Assembly (NCBI GenBank): GCA_022823775.1
Contig: JAJEHI010000188.1
Coordinates: 1 to 51,098 of the forward strand
Source: Defluviicoccus sp.
Lineage (GTDB): Bacteria > Pseudomonadota > Alphaproteobacteria > MPNO01
Direction: 5' to 3'
DNA length: 51,098 bases
The translations under genes were made by a program, and so were the position numbers. Positions 1-51,098 of this stretch are shown here, piece after piece. Each line of letters opens with the position of its first letter. The first letter of the stretch is position 1. The notes beneath the pieces are model-generated. The model made no database searches and had not been told where the DNA came from. It saw only the letters and a program-made list of their open reading frames with translations.

Positions 1-15
1 GGGACCTGGGAGTGA
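1..15 (+). CDS. C-terminus of a probable MazE-type antitoxin (partial)
   Basis: Only the last four codons (Gly-Thr-Trp-Glu) and the TGA stop are visible. The stop overlaps the GTG start of the MazF-like toxin in a GTGA arrangement, the usual layout of an antitoxin-toxin operon. The identity rests on this position, not on the residues, so it is an inference. Confidence 0.4.
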   Translation, partial: GTWE

Positions 16-338
16 GACGCGGCGACCTCGTCACCGTCGCCCTGCCCGGCGATTTCGGCAAATCCCGCCCGGCCCTCGTCGTTCGGTCCGATCTGTTTTC
101 GAACCACGCCACGATAACCGTCTTGCCGGTCACCTCCACCCCGGTCGAAACGCCCCTCTTCCGCCTGCCGGTCGATCCATCTCCCGACAACGGCTTGCGC
201 GAGAGGTCTTTCGTGATGGTCGACAAGACCATGTCCATTCGAACGGAAAAGCTCGGCGCCGCGTTCGGCCGGCTCGGCAGGGCGGACATGACCCGTGTCA
301 ACCGGGCGCTGGCGCTGTTCCTGGGAATCGCGGCGTGA
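12..338 (+). CDS. Type II toxin, PemK/MazF family
   Basis: 108-aa protein with the MazF fold signature: N-terminal RRGDLVTV, then KSRPALVVRSD (the conserved RPALVV strand), a TVLPVTS strand and the C-terminal half with VMVDKTMSIRTEKLG. Family members are ribosome-independent mRNA endoribonucleases held inactive by the upstream antitoxin. The GTG start overlaps the stop of the upstream frame (GTGA), so translation is probably coupled. Length is normal for MazF. It is clearly paralogous to the MazF-like gene at 29155-29484, which shares the VMVDK motif and the LGIA C-terminus. Confidence 0.85.
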   Translation: MRRGDLVTVALPGDFGKSRPALVVRSDLFSNHATITVLPVTSTPVETPLFRLPVDPSPDNGLRERSFVMVDKTMSIRTEKLGAAFGRLGRADMTRVNRALALFLGIAA

Positions 339-383
339 GCCAAACTCTGGTGGGAAAACAGCTACCGTCAGGCGATAGCGCCG

Positions 384-1140
384 CTACCCCTCCCCCGCCG
401 GCCTCGTGCTTTCCGCGACCGCGGCGATCGCGTCCAGCTTCTCGCCGATTTCCGGATCGATCTCATCCTCCGGTACCTAGCCGGCGAGCTCGTAGAAGTT
501 CTTCTTGCTCATCAGGTTGGGGATGCCGATCCGCTCGAAATAGGCTTTGAAGAGCGGCGTCAGGAACTCGTCGCTCACCTTCAGGTCGTTCCCCCAGGGC
601 GATCCCTTGCCGAGGGTTTCGAGCGCCCGGCTTACCTCCCCGATCGCTTCGTCCATCGCCGCCAGCCGGTCGTCGACTTCGACCCGGGCGAACAGGGGTC
701 TCGGCTCGGCCGCCATCGCGGAGGCGCGGGCATAAGTCTCCAGCGTCGTTCGCGTAGTCGAATTCCAGGCCGCAGGTCCACACCTTGCCCTCGTCGACCC
801 CTTCGACGATCAGGTCGATACGCACGTTGTCGGTGCTTTGCCGCCCTTCGACGCTCCGGACGTCCCGCACATGCAGGTCGCGCCACAGATGCACGGCGCT
901 CGGATGGGGGATGGCGAACAGGTCCCGCCGGTTGACCGTCACCCCCGGACGCTTTTCCGGCGCGCTCTTGCCGGCCCGCTTCTCGTTCCACCGCTTGACG
1001 CCGATGTCCCACAGCGCGAGAGCCTGCATCGCCGAGGTCTTTCCCGAGTCGTTGGGCCCGAAGAACACCACCGGATTTCCCAGCTCGACCTCGACTTCGC
1101 CGAAGCGTTTGAAATTGCGGATGGTCAGCCTGGTGAGCAT
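384..1140 (-). pseudogene. Degraded AAA-family (OLD/RecF-like) ATPase
   Basis: The reading frame starts at an ATG at 1140, behind a GGAG ribosome site, with MLTRLTIRNFKRFGEVEVEL and a clear Walker A (FFGPNDSGKT), as in OLD/RecF-type ATPases. After the segment LEFDYAND, near 750, the frame is lost. It resumes one frame away as TLETYARA and runs through KVSDEFLTPLFKAYFERIG to an in-frame TAG at 477. Reading through that stop gives VPEDEIDPEIGEKLDAIA before the next stop at 384. The Walker A half is joined almost directly to the C-terminal tail: no Walker B, signature or Toprim segment is present. One frameshift, one nonsense codon and a probable central deletion make this a dead gene. Confidence 0.75.
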
Positions 1141-1450
1141 CCGGTATCTCCTCGACGACCTGCAATGGGCCTGTCGGGCCCAACGCGCCCGCGCGCTCGT
1201 GCGACGCGCTCGGCGGGGTGGGCCGACTCGTCCCCCGGAGCCGATCCGGTCGATCGGCAACGCCCAAGGCCGCGCCGCCGGACCATTCTAGACCGGTGAC
1301 GGGAGGCTGTACGCGAATCCCGGGGTTGCGGAAGCGACGAGACGGGACGGTCCCGACCATGACGGTAGGGAGAATAGCCCTCGCTCCCCGTCCCCCTTGC
1401 TATAATCCCGCCGCGTCCGCCTGTCCGGATGCCGGGGGAGCACGAACCGG
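1141..1450. other. Gene-free stretch between ATPase pseudogene and TRAP operon
   Basis: This 310-bp divergent intergenic region carries the ribosome site of the decayed ATPase at one end and the TRAP operon promoter at the other. I see no coding frame with convincing composition and no repeat. Confidence 0.6.
1398..1406 (+). promoter_or_regulatory. Extended -10 promoter of the TRAP-TAXI operon
   Basis: TGC followed by a perfect TATAAT lies 44 bases before the ATG at 1451. There is no good -35 at 16-18 bases, consistent with an extended -10 promoter. Inferred from sequence only. Confidence 0.5.
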
Positions 1451-3358
1451 ATGTCGCCCAAGGACAGCATCGTCGCGTGGAGCCGGAGGCTGGCCGACGT
1501 GCTTTCGCTCGCTCTCGCGGCGTTCGCGATCTATGTCGCCGGGTTCGGGGTGTTCGACGAGGTCTGGGTCCGCGCCGGCACCACGGGGCTGCCGATCCTG
1601 ATCTCGCTGCTGGTCTTCTCGACCGAGAACATGGACGTGAGGCGCGAGAACGTCGCCTGGGGTTCGATCGCGCTCAACGCCGGGATGCTGCTCGCGCTGG
1701 CGCCGATCTACTATCTCTGGATCGTGCTGATGACGGAGCAGCTCCACTTCTTCGTCGAATTCTCCGCGTTCGACTACCTCGTGGGTTTCGCCGGGATCGC
1801 GCTGCTTTTCTATCTCACGCTCAAGCATTTCGGCCTCCCGCTGTTCCTCGTCTGCCTGCTCTCGCTGATCGTCCTGCTCTTCGGAAACCTGATTCCGGGC
1901 ACGCTGAACATCCCCGAGGTCAAGTGGTTCCTGATCTCCGAGAAGCTCTGGTACAGCACCGACGGAGTATTCGGCCGGCCGGTCGCCGTGGTCGGACAGA
2001 TCGTGCTGGTGTTCATCCTGTTCGGCGCCATCCTGGAGGCCTCGGGCGCCGGCGCGACGCTGCTCAAATTCGCCTTCGCGGTGACCGGCCCGCTGCGCGG
2101 CGGCCCGGCGCACGCGGCGATCATCGGGAGCGCCAGCTTCGGCACCATGAACGGCGCCGCCGTCGCCAACGTGGTGACCACCGGCGTCTTCACCATTCCG
2201 ATGATCAAGCGCACCGGCTTTCGGCCCAGGTTCGCCGGGGCGGTCGAGGCGGCGGCGTCGACCGGCGGCCAGATCATGCCGCCGGTGATGGGCGCGGTCG
2301 CGTTCCTGATGGCGGACATCACGGGGATTCCCTATCTCACCATCATCGCCGCGGCGGCGATCCCGGCGCTGATGTACTATCTCAGCCTGTTCTCCGTGGT
2401 CTGGCTGGAGGCGCGGCGGCAAGGGCTGCGGCCGACGCCGAAGGCGGAGCGCGTGAGGCTGGACACGACGGACTGGATCCGCTCGATCTCGTTCTTCGTG
2501 CCGCTCGGCGTGATCGTCTACGTGCTGATGACCGGGCGGACGGCGCAGAACGCGGGGTTCTACGGGCTGATCTCCGCGTTCGTGCTGTCGCTTATCCTCT
2601 ACCCCGAGTTCCGCTCGCCCCGGAAGATCATCGCCGCCCTGATGCGCGGCGGGCGCACCTGCGCGACCATCATGATCGTCGTCGCCGCGATCGGCTTCGT
2701 CGTCGGCATGGTCAACATGTCGGGGCTCGGCATCAAGTTCGCGGCGACCATCCTCTCCATCGCGGGGGACAGCCTGTTCCTGTCGCTGGTGGTGATGGCG
2801 ATCGGCTGCCTGCTGCTGGGCATGGGGGTGCCGGTGGGCGCGGCCTATCTGATCATCGTGCTGATCATCGGGCCGGCGCTCGGCAAGCTCGGGCTGTCGC
2901 TGCTGCTCACCCATTTGTTCGTGATCTATTACGCGGTGCTGTCGGCGATCACCCCGCCGGTCGCCATCGCCGCCTTCGCGGCCGCGCCGATCGCGGGCTC
3001 GAAACCGATCGAGACCGGAGTCGTCGCGGTCCGGCTGGCGATCGCGGGATTCCTTATTCCCTTCATCTTCGTCTACCACCCGAGCATCGTGCTGGTTGAG
3101 TCCGGTTTCACCTATGTCGGCCTGGCATGGGGTATAGGGGTCTTCGCGGTCTCGACGGTGGCGCTCGCGACGGGGCTCGGAGCCTATTCCATCGGAGCCA
3201 TCGGGCCGCTACAACGGCTCGTGCGGGTCGCGGCCGGGGTCGCGGTCCTGATACCGGATCCCTTGATCGCGGGCGCCTGTACCGCCGTCGTGGCGGCGTC
3301 GTTCCTGATCGAATTCCGGATGTCGGGCTCGTCCGTCGAGCGGCGCCTCGCGAACTGA
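1451..3358 (+). CDS. TRAP transporter fused permease subunit (TAXI type)
   Basis: 635-aa, very hydrophobic inner-membrane protein with many membrane spans over nearly its full length. The DctM-like core is recognisable at residues 224-300, with the conserved small-residue stretch IIGSASFGTMNGAAVANV and then AAASTGGQIMPPVMGAVAF. Fused small and large TRAP subunits of this size normally pair with TAXI-type solute receptors, and exactly such a gene follows 20 bases downstream. Together they should drive Na+- or H+-coupled uptake of an organic anion; the substrate is unknown. The ATG is preceded by a GGGGGAG ribosome site. Confidence 0.92.
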   Translation: MSPKDSIVAWSRRLADVLSLALAAFAIYVAGFGVFDEVWVRAGTTGLPILISLLVFSTENMDVRRENVAWGSIALNAGMLLALAPIYYLWIVLMTEQLHFFVEFSAFDYLVGFAGIALLFYLTLKHFGLPLFLVCLLSLIVLLFGNLIPGTLNIPEVKWFLISEKLWYSTDGVFGRPVAVVGQIVLVFILFGAILEASGAGATLLKFAFAVTGPLRGGPAHAAIIGSASFGTMNGAAVANVVTTGVFTIPMIKRTGFRPRFAGAVEAAASTGGQIMPPVMGAVAFLMADITGIPYLTIIAAAAIPALMYYLSLFSVVWLEARRQGLRPTPKAERVRLDTTDWIRSISFFVPLGVIVYVLMTGRTAQNAGFYGLISAFVLSLILYPEFRSPRKIIAALMRGGRTCATIMIVVAAIGFVVGMVNMSGLGIKFAATILSIAGDSLFLSLVVMAIGCLLLGMGVPVGAAYLIIVLIIGPALGKLGLSLLLTHLFVIYYAVLSAITPPVAIAAFAAAPIAGSKPIETGVVAVRLAIAGFLIPFIFVYHPSIVLVESGFTYVGLAWGIGVFAVSTVALATGLGAYSIGAIGPLQRLVRVAAGVAVLIPDPLIAGACTAVVAASFLIEFRMSGSSVERRLAN

Positions 3359-3378
3359 AAAAAGAAGGGAGGCTACCC

Positions 3379-4389
3379 ATGTCCAAACGTTGGAGCGTAC
3401 TGGCCGCCGCCGGCCTGCTGGCGGCCGCTGTCGCGCTGCCCGCCGAGGCGCAGAAGCGCCAGGTCAAGATGTCGACCATCGCGCCGGGCTCGTCGATGTA
3501 TCTCGTGATGACCACCTTCGCCAACCTGGTGAACCAGGGGCAGAAGGATTTCGAGATCACCGTGGACGCCACCGGCACGGCGACCAAGCACATGGTCGAC
3601 GTGGCGCGCGGCTCGATCGACATGTCGATGACCGCGCCGGTCGCCATCGCGTGGATGAAGGCGGGGACCCGGGTCTACAAGAAGCTCAAGGGCGTCAAGG
3701 AGCTCGCCAAGAAGCTCCGGATCGTGTTCTGGTTCCCGGCCGGCGCCTACCACTACACGGTCTATGAGAATTCCGGCATCAGGACGCTCGCGGACCTCAA
3801 GGGCAAGCGCGCCTTCATCGGTCCGCCGTCCGGCGGCCAGCTGGTGACCGGGCTCTCCTTCGTCAAGGCGCTGACCGGGCTCGACTCCAAGAAGGGCGAC
3901 TTCAAAAGCGTGAACCTCAACTTCGCCTCGGCCCTGCAGGCGTTCCAGGACCGCCAGATCGACGTCTACACCATCGCCTGCCTCGATCCCTGCGCGCAGC
4001 TCCAGCAGGTCGCGGCGACGTCGAAAATCCGGTTCCTCGGCGTGCCGAACCCCGCCGACCTTCGCGCGACGCCGGCGCTGAAGAAATTCTTCACGCCGCT
4101 CGGGCGGATCGACGGCGTCGTCAAGAAGGGCGCCTACGGCGCGGCCCAGGCGAACGAGGCCGACGTTTACAGCAACGGCGCCATCCTCGGCGTCACCGCG
4201 CGCGAGGGGCTCGACAACGACACCGTCTATGCGATGACCAAGCTGTTCTGGTCGAACCTTGAGGGCATCCGCGACAGCGCGCCCTACATGAACGCGGTGT
4301 CGATCGACTTCGCCACCCAGAAGGGCAACATGGAGTTCCACCCCGGCGCCATGAAGTACTACAAGGAAGCGGGCGTCTGGAAGCAATAG
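3379..4389 (+). CDS. TAXI family TRAP transporter solute-binding protein
   Basis: 336-aa periplasmic receptor. A classical signal peptide (MSKRW, then an Ala/Leu-rich core) ends with AEA at residues 22-24, so the mature protein begins QKRQVKM. The body has typical TAXI features: an early MSTIAPGSSMYLVMTTFANLVN segment read in parts, GTATKHMVDVARGSIDMSM, and a long conserved C-terminus ending in the FHPGAMKYYKEAGVW motif. The start was chosen because AAGGGAGG lies seven bases upstream and the signal peptide begins there. It is cotranscribed with the fused permease. Confidence 0.92.
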   Translation: MSKRWSVLAAAGLLAAAVALPAEAQKRQVKMSTIAPGSSMYLVMTTFANLVNQGQKDFEITVDATGTATKHMVDVARGSIDMSMTAPVAIAWMKAGTRVYKKLKGVKELAKKLRIVFWFPAGAYHYTVYENSGIRTLADLKGKRAFIGPPSGGQLVTGLSFVKALTGLDSKKGDFKSVNLNFASALQAFQDRQIDVYTIACLDPCAQLQQVAATSKIRFLGVPNPADLRATPALKKFFTPLGRIDGVVKKGAYGAAQANEADVYSNGAILGVTAREGLDNDTVYAMTKLFWSNLEGIRDSAPYMNAVSIDFATQKGNMEFHPGAMKYYKEAGVWKQ

Positions 4390-4408
4390 GCGCGGGTCCG
4401 GGGGAGCG

Positions 4409-4435
4409 GCAGCCGGCGCGAACCGGACCGGCTGC
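4409..4435 (+). terminator. Hairpin after the TRAP-TAXI operon
   Basis: An 8-bp perfect stem, GCAGCCGG with CCGGCTGC, encloses an 11-base loop 20 bases after the receptor stop codon. No T-tract follows, so this may be a weak or factor-dependent terminator or an mRNA 3'-end stabiliser. Confidence 0.35.
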
Positions 4436-4454
4436 TGTCCGAGAGGCCACCTCG

Positions 4455-4549
4455 CCCTGACCCTCTCCCCGGCGGGGAGAGGGAACTCGCTTGCCCGCAC
4501 CCCCTTACTTTCCCCCCTCCCGCTTGCGGGAGGGGCCGGGGAAGGGCGC
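4455..4549. repeat. Double-hairpin intergenic repeat, copy 1
   Basis: Two adjacent GC hairpins: CCCTCTCCCC / GGGGAGAGGG around a 3-base loop (4461-4483) and CCCCTCCCGC / GCGGGAGGGG around a 2-base loop (4514-4535). A near-identical element lies at 11812-11906. Both copies directly follow a plus-strand gene, as expected for an RNA-level or dispersed intergenic element. Confidence 0.8.
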
Positions 4550-4555
4550 GCGCCT

Positions 4556-4780
4556 TCAGGAAGTCTGCTTCAGCCGCTCGACGATCCAGAGCTTGATGAG
4601 CGATTGCCGCGGGACGCCGTGTATCCTTGCCTGCCGGTCCAGGGCTTCGACGACCCAGGCCGGAAAATCCACGTTGACGCGCCTGGGCTCGGCGTTGACC
4701 CGCCGCGCCCGCGACCAGTCCGCGTGTCCGCTCACGTCCTCCCCGGACTCGAATGCCCGGTCGAACTCATGGGCTTTCAT
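4556..4780 (-). CDS. brnA: BrnA-family antitoxin
   Basis: 74-aa protein with the BrnA pattern: KAHEFDRAFESGEDVS at the N-terminus, then RRVNVDFPAWVVEALDRQA and the ribbon-helix-helix segment ending LIKLWIVERLK. BrnA binds DNA and neutralises the RNase toxin BrnT, and the pair represses its own promoter. The ATG at 4780 overlaps the end of the upstream toxin-like frame by 14 bases, as in brnTA operons. The antitoxin looks intact although its partner appears truncated. Confidence 0.85.
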   Translation of the reverse strand: MKAHEFDRAFESGEDVSGHADWSRARRVNAEPRRVNVDFPAWVVEALDRQARIHGVPRQSLIKLWIVERLKQTS

Positions 4781-4937
4781 AGCGCTCGACCTCTTCCTTG
4801 CGTGCGCGGCGGAGCGTGCGGACCGCCGACCGGTGCCGTTCCCCGGTCCCGCCGATGACGATGTAGCGCGGCTCGCCTTCCGTACGCACCTCGCATGTGC
4901 GCGATCCGCGCCGGTGGTACGGTTCGAGTCTTGGCAC
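4767..4937 (-). pseudogene. Remnant of a BrnT-like toxin
   Basis: A frame opening at a GTG at 4937 encodes at most 56 residues: a segment CEVRTEGEPRYIVIG and then RARKEEVERYES before the stop. These resemble the late beta-strands and the C-terminal ARR/KxxRRxYE-type helix of BrnT, but the N-terminal half, normally starting with an FEWD-type strand, is absent and the centre looks shortened. It lies immediately upstream of, and overlaps, the intact brnA, as brnT should. It could instead be an unrelated small protein. Confidence 0.45.
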
Positions 4938-4957
4938 CGCCGACCGGGAGAGAACGT

Positions 4958-5758
4958 ATGCAAGTGACCCTGCTGGGAACCGGGCTGCCGTTCCCCAACC
5001 CCAAGCGGCGCGGTCCGGGCTACGCGGTCCGCGCGGGCGCCAACAACTTCGTCGTCGATTGCGGCTCGGGCATCGTCGCGCGCATGGTCGAGGCGGGGGT
5101 GCGGCCGGACGCGGTCGACCATCTTTTCATCACCCACCTGCACTCCGACCACTATATCGACCTCGGGCATTTCATGATCTGCCGGTGGATCTACGGCACC
5201 GACGCGCCCTGGCACGTTTACGGGCCGCCGGGGATACGGCTCATGGTCGACCGATTGCTGGAAATGCACCGCCCGGACCTCGAAATGCGCATGAAGATCC
5301 GGACGACGCCGCGCGAAATGCCGAACGTCGTCGTGCACGAGATCGACCAGGGCCTCGCCGCGGAGGTCGACGGGATCGGGGTGACCGCCTTCGACGTCGA
5401 TCACTACCCGCTCGACCAGCCGTTCGGCTACCTGTTCGAATCGAAGGACCGCAAGATCGTGCTGTCGGGCGACACCTGCCCATGCGAGAACCTGATCCGC
5501 CACGCGCACCGGGCGGACGTGCTGATCCACGAATGCGTCCAGTACGAGAAATGGCGGGCGCCGCAGATCGACAAGAGCCATACCCCGCACGCCCACACTT
5601 CGCCCGAACGGCTGTCGCTGGTGGCGAAGGACGCGGGCGTGGGCCTCCTCGTCACCACCCACATGATGCCGGATTCCGAGCCCCGCGAGCTCAGCGAGAT
5701 CATCCGCCGCGACTACGCCGGCGCGCTGGTCATCGGGGAGGATTTGATGACCCTGTAG
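4958..5758 (+). CDS. MBL-fold metallohydrolase (RNase Z-like)
   Basis: 266 aa. The N-terminus MQVTLLGTGLPFPNPKRRGPG is the RNase Z/arylsulfatase-like MBL opening (quoted residues 1-10 and 11-20). The metal motif HxHxDH sits at His60, His62, Asp64 and His65 (THLHSDHYIDLG). Further metal ligands are present: LSGDTCPCENL supplies an Asp, and TTHMMPDS near the C-terminus a His. Such enzymes bind two zinc ions and hydrolyse phosphodiester, sulfate-ester or lactone-like substrates; the substrate here is unknown. The ATG at 4958 has GGGAG seven bases upstream. Confidence 0.85.
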   Translation: MQVTLLGTGLPFPNPKRRGPGYAVRAGANNFVVDCGSGIVARMVEAGVRPDAVDHLFITHLHSDHYIDLGHFMICRWIYGTDAPWHVYGPPGIRLMVDRLLEMHRPDLEMRMKIRTTPREMPNVVVHEIDQGLAAEVDGIGVTAFDVDHYPLDQPFGYLFESKDRKIVLSGDTCPCENLIRHAHRADVLIHECVQYEKWRAPQIDKSHTPHAHTSPERLSLVAKDAGVGLLVTTHMMPDSEPRELSEIIRRDYAGALVIGEDLMTL

Positions 5759-5780
5759 GGGCGTGCGTCCTTCGGGTTCC

Positions 5781-5901
5781 CCGTCATATCGACCGGAGCC
5801 GACCGCGGGGAGGCGGAGATATCTGTCACGCACGGAGTCGCGGCGTCGGGGGTGGCAGATTTCTCCGCTCCGCGCCTTCGGCGCTCCGGTCGAAATGACG
5901 G
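5781..5901. repeat. Long imperfect inverted repeat
   Basis: Arms beginning CCGTCATATCGACCGGAGC at 5781 and, on the opposite strand, CCGTCATTTCGACCGGAGC at 5901 continue imperfectly for about 45-50 bases each, including GGCGGAGATATCTG versus GCGGAGAAATCTG. This is the structure of a small non-autonomous dispersed element and fills the gap between convergent genes. Confidence 0.75.
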
Positions 5902-5916
5902 TGGGGCAGAAGACCC

Positions 5917-5955
5917 CTCATCCTGAGTAGCGGCGCAGCCGCGTATCGAAGGGGG
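5917..5955. repeat. Dispersed intergenic repeat (TATCGAAGG family), copy 1
   Basis: The segment CCTGAGTAGCGGCGCAGCC followed by GCGTATCGAAGG is matched in reverse orientation by CCTTCGATACGCCGCTTCGC at 17418-17457. The centre is a small GC hairpin (GCGGC / GCCGC). It sits next to another repeat, at the end of hutU. Confidence 0.6.
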
Positions 5956-5956
5956 A

Positions 5957-7633
5957 TTATCCCTCCAGCATCGGCAGGTCGAGGTTGTGCGTCCGGGCGG
6001 TCTCGATGGCGATGTCGTAGCCCGCGTCGGCGTGGCGCATCACGCCGGAGCCGGGGTCGTTCCACAGCACCCGGGCGAGCTTGCGTTCCGCCGTTTCGGT
6101 GCCGTCGGCGAGCGCCACCATGCCGGCATGCTGGGAAAAGCCCATGCCGACCCCGCCGCCATGGTGGATGCTGACCCAGGTCGCGCCGGAGGCGGTGTTG
6201 AGCATCGCGTTGAGGAACGCCCAGTCGGCGACCGCGTCGGTGCCGTCGAGCATCCCCTCGGTCTCGCGGTTGGGGCTGGCGACGGAGCCCGAATCCATGT
6301 GGTCGCGGCCGATGACGATGGGAGCGCTTATCTCGCCCGAACGCACGAGCTCGTTGAAGGCGAGCCCAACCCGGTCGCGGTCGCCGAGTCCGAGCCAGCA
6401 GATCCGCGACGGCAGCCCCTGGAACGCGATCCTCTCGCGCGCCATGTCGAGCCAGGTGTGCAGCGCCTTGTCGTCGGGCAGCAGCTCCTTCACCGCCTCG
6501 TCGGTGCGATAGATGTCCTCGGGATCGCCAGACAGCGCGGCCCAGCGGAACGGCCCCTTGCCGCGGCAGAACAGCGGGCGGACATAGGCCTGGACGAAAC
6601 CGGGGAAGTCGAAGGCGTCCTTGAGCCCGGCCTCGGACGCCATCTGGCGGATGTTGTTGCCGTAATCGAGCACCGGGATGCCCTCGCGGTGGAAGGCGAG
6701 CATCGCCTCGACCTGGCGCGCCATCGAGCGCTTGGCCTCCCCGGCGACGCCGGCCGGATCGCGCTCGCGCCGCTCGGCCCATTCTTCCAGCGTCCAGCCG
6801 GCCGGCAGGTAGCCGTTCGCCGGGTCGTGCGCCGAGGTCTGGTCGGTCACCGCGTCTGGGCGGATGCCGCGCGCGAGCATCTCGGGATAGATCTCCGCCG
6901 CGTTGCCGAGCAGCCCCACCGAGACCGGCTTGCCGTCCTTCTTCGCGCGTTCGACGATGGCGAGCGCCTCGTCGATCGAACCGGCTTCGGTGTCGAGATA
7001 GCGGGTCCTCAGGCGGAACTCGATCCGGCTCGGCTGGCATTCGACGGCGATCAGGCTGGCGCCGGCCATGGTGGCGGCCAGCGGCTGCGCGCCGCCCATC
7101 CCGCCGAGCCCGCCGGTCAGGATCCACTTGCCCGACAGGTCGCCGCCGAAATGCTGGCGCCCGACCTCGGCAAAGGTCTCGTAGGTGCCCTGGACGATGC
7201 CCTGGCTGCCGATATAGATCCACGAGCCCGCCGTCATCTGGCCGTACATCATCAGCCCGGCGCGGTCGAGCTCGTTGAAATGCTCCCAGTTGGCCCAGCC
7301 GCCCACCAGGTTCGAATTGGCGATCAGGACGCGCGGGGCTTCCGGGTGGGTGGGGAAGATGCCGACCGGCTTGCCGGACTGGACCAGCAGCGTCTGGTCC
7401 TCCTCCAGCCGGGTGAGCGAATCCACGATCGCGCGGTAGCAGTCCCAGTTGCGCGCGGCCCGGCCGATGCCTCCATAGACGACGAGCTCCTCGGGATGCT
7501 CGGCAACCTCGGCGTCGAGGTTGTTCATCAGCATGCGGAGCGGCGCCTCGGTGGCCCAGCTCTTGGCGGTCAGCTCGGACCCGCGCGGGCTCCTGATGCC
7601 CGCGACGTTCGTTCCGCGCCTGGTTTCGGTCAC
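5957..7633 (-). CDS. hutU: Urocanate hydratase
   Basis: 558 aa, the normal length for HutU (EC 4.2.1.49), which hydrates urocanate to imidazolonepropionate in histidine degradation using tightly bound NAD+ as an electrophile. Diagnostic segments are present: [30 protein letters not shown], the NAD-binding [29 protein letters not shown], and near the C-terminus [17 protein letters not shown]. It is alone: hutH, hutI, hutG and hutC are not within reach, and the downstream neighbour is infA on the same strand. It could also serve a specialised imidazole catabolic route, but the sequence looks canonical. Confidence 0.97.
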
Positions 7634-7692
7634 GTTCCCGGTCTCCCGCTGCGCCGTTCGCGGCCGGAGGCGGCGGCGAAACGGGCAGGCGT

Positions 7693-7908
7693 CTATTTGT
7701 GGCGGAAGGTGATCCGCCCGCGGCTCAGGTCGTAGGGCGACATTTCCACGTCGACCCGGTCGCCGACCATGACCCGGATGCGGAACTTGCGCATCTTGCC
7801 CTTGGGCTGGGCGATGATTTCGTGGTCGTTCTCGAGCTTCACCCGGAACATCGCGTTGGGGAGCTTCTCGGTTACCGTACCGGTCGTCTCCAGCAAGTCT
7901 TCCTTCAA
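7693..7908 (-). CDS. infA: Translation initiation factor IF-1
   Basis: S1/OB-fold protein of 71 aa with the IF-1 core [26 protein letters not shown] and [15 protein letters not shown]. It occupies the ribosomal A site during initiation. The usual IF-1 N-terminus (xKEDxxE) matches a TTG start at 7908, with GGAG eight bases upstream. Two further ATGs at 7956 and 7953 would add 15-16 residues but have no ribosome site, so TTG is preferred. The stop lies 59 bases before the hutU start on the same strand. Confidence 0.93.
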
Positions 7909-8095
7909 GACTTCATCTCCGAAATATCCTCCAGTCGGTCGCGGGGCGCGCATCATAGGCCGAAACGGGCGGCGACCGCGACCCCGTTGCGGCGATCCGT
8001 TTCATCGCAAGCAGCCATAACAAAAATGTCTCCGTTACGACTTCGCAATCAATTTTGTCATTGCATTCGAGGCCGCCTGTGGATAGAATGGATAT
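7909..8095. other. Divergent, AT-rich control region between infA and a zinc-finger gene
   Basis: The segment around 8015-8065 is unusually AT-rich for this window and presumably drives both infA (minus) and the small zinc-finger gene (plus). A good promoter is seen only for the plus-strand gene. I could not fix the infA promoter; TATGAT on the minus strand near 7949-7956 lacks a -35 partner. Confidence 0.5.
8061..8089 (+). promoter_or_regulatory. Sigma-70-type promoter placing the start site on the GTG at 8096
   Basis: TTGCAT (8061-8066), a 17-base spacer and TAGAAT (8084-8089) form a close match to the consensus. The expected transcription start, seven bases after the -10, coincides with the GTG start codon at 8096, predicting a leaderless mRNA. 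Confidence 0.6.
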
Positions 8096-8275
8096 GTGGA
8101 CGAACTCGACTACGAAGTTGAAGAGCAGGGGTTAGAGCACAGGTACAGCGCGAGAGAGCGTTCGTGCCTGATGTGCAGCGAGATGTTTCAAAGTGCGTGG
8201 GCGGGCGAACGCATTTGCAAGAAATGCAAGTCGCAGACCCGCTGGCGCAGCGGAGACAATTCTCTTTCCGACTGA
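8096..8275 (+). CDS. Small CxxC...CxxC zinc-finger protein
   Basis: 59-aa protein opening at GTG; an in-frame TAG at 8084 forbids any earlier start. An acidic N-terminus (VDELDYEVEEQGLE) precedes a four-cysteine knuckle: Cys24-x2-Cys27 (SCLMCSEMF) and Cys41-x2-Cys44 (RICKKCKS), 13 residues apart, then a basic and polar tail. This spacing fits a structural zinc ribbon. There is no signal peptide or membrane segment. I do not recognise a named family; short one-knuckle proteins of this type occur in alphaproteobacteria and may bind nucleic acid. The near-perfect promoter immediately upstream and the divergent infA support a real gene. Confidence 0.75.
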   Translation: MDELDYEVEEQGLEHRYSARERSCLMCSEMFQSAWAGERICKKCKSQTRWRSGDNSLSD

Positions 8276-8363
8276 CCCTCGATCGGCCCGGTCCGGCGGC
8301 GTCCGTCGCGCCCTTGGCGCAGGACGGACGAACGGCGGTCGTGTCGGTCCGCTCAATCCGGAA

Positions 8364-9329
8364 TCAGGTCGCAAGCACCAGCTTGCCGACCGTCTCGCGC
8401 CGTTCGAGCGCCGTTAGGGCGCGCGGCAAATCGGCGAGCCGGTAGCGCATATCGACGCGCGGCCGGATCGCGCCGCTCTCGACCATTTCCAGCATCCGGC
8501 GGACGGCGCGTTCGACCAGTGCGCGGTCGCGGCCGTGGTCCCAGTAGACGCCTTTCGCCGCCGCCCCCTTGAGCAGCAGCCGATGGCCCGGAATCCTCGG
8601 CACCTCCCCGCTCAGGAATCCGGCGACGAGGAGCTCGCCGCGCCAGGCGAGGCATTCGAGGGCGCGCGCCGTCGCCTCCCCGCCGACGGTATCCAGGACG
8701 ACCCCGGCCCCCCGCCCGCCCGTCGCCGCCATGACCCGCTCGGTGAAATCCGCCGCGCCGGAGGGAACCACCGCGTCGGCGCCCTCCTCGCACGCGACGG
8801 CTTCCTTCTCCGGGCCCGTGGCGACGGCGACGACCGTTGCGCCGAGCGCCTTCGCCACCTGGGTCGCGGCGATCCCCATGCCCCCGGTCGCGGCGAAGAC
8901 CAGCACCGTATCGCCCTCCCCGACCGAAGCCGTTTCGGTCAGCGCGACCACGGCCGTGGTGTAGACCACCGGAAGCGCGGCCCCGTCGGCGAAGCCGATC
9001 GCGCCGGGCAGCCGGATCGCCATGTCGTCGCGCACGACGGCCATCTCCGCGAACCCGCCGAAGACCAGCTTGGAGGCGATCCGCTCGCCCGGGCGGATCG
9101 CGGTGCCCGGACCCGCCTCCGCGACGATGCCCGCGACCTCCTGGCCCGGCGTGAAGGGGCGTTCGGGCCGGACCTGGTAGCGGTCCCCGATCATCAGGAG
9201 GTCGGAGAAGTTGATTGCTGCGGCTTCGACGCGGACCAGCAACTCGCCCGGCCCGGGGACCGGCGGCTCGATCCCGGCGAGCTCCAGGCCGTCGATGCCC
9301 CGGACGTCCCCCGACCGCCAGGCCTTCAC
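8364..9329 (-). CDS. NADPH:quinone oxidoreductase family (zinc-free MDR)
   Basis: 321-aa medium-chain dehydrogenase/reductase. The N-terminal GroES-like half shows AAAINFSDLLMIGDRY and PGQEVAGIVAEAG. The Rossmann half has the nucleotide loop AATGGMGIAATQVAK at residues 146-160 and ends with RRETVGKLVL, the common quinone-reductase ending. Neither the catalytic nor the structural zinc cysteines of alcohol dehydrogenases are present, so it probably reduces quinones or enones with NADPH in the cytosol. It lies one base downstream of the GST gene on the same strand and is probably cotranscribed with it. Confidence 0.88.
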   Translation of the reverse strand: MKAWRSGDVRGIDGLELAGIEPPVPGPGELLVRVEAAAINFSDLLMIGDRYQVRPERPFTPGQEVAGIVAEAGPGTAIRPGERIASKLVFGGFAEMAVVRDDMAIRLPGAIGFADGAALPVVYTTAVVALTETASVGEGDTVLVFAATGGMGIAATQVAKALGATVVAVATGPEKEAVACEEGADAVVPSGAADFTERVMAATGGRGAGVVLDTVGGEATARALECLAWRGELLVAGFLSGEVPRIPGHRLLLKGAAAKGVYWDHGRDRALVERAVRRMLEMVESGAIRPRVDMRYRLADLPRALTALERRETVGKLVLAT

Positions 9330-9330
9330 C

Positions 9331-10164
9331 TCAGGCCGCGTCCGCGCGGACGGCGGCGAGTTCGGCCAGGTATTCCCCGCGCCGCTCGGCGAAGCGCGGT
9401 CGGATCGCCGCGCCGAACCGGTTCATCGGCTCGACCATCCCGGGCGTGAGCTTGCCGCTGAGCTGGGCGCGGTAGGACGGGCGCTCCCGCAGCCTCTCCC
9501 ACCAGCCGGCGACGCCCGGCCGGTCCACGGTCCAGACGTCGAGCAGGGTGAGGTAGTCGAGCCGCGCCATGTAGGGGGCGAGCACGATGTCGGCGACGGT
9601 AAACGCATCGCCCATGACCCAGCTTCGCCCATGCGCGAAGGTCTTTTCCAGCTTTTCGAAAGCGGACTCGTAGGCCGCGATGGCGTTGTAGACATAGGGA
9701 GAATCGACGCCGTGCTCGTAGACCGAACGGTCGCGGTCGCTGCGCGCCGGATCGCCGATATTGCGCCAGCGACGGGCGCGCTGCTCGTCGGTCATGCCGC
9801 GCATGCGCTCGCGGAACATGGCGGAAAAGCTGATCGCGGTGATCCCGGCGTGCAGCCCCTCGTCCACCGTCTTCGCCCAGACCCGCATCGCCGACAGCTC
9901 GACCGGCTCGGAGGGGCGGAGCGGCGGGTCGGGAAACACGTCGTCGAGATATTCGCAGATCAGCGTCGATTCGATCACCGGCGTGCCGTCATGGACCAGC
10001 GTCGGCACCACGCCCTTCGGGTTGAAGGCGAGATATTTGGGGTCGTACTGCTCGAGCCGGAACAGGTCGACCTCGCGCTCGGTCCAGTCGAGCCCCTTCT
10101 CGGTGAGCGTCATGCGGACCTTCTGCGCGCAGACCGAGTTGTTGAAATCGTAGAGTTCGAGCAT
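9331..10164 (-). CDS. Glutathione S-transferase family protein
   Basis: 277 aa with an N-terminal thioredoxin-like domain: MLELYDFNNSVCAQKVRMTL, then FNPKGVVPTLVHDG with the cis-Pro that binds glutathione, and the IESTLICEYLDD motif. The helical C-terminal domain contains MGDAFTVADIVLAPYMARL, the conserved N-capping box with Asp. The ATG at 10164 was chosen because GGGGGG lies four bases upstream; an ATG 15 bases earlier would put the ribosome site inside the gene. It is divergent from the alpha/beta hydrolase at 10250 and shares an 85-bp control region holding a perfect palindrome. Confidence 0.88.
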   Translation of the reverse strand: MLELYDFNNSVCAQKVRMTLTEKGLDWTEREVDLFRLEQYDPKYLAFNPKGVVPTLVHDGTPVIESTLICEYLDDVFPDPPLRPSEPVELSAMRVWAKTVDEGLHAGITAISFSAMFRERMRGMTDEQRARRWRNIGDPARSDRDRSVYEHGVDSPYVYNAIAAYESAFEKLEKTFAHGRSWVMGDAFTVADIVLAPYMARLDYLTLLDVWTVDRPGVAGWWERLRERPSYRAQLSGKLTPGMVEPMNRFGAAIRPRFAERRGEYLAELAAVRADAA

Positions 10165-10199
10165 CCATCCCCCCTTCATGGCGGTCGCCCGCCGCGCCG

Positions 10200-10223
10200 C
10201 GCTATGATCGCGCGATCATAGCG
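10200..10223. promoter_or_regulatory. Perfect 24-bp palindrome in a divergent promoter region
   Basis: The half-site CGCTATGATCGC is followed immediately by its exact reverse complement, giving twelve matched pairs with no spacer. Each half contains TATGAT, a near-consensus -10 hexamer, on opposite strands (10203-10208 plus, 10215-10220 minus). It lies 36 bases from the GST start and 27 bases from the hydrolase start. It is likely an operator for a dimeric regulator, or a pair of facing -10 elements, controlling both genes. No regulator gene is adjacent. Confidence 0.7.
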
Positions 10224-10249
10224 AACCGGACCAACGCGAGGGGAATACA

Positions 10250-11134
10250 ATGCCGCTATCGGATCCGAAATATGTCGACGTCGACGGCATCCGCACGCGC
10301 TATTTCGAGAAGGGCGAGGGCGAGCCGATGGTGCTCGTCCACGGCGGGCACATGGGCACCTTCGCCGCCGACCTCGCCGACGACTGGGACACCAACTTCG
10401 ACGCGCTTTGCCGCCACTACCGGGTCTACGCGCTCGACAAGCTCGGCATGGGGTTCACCGACAACCCGAAGACCGACGACGGCTACACCATCCAGGCCCA
10501 GACCGACCACGTCTCGCGCTTCATGGAGACGCTCGGCATCGGCCCGGCGCATCTCTGCGGGCATTCGCGGGGCGGCTACCTGGTGACCCGGCTCGCGCTG
10601 CAGCACCCCGAACAATGCCGGTCCTGCATCATCGTGGATTCGGGCACGCTGTCGCCGGGCGCCGGGCGCAACGAGATCGTCCACGCCGACCCGCCGCTCC
10701 CGCTGCGCTCGCGCGAATGCCATCGCTGGGTGTTCGAGCGCTACTCCTACAGCCCGGCCTGCGTGACCGACGGCTGGCTCGACATCGCGGTCGAGGCGGC
10801 GCACACGCCGAAATACGAAGAGGCGGTGCGCAAGATGTCGGACGAGGGGCTGCTGACGACGAAGTTCCTGCCCGGCCTCCAGCGCGACCTCGAGGAAACC
10901 CATCGCTGGCTGCTCGACCGCGGGCTGCAGCGCCCGACGCTGATGCTCTGGGGCTACAACGACCCGACCGCGCCGCTCTCCCAGGGCATGGCGCTGATGG
11001 AGTTCCTGACCGCCAGGGAACGCCGCACCTATCTCCACATCTTCAACGAGTCCGGGCATTTCTGCTATCGCGAGCACCCGGAGGCCTTCAACGCGGCCGT
11101 CCGCGCCTTTACCGAGAGCTGCGTGACCCGCTGA
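10250..11134 (+). CDS. Alpha/beta hydrolase
   Basis: 294 aa. The oxyanion-hole motif HGG follows MVLV at residues 31-33, the nucleophile elbow is GHSRGG with Ser106, and the catalytic His is in NESGHFCYREHP near the C-terminus. The pattern resembles ring-cleavage-product hydrolases and haloalkane/ester hydrolases. It is cytosolic with no signal peptide. A GST with a strong ribosome site follows 28 bases downstream. The ATG has GAGGGG nine bases upstream. Confidence 0.88.
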   Translation: MPLSDPKYVDVDGIRTRYFEKGEGEPMVLVHGGHMGTFAADLADDWDTNFDALCRHYRVYALDKLGMGFTDNPKTDDGYTIQAQTDHVSRFMETLGIGPAHLCGHSRGGYLVTRLALQHPEQCRSCIIVDSGTLSPGAGRNEIVHADPPLPLRSRECHRWVFERYSYSPACVTDGWLDIAVEAAHTPKYEEAVRKMSDEGLLTTKFLPGLQRDLEETHRWLLDRGLQRPTLMLWGYNDPTAPLSQGMALMEFLTARERRTYLHIFNESGHFCYREHPEAFNAAVRAFTESCVTR

Positions 11135-11162
11135 ACCCCGAGCCCCATCGAAGGAGGAAGAA

Positions 11163-11780
11163 TTGATCGACCTTTACGCCGCGGCCACGTCGAACGGGAT
11201 CCGCGTCAAGATCATGCTGGAGGAGTGCAACCTCGCCTATACGCTCAAATTCGTCGACATCTTCGCGGGCGCGCACCGCGAACCCGACTTTCTCGCGCTC
11301 AACCCGCAGGGGCTGACCCCGGCGATCGTCGACCGCGACGGGCCGGACGGGAAGCCGCTCGCCATGGCGCAGTCGGGCGCCATCCTCGCCTACCTCGCCG
11401 ACAAGACGGGCCGGTTCGGAATTTCCGCCGCCGAGAACCAGCCTCTGTTCCGCGAGCGCTACGTCAACATCCTCTCCGACATGGGCCCGACGCTGTCGAC
11501 GATCTTCGCCATCGTGCGCTCGGAGAACCCGCACGAACCGACCCAGAAGATGTTCGAGGAACGATTCAGCGGATTCCTCGGGGTCTGGGACGAGGCGCTG
11601 GGAACGCGCGCCAATTGCGGCGGCGAGGCGGTCAGCATCGCCGATTTCGCGATGTTCGGGACGCTGGTGCGCTGCAGACAGGTGACGCCCCATCTGATGG
11701 AAGGCTTCGCCAACCTCGACCGCTGGTACGCGGAGATGGAGGCCCGGCCCGGCGTGCAGCGCGGCCTCGATTTCGGCTGA
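11163..11780 (+). CDS. Glutathione S-transferase family protein (TTG start)
   Basis: 205-aa GST of the YghU/YfcG-like type: LYAAATSNGIRVKIMLEE in the first strand-helix, LNPQGLTPAIVD with the cis-Pro loop, AQSGAILAYLADK for the gamma-glutamyl contact, and the C-terminal ISIADFAMFG-type box (VSIADFAMFGTLV). The start is TTG with a very strong ribosome site (AAGGAGGAAG) three bases upstream. With the preceding hydrolase it forms a two-gene operon, suggesting glutathione-dependent processing and hydrolysis of one substrate class. Confidence 0.87.
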   Translation: MIDLYAAATSNGIRVKIMLEECNLAYTLKFVDIFAGAHREPDFLALNPQGLTPAIVDRDGPDGKPLAMAQSGAILAYLADKTGRFGISAAENQPLFRERYVNILSDMGPTLSTIFAIVRSENPHEPTQKMFEERFSGFLGVWDEALGTRANCGGEAVSIADFAMFGTLVRCRQVTPHLMEGFANLDRWYAEMEARPGVQRGLDFG

Positions 11781-11811
11781 GCATTTTTCGACCGGGCGCG
11801 ATCTCCCCTCA

Positions 11812-11906
11812 CCCTGACCCTCTCCCCGCTGGGGAGAGGGGACTCGCGCGCCGTCTCTTCCTTACCTTCTCCCCTCCCGCTCGCGGGAGGGGCCGGGGGA
11901 GGGCGG
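11812..11906. repeat. Double-hairpin intergenic repeat, copy 2
   Basis: Same structure as the element at 4455-4549: stem CCCTCTCCCC / GGGGAGAGGG (11818-11840) and stem CCCCTCCCGC / GCGGGAGGGG (11871-11892), same orientation. Stem sequences are identical, while loops and the linker differ slightly. It lies just after a plus-strand gene and before a convergent SDR gene, so it could also act as a bidirectional terminator. Confidence 0.8.
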
Positions 11907-11958
11907 GTCGGTCGGTACGGGCTGCCGCGATCCGGTCGGGTCGGAAAATGCTGTAGCG

Positions 11959-12720
11959 CTAACCGAGATGGGTGCCGGCGCTGATCGGGACGATCTCGCC
12001 GGTCACGAGTTCCGCGCCGGCGACCAGCCAGACGATGGCGTCGGCCACGTCCTCGGCGACGATCTTCCGCTTGAGCGGCGCAGAGGCGACGAAGCCGGAC
12101 AGAACCTTCTCATAGCGCTCGTCGCCCAGCCCGGAGCGGTTCCAGCGCGTGTCGGTGAGCGTGGGCGCGACGCAGTTCACCCGGATCTCGGGCGCCAGCA
12201 CACGGGCGAGGCACAGGGTAAGCGTGTTCACCGCGCCCTTCGACGCGGTGTAGGCGATCGAGCTGCCCGCGCCGATCGCCGCCGCGAAGGAGGATATGTT
12301 GACGATCGCGCCGCCGCCCGCCCGCTTCATCGCGGGCACCGCCGCGCGGGTCATCTGGAACGTGCCGGTCACGTTGACCGCGTAGGACGAGGCGAAATCC
12401 TCGGCCGTCAGCCCCTCCAGGTCGAAGGGGTCGTGGAATCGGGTCGTGCCCGCGTTGTTGACCAGCCCGTCGATCCGGCCCCAGCGCGCCTCGACCGCTT
12501 CGGCCATGGCGCGGCATCGGGCATCGTCCGCCACGTCGCCCTGGATCGCGAACGCCTCGGCGCCCGCGCTCTCGCAGGCCGCCACGGTCTCCGCCGCGCC
12601 GGTTTCGTTGACACGGTAATTGACCGCGATCCGGCAGCCCTTGCCGGCAAGCTGCAGGGCGGCGGCCGCGCCGATGCCGGAGGAACCGCCGGTGACGAGT
12701 ACGACCGCGCCTTTTTCCAT
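11959..12720 (-). CDS. SDR family oxidoreductase
   Basis: 253-aa classical short-chain dehydrogenase. The cofactor motif is TGGSSGIG at residues 10-17, NNAG is at 88-91, and the catalytic triad has Ser143/144, Tyr157 and Lys161 (YTASK). The C-terminal region with TGEIVPISAGTHL matches the usual substrate-loop and end strand of FabG-like enzymes. The Tyr-Arg pair after the second strand (NYRVNE) suggests NADP(H). It lies 19 bases downstream of the carboxymuconolactone decarboxylase-like gene on the same strand. Confidence 0.93.
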   Translation of the reverse strand: MEKGAVVLVTGGSSGIGAAAALQLAGKGCRIAVNYRVNETGAAETVAACESAGAEAFAIQGDVADDARCRAMAEAVEARWGRIDGLVNNAGTTRFHDPFDLEGLTAEDFASSYAVNVTGTFQMTRAAVPAMKRAGGGAIVNISSFAAAIGAGSSIAYTASKGAVNTLTLCLARVLAPEIRVNCVAPTLTDTRWNRSGLGDERYEKVLSGFVASAPLKRKIVAEDVADAIVWLVAGAELVTGEIVPISAGTHLG

Positions 12721-12739
12721 GGTCTCCTCCTCCCCGTCC

Positions 12740-13288
12740 TCAGCCGCCGAACGCGCTCGACCCGTCGGGCGTCGGCACGCGATAGAGGTTGAGCGTCATC
12801 GCGAGCAGCGTGTAGTAGCCGCAGACCGCGATCAAGTCGGTGAGGGCCTCCTGCCCCAGCAGGTCCCGGACCCGGCCGTAGAGCGCATCGTCGACGTCGC
12901 GCGTCTCGTGCAGCGCGACGGAGAAGCGGTAGACTGCCTCTTCCGTATCGTCCGCGAACGGCGGCTCGGCGCCCGCCCGGATGGCCTCGACGATCTCCTC
13001 GGCCACCCCCTCGTCCCTGGCGATGGGCGCGTGCGCGTACCATTCGAACTCGGCCGCCCAGCATTTCGCGGTCACCAGCACCGCGATCTCGCGCAAATTG
13101 CCCGGCAGGGACGAATCGAAGCGGAGAAAGGCGCCGAGCTTCTGGACGTTGTCGGCCAGCCCCGGGCTGTGCAGCAGCACCGGGAAGGGTCCGAACACCG
13201 AGCCGCGCGGCCCGGACGAGATGGACTCGTGGACCGCCCTTTGGGCGTCGGTCATGGTCTCGGGCCTGACGGGCTCGTATCGCGTCAT
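12740..13288 (-). CDS. Carboxymuconolactone decarboxylase family protein
   Basis: 182-aa all-helical AhpD/CMD-like protein. The core LREIAVLVTAKCWAAEFEWYAHAPIARDEG aligns with the family signature (read in two parts: residues 66-79 and 80-94). The CxxC pair of AhpD peroxidases is absent: one Cys is followed by the EWxxH variant, so a thiol peroxidase role is unlikely. It probably acts with the downstream SDR in a small operon. The start has AAGGAG seven bases upstream and a plausible minus-strand promoter at 13320-13347. Confidence 0.85.
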   Translation of the reverse strand: MTRYEPVRPETMTDAQRAVHESISSGPRGSVFGPFPVLLHSPGLADNVQKLGAFLRFDSSLPGNLREIAVLVTAKCWAAEFEWYAHAPIARDEGVAEEIVEAIRAGAEPPFADDTEEAVYRFSVALHETRDVDDALYGRVRDLLGQEALTDLIAVCGYYTLLAMTLNLYRVPTPDGSSAFGG

Positions 13289-13319
13289 CGCTCGCTCCTT
13301 CCGGGATATGGGCGATCGC

Positions 13320-13347
13320 AGCATAGGGCGGGTCGGAACCGACTCAA
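13320..13347 (-). promoter_or_regulatory. Putative promoter of the CMD-like/SDR operon
   Basis: On the minus strand TTGAGT, a 16-base spacer and TATGCT lie about 32 bases before the CMD-like start codon. Both hexamers match the sigma-70 consensus at four or five positions. Confidence 0.45.
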
Positions 13348-13492
13348 GAGGCGCCGTCGCACGGAGCGATACCCGACCGGACGCGGTCGTACCCGGCCAC
13401 CGCTGCACGGGAATAGATTCGCCGCCGATACGCCATAGAATGGCCGGACCCGCGCCCCGGCGCCCGATCCGCCCGCGAACGGCAAGGCTCCC

Positions 13493-16138
13493 TTGTACGC
13501 ACCGCCCTATCAGGAAACCAGCACGGCGGGACGCTTCTTCGCCCTCTGGGGCAGGACCGCCCACCGCTTCGCGTGGCCGATCGCGATCGTCGCCATCGTC
13601 AGCGCGCTCGCGGCCGGGGTCTATGCTGCGCGCACGATAAAGATCAATTCCGACATCGCCGACATGCTGTCGGCCGATCTCGACTTCCGGCAACTCAATA
13701 TCGAGCTGCAAAAGACCTTTCCGCGCCAGGCGCGCGACCTCGTCGTGGCGATCGACGGCGCGACGCCGGAGCAGGCCGAGCGCGCCGCCGCCCGGATGCG
13801 GGAGGAGATCGTCCGCCGGCCGGAACTGTTCCGGTCCGTGTTCCACCCGCGCGGCGATCCCTATTTCCGCCGCAACGGGCTGCTGCTGCTGCCCGTGGAC
13901 GAGCTGGAGGAAACCGCCGACCGGATCCTCGCCGCGCAGCCCTTCATCGGCACCGTATGGCAGGACCGCAGCATCCGGGGACTCGCCGAGATGCTCTCCC
14001 TCGCCGTCGAAAGGCGCGCGGAAGAGGGCGGGGAAAGCGGGCTCGGGGGGCTCGCGGACGCGCTCGACCGGATCGCCGACGTCGTCGCGGCGGAGGCCCG
14101 GGACGAGCCGGGCGCGCTCTCATGGGTCTCGCTGATGTTCGGCCCGGGCGACGGGCGGCGTTCCGGCACGCGCCAGATCCTCCTGGTGGAGATCGCGCTC
14201 GCCTTCGACGAGTTTAGGCCCGGCAAGGAAGCCATCGAGGCGGTCCGCGCCATCGGCGGCGCCATGCCCGCCGAGCTGAGGGAGGGCGTGTCCGTCCGCC
14301 TGACCGGCCGGCCGGCGTTGCGGCACGACGAGCTCCAGACCGTTCGCAGCGGCATGGAGCTAGCCGGGGGCCTGTCTTTCGTTCTGGTGGTGCTGCTGCT
14401 TCTCGTCTGTTTCCGCTCGATCCGGATTTCGCTCGCCGCGCTGCTCACCCTCGTCGCAGGGCTCCTGTGGACCGCGGCATTCGCCGCCGCGGCTGTTCGC
14501 ACGCTCAACCTGATCTCGGTCGCCTTCGCGGTGCTGTTCATCGGCCTCTGCGTCGATTTCGGCATCCATTACGGACTCCGCTGGTGCGAGGCGTCGAGGC
14601 GGGGGCTGGAGGGCGGCACGGCGAACGCGCTCGCCGCGGCCAGCGTCGGGCCCGGGCTCTCGCTCGCCGCGCTCGCCGCGGGCATCGGCTTCCTCGCCTT
14701 CCTGCCGACCGACTTCCTCGGCCTTGCCGAGCTTGGCCTCATAGCGGGCGGGGGGATGGCGATCGGGTTCTTCGCGACCATGACCCTGCTGCCGGCGTTC
14801 ATCGCGGTGCTCGACGCCCGCCCGGACGGGGTGGGAAACGGCGAGGGCGGTTTCGCCGGCACGGTATCGCGTCTCATCGAAGGGCGGGCCCGGAGCGTCG
14901 TCGTCGTCGCCGGCGCGGTTCTCGTCGCGACCGCGGCCGTCTCCCCGCTGGTGCGGTTCGATTTCGACCCGCTCCGCCTCAAGGATCCGGACAGCGAATC
15001 GGTCCGGACCGTCATGGAGCTCGTCGAGAACGGGGACGGCGACGCCTACGCGCTCGTTCATCTCGCCGCCTCGGTGGAGGCCGCCGACGCGGCCGCCGCC
15101 AGGCTGGAGAGACTTCCCGAGGTCGAGAGCGCCCGCACCCTTTCGAACTTCATCCCGAGGGATCGGGAGGACAAGCTCGACATCGTCGAGGAGGTGGCGG
15201 AGCTGGTCGAACCGGCCTTCGTCGCCGACCGCGCGCCGCCGCCGACGAGAGCGGAGACCCTGACGGCCTTGCGAGATCTCAAGCAAGGGCTCGACGCGCT
15301 CGCCGCCGCGGAAGAGAGCGACGAGGCCGGTTCCGCGAAACGCCTCTCAGGCGCGCTCGCCGGGCTGATCGCTTCCGACCCCACGCCCCGGAGGCTTGCC
15401 GGCCTTTCCGAACGGCTGCTGCGGAACCTGCCCGTCGCGGTCGGGCGCCTGCGGGAGGCGCTGTCCGCGGAAGCGGTCGATGCCGGTTCGGTCCCCGCGG
15501 CGCTCCGCGACCGCTGGGTGGCGGCGGATGGGTGCGCCAAGGTCGAAATCCACGCCAGGGCGCCGATCCACGAGGACCGCGAAGCGCTGCGCCGTTTCGT
15601 CGAAGCCGTGCGGGGCGCGGTGCCGCGGGCCGTCGGGCCGCCGATCACCGTCCTGGAGGCCGGGAACACGGTGGTCGCCTCGTTCGTCCAGGCGACCGCG
15701 ACCGCCATCCTCGCCATCGCCCTGCTGCTCGCCGTGACGCTGCGTTCCCTGCGATCGGTCGCGATCGGCTTCCTGCCCCTGGTGCTGGCGGCGCTGGTCA
15801 CGATCGCGGCGATGGTCGCGGCGGAGCTCTCCTTCAACCACGCCAACGTGATCGTGCTGCCGCTGCTCTTCGGGCTCGGCGTCGCCAACGGGATCCACCT
15901 GCTCGCGCGCGAGCGGCGCGAGGGCGCGGCCGCACCGGCGATCCGTTCCAGCACGCCGCGCGCGGTCCTGTTCAGCGCGCTCACCACCGCGGCGTCCTTC
16001 GCGAGCCTCGGAATCTCGCACCATCCGGGCACGGCGAGCATGGGGATTTTGCTGACGATCGCCCTGGTCAGCCTGCTGGTTTGCAGCCTGACCGTGCTGC
16101 CGGGCCTTATGCTGACCTGGCCTCCGCGCCGGTCCTGA
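13493..16138 (+). CDS. hpnN: Hopanoid-type RND/MMPL transporter (HpnN-like)
   Basis: 881-aa inner-membrane RND-type permease. A first membrane span (residues about 27-47) precedes a large periplasmic domain that opens INSDIADMLSADLDFRQ and contains FRSVFHPRGDPYFRRNGLL, both characteristic of HpnN. Two blocks of membrane helices follow (about residues 290-440 and 730-875), as in the duplicated RND fold. HpnN moves hopanoids to the outer membrane in alphaproteobacteria. The TTG start at 13493 is the only one that keeps the first span. Its 3' end overlaps the convergent epimerase by 32 bases. Confidence 0.85.
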   Translation: MYAPPYQETSTAGRFFALWGRTAHRFAWPIAIVAIVSALAAGVYAARTIKINSDIADMLSADLDFRQLNIELQKTFPRQARDLVVAIDGATPEQAERAAARMREEIVRRPELFRSVFHPRGDPYFRRNGLLLLPVDELEETADRILAAQPFIGTVWQDRSIRGLAEMLSLAVERRAEEGGESGLGGLADALDRIADVVAAEARDEPGALSWVSLMFGPGDGRRSGTRQILLVEIALAFDEFRPGKEAIEAVRAIGGAMPAELREGVSVRLTGRPALRHDELQTVRSGMELAGGLSFVLVVLLLLVCFRSIRISLAALLTLVAGLLWTAAFAAAAVRTLNLISVAFAVLFIGLCVDFGIHYGLRWCEASRRGLEGGTANALAAASVGPGLSLAALAAGIGFLAFLPTDFLGLAELGLIAGGGMAIGFFATMTLLPAFIAVLDARPDGVGNGEGGFAGTVSRLIEGRARSVVVVAGAVLVATAAVSPLVRFDFDPLRLKDPDSESVRTVMELVENGDGDAYALVHLAASVEAADAAAARLERLPEVESARTLSNFIPRDREDKLDIVEEVAELVEPAFVADRAPPPTRAETLTALRDLKQGLDALAAAEESDEAGSAKRLSGALAGLIASDPTPRRLAGLSERLLRNLPVAVGRLREALSAEAVDAGSVPAALRDRWVAADGCAKVEIHARAPIHEDREALRRFVEAVRGAVPRAVGPPITVLEAGNTVVASFVQATATAILAIALLLAVTLRSLRSVAIGFLPLVLAALVTIAAMVAAELSFNHANVIVLPLLFGLGVANGIHLLARERREGAAAPAIRSSTPRAVLFSALTTAASFASLGISHHPGTASMGILLTIALVSLLVCSLTVLPGLMLTWPPRRS

Positions 16139-17105
16139 AGCGCCGGGTGGCGAGGCCCTGGCCGTCGAGCCAGGCGAGCGCATCGGCGAGCGTCTCCTCC
16201 AGCGGACGCAATTCGATCCCGAGATCGGCGGCCGTGGCGAGCGCACCCGGCATCGCCGGCCGCCGCGCCATCCGCACGCCTTCGAGCGGAGCCCTGGGCG
16301 GGCGTCCGGTGACGCAAGAGGCGAGCTCCGAAATCGAGGCGGCGGCACAGGCCAGCGCGTAAGGAACCCGGCGCCTGGGCATTTCGAGCCCGGTTAGCCG
16401 CTCCACCGCGGCGAGCAGGTCGGACATCGGGACCGGCGGACCGCCGAGGAAATACCGCCCGCCCACGACGCCGCGCTCCGCCGCCGCCACATAGGCCTCC
16501 GCGAGGTCGCCCGCGTCGATCGCACGCAGCTCGAAGTCCAGAAAGGCCGGGACCGCGCCGTTGACATAGTCGAGCAGCATCCGCGTCGGCGGCGTCAAGT
16601 TCCGGTCGCCCGCCCCCATCGGCAGGCACGGGTTCAGAATGACGACGGGAACCCCGCCGGCCGCCGCGTCGAGGGCGGCCCGCTCGGCGAGGAACTTCGA
16701 GCGCGCGTAAGGGCCCGGCATGTCGTCGAGCGTCGCTTCCGGCGCGCCGGACCCCGGTTCGAAGTGGATGGCCGCCGTGGAGGTCGCGACGATCCGCTCC
16801 GCCCCCGCACGCGCCGCCACGTCGAGCACCGCCTTCGTCGTCTCGACATTGGCGGCGGTAAAGTCGGCGGCGCGCCGGGCCCACAGCCGGGGATTGCCGG
16901 CGGCGTGGAAAACGCGCCGCGCCCCTTCCATCGCCCGCCGCAGCGTCTCCCTGTCGGATGCGGAACCCACGATCCGTTCGACACCCCGGGGAAGCGCGGA
17001 GCTCCCGTCGAGATCGAGCACCCGCACCGCACCGCCGTCCCGCAGCAGGCGCTCGACCAGCCGCCCGCCGATAAACCCCGCCCCGCCGGTCACGAGGTCG
17101 GTCAC
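16107..17105 (-). CDS. NAD-dependent epimerase/dehydratase (HpnA-like)
   Basis: 332-aa extended SDR. The Rossmann motif GGAGFIGG is at residues 7-14 and the catalytic pair Tyr133-x3-Lys137 is in PYARSKFLAERAA. The segment VFHAAGNPRLWARR resembles hopanoid-associated sugar epimerases (HpnA), and the gene lies tail to tail with hpnN, so a hopanoid role is plausible; a 3-beta-hydroxysteroid dehydrogenase-like activity is the alternative. The GTG start at 17105 is preferred: the upstream extension would translate the intergenic repeat at 17260-17369. Confidence 0.8.
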   Translation of the reverse strand: MTDLVTGGAGFIGGRLVERLLRDGGAVRVLDLDGSSALPRGVERIVGSASDRETLRRAMEGARRVFHAAGNPRLWARRAADFTAANVETTKAVLDVAARAGAERIVATSTAAIHFEPGSGAPEATLDDMPGPYARSKFLAERAALDAAAGGVPVVILNPCLPMGAGDRNLTPPTRMLLDYVNGAVPAFLDFELRAIDAGDLAEAYVAAAERGVVGGRYFLGGPPVPMSDLLAAVERLTGLEMPRRRVPYALACAAASISELASCVTGRPPRAPLEGVRMARRPAMPGALATAADLGIELRPLEETLADALAWLDGQGLATRRFRTGAEARSA

Positions 17106-17259
17106 GGGTGGCCGTCTCCGGCCCTTCGACAGGGGCTTACCCCGAAAGGTTGACGGACGGTCGGCTGGCGCGGATCGGTTACCGGGACGCCGCCCCGCGG
17201 GGGCGGACGTGCATTCCTCCCACCGCGCGTCACGGTCGACACGGCGCCCGCCCCCTGTC

Positions 17260-17369
17260 GTCATGCCCGGACTTGTTCCGGGCATCCACGCGGTTCCGCC
17301 GCCTCGCTCGTACCCGCTCATCCGACCACGCCGCGAGACGTGGATGCCCGGAACAAGTCCGGGCATGAC
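17260..17369. repeat. Paired-arm intergenic repeat (ATGCCCGGA family), copy 1
   Basis: Two 31-bp arms (17260-17290 and 17339-17369) are perfect reverse complements separated by 48 bp. Each arm is itself a hairpin, ATGCCCGGA and TCCGGGCAT around a 5-base loop. A second copy is at 20263-20373. This is a common type of dispersed alphaproteobacterial intergenic element. Confidence 0.85.
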
Positions 17370-17417
17370 GGAAGGAATAACGGGAGCTTCCCACCCGCCA
17401 ACCTTTCTGGGTAAGCG

Positions 17418-17457
17418 CCCTTCGATACGCCGCTTCGCGGCTACCCGGGGAGAGGGG
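17418..17457. repeat. Dispersed intergenic repeat (TATCGAAGG family), copy 2
   Basis: CCCTTCGATACGCCGCTTCG followed by CGGCTACCCGGG is the reverse orientation of the element at 5917-5955, with a GCCGC-type hairpin at the centre. Confidence 0.55.
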
Positions 17458-17533
17458 CATCTTCAATGCTTTCTCCTCATCCCGAGCAGATGCGCCAGCA
17501 CCGTATTGAGGAACGCGGCGTCGCCACGGAATT

Positions 17534-17562
17534 TTGACATTTGTCACGTTCGAACCTATTGG
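17534..17562 (+). promoter_or_regulatory. Promoter of the orphan antitoxin with an overlapping inverted repeat
   Basis: A perfect TTGACA (17534-17539), a 17-base spacer and TATTGG (17557-17562) lie just before the ATG at 17570. The -35 overlaps the inverted repeat TGACA-TT-TGTCA (17535-17546), which could be the autoregulatory operator of the ribbon-helix-helix protein. Confidence 0.5.
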
Positions 17563-17569
17563 GACACAT

Positions 17570-17782
17570 ATGATCGAGACTCAAATCTACTTGCCGGAAG
17601 AAGACTTGGAGGCCCTCCGCCGGGCCGCGAAGCGTTCGGGACGAAGTGTCTCCGACCTGGTCCGTGAAGCGATTCGTCGCGTTTGGATGCAACCGCCGGC
17701 CGACGAGCCCGTCGCCCTTTGGGACGGCGTGCCGACCCGAACCTCCATGGAGCATGACTCGATATACGACGAACGTCGATGA
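17570..17782 (+). CDS. Ribbon-helix-helix antitoxin without partner
   Basis: 70 aa. The N-terminal strand and helices (MIETQIYLPEEDLEALRRAA, then GRSVSDLVREAIRRVW) form an RHH/CopG DNA-binding domain. The C-terminal tail ends in HDSIYDERR, as in antitoxins paired with PIN-domain toxins. In such modules the toxin ATG overlaps the antitoxin stop. Here an ATG does overlap (ATGAGG at 17776), but it reads only eight codons before a stop and no PIN motif follows. The antitoxin looks intact and orphaned. Confidence 0.75.
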   Translation: MIETQIYLPEEDLEALRRAAKRSGRSVSDLVREAIRRVWMQPPADEPVALWDGVPTRTSMEHDSIYDERR

Positions 17783-17859
17783 GGACCGGCGGCGCCGGTG
17801 AGTGACAGCTTCGGTATCGCGGACGGAGGCGGCTTTCGCTCGACATCTCGAAATCGCGG

Positions 17860-19041
17860 CTAACCGCCGGGCCTGGCGTAGCCCCAGCGCTCGATATAGC
17901 GGCCCCAGGCAGCCTGGACCGCGGCGAGGTCCTCTTCCGGATAGTCGTAGCGGTTGCGCCGGTAGTCCCGGACACCGTCGAGATAGGCGCGAAAGTCGGG
18001 TTCGGCGTCGGCGAAACCGTCGAGCCCGAGGGTCTCGTAGAGCGCGGCGACCTCTTCCATCGGCCGTTCCGACAGGCGCTCGTAGCGAAGCTCGAAGAAA
18101 TTTCCGTCGGGTATCTCCGACCGTTCGTCGATGAAGCGGTCCATGATCCGACGGTAGCCATCGAGCACGATGCGGTCGACGGACAGCGCGTCGTGGGGCT
18201 GGAGCGCGAAGGCCGGGAGCAGCCTGTCGTAGAAGTTCCGCATCGAGAAGAAGACCTCGAACGGGTTGCGCACACAGTGGACGAACTTCGCGTCGGGCCA
18301 GATCTCCCGGATCGCCCGGATGCGGGCGGTGTATACCGGGTTCTTGACCAGCAGCCTCCGGCGACCCCCGGCCAGCCAGACCTTTCTGGAGAAATAGGCG
18401 AAGGTTTCCGCCCAGCGCCGGATCTCGTCCTCGGTGCACGAATCGAAGAACACGCCGCGGTCGAAATTGGCCGCGAAGGCCCTGGGGAAATAGATGCCGT
18501 GATAGAACGAGACCGGGCTCATGTTGGCGAGCGGGATCTCGTCCTCCTGCGGCGAATCGGGATTGACCGGGATGCCGTCGATGAACCGCTCCTTCGGCAG
18601 CATCCGTTCGAGCACCGGGCCGAGCGCGGCCGCGACGCCGAGGAAGTCCCAGGGCAACCCGGCGGCGAGCGGCGAGACATAGGAAAAGCCCCGCCGCGAG
18701 AGGATGTTGAACAGGTGGGTGGTGCCGCTCCGCCAGTGCCCGACGATGAATACCGGCGGCGGCATGTCGCCCGCGCTCCGCAGCCTGGCCGCGACCCATG
18801 CGCGCTCGGCGAGCGTCGCGGGCAGGCGGGCGGAAGCGACGAGCAGGGCGACGACGACCCGGGGCAACGCGCCCGGCGCCACGCCCCCGTTTGCGCACAG
18901 CACGCGGGTCAGCGTCGCCAGGTCCGCACCGCAGAGCGGGTGCATGAACGGGCGCGCGGTCCCGCCGCTCATCCCGTTTCCGACCCCGAACCCGGACATG
19001 AAAAGCGCGGGGGTTTCATCGTCGCCTGCGTTTCTGCCCAA
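17860..19041 (-). CDS. Sulfotransferase family protein
   Basis: Up to 393 aa. The PAPS 5'-phosphosulfate loop is VFIVGHWRSGTTHLFNIL (residues about 98-115), and the 3'-phosphate-binding segment is FVHCVRNPFEVFFSMRNFY around residue 265. Family members transfer sulfate from PAPS to hydroxyl or amino groups; the acceptor here is unknown. No signal peptide is apparent. Starts at 19041, 18999 and 18972 are all possible and none has a good ribosome site, so the N-terminus is uncertain. Confidence 0.87.
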   Translation of the reverse strand: MGRNAGDDETPALFMSGFGVGNGMSGGTARPFMHPLCGADLATLTRVLCANGGVAPGALPRVVVALLVASARLPATLAERAWVAARLRSAGDMPPPVFIVGHWRSGTTHLFNILSRRGFSYVSPLAAGLPWDFLGVAAALGPVLERMLPKERFIDGIPVNPDSPQEDEIPLANMSPVSFYHGIYFPRAFAANFDRGVFFDSCTEDEIRRWAETFAYFSRKVWLAGGRRRLLVKNPVYTARIRAIREIWPDAKFVHCVRNPFEVFFSMRNFYDRLLPAFALQPHDALSVDRIVLDGYRRIMDRFIDERSEIPDGNFFELRYERLSERPMEEVAALYETLGLDGFADAEPDFRAYLDGVRDYRRNRYDYPEEDLAAVQAAWGRYIERWGYARPGG

Positions 19042-19062
19042 CTTCCCGCGCGGCGGGATCGG

Positions 19063-19070
19063 ACTATAGT
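19063..19070. promoter_or_regulatory. Palindromic -10 shared by divergent genes
   Basis: ACTATAGT supplies TATAGT, one mismatch from TATAAT, on both strands between the divergent sulfotransferase and LLM monooxygenase genes. No clear -35 element is seen on either side. Confidence 0.35.
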
Positions 19071-19169
19071 GCGCCCGCCGCGTCGTAGAAACACCGGTGC
19101 GGCTCCGCGTCCTCGCGGGTCGGCGGGGACGGCATCCCTGCGTTCCAAGTCGGTTAGCGGGAGAATCGC

Positions 19170-20177
19170 GTGCCTAGCCTGTCGGTTCTGGACCAGTCGA
19201 TCGCCGCCGCGGGACGGCCGCACGGCCAGGCGATCCGCGATACCGTCGCGCTCGCCGCGCATTGCGAGGCGCTGGGCTATCGCCGCTTCTGGGTTTCGGA
19301 GCACCACAACCATCCGAGCATCCTCGGCACCGCGCCGGAGATCCTGATCGCCGCGATGGCGATGAGGACGGAACGCATCCGGATCGGCAGCGCCGGGGTG
19401 ATGCTGCCGCATTATTCGGCGCTCAAGGTCGCGGAGCAGTTCCGGGTGCTGGACGCGCTCGCGCCGGGGCGGATCGACCTCGGGCTCGGGCGTGCGCCGG
19501 GCTCCGACGGGCTCACGGCATACGCGCTGCATCCGATGGCCAACGAACGGCCGCAGCAATTCCCGGCGGACGTACGGGACATCCTGGCCTGGATTTCCGG
19601 CAAGCCGCTGGCGGAGGGTCACACCTTCGCGCAGATCCGCGCCTATCCAGCGGGCGATACGGTGCCGGAGGTGTGGATGCTGGGGAGCTCGAATTACGGC
19701 GCGCAGGTGGCCGCCCATTTCGGCCTGCCCTATTGCTTCGCCTGGTTCTTCACCGACGGGCAGGGGGCGGCGGAAGCGCTCCGCATGTATCGCGACGGCT
19801 ACCGGCCGAGCGAACGGCACCCCGAGGCGACGAGCGGGTTGTGCGTCTGGGCTCTCGCGGCGGACAGCGAGGAAGAGGCGCAGCACCACTACACCCCCCG
19901 GGCGCGGTGGCAGCTGCTGCGCCGCCAGGGTCTCTATACGGCGATCGAGACGCCCGAAGACGCCGCCGCCCACCCCTACACGGAAGCCGAAAAAGCCGTG
20001 CTGGACCGGTTCCGGAAACAGGCCTTCGTCGGCACGCCCGACCGGGTGGCCGAACGGATCGACGCGCTCGCGAACGAGCTCGACATCCAGGAAATCGCCG
20101 TCGTCACCTGGACCCACGACGAAGAGGTGCGGCGCAAGAGCTACGCGCTCCTCGCCGAGGCGTTCGGGTTGGGTTGA
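19170..20177 (+). CDS. LLM-class flavin monooxygenase (MsnO8-type)
   Basis: 335-aa bacterial-luciferase-like TIM-barrel protein. The signature run includes YRRFWVSEHHNHPSILGTAP, IRIGSAGVMLPHYSALKVAE and LAPGRIDLGLGRAPGSDG, the pattern of the group-1 luciferase-family oxidoreductases. These use reduced FMN and O2, usually supplied by a separate reductase; none is adjacent. The substrate is unknown. The GTG start has GGGAG six bases upstream. It is divergent from the sulfotransferase, raising the possibility of a sulfated or sulfonated substrate, but that is only an inference. Confidence 0.88.
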   Translation: MPSLSVLDQSIAAAGRPHGQAIRDTVALAAHCEALGYRRFWVSEHHNHPSILGTAPEILIAAMAMRTERIRIGSAGVMLPHYSALKVAEQFRVLDALAPGRIDLGLGRAPGSDGLTAYALHPMANERPQQFPADVRDILAWISGKPLAEGHTFAQIRAYPAGDTVPEVWMLGSSNYGAQVAAHFGLPYCFAWFFTDGQGAAEALRMYRDGYRPSERHPEATSGLCVWALAADSEEEAQHHYTPRARWQLLRRQGLYTAIETPEDAAAHPYTEAEKAVLDRFRKQAFVGTPDRVAERIDALANELDIQEIAVVTWTHDEEVRRKSYALLAEAFGLG

Positions 20178-20568
20178 AGGACGCTCGTCACGCCACTCCG
20201 TCGGACAACCTAGTGTGCTGTTTCAGAAGTTCCTTGCCTTTCGGTGCCGTGTCCCTCCACCCGTCATGCCCGGACTTGTTCCGGGCATCCACGTGGGACC
20301 ATCGCCTCGTTCGCTCCCGGCGCGCACCGCGATGCGGCAAGACGTGGATGGCCGGAACGAGTCCGGCCATGACGGCGGGGGGGGACGGGAGGGGAACCCG
20401 CGGCGATTCCGGCGCGCCGAAATCCGTGTCCCGACCCGCCCGGCTCGTCGGAAACTCGCTTGTACTCCAGCCTTGCGCCCCGCCCGCCGGGATTAAACCG
20501 GACAGCAATGGCCTTGTTCCAGGGTGACACCGAAGGGGCGGTGAGGGCGAAGCGAAGGGCCGAACCCC
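20178..20568. other. Intergenic region with repeat
   Basis: 391 bp between convergent genes. It contains the second paired-arm repeat (20263-20373). I see no credible gene, promoter or terminator in the rest. Confidence 0.7.
20263..20373. repeat. Paired-arm intergenic repeat (ATGCCCGGA family), copy 2
   Basis: The left arm (20263-20293) is identical to that of the copy at 17260. The right arm (20343-20373) carries changes that turn ATGCCCGGA / TCCGGGCAT into ATGGCCGGA / TCCGGCCAT, keeping the hairpin inside this arm while spoiling its match to the left arm. Confidence 0.85.
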
Positions 20569-22254
20569 TCACGCAACCCATTCGCTGACCGGGGCGCGGG
20601 CTTCCTCCAGCGGCTGGCAGATCGCGTCGACCAGGCTCGGGCCGTCATGCGCGAGCGCGGCCCGGAGCGCGGGACCGAGCGCGCGGGGCTCCGTCACCGA
20701 CCATGACCGAACCCCGTACGCTTCGGCGATCCGCGCATGGTCGCTCCGGGAAAAATCGACCGCGTGGTAGCGCCCCCCGTAACCCGCCTTCTGACCGGCC
20801 TTGATCCAGCCGAAGGACGAATTGGAGACCACGACGAAGGTAATCGGGAGGCCGAGGCGAACCGCCGTCTCGAGCTCGCCGGCGGCGAAGCCGAAGCTGC
20901 CGTCGCCCATGACAGCGACGCATTTTGCCGCGGGCCTCGCGAACTGCGCGCCGATGGCGGCGGGCATGGCGTAGCCGAGAGCGCCATGCGCCCGGTTGGA
21001 GAGGAACCGGCGCCCCGCCTTCTCCAGCACCAGGTAAGCGGAGAGATAGGGGCACGGCGTCCCGGGATCGGCGATCACGACCGCGTCTTCGGGCAGCGCG
21101 CGCTGCAATTCCGCGACCAGACGTTCGGGGCGGATCGGTGTCTCGTCCGACCGCGCCAGGGTTTCGAAAGCGGCGAACTTTCCATCCTTGCACGACGCCA
21201 CGAAGGCCGGATCGATCCGCCCGGGCGCGGCGCCGTCGAGCGCCTCGTCGAGCGCTTCGAGGGCGAGCCGCGCGTCCCCCTCGACCGCGGCCTCGGTCGG
21301 GTAGTTCGCGCCGAGCACGCGGGCGTCGATGTCGATATGGACGACCCTTACCGCACCGGGCCGCGGGAAGCGCCAGCGTTCGGTGGTGACGGAGCCCGCC
21401 CGGCAGCCCACGAAGATCGCCAGGTCCGCCGCCTCGACCACGGCGCGGGTCTCGGGCGTTCCGCCGTTGCTGCCCACCACCCCGACGGCGAGTTCATGGG
21501 TCTCGGCGATGCTCCCCTTTCCGCTGACGGCGGTCGCGACCGGCGCGCCGATCTTCTCGGCGACGCCAAGGAGGGCGGTCTCCGCTCCGGCCGTCATGAC
21601 GCCTCCGCCGCAGATGAAGAGCGGGGCCGACGCACTCGCGATGGCGTCGGCCGCGGCGCGGACGGATTCGGGGTCGGGAGCCACGCGGCGGGGCGTCGCG
21701 GATCCCGCCCGGACATCGTCCTCCTCCACCGCGCCGCGCTGTACGTCGAAGGGAAGGCCGATATGCGCCGCGCCGGGCCGCCCCGAGGTCATCGCCGAGA
21801 AAGCGTCGCGGAGCGTGCGCGGTATGTCGGCCGCGCGGTCGATTACGGCATTCCGCTTGGTCGCCGGGCGGAACAGCGCTTCCTGGTCGATCTCGGTCAG
21901 GGTGAACCGTCCGCGCGAGGAGACCGATATGTCCGAGGTAATCGCGAGCAGCGGCACCGAGGATTCGTTGGCCTCGACGACGCCGGGGAGCATATAGGTC
22001 GCCCCGCCGCCCGACGGCCCCTCGCAAACCCCGACGCGGCCGCTCAGCCGCGCATAGGCATCCGCCATGTAGGCGGCGGAGCGCTCGTCCCGGGTGAGCA
22101 CATGGGTAATCCCGTGATCGAGCCGCGCGAGCGCGTCGTAAAGCGGCAGGCTGGTATCGCCGCAGAGCCCGAACACGATTTCGACGCCATAGCCTTGCAG
22201 GATTCGGACGACCGCCTCGGCCCCGGTGAGCGCATTGCTCCGCTCAGCGCTCAT
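20569..22254 (-). CDS. Thiamine pyrophosphate enzyme, acetolactate synthase-like
   Basis: 561-aa ThDP enzyme of the acetolactate synthase / benzoylformate decarboxylase superfamily. The catalytic Glu57 lies in HVLTRDERSAAYMADAYARL, the middle domain follows, and the ThDP-Mg motif is GDGSFGFAAGE at residue 450 with the Asn-Ser-Ser end at about 478. Activity could be carboligation or decarboxylation of a 2-oxo acid. There is no ilvN-type regulatory subunit, and the pairing with an amidohydrolase argues against branched-chain amino-acid synthesis. The ATG overlaps the end of the upstream isochorismatase gene by 11 bases, so the two are translationally coupled. Confidence 0.88.
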   Translation of the reverse strand: MSAERSNALTGAEAVVRILQGYGVEIVFGLCGDTSLPLYDALARLDHGITHVLTRDERSAAYMADAYARLSGRVGVCEGPSGGGATYMLPGVVEANESSVPLLAITSDISVSSRGRFTLTEIDQEALFRPATKRNAVIDRAADIPRTLRDAFSAMTSGRPGAAHIGLPFDVQRGAVEEDDVRAGSATPRRVAPDPESVRAAADAIASASAPLFICGGGVMTAGAETALLGVAEKIGAPVATAVSGKGSIAETHELAVGVVGSNGGTPETRAVVEAADLAIFVGCRAGSVTTERWRFPRPGAVRVVHIDIDARVLGANYPTEAAVEGDARLALEALDEALDGAAPGRIDPAFVASCKDGKFAAFETLARSDETPIRPERLVAELQRALPEDAVVIADPGTPCPYLSAYLVLEKAGRRFLSNRAHGALGYAMPAAIGAQFARPAAKCVAVMGDGSFGFAAGELETAVRLGLPITFVVVSNSSFGWIKAGQKAGYGGRYHAVDFSRSDHARIAEAYGVRSWSVTEPRALGPALRAALAHDGPSLVDAICQPLEEARAPVSEWVA

Positions 22255-22948
22255 TGGCCATCCACACCGCCTCGACTTCGGCGACGCTCGCGAGCTCGCC
22301 GAAATAACGATCGATGTTGCGCAGAGTCGCCTCGTGGTCGTCCCGGGAGTAGGTCGCCGTCCCGTCGGTGGTGAAGACGACGTAGTAGTCGTGCATGAAC
22401 GCGTCGCGCGCCGTGGTTTCGACGCAGACATTGGTGGCGACCCCGGTGAATACCGTCGTCCTTACTCCGTGGGCGCGGAGGATGGTGTCGAGATCGGTGT
22501 TCCGGAACGCGTTGAAGCGGTGCTTGCTGACCACGGGATCGCGCGGCCCCGGGCGCACGTCGCCGTAGAAATCGCCCTCCCACGAATCGGCCTTGCAGAC
22601 GTCGCGCCTCGTGTAGCTCCCCTCGCGCTTCCTCGATGCCTGCTCGAGCCATGTGTCGGAAAGGTAGAAATTGTGCTCGGACGAATAGACGTTGCGCACG
22701 AAGACGACCAGCACGCCGGCGGCCCGCGCGGCCGAGATCAGCGGCGGCAGGCGGTCGGCCATCGCCTGCGCGTCGGCGAGGTCGAAACCCTCCTGGTCCA
22801 TCATCCCGCCCGGCGCGCAGAAATCGTTCTGCACGTCGATCACGATCAGCGCCGTGTGGCCGGGCTCGATCTTGTTCGCGAGTCCGCGGAGCGGCGTCAC
22901 ATGGGAAATGTTCGAAGCCACCGCGAAATCGTCGGTTCCGGACGCCAT
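22244..22948 (-). CDS. Isochorismatase-family cysteine hydrolase
   Basis: 234 aa with the full catalytic triad: Asp38 (VIDVQNDF), Lys142 (VVSKHRFNAF) and Cys175 (GVATNVCVETTARDAF), preceded by the cis-peptide region of the family. The sequence is closest in feel to RutB or N-carbamoylsarcosine-type amidohydrolases, which release ammonia or carbamate from N-carbamoyl or ureido groups. The ATG has a GGGGGAG ribosome site. It overlaps the ThDP gene and is divergent from the asparaginase-like gene 61 bases away, suggesting a shared pathway for an amide-containing compound. Confidence 0.87.
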   Translation of the reverse strand: MASGTDDFAVASNISHVTPLRGLANKIEPGHTALIVIDVQNDFCAPGGMMDQEGFDLADAQAMADRLPPLISAARAAGVLVVFVRNVYSSEHNFYLSDTWLEQASRKREGSYTRRDVCKADSWEGDFYGDVRPGPRDPVVSKHRFNAFRNTDLDTILRAHGVRTTVFTGVATNVCVETTARDAFMHDYYVVFTTDGTATYSRDDHEATLRNIDRYFGELASVAEVEAVWMANER

Positions 22949-23009
22949 GGCGTTTCTCCCCCGGCCGTCATCATCCAATATGAGGGCAGAATGACAGGGA
23001 GACGCCCCC

Positions 23010-24704
23010 ATGGCCAAGCCGCGAATAGCCCATCTCGCCGGCCCCAACGCGACGATCCAGAACACCCCGCCGCTGGTGACCTCGAACAAGGCGCGCCGCC
23101 TTCACGGCCTGCCCCTGCTCACCGACGGCGACGGCGCGCCGGCCCGTTTCGATGCGCTCCGGACCCAGCGCCTCGCGGCGCCGGCGACCGTCTATGTCGA
23201 GCAGTTCTCCGCCCATCCGCTGGAGCGCGACGCGGCGGAGCTTTACGCCCCGCCGGACGGCTATATCGACGCGGCGGGCGACTTCAGCGAGCGGCGCCGG
23301 AACCCCGACGACAAGCCGGTCTACCGCATCGAGCTCAAGCCGGAGGACGGGCTCTACCCCCTGCCCTACATGGCGCGCCAGGCCGACGGCGGCGCATGGG
23401 AAGACGACACGGCCCATCCCGGGGCGCCGGCGGAGCGGAGCCGCCAGGCCTATTTCCCCGACGGCTCCCGGCTGTTCGAGGAGGTCGACCGGCTCGGCGT
23501 CTCCATGGCGGGCCACGGCAGCATGATCTCGTCCCTCGCCGAGGTGGACTTCCACCGCATCGTGCCGTCGGGGGGCTACACCAAGGGCCTGCCCGAAAGC
23601 GAGCGCAGCGATATCGGCGAGGGCGACATCGCGCCTGAGGCGCTGGGCCGCGATTTCTTCCCCTACCGGCCGACCCATCTCGCCTCCGCCCCGCCGCGCC
23701 CGGCGCTTGCCGAGATCGCCAACCGGGTGCAGCGGATCCTGTCGACGGGCGACTATATCGGCGCGATCTGGAGCCAGGGCAGTCCCAGGATCGAGGAGAC
23801 GATCTACTGGCTGCAGCTCCTGCTCGACACGACGCTCCCGGTCTGCGGCAACGCGGCGCAGCGGACGATGGGCGAAATCTCCAACGACGGGCCCAAGAAC
23901 CTGCACGATTCGGTCCAGTACCTGACCTCTCGGGTCTGGGCCGACGCCGACGGACGCAACCGGGCGGGGATGGTGCTGATTCAGGAACAGCAGATCTTCT
24001 CGGCCCGCGACGTGCAGAAGGGCGACGCGCGCCCGGGCGGCTACGTGACCACCGGCGGGCATGGCGGGATTCTCGGCGGCATCCCGCACGACGCGCCGCC
24101 CGTGCTGACTTATTTGCCGGGTGTGCGTCACAGCCACGATTCCGCGGTGAACCTCACCCGCCTTCCGGACGATGTCGAAGGCTCGCTGGTCCGGAACGGG
24201 AGACGGGAAGCCGTCACGGTGACCGTCAAGGATCGGGAGGGCGCGCTACGCGGCTCGGCCATCCCCGGCGTTTCCATCGTCAAGGACGGAAACTACCACG
24301 CCGACAGCGCGGACCCGGACACCGGTCGCGAGGCCGACCTCAACGCGTCGATCGCCGACCGCCTCGCGAACGCGCCGCTCGCGGGTTTCGTCGTCGAGGG
24401 CCAGTCGCCCTATGGCAGCATGACCGCGCCGGACCGCCATCGGCTGATGCAGCGCGCGGCGTTCGGCGGCATGCCGGTCGCCCGGGTCGGGCGCGGCAAC
24501 AACGACGGCTTCACCGCCGGTACCGACATCTTCATCGGCGGCGGCAACCTCACCGCCACCAAGGCGCGGCTGCTTCTGATGGCCTGCATGATGAAATTCG
24601 GCGCGATGCCCGCGGCCGCCGATCCCGACGCCCCGACATCGGCCGAACGCGACGCCCTGGCGGCGAAGGTCGCGGAATATCAGGAGGTGTTCAAAACTCA
24701 CTGA
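23010..24704 (+). CDS. Asparaginase-domain protein, enlarged
   Basis: 564 aa, much longer than type I/II L-asparaginases (about 330). Recognisable asparaginase parts are scattered: an N-terminal LAGPNATIQNTPPL in place of the catalytic GTGGTIA loop, SPRIEETIYWLQLLL, the NDGPKNLHDSV segment (residues 292-302), and QIFSARDVQKGD (328-339). The first Thr of the canonical catalytic loop has Pro-Asn here, so the chemistry may differ. The extra length lies mainly between about residues 50 and 240. It is cytosolic. It is divergent from the isochorismatase/ThDP pair and probably part of the same amide or nitrogen pathway. A specific substrate cannot be given. Confidence 0.72.
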   Translation: MAKPRIAHLAGPNATIQNTPPLVTSNKARRLHGLPLLTDGDGAPARFDALRTQRLAAPATVYVEQFSAHPLERDAAELYAPPDGYIDAAGDFSERRRNPDDKPVYRIELKPEDGLYPLPYMARQADGGAWEDDTAHPGAPAERSRQAYFPDGSRLFEEVDRLGVSMAGHGSMISSLAEVDFHRIVPSGGYTKGLPESERSDIGEGDIAPEALGRDFFPYRPTHLASAPPRPALAEIANRVQRILSTGDYIGAIWSQGSPRIEETIYWLQLLLDTTLPVCGNAAQRTMGEISNDGPKNLHDSVQYLTSRVWADADGRNRAGMVLIQEQQIFSARDVQKGDARPGGYVTTGGHGGILGGIPHDAPPVLTYLPGVRHSHDSAVNLTRLPDDVEGSLVRNGRREAVTVTVKDREGALRGSAIPGVSIVKDGNYHADSADPDTGREADLNASIADRLANAPLAGFVVEGQSPYGSMTAPDRHRLMQRAAFGGMPVARVGRGNNDGFTAGTDIFIGGGNLTATKARLLLMACMMKFGAMPAAADPDAPTSAERDALAAKVAEYQEVFKTH

Positions 24705-24771
24705 GGCGCGTCCTTCGACAGGGGCTTGTGTCGATGACCTGACGGGGGAAGCGATGGCGCGGGGAGGGGGT

Positions 24772-24787
24772 GTCAACCATAGTTGAC
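24772..24787. promoter_or_regulatory. Inverted repeat of unknown role
   Basis: GTCAAC-CATA-GTTGAC is a perfect 6-bp inverted repeat with a 4-base spacer, about 200 bases from the parS sites. It has the size of a helix-turn-helix operator, but no promoter or regulator is visible nearby. Confidence 0.35.
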
Positions 24788-24964
24788 GGTCCGGCGACCC
24801 GGCCACGCCCGCGGGGCGCTCGCGACGGTTTTCCGAACCGGTCCCGCAGCAATCCCCGCCAACGCGCTGGCGCGGCGGGGAAACTCGCCGTCGGGTCCGC
24901 GCCGCCCGGCGCCCGGACCGAATGCACGGGGGAGCGGTTGCGTCCCCGGGGGACGCGAAAAATA

Positions 24965-24979
24965 GTCCCATATCGGGAC
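24965..24979. repeat. Small inverted repeat abutting parS
   Basis: GTCCC-ATATC-GGGAC lies two bases before the first parS palindrome. It could be an accessory site or a short hairpin. Confidence 0.35.
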
Positions 24980-24980
24980 A

Positions 24981-24998
24981 ATGTTTCACGTGAAACAT
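24981..24998. other. parS: parS centromere-like site 1
   Basis: TGTTTCACGTGAAACA (24982-24997) is an exact match to the chromosomal parS consensus bound by ParB, and the flanking A and T extend it to a perfect 18-bp palindrome. ParB loads here as a CTP-dependent clamp to organise and segregate the replication-origin region. No parA or parB gene is in the window. Confidence 0.9.
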
Positions 24999-25018
24999 AG
25001 GTCAACACTGCTGACCTT

Positions 25019-25034
25019 CGTTTCACGTGAAACA
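25019..25034. other. parS: parS centromere-like site 2
   Basis: CGTTTCACGTGAAACA retains the full 14-bp core GTTTCACGTGAAAC (25020-25033), with one mismatch at the outermost base. Its centre lies 37 bp from that of site 1, so the two form a closely spaced pair. Confidence 0.87.
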
Positions 25035-25118
25035 TCGGACGGCCCGGATCGGCGGCCGCGGCGGGACCGGACGCCGGAACAAGCCCGGGGCGTGTCCGAT
25101 AGGAATGCCGCCGGGCGG

Positions 25119-26318
25119 CTACTCGGCGGCCATCGCCCCACGCTCGGCGAGCGGGCCGAATCCGGTGCTCCTCGTCCCCAGATCCGCGATCTGCGGCAGC
25201 ACCTCCTTCGCGAGCAGGGTCATGCTCTTGGCCGTGGTCTTGTAGTCCATGTCGCCCGAATGGAGCATCGCGATCAGGTGGCCGAACCCGCCCACCTTGT
25301 CGTAGAGGGAGCGGATCTGTTCGACGACCGAATCGGGCGTGCCGTAGATCGCGACATGGTTCTCGCGGAAGTAGGAGACGCCCTTCCGGCGGATCGCGTC
25401 GGTCCGCCCGCCCGAATAGCGGCCGCTCAGGAAGTCGGCATAGAGCTTGCGGCTGTTGTAGCCGGGCGGCGCGCGGAACTGCGGCTCGGACTTGTTGTGG
25501 GTGACGTACCAGAACACCCCCTCGATGACCTTTTCGGCTTCCGCCTCGGTTTCGCCGACCGCGACCAGCGGCATGAAGGCGAACTGGTCGTCGGCGGGCT
25601 CGGGCAGCCCCTCGTCCCGGCAATATTTGCGGACGCCCTTGAACATCTTCGCGAGCCCGTCGACGGGGGTCAGGAACATCGCGAAGTTGTGGCCGCGCTC
25701 GACGGTCTTGCAGGCGTGGCCTAGGTCGCTGCCTCCGGTGGTCCAGACCGGCGGGTGCGGCTGCTGGTAGGGCCGCGGCCAGACATTCACCTGGCGCTTG
25801 TGGATCCACTTGCCCTCGTAGTTGAACGGCCCGTCATGGCTGGTCCAGGCGCGAATACAGAGATCGATGGTCTCCCACAGCCGTTCCTGGGTCTCGGTCG
25901 GGTTGGCGTTGGAGGCGAACAGCTCGTAGGGAACGCCGCGCACGAACCCGCAATCGAGCCTGCCGTATGAGATGTTGTCGATCATCGCCATCTCCTCGGC
26001 GCAGCGGATCGGATCGGCGAGATTGGCCGCCGGGTTGCCGAGGATGCAGAGCCGGGCGTTCCGGGTCTGCCGCGCGAGGACGGCGAGCGAGATCGGGCCG
26101 GCCGCGTTGAGACAGGTCGCGGTCTGGTGGTGCTCGTTGATCATGCAGTGCAGGCCGAGCTCGTCGGCCAGCAGGTACTGGTCGAGATACATGTTGTAGA
26201 GATCGGCCCCGATCTTCGGGTCGTAATGCCTGCTCGGCAGGCTCAGGCGCATCGAGGCGAAGGAATCGTCGGGCGGCAGATGCGGCCAGGGAAATTCGGT
26301 GAAGTGGTACAGTTCCAT
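25119..26318 (-). CDS. LLM-class flavin-dependent oxidoreductase
   Basis: 399-aa luciferase-like monooxygenase. Features: LGLHCMINEHHQTATCLN, LGNPAANLADPIRCAEEMAMID, GRLDCGFVRGVPYEL, and PPVWTTGGSDLG in the second half of the barrel. The enzyme should use FMNH2 and O2. It is directly downstream (4 bases) of an alpha/beta hydrolase on the same strand, so oxygenation and hydrolysis of one substrate is likely. It is one of three LLM enzymes in the 25-40 kb catabolic region and belongs to a different subgroup from the one at 38135. Confidence 0.9.
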   Translation of the reverse strand: MELYHFTEFPWPHLPPDDSFASMRLSLPSRHYDPKIGADLYNMYLDQYLLADELGLHCMINEHHQTATCLNAAGPISLAVLARQTRNARLCILGNPAANLADPIRCAEEMAMIDNISYGRLDCGFVRGVPYELFASNANPTETQERLWETIDLCIRAWTSHDGPFNYEGKWIHKRQVNVWPRPYQQPHPPVWTTGGSDLGHACKTVERGHNFAMFLTPVDGLAKMFKGVRKYCRDEGLPEPADDQFAFMPLVAVGETEAEAEKVIEGVFWYVTHNKSEPQFRAPPGYNSRKLYADFLSGRYSGGRTDAIRRKGVSYFRENHVAIYGTPDSVVEQIRSLYDKVGGFGHLIAMLHSGDMDYKTTAKSMTLLAKEVLPQIADLGTRSTGFGPLAERGAMAAE

Positions 26319-26322
26319 GGTC

Positions 26323-27117
26323 CTACCGCCCCTGGTCTTCGTTCAGGAACGCCGACAGCGCGTCCAAGAACGCATCCGGCCGCTCGATATGCGGATAATG
26401 GCCGGCCCCGGCGACGCTGACAAACCGCGAGCGGCGGATCCTCTCCGCGTAGGCGCGGCCGTAATCGGGGCGGACGAAGCGGTCCTCCTCGCCCCACAGA
26501 ACGAGCGTCCGGACGGCGATACGGTGCAGCCGGTTCTTGAGTGCCGGGTTGTGGAAATAGGGGTCCCAGCAAAGCCGCGCCGTGGTCTCGCGGTGCCGGG
26601 CGACCTGCATCGCCTCGTCCTCGCTCAGCCGGGTCATGTCGTCCAGCGGGTCGCGGCGCGGGTCGGCGAACTTGATCGCCTTCACCTCGTCGAAGGAGAG
26701 GAAATAGATGTCTTCGATGTCGCGGTCGTAGGCGCCGCCGAACTTCGCGCCGAGAGAATCGACGAGAACCAGCTTCGACAGCCGCCCGCACGTCTTGGTC
26801 GCCATCTCGGCGGCGATCCACCCGCCGAGGGAACAGCCGACCAGCACGATGTCCCGGAGGTCGTAATGCTCGATCAGGTCGAGATAGATGTAGGCGACGT
26901 CGTCGATCGTGCGCACGGTTTCGGGCAGCGGGGAGGCGCCGTAACCCGGCGCCCAGGGCAGGAATACCTCCCGGTCCCCGGCCAGCCGGTCGACGAGATC
27001 GAGTTGGGCTTCGTAAGCCTCGGCGCTTTGCAGCAGGACCAGCGGCGGCCCGCTCCCCATCCGCTCGACCGCGATCCGCGCGCCGGGCAGCTCGACCGTT
27101 TCCCGGTGCCTTTCCAT
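26323..27117 (-). CDS. Alpha/beta hydrolase
   Basis: 264 aa. The nucleophile elbow is GCSLGG with Ser96, the catalytic His is in GAGHYPHIERPDAF near the C-terminus, and an acidic residue follows LVLWGEEDRFV, the usual third triad position. It resembles meta-cleavage-product and C-C bond hydrolases. It is divergent from the ACMSD-like amidohydrolase at 27216 and leads a two-gene operon with the LLM monooxygenase. Confidence 0.87.
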   Translation of the reverse strand: MERHRETVELPGARIAVERMGSGPPLVLLQSAEAYEAQLDLVDRLAGDREVFLPWAPGYGASPLPETVRTIDDVAYIYLDLIEHYDLRDIVLVGCSLGGWIAAEMATKTCGRLSKLVLVDSLGAKFGGAYDRDIEDIYFLSFDEVKAIKFADPRRDPLDDMTRLSEDEAMQVARHRETTARLCWDPYFHNPALKNRLHRIAVRTLVLWGEEDRFVRPDYGRAYAERIRRSRFVSVAGAGHYPHIERPDAFLDALSAFLNEDQGR

Positions 27118-27215
27118 TCCCGTCCCACTCTGCGAATACAGCGCCGCGCGGGACGGTTAGTATCGCCCCGCGATCGACCGGGCAAGCCGCCGCGGCGGTA
27201 CAGGGGAGAAATCGG

Positions 27216-28211
27216 ATGAAGATCGACGTGTTCAACCACATCATGGCCGCCGACGCGCTGGACAAGCTGGCCGCGTTCGTGCCGCCGCACTTCGTGAGGG
27301 TGCTGAACGGCATCCCCACGATGCTGGACGTGGACGAGAGGCTCCGCCACATCGAGCCGTTCGACGACTACCGGCAGGTGCTGTCGGCCTCGAATCCGGT
27401 GATCGACGACTGGGCGGGGCCGGAGGACACGCCGGGGCTCGCGCGCGCGATCAACCGGGGCATGGCGGATATCTGCGCCGCTCACCCGGACCGGTTCCCG
27501 GGCTGGATCGCGACGCTCCCGATGAACAACCCCGACGAGGCGCTCGGGGAGATCGACCGCGCGGTGCGGGACGGCGGCGCCTGCGGCATCCAGATCTATT
27601 CGAACGTCCGGGGCAAACCGCTCGACCTGCCGGAATTCCAGCCGGTGTTCGCCCGCATGGCCGAGCTCGGCAAGCCGATCTGGCTGCACCCGATCCGGCC
27701 CATGACGCACCCGGACTATGCGACGGAGGAGACCTCCCAGTTCGACATCTGGTGGGCCTTGGGCTGGGCCTACGAGACCTCCGCCGCGATGGCGAGGATC
27801 GTCTTCTCGGGCGTTTTCGAGCGCCACCCGGACCTCAAGATCGTCGCCCATCACTGGGGCGCCTACATCCCGCACGCCGACGGCAGGATGGAACCGAGCT
27901 GGAGCGACGGGGTGATGATCGCCGGCGCCGAGAGGCCGCTCTGGAAAGGCAAGCGATCGCTCCGCGACAGCTTCAAGCTGTTCTACGGCGACACCGCGAT
28001 GTTCTGCGGACAGGCGGCCAGCCAGTGCGGGCTCGCCTTCTTCGGCGCCGAGCATTCCGTGTTCGCCACCGACTACCCGTTCGACAAGGAAGCCGGGATG
28101 ATCAACCTCAAGGGCACGATCGACGTGATCGAGTCGCTGGAGTGCAGCGACGCCGACCGGCGCCAGATCTACGAGCTCGGCCCGCGGATGCTAATGGGAG
28201 AGGCCGGCTAG
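27216..28211 (+). CDS. Amidohydrolase family protein (ACMSD-like), paralogue A
   Basis: 331-aa TIM-barrel amidohydrolase_2 protein. Metal-site candidates are His8 (VFNHIM), His158 (WLHPIRP), His212/213 (VAHHWGAYIP) and Asp286 (FATDYPFD). The N-terminal HxH pair of aminocarboxymuconate-semialdehyde decarboxylase is reduced to Phe-x-His. ACMSD-like enzymes decarboxylate or hydrolyse ring-cleavage products. It shares length and many blocks (AYETSAAMARIVFSGVFERHP, FYGDTAMF) with the gene at 33336-34331. It is convergent with the substrate-binding protein gene. Confidence 0.88.
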   Translation: MKIDVFNHIMAADALDKLAAFVPPHFVRVLNGIPTMLDVDERLRHIEPFDDYRQVLSASNPVIDDWAGPEDTPGLARAINRGMADICAAHPDRFPGWIATLPMNNPDEALGEIDRAVRDGGACGIQIYSNVRGKPLDLPEFQPVFARMAELGKPIWLHPIRPMTHPDYATEETSQFDIWWALGWAYETSAAMARIVFSGVFERHPDLKIVAHHWGAYIPHADGRMEPSWSDGVMIAGAERPLWKGKRSLRDSFKLFYGDTAMFCGQAASQCGLAFFGAEHSVFATDYPFDKEAGMINLKGTIDVIESLECSDADRRQIYELGPRMLMGEAG

Positions 28212-28217
28212 GCCGGG

Positions 28218-29090
28218 TCAGGCGGCCGCGAAGATCGACTCCCGGTAGGGCGCGTCGCCCGGGCCGCCCTCCGGGAAGATGCCGCGTTCGCTTACCCAGC
28301 TCTGCGAGCGCTCGAACATGTCCTGCGTATAGGGCTCGAACACCAGCCGCTCGCCGGGGCCGAAGCGGCGCACGTCCATCCGGTCGTGGAACCGCTCCGG
28401 GAATTCCTTGCGGTAGTGGTGGCGGTAGAGCTCGAGGCGCAAGTCGATCTCGACCTGGGCGCGGCGCAGCGCCTCGAAATACTTCCCGACGTCGCCCGGA
28501 TCGGGATCGCCGGTGATCATCGAGGCCATCATGAAGCTGGTGTCGACCGCCTTGCGGAAGCCGAGCTGCTCGGCGAAATAGAACGGCCCGCTGAACAGGC
28601 TGACCGCCGGCGCCTTGCCGTCGACCAGCTGCTCCAGCCGGTGGAACAGGAGGCCGTCGGCGAAGTGGAGCTCGATGTCGCCGGGGTCGAGAAACTCCTC
28701 CAGCGTCTGGATGGTGGAGTAATGGCTGCCCGACTGGTAGCCGACCGAGATCGGCACCCCGGCGAGGTCTTCGGGCCGACGAACGTCGGAGTCCGGCGGA
28801 ACGAAGATCCCGCAAGGCGAGACGGAGTAGCAGCCCGGATAGAGCTTGCCGTGGCCCGACGCTGCCGCGGCGTTGACCGTCCAGTGGCACGCGGCGCTCA
28901 CGTCGCAGCTGCGCCCCTGCTCGAAAGTCTGGTAGGCGCCGACCTTGTCGCCGAGATCGTGATACGTCCCGTCGCGCGAGGTGAGCTGCTCGCGAAACAC
29001 GTAGTCGAGCCCGACATCGGAGAAGAACCCCTTCTCCTCCGCCACCCACTCATGCAGCCGCATATGCGGCGAGACGACGAATTTTGCCAT
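28218..29090 (-). CDS. ABC-type substrate-binding protein (NMT1/THI5-like), no signal peptide
   Basis: 290 aa. It shows the bilobed NMT1/SsuA-like pattern: LHEWVAEEKGFFSDVGLDY at the N-terminus, RPEDLAGVPISVGYQSGSHY in the hinge region, and a C-terminal FEPYTQDMFERSQSWVSERG as in riboswitch-type pyrimidine/taurine receptors. The start at 29090 has GGAGAG five bases upstream. It gives MAKFVVSPHMRL with no signal peptide or lipobox, so the protein is probably cytosolic or exported in an unusual way. No ABC permease or ATPase is adjacent. It may act as a sensor or enzyme. Confidence 0.8.
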   Translation of the reverse strand: MAKFVVSPHMRLHEWVAEEKGFFSDVGLDYVFREQLTSRDGTYHDLGDKVGAYQTFEQGRSCDVSAACHWTVNAAAASGHGKLYPGCYSVSPCGIFVPPDSDVRRPEDLAGVPISVGYQSGSHYSTIQTLEEFLDPGDIELHFADGLLFHRLEQLVDGKAPAVSLFSGPFYFAEQLGFRKAVDTSFMMASMITGDPDPGDVGKYFEALRRAQVEIDLRLELYRHHYRKEFPERFHDRMDVRRFGPGERLVFEPYTQDMFERSQSWVSERGIFPEGGPGDAPYRESIFAAA

Positions 29091-29154
29091 GTAATCTCTC
29101 CAAGCCTCGCTAACGCGATGGCCCTGCAAATCAGGAAGCCGGATGTCGTTCACC

Positions 29155-29484
29155 TTACCTCGCAATCCCGAGATAAACGAGAAGGGAACGTTCGATTCGC
29201 CGCATGTCCATTGCGGCAAGCGCACCGATTCGCCGGGTCAAGCGGCTGCGGCGCAGAGTCGTGATCTTGTCCACCATCACGCGACACTCTGCGTGAAGTC
29301 CGTTCCCAGGGGCGGGAATAAGGGGAACCCGAAACAGCGGTGCCTCGGTGAGATCGCTTGTCAACGAGCAGACCGTCACCGAATTCGTGCCGGAGAACCG
29401 GTCGTCTTGGACGATTACCACCGGCCGCGGCTTGCCCGTGTAATCGCCGCCACCCGCCGCAGTCCACAACTCGCCTCGTTTCAC
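29155..29484 (-). CDS. Type II toxin, PemK/MazF family
   Basis: 109 aa with the MazF pattern KRGELWTAAGGGDYTGKPRP, VVIVQDDRFS, TVCSLTSD and VMVDKITTLRRSRL. Members cleave mRNA. The ATG overlaps the antitoxin stop (ATGA, 29481-29484), so the toxin is translationally coupled to the antitoxin made before it. It is a diverged paralogue of the gene at 12-338. The module separates the substrate-binding protein from the Rieske oxygenase, which suggests later insertion into the catabolic region. Confidence 0.88.
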   Translation of the reverse strand: MKRGELWTAAGGGDYTGKPRPVVIVQDDRFSGTNSVTVCSLTSDLTEAPLFRVPLIPAPGNGLHAECRVMVDKITTLRRSRLTRRIGALAAMDMRRIERSLLVYLGIAR

Positions 29485-29720
29485 CCGACCTCAAACTCGC
29501 TAACGGCGTCGATGAAGGACTGATCGGCTTCAGCGTATTCGCTCGCCGCCACAGCTTCCGACTGACTCCGAGCTTGCTCGGCGAACCCGGAAACGCGCGT
29601 GTCAGGTACCCAGACTTGCAATGGCCGGAGCCCCTGTTCACGCAATCGGGCGCGGTGCCTTCGAACCTTGTCGGACGGTCTTATCGGCCTTTTCGAAGCG
29701 CTTGCCACGAGCCGCTCCAT
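29481..29720 (-). CDS. MazE-type antitoxin (DUF3018-like)
   Basis: 79 aa. The segment SDKVRRHRARLREQGLRP followed by LQVWVPDTRVSGFAEQARSQ is typical of DUF3018 antitoxins found upstream of MazF, and the acidic tail should wrap the toxin. The ATG at 29720 was preferred. An upstream TTG at 29762 lies inside the -35 hexamer, and between them stand the promoter and a perfect palindrome. There is no ribosome site, and the predicted leader is only about seven bases. Confidence 0.82.
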   Translation of the reverse strand: MERLVASASKRPIRPSDKVRRHRARLREQGLRPLQVWVPDTRVSGFAEQARSQSEAVAASEYAEADQSFIDAVSEFEVG

Positions 29721-29723
29721 ATC

Positions 29724-29737
29724 GGTTACATGTAACC
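29724..29737. promoter_or_regulatory. Palindromic operator of the MazEF module
   Basis: GGTTACATGTAACC is a perfect 14-bp palindrome ending three bases before the antitoxin ATG and overlapping the -10 hexamer. Its position suits autorepression by the antitoxin-toxin complex. Confidence 0.65.
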
Positions 29738-29762
29738 TAAAGCACACTTCGTCGTAATTCAA
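29734..29762 (-). promoter_or_regulatory. Promoter of the MazEF module
   Basis: On the minus strand TTGAAT, 17 bases and TAGGTT. The -10 overlaps the palindrome at 29724-29737. Confidence 0.5.
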
Positions 29763-29786
29763 GCGCGGCGTAGCCTTTTCGAGCCC

Positions 29787-30812
29787 TCAGCTCACCGCGG
29801 CGCTCTCCGCCGCCGTCATCTTCTCCACGATCTCGCGCATGGCGAGCGTCGGTTCGTCGCTCGGGATGGTGTGCATGGGGATGTCGGGGTGGCGGTCGAG
29901 CGCCTCCTGCTGACGCTCGATGGCCCAGACGTCCTCCTCGATCACGTTGTTGAGGAAGCGCCATGAGTCGGAGGAGGGCGGCGTCTCGTGGGCGACCGAC
30001 TGGAAATAGTGCGTGCTGGTCTCGGTTTCCGGGGTGACGAAGTGATGCGGGCGGATCGCCCAGCGTCCCGCTCCCGCCGGCAGCGCGCTGTCGGGTCCGC
30101 CGCTGCCGGTCTCGGCGACGCCGGTATGGATTCGCCAGAAGCTGGGGCCGCGGAACTCGACGACGTGCCAGCGGTCGATATTGCCCTCGGCGTTGGACAG
30201 GCGCCGATAGCCCGCGGGCGCGGGTATGTCGTGGCTGTGGCGCTGGAAGTCGTAGCCGAAACCGTCGACCTCGAGCGTCATCCGGGCGTCGCCCATGTCC
30301 TCGTTGCCGCCGCCGGACGGGATATGCAGGAAGGCGACGTGCAACAGGTCGGCGAGGTTGTCGTTGAGCAGCAGGTAGTTCGCTTCCGCGCGCCGGTATA
30401 GGTCGGTCCTGTGCCAGCCGGGCCGCTCCAGCCAGGCGCAATCGGGAAGCAGCGCCTTGTCCGCCTGTCCGGGCGGTCCCATCCAGACGAAAGCCACTCC
30501 CGCGCGTTCCTCGACCGGGTAGGCGCGGATGCGGATCCCGCCGGGATGGTCCTGCCCGGGAACGTGCACGCAAGCGCCGGTCGCGTCGTAGGCGAGCCCG
30601 TGATAGGGGCACACCAGACGGCCGCCATCGGCGATCCGCCCGAGCGAGAGCGGCATCGAGCGATGCGCGCAACGGTCTTCCAGAACGGCGGCGGTCCCGT
30701 CCGGCTCGCGGTAGAGCACCAGACGCTCGCCGATCACGGTGCGGGAAAGCGGCTGGCGCTGGCCGACCTCCTCGGACCACGCGGCGGCGTACCAGCTGTT
30801 GCGGACGAACAC
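29787..30812 (-). CDS. Rieske non-heme iron oxygenase, large subunit (VanA-like)
   Basis: 341 aa. The Rieske [2Fe-2S] ligands are Cys48-x-His50 and Cys68-x2-His71 (CAHRSMPLSLG, then VCPYHGLAYD). The mononuclear iron site is NDNLADLLHVAFLH with Asp155, His158 and His163. Size and spacing match monocomponent-type aromatic demethylases and hydroxylases such as vanillate demethylase. A ferredoxin reductase is needed but not nearby. It follows the TauD-like gene by 13 bases on the same strand, giving a two-oxygenase operon. Confidence 0.92.
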   Translation of the reverse strand: MFVRNSWYAAAWSEEVGQRQPLSRTVIGERLVLYREPDGTAAVLEDRCAHRSMPLSLGRIADGGRLVCPYHGLAYDATGACVHVPGQDHPGGIRIRAYPVEERAGVAFVWMGPPGQADKALLPDCAWLERPGWHRTDLYRRAEANYLLLNDNLADLLHVAFLHIPSGGGNEDMGDARMTLEVDGFGYDFQRHSHDIPAPAGYRRLSNAEGNIDRWHVVEFRGPSFWRIHTGVAETGSGGPDSALPAGAGRWAIRPHHFVTPETETSTHYFQSVAHETPPSSDSWRFLNNVIEEDVWAIERQQEALDRHPDIPMHTIPSDEPTLAMREIVEKMTAAESAAVS

Positions 30813-30825
30813 CGGCCTCTCCCGT

Positions 30826-31665
30826 TCAAGCGGGCTCGGAGACCGTGTAGCGCCTGAGCAGCCGGTCCTCCTCGGCCGGGAAGTCGTTGCGCGCGTGGTT
30901 GACCGTCCGGTTGTCCCAGATCACGAGATCGCCGGGAGTCCAGCTGTGGGCGTAGACGAATTCGGGCTTTTCGATGTGGTCGAACAGCGGCAGCAGGATC
31001 GCTTCGCTCTCTTCCTTGTCCATGCCGACCACGGTCTGGGTCATCAGCCGGCTGAGATAGAGCGCCCTGCGCCCGGTATCCGGATGGGTCTTGACCAGAG
31101 GATGGACGGCCCGGTTGAGATCGGTCCGGCTGTCGTCGTTCAGATCGCGGGTCACCAGATCGTAGCGATAGGCGTGGTTCGCCTTCAGCCCCTCGAGGCG
31201 CGACCGTTGATCTTCGGGAAGCGCGTCGTAGGCGTTGGCGAGGTTGGCGAACAGGGTCTCTCCGCCGCGCGAGGGGATCTTGATCGCGAACAAGGTGGTC
31301 GCGCGATAGGGCACGTCCCGGTGCGAGCCGTCCGAGTGGAAGTGCATCTCGCCGTCCGGCAGCGAGCCGATCTGCTTGCCGTCCTTGCGGATGTTGGTGA
31401 CCAGCATCACGCCGCGCTTCTTGTTGGTGTTGTCGAGCTGGTAGGAAGGCGGGCGGAAACCGGCATCGACCCGGCCGAAGAACCCCGCGAAACGGGCCTG
31501 ATCCTGCGCCGAGACCTTCTGGCCGGGGAAGCAGAGCACCGCGTTGTCGACGAAGACCTTGCGCAGCCCTTCGACGGTCTCCTCGTCGACGTCCTCGCGC
31601 AGGTCGAGCCCGGTGACGCGCGCGCCACAAGCGGGGCTCAGACTTTCGACATGGAAATCGGGCAT
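30826..31665 (-). CDS. TauD/TfdA-family 2-oxoglutarate dioxygenase
   Basis: 279 aa. The iron facial triad is His110-x-Asp112 (HFHSDGSHR) with the distal His257 in DNRTVNHARNDF, and Arg271/272 probably binds 2-oxoglutarate. TauD/TfdA enzymes release sulfite from sulfonates or split aryl-ether herbicides by hydroxylation. The sequence does not decide between these. It leads the operon with the Rieske oxygenase and has its own promoter at 31703-31732. Confidence 0.92.
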   Translation of the reverse strand: MPDFHVESLSPACGARVTGLDLREDVDEETVEGLRKVFVDNAVLCFPGQKVSAQDQARFAGFFGRVDAGFRPPSYQLDNTNKKRGVMLVTNIRKDGKQIGSLPDGEMHFHSDGSHRDVPYRATTLFAIKIPSRGGETLFANLANAYDALPEDQRSRLEGLKANHAYRYDLVTRDLNDDSRTDLNRAVHPLVKTHPDTGRRALYLSRLMTQTVVGMDKEESEAILLPLFDHIEKPEFVYAHSWTPGDLVIWDNRTVNHARNDFPAEEDRLLRRYTVSEPA

Positions 31666-31702
31666 GGATCGGATCCCGTTCGCGATGGCGTTACAGGGCT
31701 CA

Positions 31703-31732
31703 AGTATAGGACCCGAACGGCGCGGCTGTCAG
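31703..31732 (-). promoter_or_regulatory. Promoter of the TauD-Rieske operon
   Basis: CTGACA, an 18-base spacer and TATACT on the minus strand, with the -10 ending about 37 bases before the TauD start codon. Confidence 0.5.
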
Positions 31733-31753
31733 GCGTTCCGCGCCCGCTTTCGC

Positions 31754-33343
31754 CTATGCGCGGCCGAGAACGACGCCGGGCGTGGCGCCTGTGTGCTCGC
31801 CTTCTTCGAACACCGCTTCACCGTTGACCCATACCCTGTCTACGCCGGTCGCGTAGCTGTGAGGCTCCCGGTAGGTCGCGGTCTCCGCGACGGTTTCCGG
31901 ATCGAACACCGTCACGTCCGCGGCAAAGCCCCGGCGGAGCAGCCCGCGTCCCGAAATCCCGAGCGCGCGGGCCGACGCGCCGGTCATCTTGTGGACCGCG
32001 GTCTCGATGGAGATCAGCCCCAGCTCGCGGACATAGCGGCCGAGGATGCGGGCGAACGTGCCGTAGAAGCGGGGGTGCGGTTTTCCCTGACCCGTGGTTC
32101 CGTAGGGCGCGACCGCGTTGCCGTCGGAGCCCACCATGACCGAGGGCGAGGCGATCAGCGTCCGGATGTCGTCCTCGGAGATCGAAGAGACCAGAACCCG
32201 GGTCTGGCCGCGGTCGGCGACCAGGTAGTCGAGCGCCGCCTCGAAGGGATCGCTCCCTTGCTCCGCGGCGATGTCCTGGACGGTCCGTCCCGCGTATTGC
32301 GGCCGGTCGGGCGATATCGAGATACGCACGGCGTCCCATGACGGGATGCGGCCGAAATTGTTCAGCCCCGCCGCATCGACCTCCCGCCGCAACCGGGCGC
32401 GGACATCGGGGCTCGCCAGCCGGTCGAGCATGGCGTCGATCCCGCCCTGCTGCAGCCAGCTCGGGAACAGGTTGCGGAGCGGGTTGCTGGCGGCCTCGTA
32501 GGGGTACTGGTCGCAGTCGATTTCGGCGCCCTCCCGGCGCGCCTCCTCCAGCCGTTCCAGCAGACGCTCCGCCCCGCCCCAGTTGTCCATGCCGGACAGC
32601 TTGATGTGGACGATCTGGACGTGAACGCCGGTCTGCCGGGCGAACTCGATCGACTCCTCGACCGAGTCGAAGACGGTGTCGGATTCGTCGCGGAGATGGG
32701 TGAAGTAGCGGGCGCCGTAACGCCGGAGCACCCGGCCGAGCGCGACCAGCTCCTCCCCTTCGGCATATGAGCCGGGCGCGGTGAACAGGCCGGACGACAT
32801 GCCGAGCGCGCCGGCGCCGAGCGCCTCTTCGAGCAGTTCCGTCATCCGGGCGAGCTCGTGGGGCTCCGGCGGCCGGTCCTCCATCCCCATCGTCATCAGC
32901 CGAAGCGTATTGTGCCCGACCAGCATCACCCGGTTGACCGAGGTCGCGGGATAGGTCCGGACGTAGTCAGCGAAGCTGGTTTCGACAAAATCGAGCCACG
33001 GCGCGCTCGGGCTCAGATACTGCTTCAGCGCCTCGGCCTTGCCGGGCAGCGCCGGGGCGCAGGAATAGCCGCAATGGCCGATGACCTCGGTCGTCACCCC
33101 CTGTCGCACCTTGCTCTCCGACAGCGGCATCAGCGGCAGCGTCCAGTCGGAATGGGTCTTGATGTCGATGAAGCCGGGCGCGACGACCCTGCCCGAGGCG
33201 TCCACGACCGTCGCGCCGCCGGCGGTCAGATCGTCGCCGATCGCCCTGATGCGGCCGCCCTCGATGACGACATCGGCGGCGCGGCCGGGCGCGCCGCTTC
33301 CGTCGACCACGGTGCCGCCGCGAACGATGACTGCCTCAGTCAT
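31754..33343 (-). CDS. N-acyl-D-amino-acid deacylase-like amidohydrolase
   Basis: 529 aa. The urease-superfamily pattern is clear: an N-terminal beta-sandwich (IVRGGTVVDGSGAPGRAADV), APGFIDIKTHSDWTLP, then EVIGHCGYSCAP with a bridging Cys, VQIVHIKLSG and, near the end, GRGLLRRGFAADVTVFDP. D-aminoacylases have HxH in the first metal motif; here it is Lys62-x-His64. It is therefore an amidohydrolase of this family with an unproven substrate (N-acyl amino acids, hydantoins or similar). The ATG overlaps the upstream amidohydrolase stop by eight bases. Confidence 0.85.
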   Translation of the reverse strand: MTEAVIVRGGTVVDGSGAPGRAADVVIEGGRIRAIGDDLTAGGATVVDASGRVVAPGFIDIKTHSDWTLPLMPLSESKVRQGVTTEVIGHCGYSCAPALPGKAEALKQYLSPSAPWLDFVETSFADYVRTYPATSVNRVMLVGHNTLRLMTMGMEDRPPEPHELARMTELLEEALGAGALGMSSGLFTAPGSYAEGEELVALGRVLRRYGARYFTHLRDESDTVFDSVEESIEFARQTGVHVQIVHIKLSGMDNWGGAERLLERLEEARREGAEIDCDQYPYEAASNPLRNLFPSWLQQGGIDAMLDRLASPDVRARLRREVDAAGLNNFGRIPSWDAVRISISPDRPQYAGRTVQDIAAEQGSDPFEAALDYLVADRGQTRVLVSSISEDDIRTLIASPSVMVGSDGNAVAPYGTTGQGKPHPRFYGTFARILGRYVRELGLISIETAVHKMTGASARALGISGRGLLRRGFAADVTVFDPETVAETATYREPHSYATGVDRVWVNGEAVFEEGEHTGATPGVVLGRA

Positions 33344-34331
33344 CGTCGAGGCGCATCAGCCGCCTTGCGTTCCCGCCGTAGAGCTTCTTCCGGTCCTCGT
33401 CGGAGAGACCGAGATCCTCGACCGACCGGAAGGTCTCGCGCACCGGCGCGAACGGACAGTCGGTGGAGAATACCGCGTGGTCGATCCCGAAGAATTCGAG
33501 CCCGCACTTGATGCCGAGATTGGAGCCGAACATCGCGGTGTCGCCATAGAACATCTTGAAATAGTCGAGATGGGGCTTCTCCAGCGAGGACAGGACCTCG
33601 GAGTGGTCCTCGTCGGTGGTGCGCTGGCCGAGCACCGCCATGCCGGGACCGATGCGGCCGTCGAAGAACGGGATCATGCCGCCCATGTGGTGGGTGACGA
33701 TCTTGATCCCCGGATGGCGGTCGAACAAACCGGAGAACACCAGCCGCGCCATCGCCACCGAGGTCTCGTAGGGCCAGCCGAAACACCACCACATCTCGAA
33801 GCGCGATCGCTCCTCCCCCTTGTAATCGGGCATGTCGGCGCCGCGCGCCGGGTGCATCCAGATCGGCAGGTCGTACTCCGCCATCGCCTCGAACAGCGGC
33901 TGGAACTCGGGCTCGTCGAGCGGCCGTCCGCCGACATTGGTGAAGATCTGGACGCCGCGCGCGCCCAGGTCGCGGATCGAACGGTGCAGCTCGTCCATCG
34001 CCGAATCCATGTCGTGCATCGCGAGCGCGGCGATGAAGGTTACGAAACGGTCCGGGTGCCGGCGGACCAGCTCCGCCATCGCGTCGTTGGCGATCCGCGC
34101 AAGCTCGGCCCCCGTCGCCGGATCGGTGATGTCCTCGAGCGGCGGGTTGGGGAGCGAGATGACCTGCCCGTACTCGCCGAACTCGTCCATCAGGCGGAAA
34201 CGGATGTCCAGGTCGTGAATCATCTTCACCTGCTGCATCCGTTTGCCGATGTTCTCGAGCCTGGGCGCGGCTCTCGACATCTGGCGAAAGAAATCGCCGG
34301 GGAAGATGTGGGTATAGATGTCGATCGTCAT
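33336..34331 (-). CDS. Amidohydrolase family protein (ACMSD-like), paralogue B
   Basis: 331 aa, the same length as the gene at 27216-28211 and collinear with it. Shared blocks include PLDEPEFQPLFEAMAE, YETSVAMARLVFSGLFDRHP, the metal His pair THHMGGMIP, and FYGDTAMF. The N-terminal metal motif is Tyr-x-His (DIYTHIF) instead of His-x-His. It is a probable decarboxylase or hydrolase of a ring-cleavage product. It is the middle gene of a minus-strand operon: LLM monooxygenase, this amidohydrolase, then the deacylase-like protein. Confidence 0.88.
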   Translation of the reverse strand: MTIDIYTHIFPGDFFRQMSRAAPRLENIGKRMQQVKMIHDLDIRFRLMDEFGEYGQVISLPNPPLEDITDPATGAELARIANDAMAELVRRHPDRFVTFIAALAMHDMDSAMDELHRSIRDLGARGVQIFTNVGGRPLDEPEFQPLFEAMAEYDLPIWMHPARGADMPDYKGEERSRFEMWWCFGWPYETSVAMARLVFSGLFDRHPGIKIVTHHMGGMIPFFDGRIGPGMAVLGQRTTDEDHSEVLSSLEKPHLDYFKMFYGDTAMFGSNLGIKCGLEFFGIDHAVFSTDCPFAPVRETFRSVEDLGLSDEDRKKLYGGNARRLMRLDDD

Positions 34332-34349
34332 GGGCGGGTTCTCCGGCGT

Positions 34350-35501
34350 TCAGCGCGCTACGTTTGCAAGGTTGCTGGGTCTGGCGGGATCCAGAACGAC
34401 CTTGCCGTCGTCGCGGACCTGTTTTTGGATCTCGTCCCATTCGTCGTGAAGGATCCGGTTGCTGCCGCGGAAATGCGGCATCACGTAGCGCGCGACCATG
34501 TCGAGCGTGCGGCGGTATTTCTCGTGATCGGTCCACTCGTGGGCGGTCAGCATCACCCCGCCGAAACCGCCGGTCTCCTCCTGCTTCCGCTCGATCCAGG
34601 CGATCATGTCGTCCGGCGTGCCGACCACGAAATCGCGCCGCTCGACGCAGGATTCCGGGGTGAAATCGGCGAAGGGCTGGCCGGGGTATTCCTCGTAGGC
34701 CGGCTTGAGGCCGATGGCGGAGAAGTACTCGGCCTCGGACATCAGCCCTTCGGCGGCCTCGTCCCAGGCACGGTCGCGGGTTTCGGCGAGATGAATCGCG
34801 GTGGCGAGCCGCCAGTTTCCGCGGTCGGCGGTCTTGCCCGCGGCGGTCGCGCCGGCCTCGACCTGGGCCCATTGCGACTTCGCGTCGCCGTAATGCGCGG
34901 CGAGGTTCTTTCCGACCGGCTGCAGCAGCAGCATGCCGTGCCGGCCGGCGAGCTCCAGATTGGCCGGCGTGCCCGACGACGCGATGGCGAGCGGCAGGCG
35001 CGGCTGCTGGTAGGACGGGAGCTGCAGGCGCAAATCCTCGAAGGACCAGAACTCGCCGCGATGGGAGATCGGCTCGGTCGTCTCCAGCAGACGCACGATC
35101 ACGTCGATCGCCTCGTGCATCATCGGGTAGAGCCGGTCGTCGGTGATCGAGAAGAGCTTCTTGTCGGTGGCGAGATTGCAAGGTCCGACGCCGAGGATCG
35201 CGCGCCCCCGGGTCAGGTGGTCGAGGAACGCCATCCGCTCGGCGACATGGAACGGATGATGGAAGGGCAGGCTGATCACCGACGTGCCGAGGCGGATGCG
35301 GTGCGCCTTCGCCGCCGCCATGGCGAGCGCCATCTCGGGCGCCGGCATGGTCTCCCACCCGCCGGAATGGTGTTCGCCGATGAAGAACTCGTCGTAGTCG
35401 AGCGCGTCGGCGAGATGGATCAGTTCGATATCGCGGTGAAAGGCGAGCGTCGGGTTTTCCCGCGGGTGGTGGACGGGCATCATGAAAAACGAGAACTTCA
35501 T
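34350..35501 (-). CDS. LLM-class flavin-dependent oxidoreductase
   Basis: 383-aa luciferase-like monooxygenase: MKFSFFMMPVHHPRENP, YDEFFIGEHHSGGWETMPAP, IRLGTSVISLPFHHPFHVAE and LGVGPCNLATDKKLF are the typical barrel strands. FMNH2/O2-dependent. It is the first gene of the operon containing amidohydrolase B. It therefore repeats, at gene-type level, the neighbourhood of the LLM enzyme and amidohydrolase A at 25-28 kb. It is divergent from the MFS pair. Confidence 0.9.
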   Translation of the reverse strand: MKFSFFMMPVHHPRENPTLAFHRDIELIHLADALDYDEFFIGEHHSGGWETMPAPEMALAMAAAKAHRIRLGTSVISLPFHHPFHVAERMAFLDHLTRGRAILGVGPCNLATDKKLFSITDDRLYPMMHEAIDVIVRLLETTEPISHRGEFWSFEDLRLQLPSYQQPRLPLAIASSGTPANLELAGRHGMLLLQPVGKNLAAHYGDAKSQWAQVEAGATAAGKTADRGNWRLATAIHLAETRDRAWDEAAEGLMSEAEYFSAIGLKPAYEEYPGQPFADFTPESCVERRDFVVGTPDDMIAWIERKQEETGGFGGVMLTAHEWTDHEKYRRTLDMVARYVMPHFRGSNRILHDEWDEIQKQVRDDGKVVLDPARPSNLANVAR

Positions 35502-35662
35502 CGCGCGCCTTCCCCTGGTCCGGATGCGGGCATCCTCGCCATTGGGCGGGGGCGGCGCAACGCCTTTCCCGTTTCCGCCGGCCCGGCCCGCGCGTGGCGA
35601 ATGGCGCCCGCGCGTCGTATGGTAGCCCGACGCCGATTCTCCCGGGACACGACAGGATATCC

Positions 35663-36871
35663 ATGGCGACGTTGGATGCCGCAGTAAGCCGCGATGCCAG
35701 GGTGATCGCGCTGGTCTGCGTTCCCCACATGATGAGCCATGCCTATTTTCTGGTTCTGCCGACGCTTTTTCCGCTGCTCAAGGAGGCGCTCGACCTCACC
35801 TATACCGACCTCGGGTTGGCGCTTACCGCGTTCGGACTCGCCGCCGGCCTCGGGCAGTTGCCGGTCGGCTTCCTCGTCGACCGGATCGGCGGCCGCCCGC
35901 TGCTGATCCTCGGCATGGCCGTCCAGGGCACGGCCATCGGGCTGATCGGCTTCGTCGACGCCTATTGGCAGATCCTTGCCCTCATGGGCATCGCCGGGCT
36001 CGCGCACACGGTCTACCACCCGGCCGACTACGCCATCCTGACCGCGACCGTGGATCCCCGCCGGATGGGGCGGGCCTATGGCGTCCATGCCTTCACCGGC
36101 AATCTCGGTTTCGCCATCGCGCCGGTGTTCATGGTGACCGTCTCGAGCCTCTGGCACTGGCGCGCGGCGTTCGTGGCGATCGGCGCGATCGGGGTGCTCG
36201 TCGCGGCATTGTTGTTCCTTTACCGCGACCTGCTGCGCCAGGATCGCCGGCGCGGCACGGCGGGCGAGCGGGCGGCACCGGTCGGGGCGAAGGCGGGGCT
36301 GCGCTTCCTGATGAGTGCCCCGATCCTGATGTGTTTCGCCTTCTTCGTCCTCCAGATGGCGGGCTCGGGCGGGCTCCGTTCCTTCACGGTCGCCGCCCTG
36401 GACCAGCTCTTTTCCACCCCGCTCGCGGTCGTCAACACCGCGCTCTTCGGGCTCCTCGTCGGGAGCGCGGTCGGCACGCTGGCGGGCGCGGATTACGCCG
36501 ACCGGGTGGGTCCGCGGATCGGAACCGCGGCGATGACGCTGGGCCCGGCGGCACTGCTCATCGTGCTGGTGGGCACGGTCCCGATGCCGCTCGTTCTGCT
36601 GACCGCCGTGCTGGCCGCGGTTGGCTTCGCGCTCGGCTTCCTGATGCCCTCGCGCGATCTGCTCCTGCGGTCGGTGACGCCGGACGGCGCGATGGGCCGG
36701 GCGATGGGATTCGCCTCCAGCGGCGCCAACCTCGCGGGCGGTCTGGTGCCCATCCTCTTCGGCTGGATGCTGGACAATTTCGACCCGCGCTGGATTTTCT
36801 GGATCGCGGCGGCGTTCGTGGCAATGGCGCTGCTGACTTTCTCCACGGTCAAGGGGCGCTACGCCCGATGA
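35663..36871 (+). CDS. MFS transporter, tandem copy 1
   Basis: 402-aa, 12-span major facilitator. The loop 2-3 motif is DRIGGRPLL, and the motif GLAHTVYHPADYAIL after span 4 is shared with the next gene. The start was taken at MATLD, where AGGA lies seven bases upstream. Its stop overlaps the start of a second MFS gene (ATGA). Divergent from the LLM/amidohydrolase operon, it probably imports or exports the substrate of that pathway. Confidence 0.9.
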   Translation: MATLDAAVSRDARVIALVCVPHMMSHAYFLVLPTLFPLLKEALDLTYTDLGLALTAFGLAAGLGQLPVGFLVDRIGGRPLLILGMAVQGTAIGLIGFVDAYWQILALMGIAGLAHTVYHPADYAILTATVDPRRMGRAYGVHAFTGNLGFAIAPVFMVTVSSLWHWRAAFVAIGAIGVLVAALLFLYRDLLRQDRRRGTAGERAAPVGAKAGLRFLMSAPILMCFAFFVLQMAGSGGLRSFTVAALDQLFSTPLAVVNTALFGLLVGSAVGTLAGADYADRVGPRIGTAAMTLGPAALLIVLVGTVPMPLVLLTAVLAAVGFALGFLMPSRDLLLRSVTPDGAMGRAMGFASSGANLAGGLVPILFGWMLDNFDPRWIFWIAAAFVAMALLTFSTVKGRYAR

Positions 36872-38088
36872 GCGTCGAAGCGGCAAGTCCGGCCCACTCC
36901 GCCCGCGTGATCTCGCTGGTGGGCGCGGCGCACCTGATGAGCCACGTCTATCAGCTCGCCCTGCCGCCGCTCTTCCCCCTGCTCGCCCGCGACTTCGAGG
37001 TGAGCTACACCGCGCTCGGCCTGCTGGTCAGCGTGTTCAGCATCGCGGCGGTGCTGGGCCAGGTGCCGATGGGGTTCGTGGTGGACCGCATCGGGGGCGG
37101 CAAGGTGCTCATCGCCGGCCTCTTCGTTCAAGCCGCGGCGATCGCCGCGATCGCGGCCGTACCGTCATACTGGGTGCTGCTCCTCGTGATCGCCGTTGCC
37201 GGCCTCGCGCACTCGGTCTACCACCCGGCCGATTACGCAATCCTGTCCCGCGCCGTGCCGGAAGGGAGGCTCGGGCGCGCCTACACGTTCCACTCGTTCA
37301 GCGGCAATATCGGGACCGCCGCTGCGCCGATGGTCATGGTCGGCCTCGCGGCGTTCTGGGACTGGCGCGGCGCGTGTCTTCTCGTCGGCCTCGCCGGGAT
37401 CGCGGTCGCGCTGGCCCTGGTCCCGTTCGGCAGCCTGTTGCGCGGCGAAGATCGAGAGGAAAGTGGAGCGTCGCCCTCGACCGGCGGCGGACATGGAACG
37501 GGCCTGCGGGCCGGGGTGGCCCTTCTCCTGTCGGCGCCGATCCTCCTTTGCTTCCTGTTCTTCGTCATCCTCAATACGGCGTTCGTCGGCGTTCGCGTCT
37601 TCGCGCCGTCGACGCTCGTCGAGATGTACGGCGTTCCCCTCGCCACCGCCAACGGCGCGCTTACCGGCTTCATCGTCGGCGCGGCTGTCGGGGTGCTCGC
37701 CGGGGGCGTGATCGCCGACCGTCTCGGCGCGCGAAGCATCACGGCGGTGATCGGGCTGATCGGAGCCGGCGCGCTGCTGATCGTCCTCGGACAGGTTTCG
37801 CTTCCCGTGGCCCTGGTCGTCGGATTGCTTACGCTGACCGGCTTCCTGCGCGGGATCGTGCAGGGAACGCGCGACCTGATGGTCTACGCGGCTACTCCCG
37901 CCGGCGCACACGGCAAGGTCTTCGCCTTCGTCTCCACCGGCGGACATGTCGGAACCGCGATCATGCCGCTGGTGTTCGGCTGGATCCTCGATGCGGGCGA
38001 GCCTGAACTCACCTTCCTGATCGCCGGCGTCCTCGCCCTCGTTGCGCTGGCGACGTTTGCGACGGTCAGGCGCAGGGTGGCGGGATAG
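36868..38088 (+). CDS. MFS transporter, tandem copy 2
   Basis: 406-aa 12-span major facilitator, paralogous to the preceding gene. Both have GLAH(T/S)VYHPADYAIL, a loop motif DRIGG, SAPILLCFLFF versus SAPILMCFAFF opening the second half, and a GxxFGWxLD end. The ATG lies within the stop of copy 1, so the two are translationally coupled. A heteromeric or two-substrate arrangement is possible, but most MFS proteins work as monomers. The LLM gene of the NtaA type follows 46 bases later on the same strand. Confidence 0.9.
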   Translation: MSVEAASPAHSARVISLVGAAHLMSHVYQLALPPLFPLLARDFEVSYTALGLLVSVFSIAAVLGQVPMGFVVDRIGGGKVLIAGLFVQAAAIAAIAAVPSYWVLLLVIAVAGLAHSVYHPADYAILSRAVPEGRLGRAYTFHSFSGNIGTAAAPMVMVGLAAFWDWRGACLLVGLAGIAVALALVPFGSLLRGEDREESGASPSTGGGHGTGLRAGVALLLSAPILLCFLFFVILNTAFVGVRVFAPSTLVEMYGVPLATANGALTGFIVGAAVGVLAGGVIADRLGARSITAVIGLIGAGALLIVLGQVSLPVALVVGLLTLTGFLRGIVQGTRDLMVYAATPAGAHGKVFAFVSTGGHVGTAIMPLVFGWILDAGEPELTFLIAGVLALVALATFATVRRRVAG

Positions 38089-38134
38089 GCGGGGCGCTTG
38101 CCGGGTCCGCGCGAAGGCCGCAAACTCCGCCGCG

Positions 38135-39457
38135 ATGGCGAAAAAGAAGAAAATGCACCTCGCCCAGTTCCTGGTGCACGGGCCCACCTATCACAGCCTC
38201 GCCATGTGGCGGCACCCGAAGACGGCCGGGGCGGGCTATGCCTGGGACCGGCCGGAGCTCTATCAGCACATCGCGCGGGTTTGCGAGCGCGGCCGCTTCG
38301 ACATGGTGTTCTTCGCCGATCTCAACTACATCGCCGACACCTATACCGGCAGCCTCGGCCCCTCGCTCCGCAGCGCGGCTCAGGCGCCGGAGCACGACCC
38401 GATCCCGCTCCTTCCCTTTCTCGCCGCCGTCACGGAGCGGATCGGCATCGCTTCCACCTTCTCCGTAAGCCACGCCCACCCGTTCTACGCCGCGCGCCTG
38501 TGGGCAACGCTCGACCATCTCACGCGCGGGCGGGCGGGCTGGAACGTGGTCACCTCGCTAAACAGCAACCAGGCCGCCAACTACGGCGAGGAACGCCAGC
38601 CCGCCGATGCGCGCTACGATCGGGCGCACGAGTTCATGGATGTCTGCCGCCGGCTGTGGAATTCGTGGGACGAGGACGCCGTCGTGATGGACCGGGAAAA
38701 TGCGGTATTCGCCGATCCCGACAAGGTGCGCCGCATCGAGTACGAAGGCCGCTTCTTCAAGTCACGCGGCCCTCTCAACGTCACACCCTCGCCGCAGCGA
38801 GGCCCCGCGATCCTGCAAGCCGGCACCTCGCCCAAGGGCCGGGATTTCGCGGCCAGGTACGCCGACGCGATCTTCGCCATCCAGCCCCGAGCACGGGACG
38901 CGGCGGCGTATTACACCTCGATCAAGGGATTGATGTCCGATCTCGGCCGCGATCCGGACGCGTGCAAGATCCTTTACGGGATGCAGCCGATCCTGGGCAT
39001 GACGGAGGCCGAGGCGCGCGAGCGGCAGGAGGAGCACAATTCGCTCGTGCCGTTCGAGGGCGGCATGGCGATCCTCTCGGCCCATCTCGATTTCGACCTC
39101 TCGAAGCTGCCGCCGGACGCGATCATGGCGGAGCGTACGGAATCGGAGCTGCACCGCTTCCGCACCCGTTTCCGCAAACCCGACGGCACGCCGATGACCG
39201 TGGCCGAGGTGGCGGCGCGGCACGGCCAGAGCGTCGGCCTGCCGCAATTCGTCGGCACGCCGGCCGGTATCGCCGACCGGATGGAGGATTTCATGGACCG
39301 GGTGGGCGGCGACGGCTTCATGCTGTCTCCCACCCACACCCCGGGCGCCATCGAGGAATTCGTCGACCTGGTGGTGCCGGAACTGCAGCGCCGCGGCTTG
39401 CTGCGCACCGAGTACAAGGGCCGTACCCAGCGGGAGATACTGCGCGAGGAGGATTGA
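38135..39457 (+). CDS. LLM-class monooxygenase, NtaA/SnaA/DszA type
   Basis: 440 aa. The family marker GRAGWNVVTSLNSNQAANYG is present, with AGTSPKGRDFAARYADAIF and TRTEYKG-like C-terminal residues (RTEYKGRTQREIL). Members are FMNH2-dependent two-component monooxygenases that oxidise nitrilotriacetate, EDTA, dibenzothiophene sulfone or alkyl-methoxy compounds. The reductase partner is not nearby. The ATG at 38135 fits the usual basic N-terminus MAKKKKMHLAQF. It is probably transcribed with the MFS pair. Confidence 0.9.
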   Translation: MAKKKKMHLAQFLVHGPTYHSLAMWRHPKTAGAGYAWDRPELYQHIARVCERGRFDMVFFADLNYIADTYTGSLGPSLRSAAQAPEHDPIPLLPFLAAVTERIGIASTFSVSHAHPFYAARLWATLDHLTRGRAGWNVVTSLNSNQAANYGEERQPADARYDRAHEFMDVCRRLWNSWDEDAVVMDRENAVFADPDKVRRIEYEGRFFKSRGPLNVTPSPQRGPAILQAGTSPKGRDFAARYADAIFAIQPRARDAAAYYTSIKGLMSDLGRDPDACKILYGMQPILGMTEAEARERQEEHNSLVPFEGGMAILSAHLDFDLSKLPPDAIMAERTESELHRFRTRFRKPDGTPMTVAEVAARHGQSVGLPQFVGTPAGIADRMEDFMDRVGGDGFMLSPTHTPGAIEEFVDLVVPELQRRGLLRTEYKGRTQREILREED

Positions 39458-39494
39458 GGGGGTCCTCGCCTCGACGCTCTCGCGCCCGCTGCAC

Positions 39495-39500
39495 TACAAT
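39495..39500 (+). promoter_or_regulatory. Putative -10 of the CoA-transferase/LigAB operon
   Basis: TACAAT 34 bases before the CoA-transferase ATG, with a poor -35 (TCGACG at 18 bases). Confidence 0.3.
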
Positions 39501-39533
39501 CCGCCGCCACGCTGGCTTGTCGGGTTCTCTCTG

Positions 39534-40715
39534 ATGACCGATACCTCCCTACCTCTGTCGCGTTTCAAGGTACTTGACCTTACGCGCGCCCGGTCGGGGC
39601 CGACCTGCGTCCGCCAGCTCGCCGATTGGGGTGCGGACGTCATCAAGATCGAGGCGCCCGACCCCGAAGGCGACGGCGACAATGGCGGGCGCAAGTCGTC
39701 GGACTTCCAGAACCTGCACCGCAACAAGCGGTCGATGACGCTGAACCTCAAGGCACCGGCGGGCCGCGAGATCTTCATGAAGCTGGTCGGGACCGCCGAT
39801 GTGGTGGTGGAGAACTACCGTCCGAGGGTGAAAGACCGGCTCGGGATCGACTACGAGTCGCTGAGGGCGGTCAACCCGCGCATCGTGCTCGGCAGCATCT
39901 CCGGGTTCGGTCAGGACGGCCCCTATGCCGACCGGCCGGGATACGACCAGGTGGCCCAAGGCATGGGCGGGCTGATGTCGGTCACGGGACATCCGGGACA
40001 GGGGCCGGTGCGCGCCGGAACCGCGATCGCCGACATCACGGCGGGTCTCTATTGCGCGATGGGTATCATGGCGGCCCTGCTGGAGCGCGAGGTATCCGGC
40101 GAGGGCCAGTGGGTCGATTCCTCGTTGCTGGCCGCGCAGATCGCGGTGATGGACTTCCAGGCGGCGCGCTGGACCGTCGACCGCGAGGTCGCCCCGCAGG
40201 CCGGCAACGACCACCCGCTCTACATGCCGACCGGGATGTTCGAGACCGCCGACGGATTCCTCAACATCGCGGCGTCGGGGGACGAGATGTTCTCGCGGCT
40301 CTGCGCGGCGCTCGGCACGGAGGCGTTGCTGGGCGACCCTCGATTTGCGGACGGGCCCGCGCGGGGCAGAAACCGGGCCGCGCTCAACGAGGCCATCGCG
40401 GCGGTCACCCGCACCGCCGCGACCGCCGAATGGGTCGAACGGCTGAACCGCGGCGGCGTGCCCTCGGGCCCGGTCTACAGCCTCGACCGGACCTTCGCCG
40501 ACCCGCAGGTCCGGCATATCGGCATGGCGGCTCCGGTCGAACACCCGGCCCGGGGCCGCATCGAACTGGTGGGCCAGCCGGTGCGGTTCCACCGTACCCC
40601 GTGGCGGCTGCGCAACGCGTCTCCGGAAATGGGCGAGCACACCGACGCCGTCCTCGCCGATTTGGGCTATTCGGACGACGAGATCGAGACGCTGCGGGAG
40701 CGGAATGTGCTATGA
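39534..40715 (+). CDS. CaiB/BaiF CoA-transferase (family III)
   Basis: 393 aa. The catalytic Asp167 lies in GTAIADITAGLYCAMGI, matching Asp169 of formyl-CoA transferase. The N-terminus (FKVLDLTRARSGPTCVRQLA) and KRSMTLNLKAPAGREIF are standard. It transfers CoA between carboxylic acids and may activate an organic acid before ring cleavage or beta-oxidation. Its stop overlaps the LigA-like start (ATGA), so the three genes to 41841 are one translationally coupled unit. Confidence 0.9.
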   Translation: MTDTSLPLSRFKVLDLTRARSGPTCVRQLADWGADVIKIEAPDPEGDGDNGGRKSSDFQNLHRNKRSMTLNLKAPAGREIFMKLVGTADVVVENYRPRVKDRLGIDYESLRAVNPRIVLGSISGFGQDGPYADRPGYDQVAQGMGGLMSVTGHPGQGPVRAGTAIADITAGLYCAMGIMAALLEREVSGEGQWVDSSLLAAQIAVMDFQAARWTVDREVAPQAGNDHPLYMPTGMFETADGFLNIAASGDEMFSRLCAALGTEALLGDPRFADGPARGRNRAALNEAIAAVTRTAATAEWVERLNRGGVPSGPVYSLDRTFADPQVRHIGMAAPVEHPARGRIELVGQPVRFHRTPWRLRNASPEMGEHTDAVLADLGYSDDEIETLRERNVL

Positions 40716-41023
40716 GCCTTTATTCGGTCCAGAAGCTGATCTACCAGCTCAACCGCGATCCCCACACGCGGCAGCGCTACGAGGAGGACTTCGAGGCGCT
40801 TCTGCGGGAATATCCGATGACCGAGGAGGAGAGCCGAGCGATCCGCGAGCCGGATATCGGGCTTCTCTACGTGCTTGGCGTGAACGGGCAGCTGCTGATG
40901 CATTACGCGGCGCTCCGGGGATATCCGTGGAACGACTACCTCGAGGCGATGCGCGAGGGCGTACGGCGCCACGGACCGGTCCGGGCCGGTCTCTACGCGA
41001 TGGTTGAGGAGACAGACGGATGA
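40712..41023 (+). CDS. LigA-like subunit of a class III extradiol dioxygenase
   Basis: 103-aa helical protein. SLYSVQKLIYQLNRDP, REYPMTEEESRAI and the end VRAGLYAMVEETDG resemble the alpha subunit of protocatechuate 4,5-dioxygenase. That subunit is non-catalytic and caps the active site of LigB. Both ends overlap neighbours by ATGA, and the LigB-like gene follows directly, as in lig operons. Confidence 0.87.
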   Translation: MSLYSVQKLIYQLNRDPHTRQRYEEDFEALLREYPMTEEESRAIREPDIGLLYVLGVNGQLLMHYAALRGYPWNDYLEAMREGVRRHGPVRAGLYAMVEETDG

Positions 41024-41841
41024 GCCTCGTATTCGCCGGCGTGTGCAGCCACGCCCCCGGCATCACCGGGCGCGCCGACCGCGTGGAACCCGAACGCCTC
41101 GCTCGCCTTCATGCCGCCTACGACCGGATGCGGGAAGCCATCGAGGCGGCCGAACCGGATGCCCTGCTGGTGGTCGGGGCGGAGCACTTCGCCAATTTCT
41201 TCATGAACAACATGCCGGCCTACTGCATCGGCATGGCGGACGGCTTCGAGGGCCCGATCGAGGATCCGGACTGGCTCGCCATCCCGCGCACGACGATCCC
41301 CGGCAACGCCGAACTCGCGCGCCGGCTGATCGAGCGGGTACTGGAACATGTCGACGTCGCCTACGCGGAAGAGTGGAAGTTCGATCACGGGATCATGGTT
41401 CCCCTGAATTTCCTGACGCCGCGCTACGACCTGCCGGTAATCCCCGCCAACATCAACTGCCAGGGACCGCCGCTCACGCCGGTCCACCGGTCCTACGCGT
41501 TCGGCGAGGCGCTCGGGCGTGCCTGCGACGCGGTTCCGGAACGCATCGCCCTGATCGGCACCGGCGGAATCTCGCACTGGCCGGCCACGCCGGATTCGGG
41601 AAAGATCAACGAGGACTGGGACCGCGCGTTTCTCGACCGGCTCGTCGCCAACGACCGGGATGCGCTGCTCTCCTACAACGATGCCGACACCTACCGGGAA
41701 GGCGGCCAGGGCGGTTTCGAAATCCGTACCTTCATCGCGGTGGCGGGCGCCGTCGGCGGGGCGAAGGGCGAGATCTGGCATTACGATCCGGTGCCGGATT
41801 TCGCGGTCGGCTGCACGGTGGGGGTGATGGCGACGGCATGA
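41020..41841 (+). CDS. Class III extradiol ring-cleavage dioxygenase, LigB-like
   Basis: 273 aa. The iron-site histidines are present: His11 (CSHAPGI) and His56 (VGAEHFANF). A later His is in GTGGISHWP, and an acidic ligand lies near the C-terminus, around GEIWHYDP. The substrate pocket differs from protocatechuate enzymes in parts (DHGIMVPLNFL), so gallate-, catechol- or aminophenol-like substrates are all possible. It uses Fe(II) and O2 to open a catecholic ring meta to the hydroxyls. The upstream overlap with LigA predicts a stoichiometric complex. Confidence 0.88.
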   Translation: MSLVFAGVCSHAPGITGRADRVEPERLARLHAAYDRMREAIEAAEPDALLVVGAEHFANFFMNNMPAYCIGMADGFEGPIEDPDWLAIPRTTIPGNAELARRLIERVLEHVDVAYAEEWKFDHGIMVPLNFLTPRYDLPVIPANINCQGPPLTPVHRSYAFGEALGRACDAVPERIALIGTGGISHWPATPDSGKINEDWDRAFLDRLVANDRDALLSYNDADTYREGGQGGFEIRTFIAVAGAVGGAKGEIWHYDPVPDFAVGCTVGVMATA

Positions 41842-41871
41842 CGGTCGGGCCGGGACCCGGCTTCCTCCGGC

Positions 41872-41900
41872 TTGCACCGCCGGGGGGCGCCGACTAGTTT
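41872..41900 (+). promoter_or_regulatory. Promoter of egtD-like gene, near-leaderless
   Basis: TTGCAC, a 17-base spacer and TAGTTT. The -10 ends ten bases before the ATG at 41911, leaving a leader of only a few bases and no room for a ribosome site. Confidence 0.5.
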
Positions 41901-41910
41901 CCGCCCCGCC

Positions 41911-42888
41911 ATGAAAGATACCCAGCCGCGCGGGCGGATCCGGTTCCGCGACGAAGGACCGGAAATCGAGGACTTCAAGACCGAAGTCATCGAGAACCTG
42001 TCCAGGGATCGGAAGACGCTCCCCTGCAAGTTTTTCTACGACAAGAAGGGCTCGACCCTGTTCGATCGCATCTGCGAGCTCGACGAGTATTACCCGACCC
42101 GCACCGAGATCGCGCTCCTCGAACGGCACGGGGAAGAATTCGCCGAGCTCAGCGGTCCCGCCTGCCACGTCATCGAGTTCGGCAGCGGTTCGAGCGTCAA
42201 GGTGAAACTGTTGCTCGACAAGCTGGACGAGCCCGCGACGTATACGGCGATCGACATTTCCAAGGACCACTTGATCGGCGCCACAAGCGCGCTCGCCGAG
42301 GAGTTCCCCAGGCTCGACGTGGAGGCGGTCTGGGCGGACTACACCCAGCCCCTCAGCATGGAGAGGGACGAAGGCGATGCAGGCCGCAGGCTCGGTTTTT
42401 TCCCGGGATCGACCATCGGCAATTTCGCCCCGGAAGAGGCGCACGCATTTCTGGAGCGCTCGGCCGAGACCATCGGCCAGGGCGGATCGATGCTCATCGG
42501 GGTCGACCTGAAGAAGAACGAGGACACGCTGATCGCGGCCTACAACGACCGCGAAGGCGTCACCGCGGCCTTCAACGAGAACCTGCTGGCCCGGATCAAC
42601 CGGGAACTGGACGGCGATTTCGACTTGTCCGCCTTTTCCCATGACGCGGTCTACAATCGCGACCACGGGCGGATCGAGATGCACCTGGTAAGCGAGTGCG
42701 ACCAGACCGCGACGATCGGCGACCGATCCTTCGACTTCCGCGCCGGCGAGACCATCCACACCGAGAACTCGTACAAGTACAGCGTCGAGGAGTTCCAGGG
42801 TCTTTGCCGGGAGGCGAAATACGAGCCGGTGCAGGCGTGGACGGACCCTGCCGGGATGTTCAGCCTCCATTATCTCAACGTCGCCTGA
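41911..42888 (+). CDS. egtD: L-histidine N-alpha-methyltransferase (EgtD-like)
   Basis: 325 aa, the expected length for EgtD. The SAM motif is EFGSGSS (residues 89-95), the start of the fold shows KFFYDKKGSTLFDRI and the substrate-side motif is EYYPTRTE (59-66). It would make hercynine (trimethyl-histidine), the first step to ergothioneine, or act on a related betaine. EgtB and EgtC/E genes are not in the window. It begins at an ATG without a Shine-Dalgarno site but directly behind a promoter. Confidence 0.9.
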   Translation: MKDTQPRGRIRFRDEGPEIEDFKTEVIENLSRDRKTLPCKFFYDKKGSTLFDRICELDEYYPTRTEIALLERHGEEFAELSGPACHVIEFGSGSSVKVKLLLDKLDEPATYTAIDISKDHLIGATSALAEEFPRLDVEAVWADYTQPLSMERDEGDAGRRLGFFPGSTIGNFAPEEAHAFLERSAETIGQGGSMLIGVDLKKNEDTLIAAYNDREGVTAAFNENLLARINRELDGDFDLSAFSHDAVYNRDHGRIEMHLVSECDQTATIGDRSFDFRAGETIHTENSYKYSVEEFQGLCREAKYEPVQAWTDPAGMFSLHYLNVA

Positions 42889-43063
42889 ACGCCTGTCCGG
42901 GCAAGGGCACGCGGACTCCGTTGCGGACGGGGACTGGAATTCCGGACCGCGCGATACGATTTATCGAATAGACGGGTGCCGCGCTCGGTCGCGTGCCGGG
43001 TGAACGGCATGCCTGCGCGATCCGCCGGTGCGCGCAAGGGGTCGGAAGGAGCGGGAAGCGGGG

Positions 43064-43870
43064 ATGGACCGGACCGACCAGCCGAAACCGGGCACGGGCC
43101 GCCGCAGGCGGCGCGGGCGCCGCATGCGCCTGCGCATCATGCGCCACATCCGCGCCTATTTCTTCGCCGGCGTCCTCGTGACCGCTCCGATCGCGATCAC
43201 CTTCTACCTCGCCTGGCTGATCATCAACTGGATCGACGGCAAGATCACGCCGTTGATCCCGGCGGCCTACAACCCGGAAACCTATCTGCCGTTCGGGATC
43301 CCGGGGCTCGGGCTCATAATCTCGTTCGTGCTGCTCACGGTGATCGGCGCCATGGCGGCGGGCGCGGCCGGGCGCTTCGGGGTGAAGATGACGGAGCGCC
43401 TGCTCGCCCGGATGCCGGTGATCCGCAGCGTTTACAGCGCGACCAAGCAGATATTCGAAACCGTCCTTCGGCAGCAATCGAACGCGTTCCGGCAGGTGGT
43501 GCTGTTCGAGTATCCGCGCCGCGGCAGCTGGGCGATCGGCTTCATCACGGGAAAGACGCTCGGGGAGGTACAGAACGTCACCAGCGACGAGGTGGTGAAC
43601 GTGTTCCTTCCGACCACCCCGAACCCGACTTCCGGGTATCTTTTGTTCATTCCGCGCAGGGAGCTGATCGTCCTCAGCATGACCGTCGAGGAAGGAATCA
43701 AGATGGTCGTCTCGGGCGGCATCGTGACGCCGGAAGATCGCCGGGATCCCGAAGAGCGGAAGATCAAGAAGGCGGCGCCCGCGGCTTTGGACCGGCAGAC
43801 GATCCCCTACGACGAAGGCGACGGGGGAACGGCGGAGATCGAGGACCTGCGCGAGCGGCAGTCATCCTGA
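43064..43870 (+). CDS. DUF502-family membrane protein
   Basis: 268 aa. A basic N-terminus (RRRRRGRRMRLR) is followed by two membrane spans (AYFFAGVLVTAPIAITFYLA and LGLIISFVLLTVIGAMAAGA). A cytoplasmic or periplasmic domain then shows PVIRSVYSATKQIFETV and PTTPNPTSGYLLFIPRREL, the family markers. The function of DUF502 is unknown. It has a ribosome site within the GGAAGGAGCGGG region. Its 3' end overlaps the convergent recG by nine bases. Confidence 0.9.
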   Translation: MDRTDQPKPGTGRRRRRGRRMRLRIMRHIRAYFFAGVLVTAPIAITFYLAWLIINWIDGKITPLIPAAYNPETYLPFGIPGLGLIISFVLLTVIGAMAAGAAGRFGVKMTERLLARMPVIRSVYSATKQIFETVLRQQSNAFRQVVLFEYPRRGSWAIGFITGKTLGEVQNVTSDEVVNVFLPTTPNPTSGYLLFIPRRELIVLSMTVEEGIKMVVSGGIVTPEDRRDPEERKIKKAAPAALDRQTIPYDEGDGGTAEIEDLRERQSS

Positions 43871-45943
43871 GCGCACGGTCCTGACCACGGCGTCCCTTTC
43901 GAAGAGATAGAGCAGCGTCCTGAGCGCCGACCCCCTGTCGGTCGCCAGCCCGGCGTCGCGCTCGACGATCAGCCGCGCGTCGTCGTTCGCCACCTCCAGG
44001 AGGTCGGCATGAGCCGAAATATCGGCGAGACGAAAGTCGGGGAGGCCGGATTGCCGGGTGCCCAGAAGCTCTCCCGCGCCCCTCAGACGCAGATCCTCTT
44101 CCGCGATCAGGAAGCCGTCATCGGTCTCGCGCATCACGTTGAGCCGCGCCCGGGCGGTTTCGGTCAGCGGGCTTCCGTAGAGCAGCAGGCAGAAGGAGGC
44201 GCGCTCGCCCCGGCCGACGCGCCCGCGTAGCTGGTGCAGCTGGGCGAGTCCGAAACGCTCGGCGCGTTCCACCACCACGACGGACGCTTCCGGAACGTCT
44301 ATGCCCACCTCGATCACCGTGGTGGCCACCAGTATGTCGATGCCGCCGTCCGAGAAACGGGCCATGACGGCGTCCTTCTCGGCGCCCTTCATCCGCCCGT
44401 GCAGAAGGCCCACGCGATCGCCGAAGAGGGTTTCGAGCGCGGCGTGCCGCTCGGTTGCCGCCGCCAGATCGAGGGTCTCGGACTCATCGACCACCGGACA
44501 GACCCAATAGATGCGCGCCCCGTTCCCAATCGCCCGCCGGAGGCGGGCGATCACGTCGTTCAGCCGGTCGACGGGCAGAACGCGGGTATCGACGGGGCGC
44601 CGGCCGGGCGGTTTCTCATGCAGCCGCGATACGTCGATGTCGCCATAGGCCGTCATCGTCAGCGTGCGCGGAATCGGCGTCGCCGTCATTACCAGCACGT
44701 CGACCGAGCGCCCCTTGTCGGCGAGCGCCACGCGCTGGTCGACGCCGAAGCGATGCTGTTCGTCGATCGCGGCGAACGCGAGATCCGCGAACGCGACAGC
44801 CTCCTGCTGCAAGGCGTGCGTCCCGATGGCAAGCGAGGTCGCGCCGCTCGCGAGATCGGCGTATATCCGCCCGCGGTTCGCGCCGCGTTCGCGCCCGGTA
44901 AGGAGGGCGACCGAGATCCCGATGCTCTTCGCGACCGGCTCGACGGTCGCGAAATGCTGTCGCGCGAGGATTTCCGTCGGCGCCATCAAGGCGGCCTGCG
45001 CACCGGCCTCCACCGCCGTCAGCATCGCGAGGAACGCAACCACGGTCTTGCCGCTGCCCACATCGCCCTGGAGCAGGCGGATCATGCATTCCGGCGATTC
45101 CATGTCGGCCGCGATTTCGGCGGCCGCCGTCTCCTGCGCCCCGGTCAGCGGGAAACCGAAGGTCGCCAGCGCGCGCTTCCTCAGGGATTTGTCGCCGACG
45201 ATCGCGCGGCCCGGCCGCCCGCGCCGCTGCCGCCGGACCAGTGCGAGCGTGAGCTGGTTCGCCAGGAGCTCGTCATAGGCGAGGCGTTGGCGCGCCGGAT
45301 GCGACGGCAGCAGCGCGGCTTCCTCCTCGGGCGCGTGCGCCCGGACCAGCGCCTCGTGCCAGGACGGCCAGGACTTGCGCGCAATCCAGGCGGCGTCCTG
45401 CCATTCGGGCAGGTCGGGAGCACGGCGTACCGCCTCGGAGACGATCCGCCCGAGCGGCTTCGACGTTAGTCCGGCGGTCAGCGGATAGACCGGCTCGATC
45501 CGCTTTAGAGCCTCGAGCTCCCCGGGCCTCCCGATATGGTCGGGATGGGTCATCTGGAGCCGGTCCCGGTAGCGCTCGACCCTGCCGCTGACCACCCGCT
45601 TCTCGCCCACGGGCAGGACATTTTCCAGATAGTTTCCCTTTGCATTGAAGAACACCAGGTCAAGCGCTCCGGTGCCGTCGTGGCAGACGACGCGATAGGG
45701 GATGCGCCGGTTGGGCGCCGGAACGTGACGGTCCACCTCGACCGCGATCGTGACGATCGCCTTGTCGGGCGCGCTCGCGATAGCGGGCGAGAACCGGCGG
45801 TCGATGAGCGCGGTCGGCAGATGCCAGAGAAGATCGACGACTTTCGGTCCCGCCAACCGTTCGATCGCCGCTCCGATCCGCGGTCCGACGCCGGACAACG
45901 TCCGGATCTCGGCAAACAGTGGAAACAGGACTTCCGGGCGCAT
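43862..45943 (-). CDS. recG: ATP-dependent DNA helicase RecG
   Basis: 693 aa. An N-terminal wedge/OB domain (LSGVGPRIGAAIERL at the start, PYRVVCHDGTGALDLVFF later) precedes two RecA-like domains. Walker A is GDVGSGKT at residues 293-300, the DEQH box is AIDEQHRFGVDQR, the TATPIPRT motif III follows, and the helicase C half has QLRGRVGRG. RecG regresses stalled forks and branch-migrates Holliday junctions. Tail to tail with DUF502 and divergent from sdhE/mfd, it sits in the usual alphaproteobacterial neighbourhood. Confidence 0.97.
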   Translation of the reverse strand: MRPEVLFPLFAEIRTLSGVGPRIGAAIERLAGPKVVDLLWHLPTALIDRRFSPAIASAPDKAIVTIAVEVDRHVPAPNRRIPYRVVCHDGTGALDLVFFNAKGNYLENVLPVGEKRVVSGRVERYRDRLQMTHPDHIGRPGELEALKRIEPVYPLTAGLTSKPLGRIVSEAVRRAPDLPEWQDAAWIARKSWPSWHEALVRAHAPEEEAALLPSHPARQRLAYDELLANQLTLALVRRQRRGRPGRAIVGDKSLRKRALATFGFPLTGAQETAAAEIAADMESPECMIRLLQGDVGSGKTVVAFLAMLTAVEAGAQAALMAPTEILARQHFATVEPVAKSIGISVALLTGRERGANRGRIYADLASGATSLAIGTHALQQEAVAFADLAFAAIDEQHRFGVDQRVALADKGRSVDVLVMTATPIPRTLTMTAYGDIDVSRLHEKPPGRRPVDTRVLPVDRLNDVIARLRRAIGNGARIYWVCPVVDESETLDLAAATERHAALETLFGDRVGLLHGRMKGAEKDAVMARFSDGGIDILVATTVIEVGIDVPEASVVVVERAERFGLAQLHQLRGRVGRGERASFCLLLYGSPLTETARARLNVMRETDDGFLIAEEDLRLRGAGELLGTRQSGLPDFRLADISAHADLLEVANDDARLIVERDAGLATDRGSALRTLLYLFERDAVVRTVRSG

Positions 45944-46075
45944 CGGCGGAACCTGAGGATCGCGGGCGGATCATCGGACAGCGCCCGCGCGCCGCCGTCA
46001 AGCGAGCGAGCGCGAAGCGTCCTCCCTCCCTTGCCCGAACGGCGGCGCTGTGCGAGAGGTCTGGCCTTCCGTCCC

Positions 46076-46350
46076 ATGGGAGCACCGTTCGTGGACCGAG
46101 GCCTCGACGCGCGCCGCAAGCGCATCCTGTTCCGCAGCCTTCGGCGGGGCACCAGGGAAAGCGACCTGGTGATCGGGGGGTTCGCAAGAACGACGCTCAA
46201 GAAGCTCGACGGGGCGCAGCTGGACGCGCTCGAAGCGCTTCTGGACCGTCCCGATCCGGAGCTGCTGGGTTGGGTTATCGGCCTCCGCCCGGTGCCCCCG
46301 GAATTCGACACCGAGGTGATGGCCATGCTCCGGGCCTACAAGAGCGCGCT

Positions 46351-46354
<4 letters not shown>
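46076..46354 (+). CDS. sdhE: SdhE / succinate dehydrogenase assembly factor
   Basis: 92-aa all-helical protein. The core DARRKRILFRSLRRGTRESD contains the RGxxE motif (Arg-Gly-Thr-Arg-Glu) needed to attach FAD covalently to the SdhA flavoprotein. The helical remainder ends in LLGWVIGLRPVPPEFD. The stop overlaps the TTG start of mfd (TTGA), coupling the two genes. This order is conserved in many alphaproteobacteria. Confidence 0.93.
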
Positions 46355-49878
<3,524 letters not shown>

Positions 49879-49879
49879 G

Positions 49880-50338
49880 GTGACCGGGGATCTCTATTTC
49901 GAGGATTTCTATGTCGGCCAGATCGTCGAGAGCGCGAAGAAGACGCTGAGCGAGGCCGAAATCATCGACTTCGCGAGGAACTATTCCAACCTCCCCTATC
50001 ACACCGATCCCGAGGCGGCGGCCCGATCCATGTTCGGCTGCATCGTCGCCCCGGGCTATCAGACCGCCGCGCTGACTTTCGGGCTCTTCGTCGATACCGG
50101 CACGTTTCGCGCCTGCGGCATGGGCTCGCCGGGCATCGACAGGCTGCGCTGGCTGAGACCCGTGCGCGCGGGCGACACGCTGCAGGTCTTCGCCGAAATC
50201 GTCGAGGTCTCCCCGGCCAGGGAGGAGGGCGGGCGCGACGCGGTCCGCATCTCATACGAGACCCGCAACCAGAACGGAGAGGCGGTGATGACACTGACCA
50301 GCCTTCATTTCGTCCGCCGTCGCCCGACAGGAGATTGA
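49880..50338 (+). CDS. MaoC-like (R)-enoyl-hydratase domain protein
   Basis: 152-aa hotdog-fold protein. The MaoC markers are YFEDFYVGQIVESAKKTLSE, EIIDFARNYSNLPYHTDPE with the catalytic Asp/His pair, GCIVAPGYQTAALTFGLF, and WLRPVRAGDTLQVFAEI. It would hydrate enoyl-CoA thioesters. The GTG start is one base after the mfd stop and has GGAGGAGG upstream, so it is translated within the mfd transcript. Confidence 0.88.
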   Translation: MTGDLYFEDFYVGQIVESAKKTLSEAEIIDFARNYSNLPYHTDPEAAARSMFGCIVAPGYQTAALTFGLFVDTGTFRACGMGSPGIDRLRWLRPVRAGDTLQVFAEIVEVSPAREEGGRDAVRISYETRNQNGEAVMTLTSLHFVRRRPTGD

Positions 50339-50339
50339 C

Positions 50340-51098
50340 ATGACCGATCCGATTCCCGTTCGCCTCGCCGCCGGCTCAGGAGAGACCTTCGGCGTCGACG
50401 ACCTCTCTTGCGCGGCCGCGACCGATCTCGGGCTCTGGCGCGACGAGGGGCTGGACCCGTCCTGGACTCCGGTCCATGGCGGGGTGCGCGCGATCGAGGC
50501 GCTGATGGACGGGCGGGTCGATGTCGCCTATGGCGGGCTGGGCCCGGCGCTCGCCGCCCGCGCCGGCGGCGCGCCGGTCCGTATCGTGGTTTCGATGGCA
50601 CGGGCGCTCGCCCAGAACCTGGTCGTCCAGAACCGTATCGACGACCCCGAACGACTGCGCGGCTGCTCGTGGGCGCTGGACGGTTTCGGCGCGCTCAGCC
50701 ACCACATGGCCCGGCTCACGATTCGCGCGCTGGGGATTTCCGAAGACGAGATCGAATGGCGCGCGCTCGGCCCGCCGCCGGAGCGCATCGAGGCGTTGCT
50801 CGACGGCTCGATCGACGTCTCGCTGATCCGGGTCGAGGAAGCGCTGTCGCTGAGCGCGCGCTATCCGGACAGGCTCCGCACCCTGCTCGGTTTCGGCGAC
50901 CTCAAGCGGCTGGTCCCGGTGCAGCCGCACGGCGTGCTCTCGACCACAGAGACGTTCGAGGAGCGATCGCCCGACATCCTCGCCCGCGTGACGCGGGGCA
51001 TGATCCGGGCCTCGCGTACGCTCCATTCCGACGGGGCGGCGTTCGAACGGGTGTTTCGCGGCAATGCCATCGTCGAACTGTCCGCCGACGAGATCGCG
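50340..51098 (+). CDS. NMT1/THI5-like substrate-binding protein (3' end outside window)
   Basis: 253 codons are visible and the frame is still open at the window edge. The domain shows PVRLAAGSGETFGVDDLSCA, a helix with ATDLGLWRDEGLDPSWTPV, DVAYGGLGPALAARAGGAPV and RLRGCSWALDGFGALSHHMA. These are the lobes of a THI5/NMT1-type periplasmic receptor, but the N-terminus has no signal peptide. An AGGAG site precedes the ATG, which lies one base past the maoC-like stop. Like the protein at 28218, it may be an intracellular binder or enzyme. Confidence 0.82.
   Translation, partial: MTDPIPVRLAAGSGETFGVDDLSCAAATDLGLWRDEGLDPSWTPVHGGVRAIEALMDGRVDVAYGGLGPALAARAGGAPVRIVVSMARALAQNLVVQNRIDDPERLRGCSWALDGFGALSHHMARLTIRALGISEDEIEWRALGPPPERIEALLDGSIDVSLIRVEEALSLSARYPDRLRTLLGFGDLKRLVPVQPHGVLSTTETFEERSPDILARVTRGMIRASRTLHSDGAAFERVFRGNAIVELSADEIA

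Follow-up and report, generated by a model that had tools for sequence, protein, structure and literature searches.

A MITE-like intergenic repeat of Defluviicoccus carries paired parS sites and probably multiplies predicted ParB-loading sites

Noc-binding sites (NBS) are dispersed over chromosomes. For chromosomal parS, the centromere sites of the ParABS system, a review quotes 20–23 as the upper range per genome and asks why parS number varies and what drives clustering (PMC7333895). It also argues that parS multiplication is limited to ~600 kb and that distant parS are harmful to the cell (PMC7333895; P. aeruginosa data, PMC5098823), permissive zones of ~600–650 kb being described in P. aeruginosa and C. 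crescentus (PMC5098823, PMC7333895). The literature searched yielded no report of a repeat that carries parS. The parS pair described here is the terminus of a 264-bp, protein-free, MITE-like repeat specific to Defluviicoccus, which is likely to multiply functional parS; ParB loading at its copies is predicted from sequence.

The host (G000) is a wastewater bacterium of the genus Defluviicoccus (Alphaproteobacteria), with an assembly of 4.8 Mb in 198 contigs (67.6% GC). Closed sequences of the genus have been published for the D. vanus type strain and for one further single-contig genome (PMC9041414). Contig 51 is the window, i.e. the whole 51-kb stretch of DNA analysed, in which genes were called with a caller retrained for GC-rich DNA. 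Main features of the pair, the repeat and the cognate parB are:

23010–24704, + strand: left neighbour gene, 564 aa, asparaginase-like domain (Pfam)
24771–25034, no strand assigned: dispersed repeat, type I, full length 264 bp, carrying the parS pair at its right end
24771–24788, no strand assigned: 18-bp palindrome TGTCAACCATAGTTGACG forming the left end of the repeat
24941–25034, no strand assigned: part retained in short copies (~95 bp), terminator-like arm plus parS-spacer-parS
24956–24979, − strand: terminator-like hairpin GTCCCGATATGGGAC with TATTTTT after it, oriented leftwards from the pair
24982–24997, no strand assigned: parS 1, exact 16-bp consensus TGTTTCACGTGAAACA
24998–25018, no strand assigned: spacer, 21-bp palindrome TAGGTCAACACTGCTGACCTT
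25019–25034, no strand assigned: parS 2, CGTTTCACGTGAAACA, 14-bp core intact, single mismatch at the outermost base; the repeat ends here on the right
25119–26318, − strand: right neighbour gene, 399 aa, luciferase-like monooxygenase (Pfam)
C103:15820–16761, strand not given: chromosomal parB, Pfam ParB_N, HTH_ParB and ParB_C

The exact parS and the second site with a full 14-bp core that the first-pass annotation had noticed, with centres 37 bp apart, were both found, lying as it described in a gene-free gap between convergent genes and away from parAB, the nearest chromosomal parB being on another contig (C103). No further match with up to three mismatches is present in the window, while shuffled versions of it gave a mean of 0.02 matches and none of 100 shuffles contained two. 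Pfam matches around the pair comprise isochorismatase-like, asparaginase-like, luciferase-like, alpha/beta-hydrolase and amidohydrolase proteins. Since catabolic-type genes flank the pair on both sides, no catabolic boundary is visible here, contrary to the suggestion that a catabolic region begins beside it.

Across all contigs of G000 the parS 16-mer occurs 35 times exactly (against ~1e-4 expected from base composition), nine times with one mismatch and three times with two; the 44 sites with up to one mismatch lie on at least 19 contigs, and a reversed control pattern had no matches. For 66 other alphaproteobacterial families the same threshold gives a median of 2 sites and a maximum of 12. 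All 16 pairs in G000, two of which belong to a triple, are spaced at exactly 37 bp, each with a related palindromic 21-bp spacer of the type AGGTCA-N7-TGACCT. By our own gene caller, 26 of 28 groups of parS matches are intergenic (8 between convergent, 13 between co-directional and 4 between divergent genes, and 1 at a contig end), and 13 loci have a stop codon at most 21 bp away. The ends of contigs C4 and C179 (L017:9376, L032:126) carry a near-identical single-parS copy plus flank, and are probably strain variants or the product of an assembly broken at the repeat.

BLAST comparison of the window locus with sister species identified the pair as the terminus of a longer repeat. Alignment of full copies gives a length of 264 bp (254 bp in some), from TGTYAACCAYRGTTGACR through TGTTTCACGTGAAACA, its interior containing hairpins, a GCGTCCCC/GGGGACGC stem and a terminator-like arm. 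Eight full-length copies are present in G000 and at least ten in the sister genome G002, and every left module found adjoins a parS pair (8 of 8 in G000; 10 of 10 full-length copies in G002). The remaining copies are either 95-bp short forms or members of a second subfamily with a single parS and a different left part, in which the 16-mer is also kept. Many copies have the order stop codon, parS, parS, terminator-like hairpin. At one orthologous locus G002 has an additional 37-bp unit (spacer plus parS), and elsewhere orthologous loci alternate between full and short forms across species. Three copies (L019:4125–5156, L023:5445–6452, L025:5613–6644) have genes for TRAP transporter substrate-binding proteins nearby, which may be chance, such genes being many in the genome.

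Four sister Defluviicoccus genomes contain 25, 63, 30 and 38 parS sites (14-bp core, up to one mismatch). In the family's other genus, G005 (79% complete) has two, both on its parB contig, and two genomes from another family (G055, G185) have two each, forming one 37-bp pair whose spacer is related and which lies ~1.6 kb from parB; related spacers are also present in the pairs of the sister species. Because these outgroups keep about two sites beside gidA/parB, a tight parS pair near parB appears to be ancestral and the large copy number specific to the genus Defluviicoccus. Among the contigs searched, the named relatives are Defluviicoccus MAGs. One ‘Vicinamibacteria’ MAG contig (L067:2660–2712) carries the Defluviicoccus repeat and matches contig C102 of G000; it is probably misbinned. 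The 37-bp spacing alone is uninformative and was rejected as a sign of a general shared system, as many phyla have such pairs with unrelated spacers and mixed spacings (26–47 bp). Tandem parS arrays with a 37-bp period (13 pairs; C5:85888–86088, C7:11122–11211; L158–L167) are found in a 1.8-Mb alphaproteobacterium (G256), with spacers unrelated to those of Defluviicoccus, and in a Rhodospirillales MAG (SI075_bin47; L046) a 4.6-kb stretch holds six parS-like sites, of which five are 37–45 bp apart.

At the place matching the window locus, the insert is absent from two sister genomes, which by BLAST coordinates have 3 bp (G004) or 88 bp (G002) where the window has 382 or 390 bp, respectively; G001 has ~3 kb of other DNA here and in G003 the locus is broken between contigs. 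With at least two sister species lacking a copy, the window copy is probably a recent insertion. About nine other repeat loci are common to several species, as judged from flanking sequence. The two ends of the repeat are different palindromes with only TGT...ACA in common. No convincing terminal inverted repeats were seen in the aligned full copies, nor did inspection by eye of the sequence on either side of 14 of them show a target-site duplication. The search for a transposase covered the RAYT type, and its gene (Y1_Tnp, PF01797) was found in none of six genomes, including five of Defluviicoccus; mobilization as a RAYT-driven REP was therefore rejected. Spread by phage or plasmid was likewise rejected, as the repeat had no match in viral contigs, plasmids or phages.

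One ParB-family protein of G000 exceeds the family cut-off, encoded at C103, and the motif GERRWRAA, which we take to be part of the CTP site, is in its reading frame. The native locus, split between contigs C3 and C103, which from the gene order in G004 should abut, reads PIN-domain gene, parS triple, gidA, single parS, rsmG, parA, parB. As this gid-par locus bears the same 16-mer as the dispersed copies, ParB should recognise the latter, and this single clear ParB very probably loads on them. We envisage that an ancestral tight pair beside gidA-rsmG-parA-parB joined a repeat of presumed par-locus origin, which would then have copied itself, or been copied, to ~25 intergenic places, often at the 3′ ends of genes. 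The single chromosomal ParB would load at each copy and slide outwards as CTP clamps, resulting in ~44 nucleation points on the chromosome versus about two in relatives, with a possible benefit either to the cell (more ParB or SMC loading) or to the repeat.

That a mobile-like repeat took up a parS pair and distributed functional ParB-loading sites across most of the chromosome, creating a dispersed many-site centromere, is a tentative reading, to which we would give somewhat less than an even chance. A rather unlikely alternative is an enlarged but otherwise ordinary origin-proximal cluster, in which all copies, including that in the window, would lie within ~0.6–1 Mb around oriC and extra parS would be tolerated. 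Such a cluster would account for sites on contigs carrying gid-par (C3), dnaN-gyrB (C75; both genes named by eye from sequence), polA (C189) and a block adjoining parB in G011 (C102), and for the grouping of loci at 2–5 kb within several contigs. The site-bearing contigs total 827 kb (17% of the assembly), and the tightest contiguous arrangement possible for all of them is ~0.6 Mb, so that they just fit a zone like the permissive ones of ~600–650 kb (PMC5098823, PMC7333895). However, this fit requires 19 contiguous contigs with no site-free contig between them, and the site-free contigs C35, C74 and C61 also map near the origin in G011, a closed relative from the same order of which half of the chromosome was sampled. 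Blocks near sites map 3, 27, 122, ~217, 444, 739, 1026, 1216, 1573, 1882 and 1920 kb from parB of G011, although gene order is scrambled and this mapping has low power, because neighbouring blocks of one G000 contig map to very different distances from parB. In G011 the block that contains the C97 site is 1.88 Mb away from parB, almost across the chromosome from the origin, and C10 has its match at 1.92 Mb; both are at odds with confinement. In partial fragment queries with 37 origin-near and 44 terminus-near G011 proteins, both sets matched site-bearing contigs. The mapping tentatively favours spread over the whole chromosome rather than an origin domain of ~0.6 Mb, with parS sites occurring close to the origin and, probably, at a distance from it as well.

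For the window copy these results separate two parts of the first-pass annotation, which had taken the tight intergenic pair as a mark of the ParB-loading, origin-proximal region and had named a randomly scattered 16-mer or a genome without parB as evidence that would contradict it. ParB is encoded (C103), and the exact consensus, the intact ParB, the same 16-mer at the gid-par locus and strong conservation make the pair very probably a genuine ParB-loading site. Its value as an origin mark is unsupported: the 16-mer is at least partly scattered (35 exact copies in the genome-wide search), units of this kind are found at ~25 places across 19 or more contigs, sisters lack the window copy at the matching place, and genes near sites map chromosome-wide in G011, where the scrambled gene order keeps this from being decisive. 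The window pair is thus real and probably functional, and is a copy of a dispersed repeat, probably not an origin landmark.

Divergence within the repeat bears on what is being conserved. In the 18 copies found via the left module (8 in G000, 10 in G002), parS differs by 3 substitutions in 576 positions (~0.5%), while the left module has only 79–92% identity to that of the window copy. With the body of the repeat diverged by 8–21%, the parS sites look to be under selection. Orthologous copies in different species differ at 1.9% of parS positions, 15% of spacer positions and 17–22% of flank positions, a comparison biased towards low parS divergence, as the loci of sister species were retrieved through exact pairs; the left-module comparison is free of this bias. 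An improbable alternative explanation is that the repeat is kept as an RNA or terminator, a long hairpin at gene ends, with the parS-like sequence incidental and ParB binding a side effect. The pair does fold as a single long hairpin (z −9 to −10), after which come a terminator-like stem and a T run, and the proximity of 13 loci to a stop codon is as expected for such an element. However, in 14 of 38 copies one position of the spacer stem no longer pairs, whereas the parS arms are hardly altered, implying that the conserved entity is the parS sequence and not an RNA hairpin. The retention of the 16-mer in single-parS copies, and its identity to the exact motif of the native par locus, also argue against a primary role as RNA. 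A known structured RNA was rejected, the best Rfam match having an E value of 0.48, far under the gathering score. Conservation of the parS arms is accordingly taken as evidence for protein binding. That the protein is another ParB-like or Noc-like one is very improbable, as the sequence is parS itself, only one ParB-family protein in G000 exceeds the cut-off and no Noc-like paralogue was found.

The interest of the predicted multiplication of parS by a repeat lies in the vehicle and in the copy number, which bear on how centromeres multiply and whether they need to be near the origin. The genus offers a natural series, from about two sites in outgroups to 25–63 in its members, with a concrete vehicle and both shared and species-specific insertions. 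Spread over most of the chromosome, if true, would break the rule that parS multiplies only within ~600 kb of the origin, and copies far from the origin would make the genus an exception in nature, from which one could learn how ParA, SMC and replication deal with numerous loading sites. Confined copies would instead make it a naturally saturated map of the permissive zone.

Compared with described systems, the Defluviicoccus sites resemble chromosomal parS of ParABS in their exact 16-bp consensus, intergenic location, paired clusters, cognate ParB and native copies around gidA next to parAB. They differ from usual parS in number (~44 versus the quoted high end of 20–23; PMC7333895) and in being carried on a dispersed repeat, as pairs at a constant 37 bp around a palindromic spacer, and they probably extend beyond the origin region. 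Like REP/BIME palindromes, which are mobilized by RAYT, the copies are extragenic and palindromic, often lie beside stop codons and include a unit expanded in tandem, but the five Defluviicoccus genomes have no Y1_Tnp gene. NBS of Firmicutes are similarly many and dispersed and serve a ParB-like protein, but the motif here is parS rather than NBS. With MITEs and other non-autonomous intergenic repeats this element shares small size (264 bp, with 95-bp short forms), absence of genes, multiple intergenic copies and filled and empty sites between sister species, differing in its lack of clear terminal inverted repeats or target-site duplications and in that its most conserved part is the centromere motif of its host.
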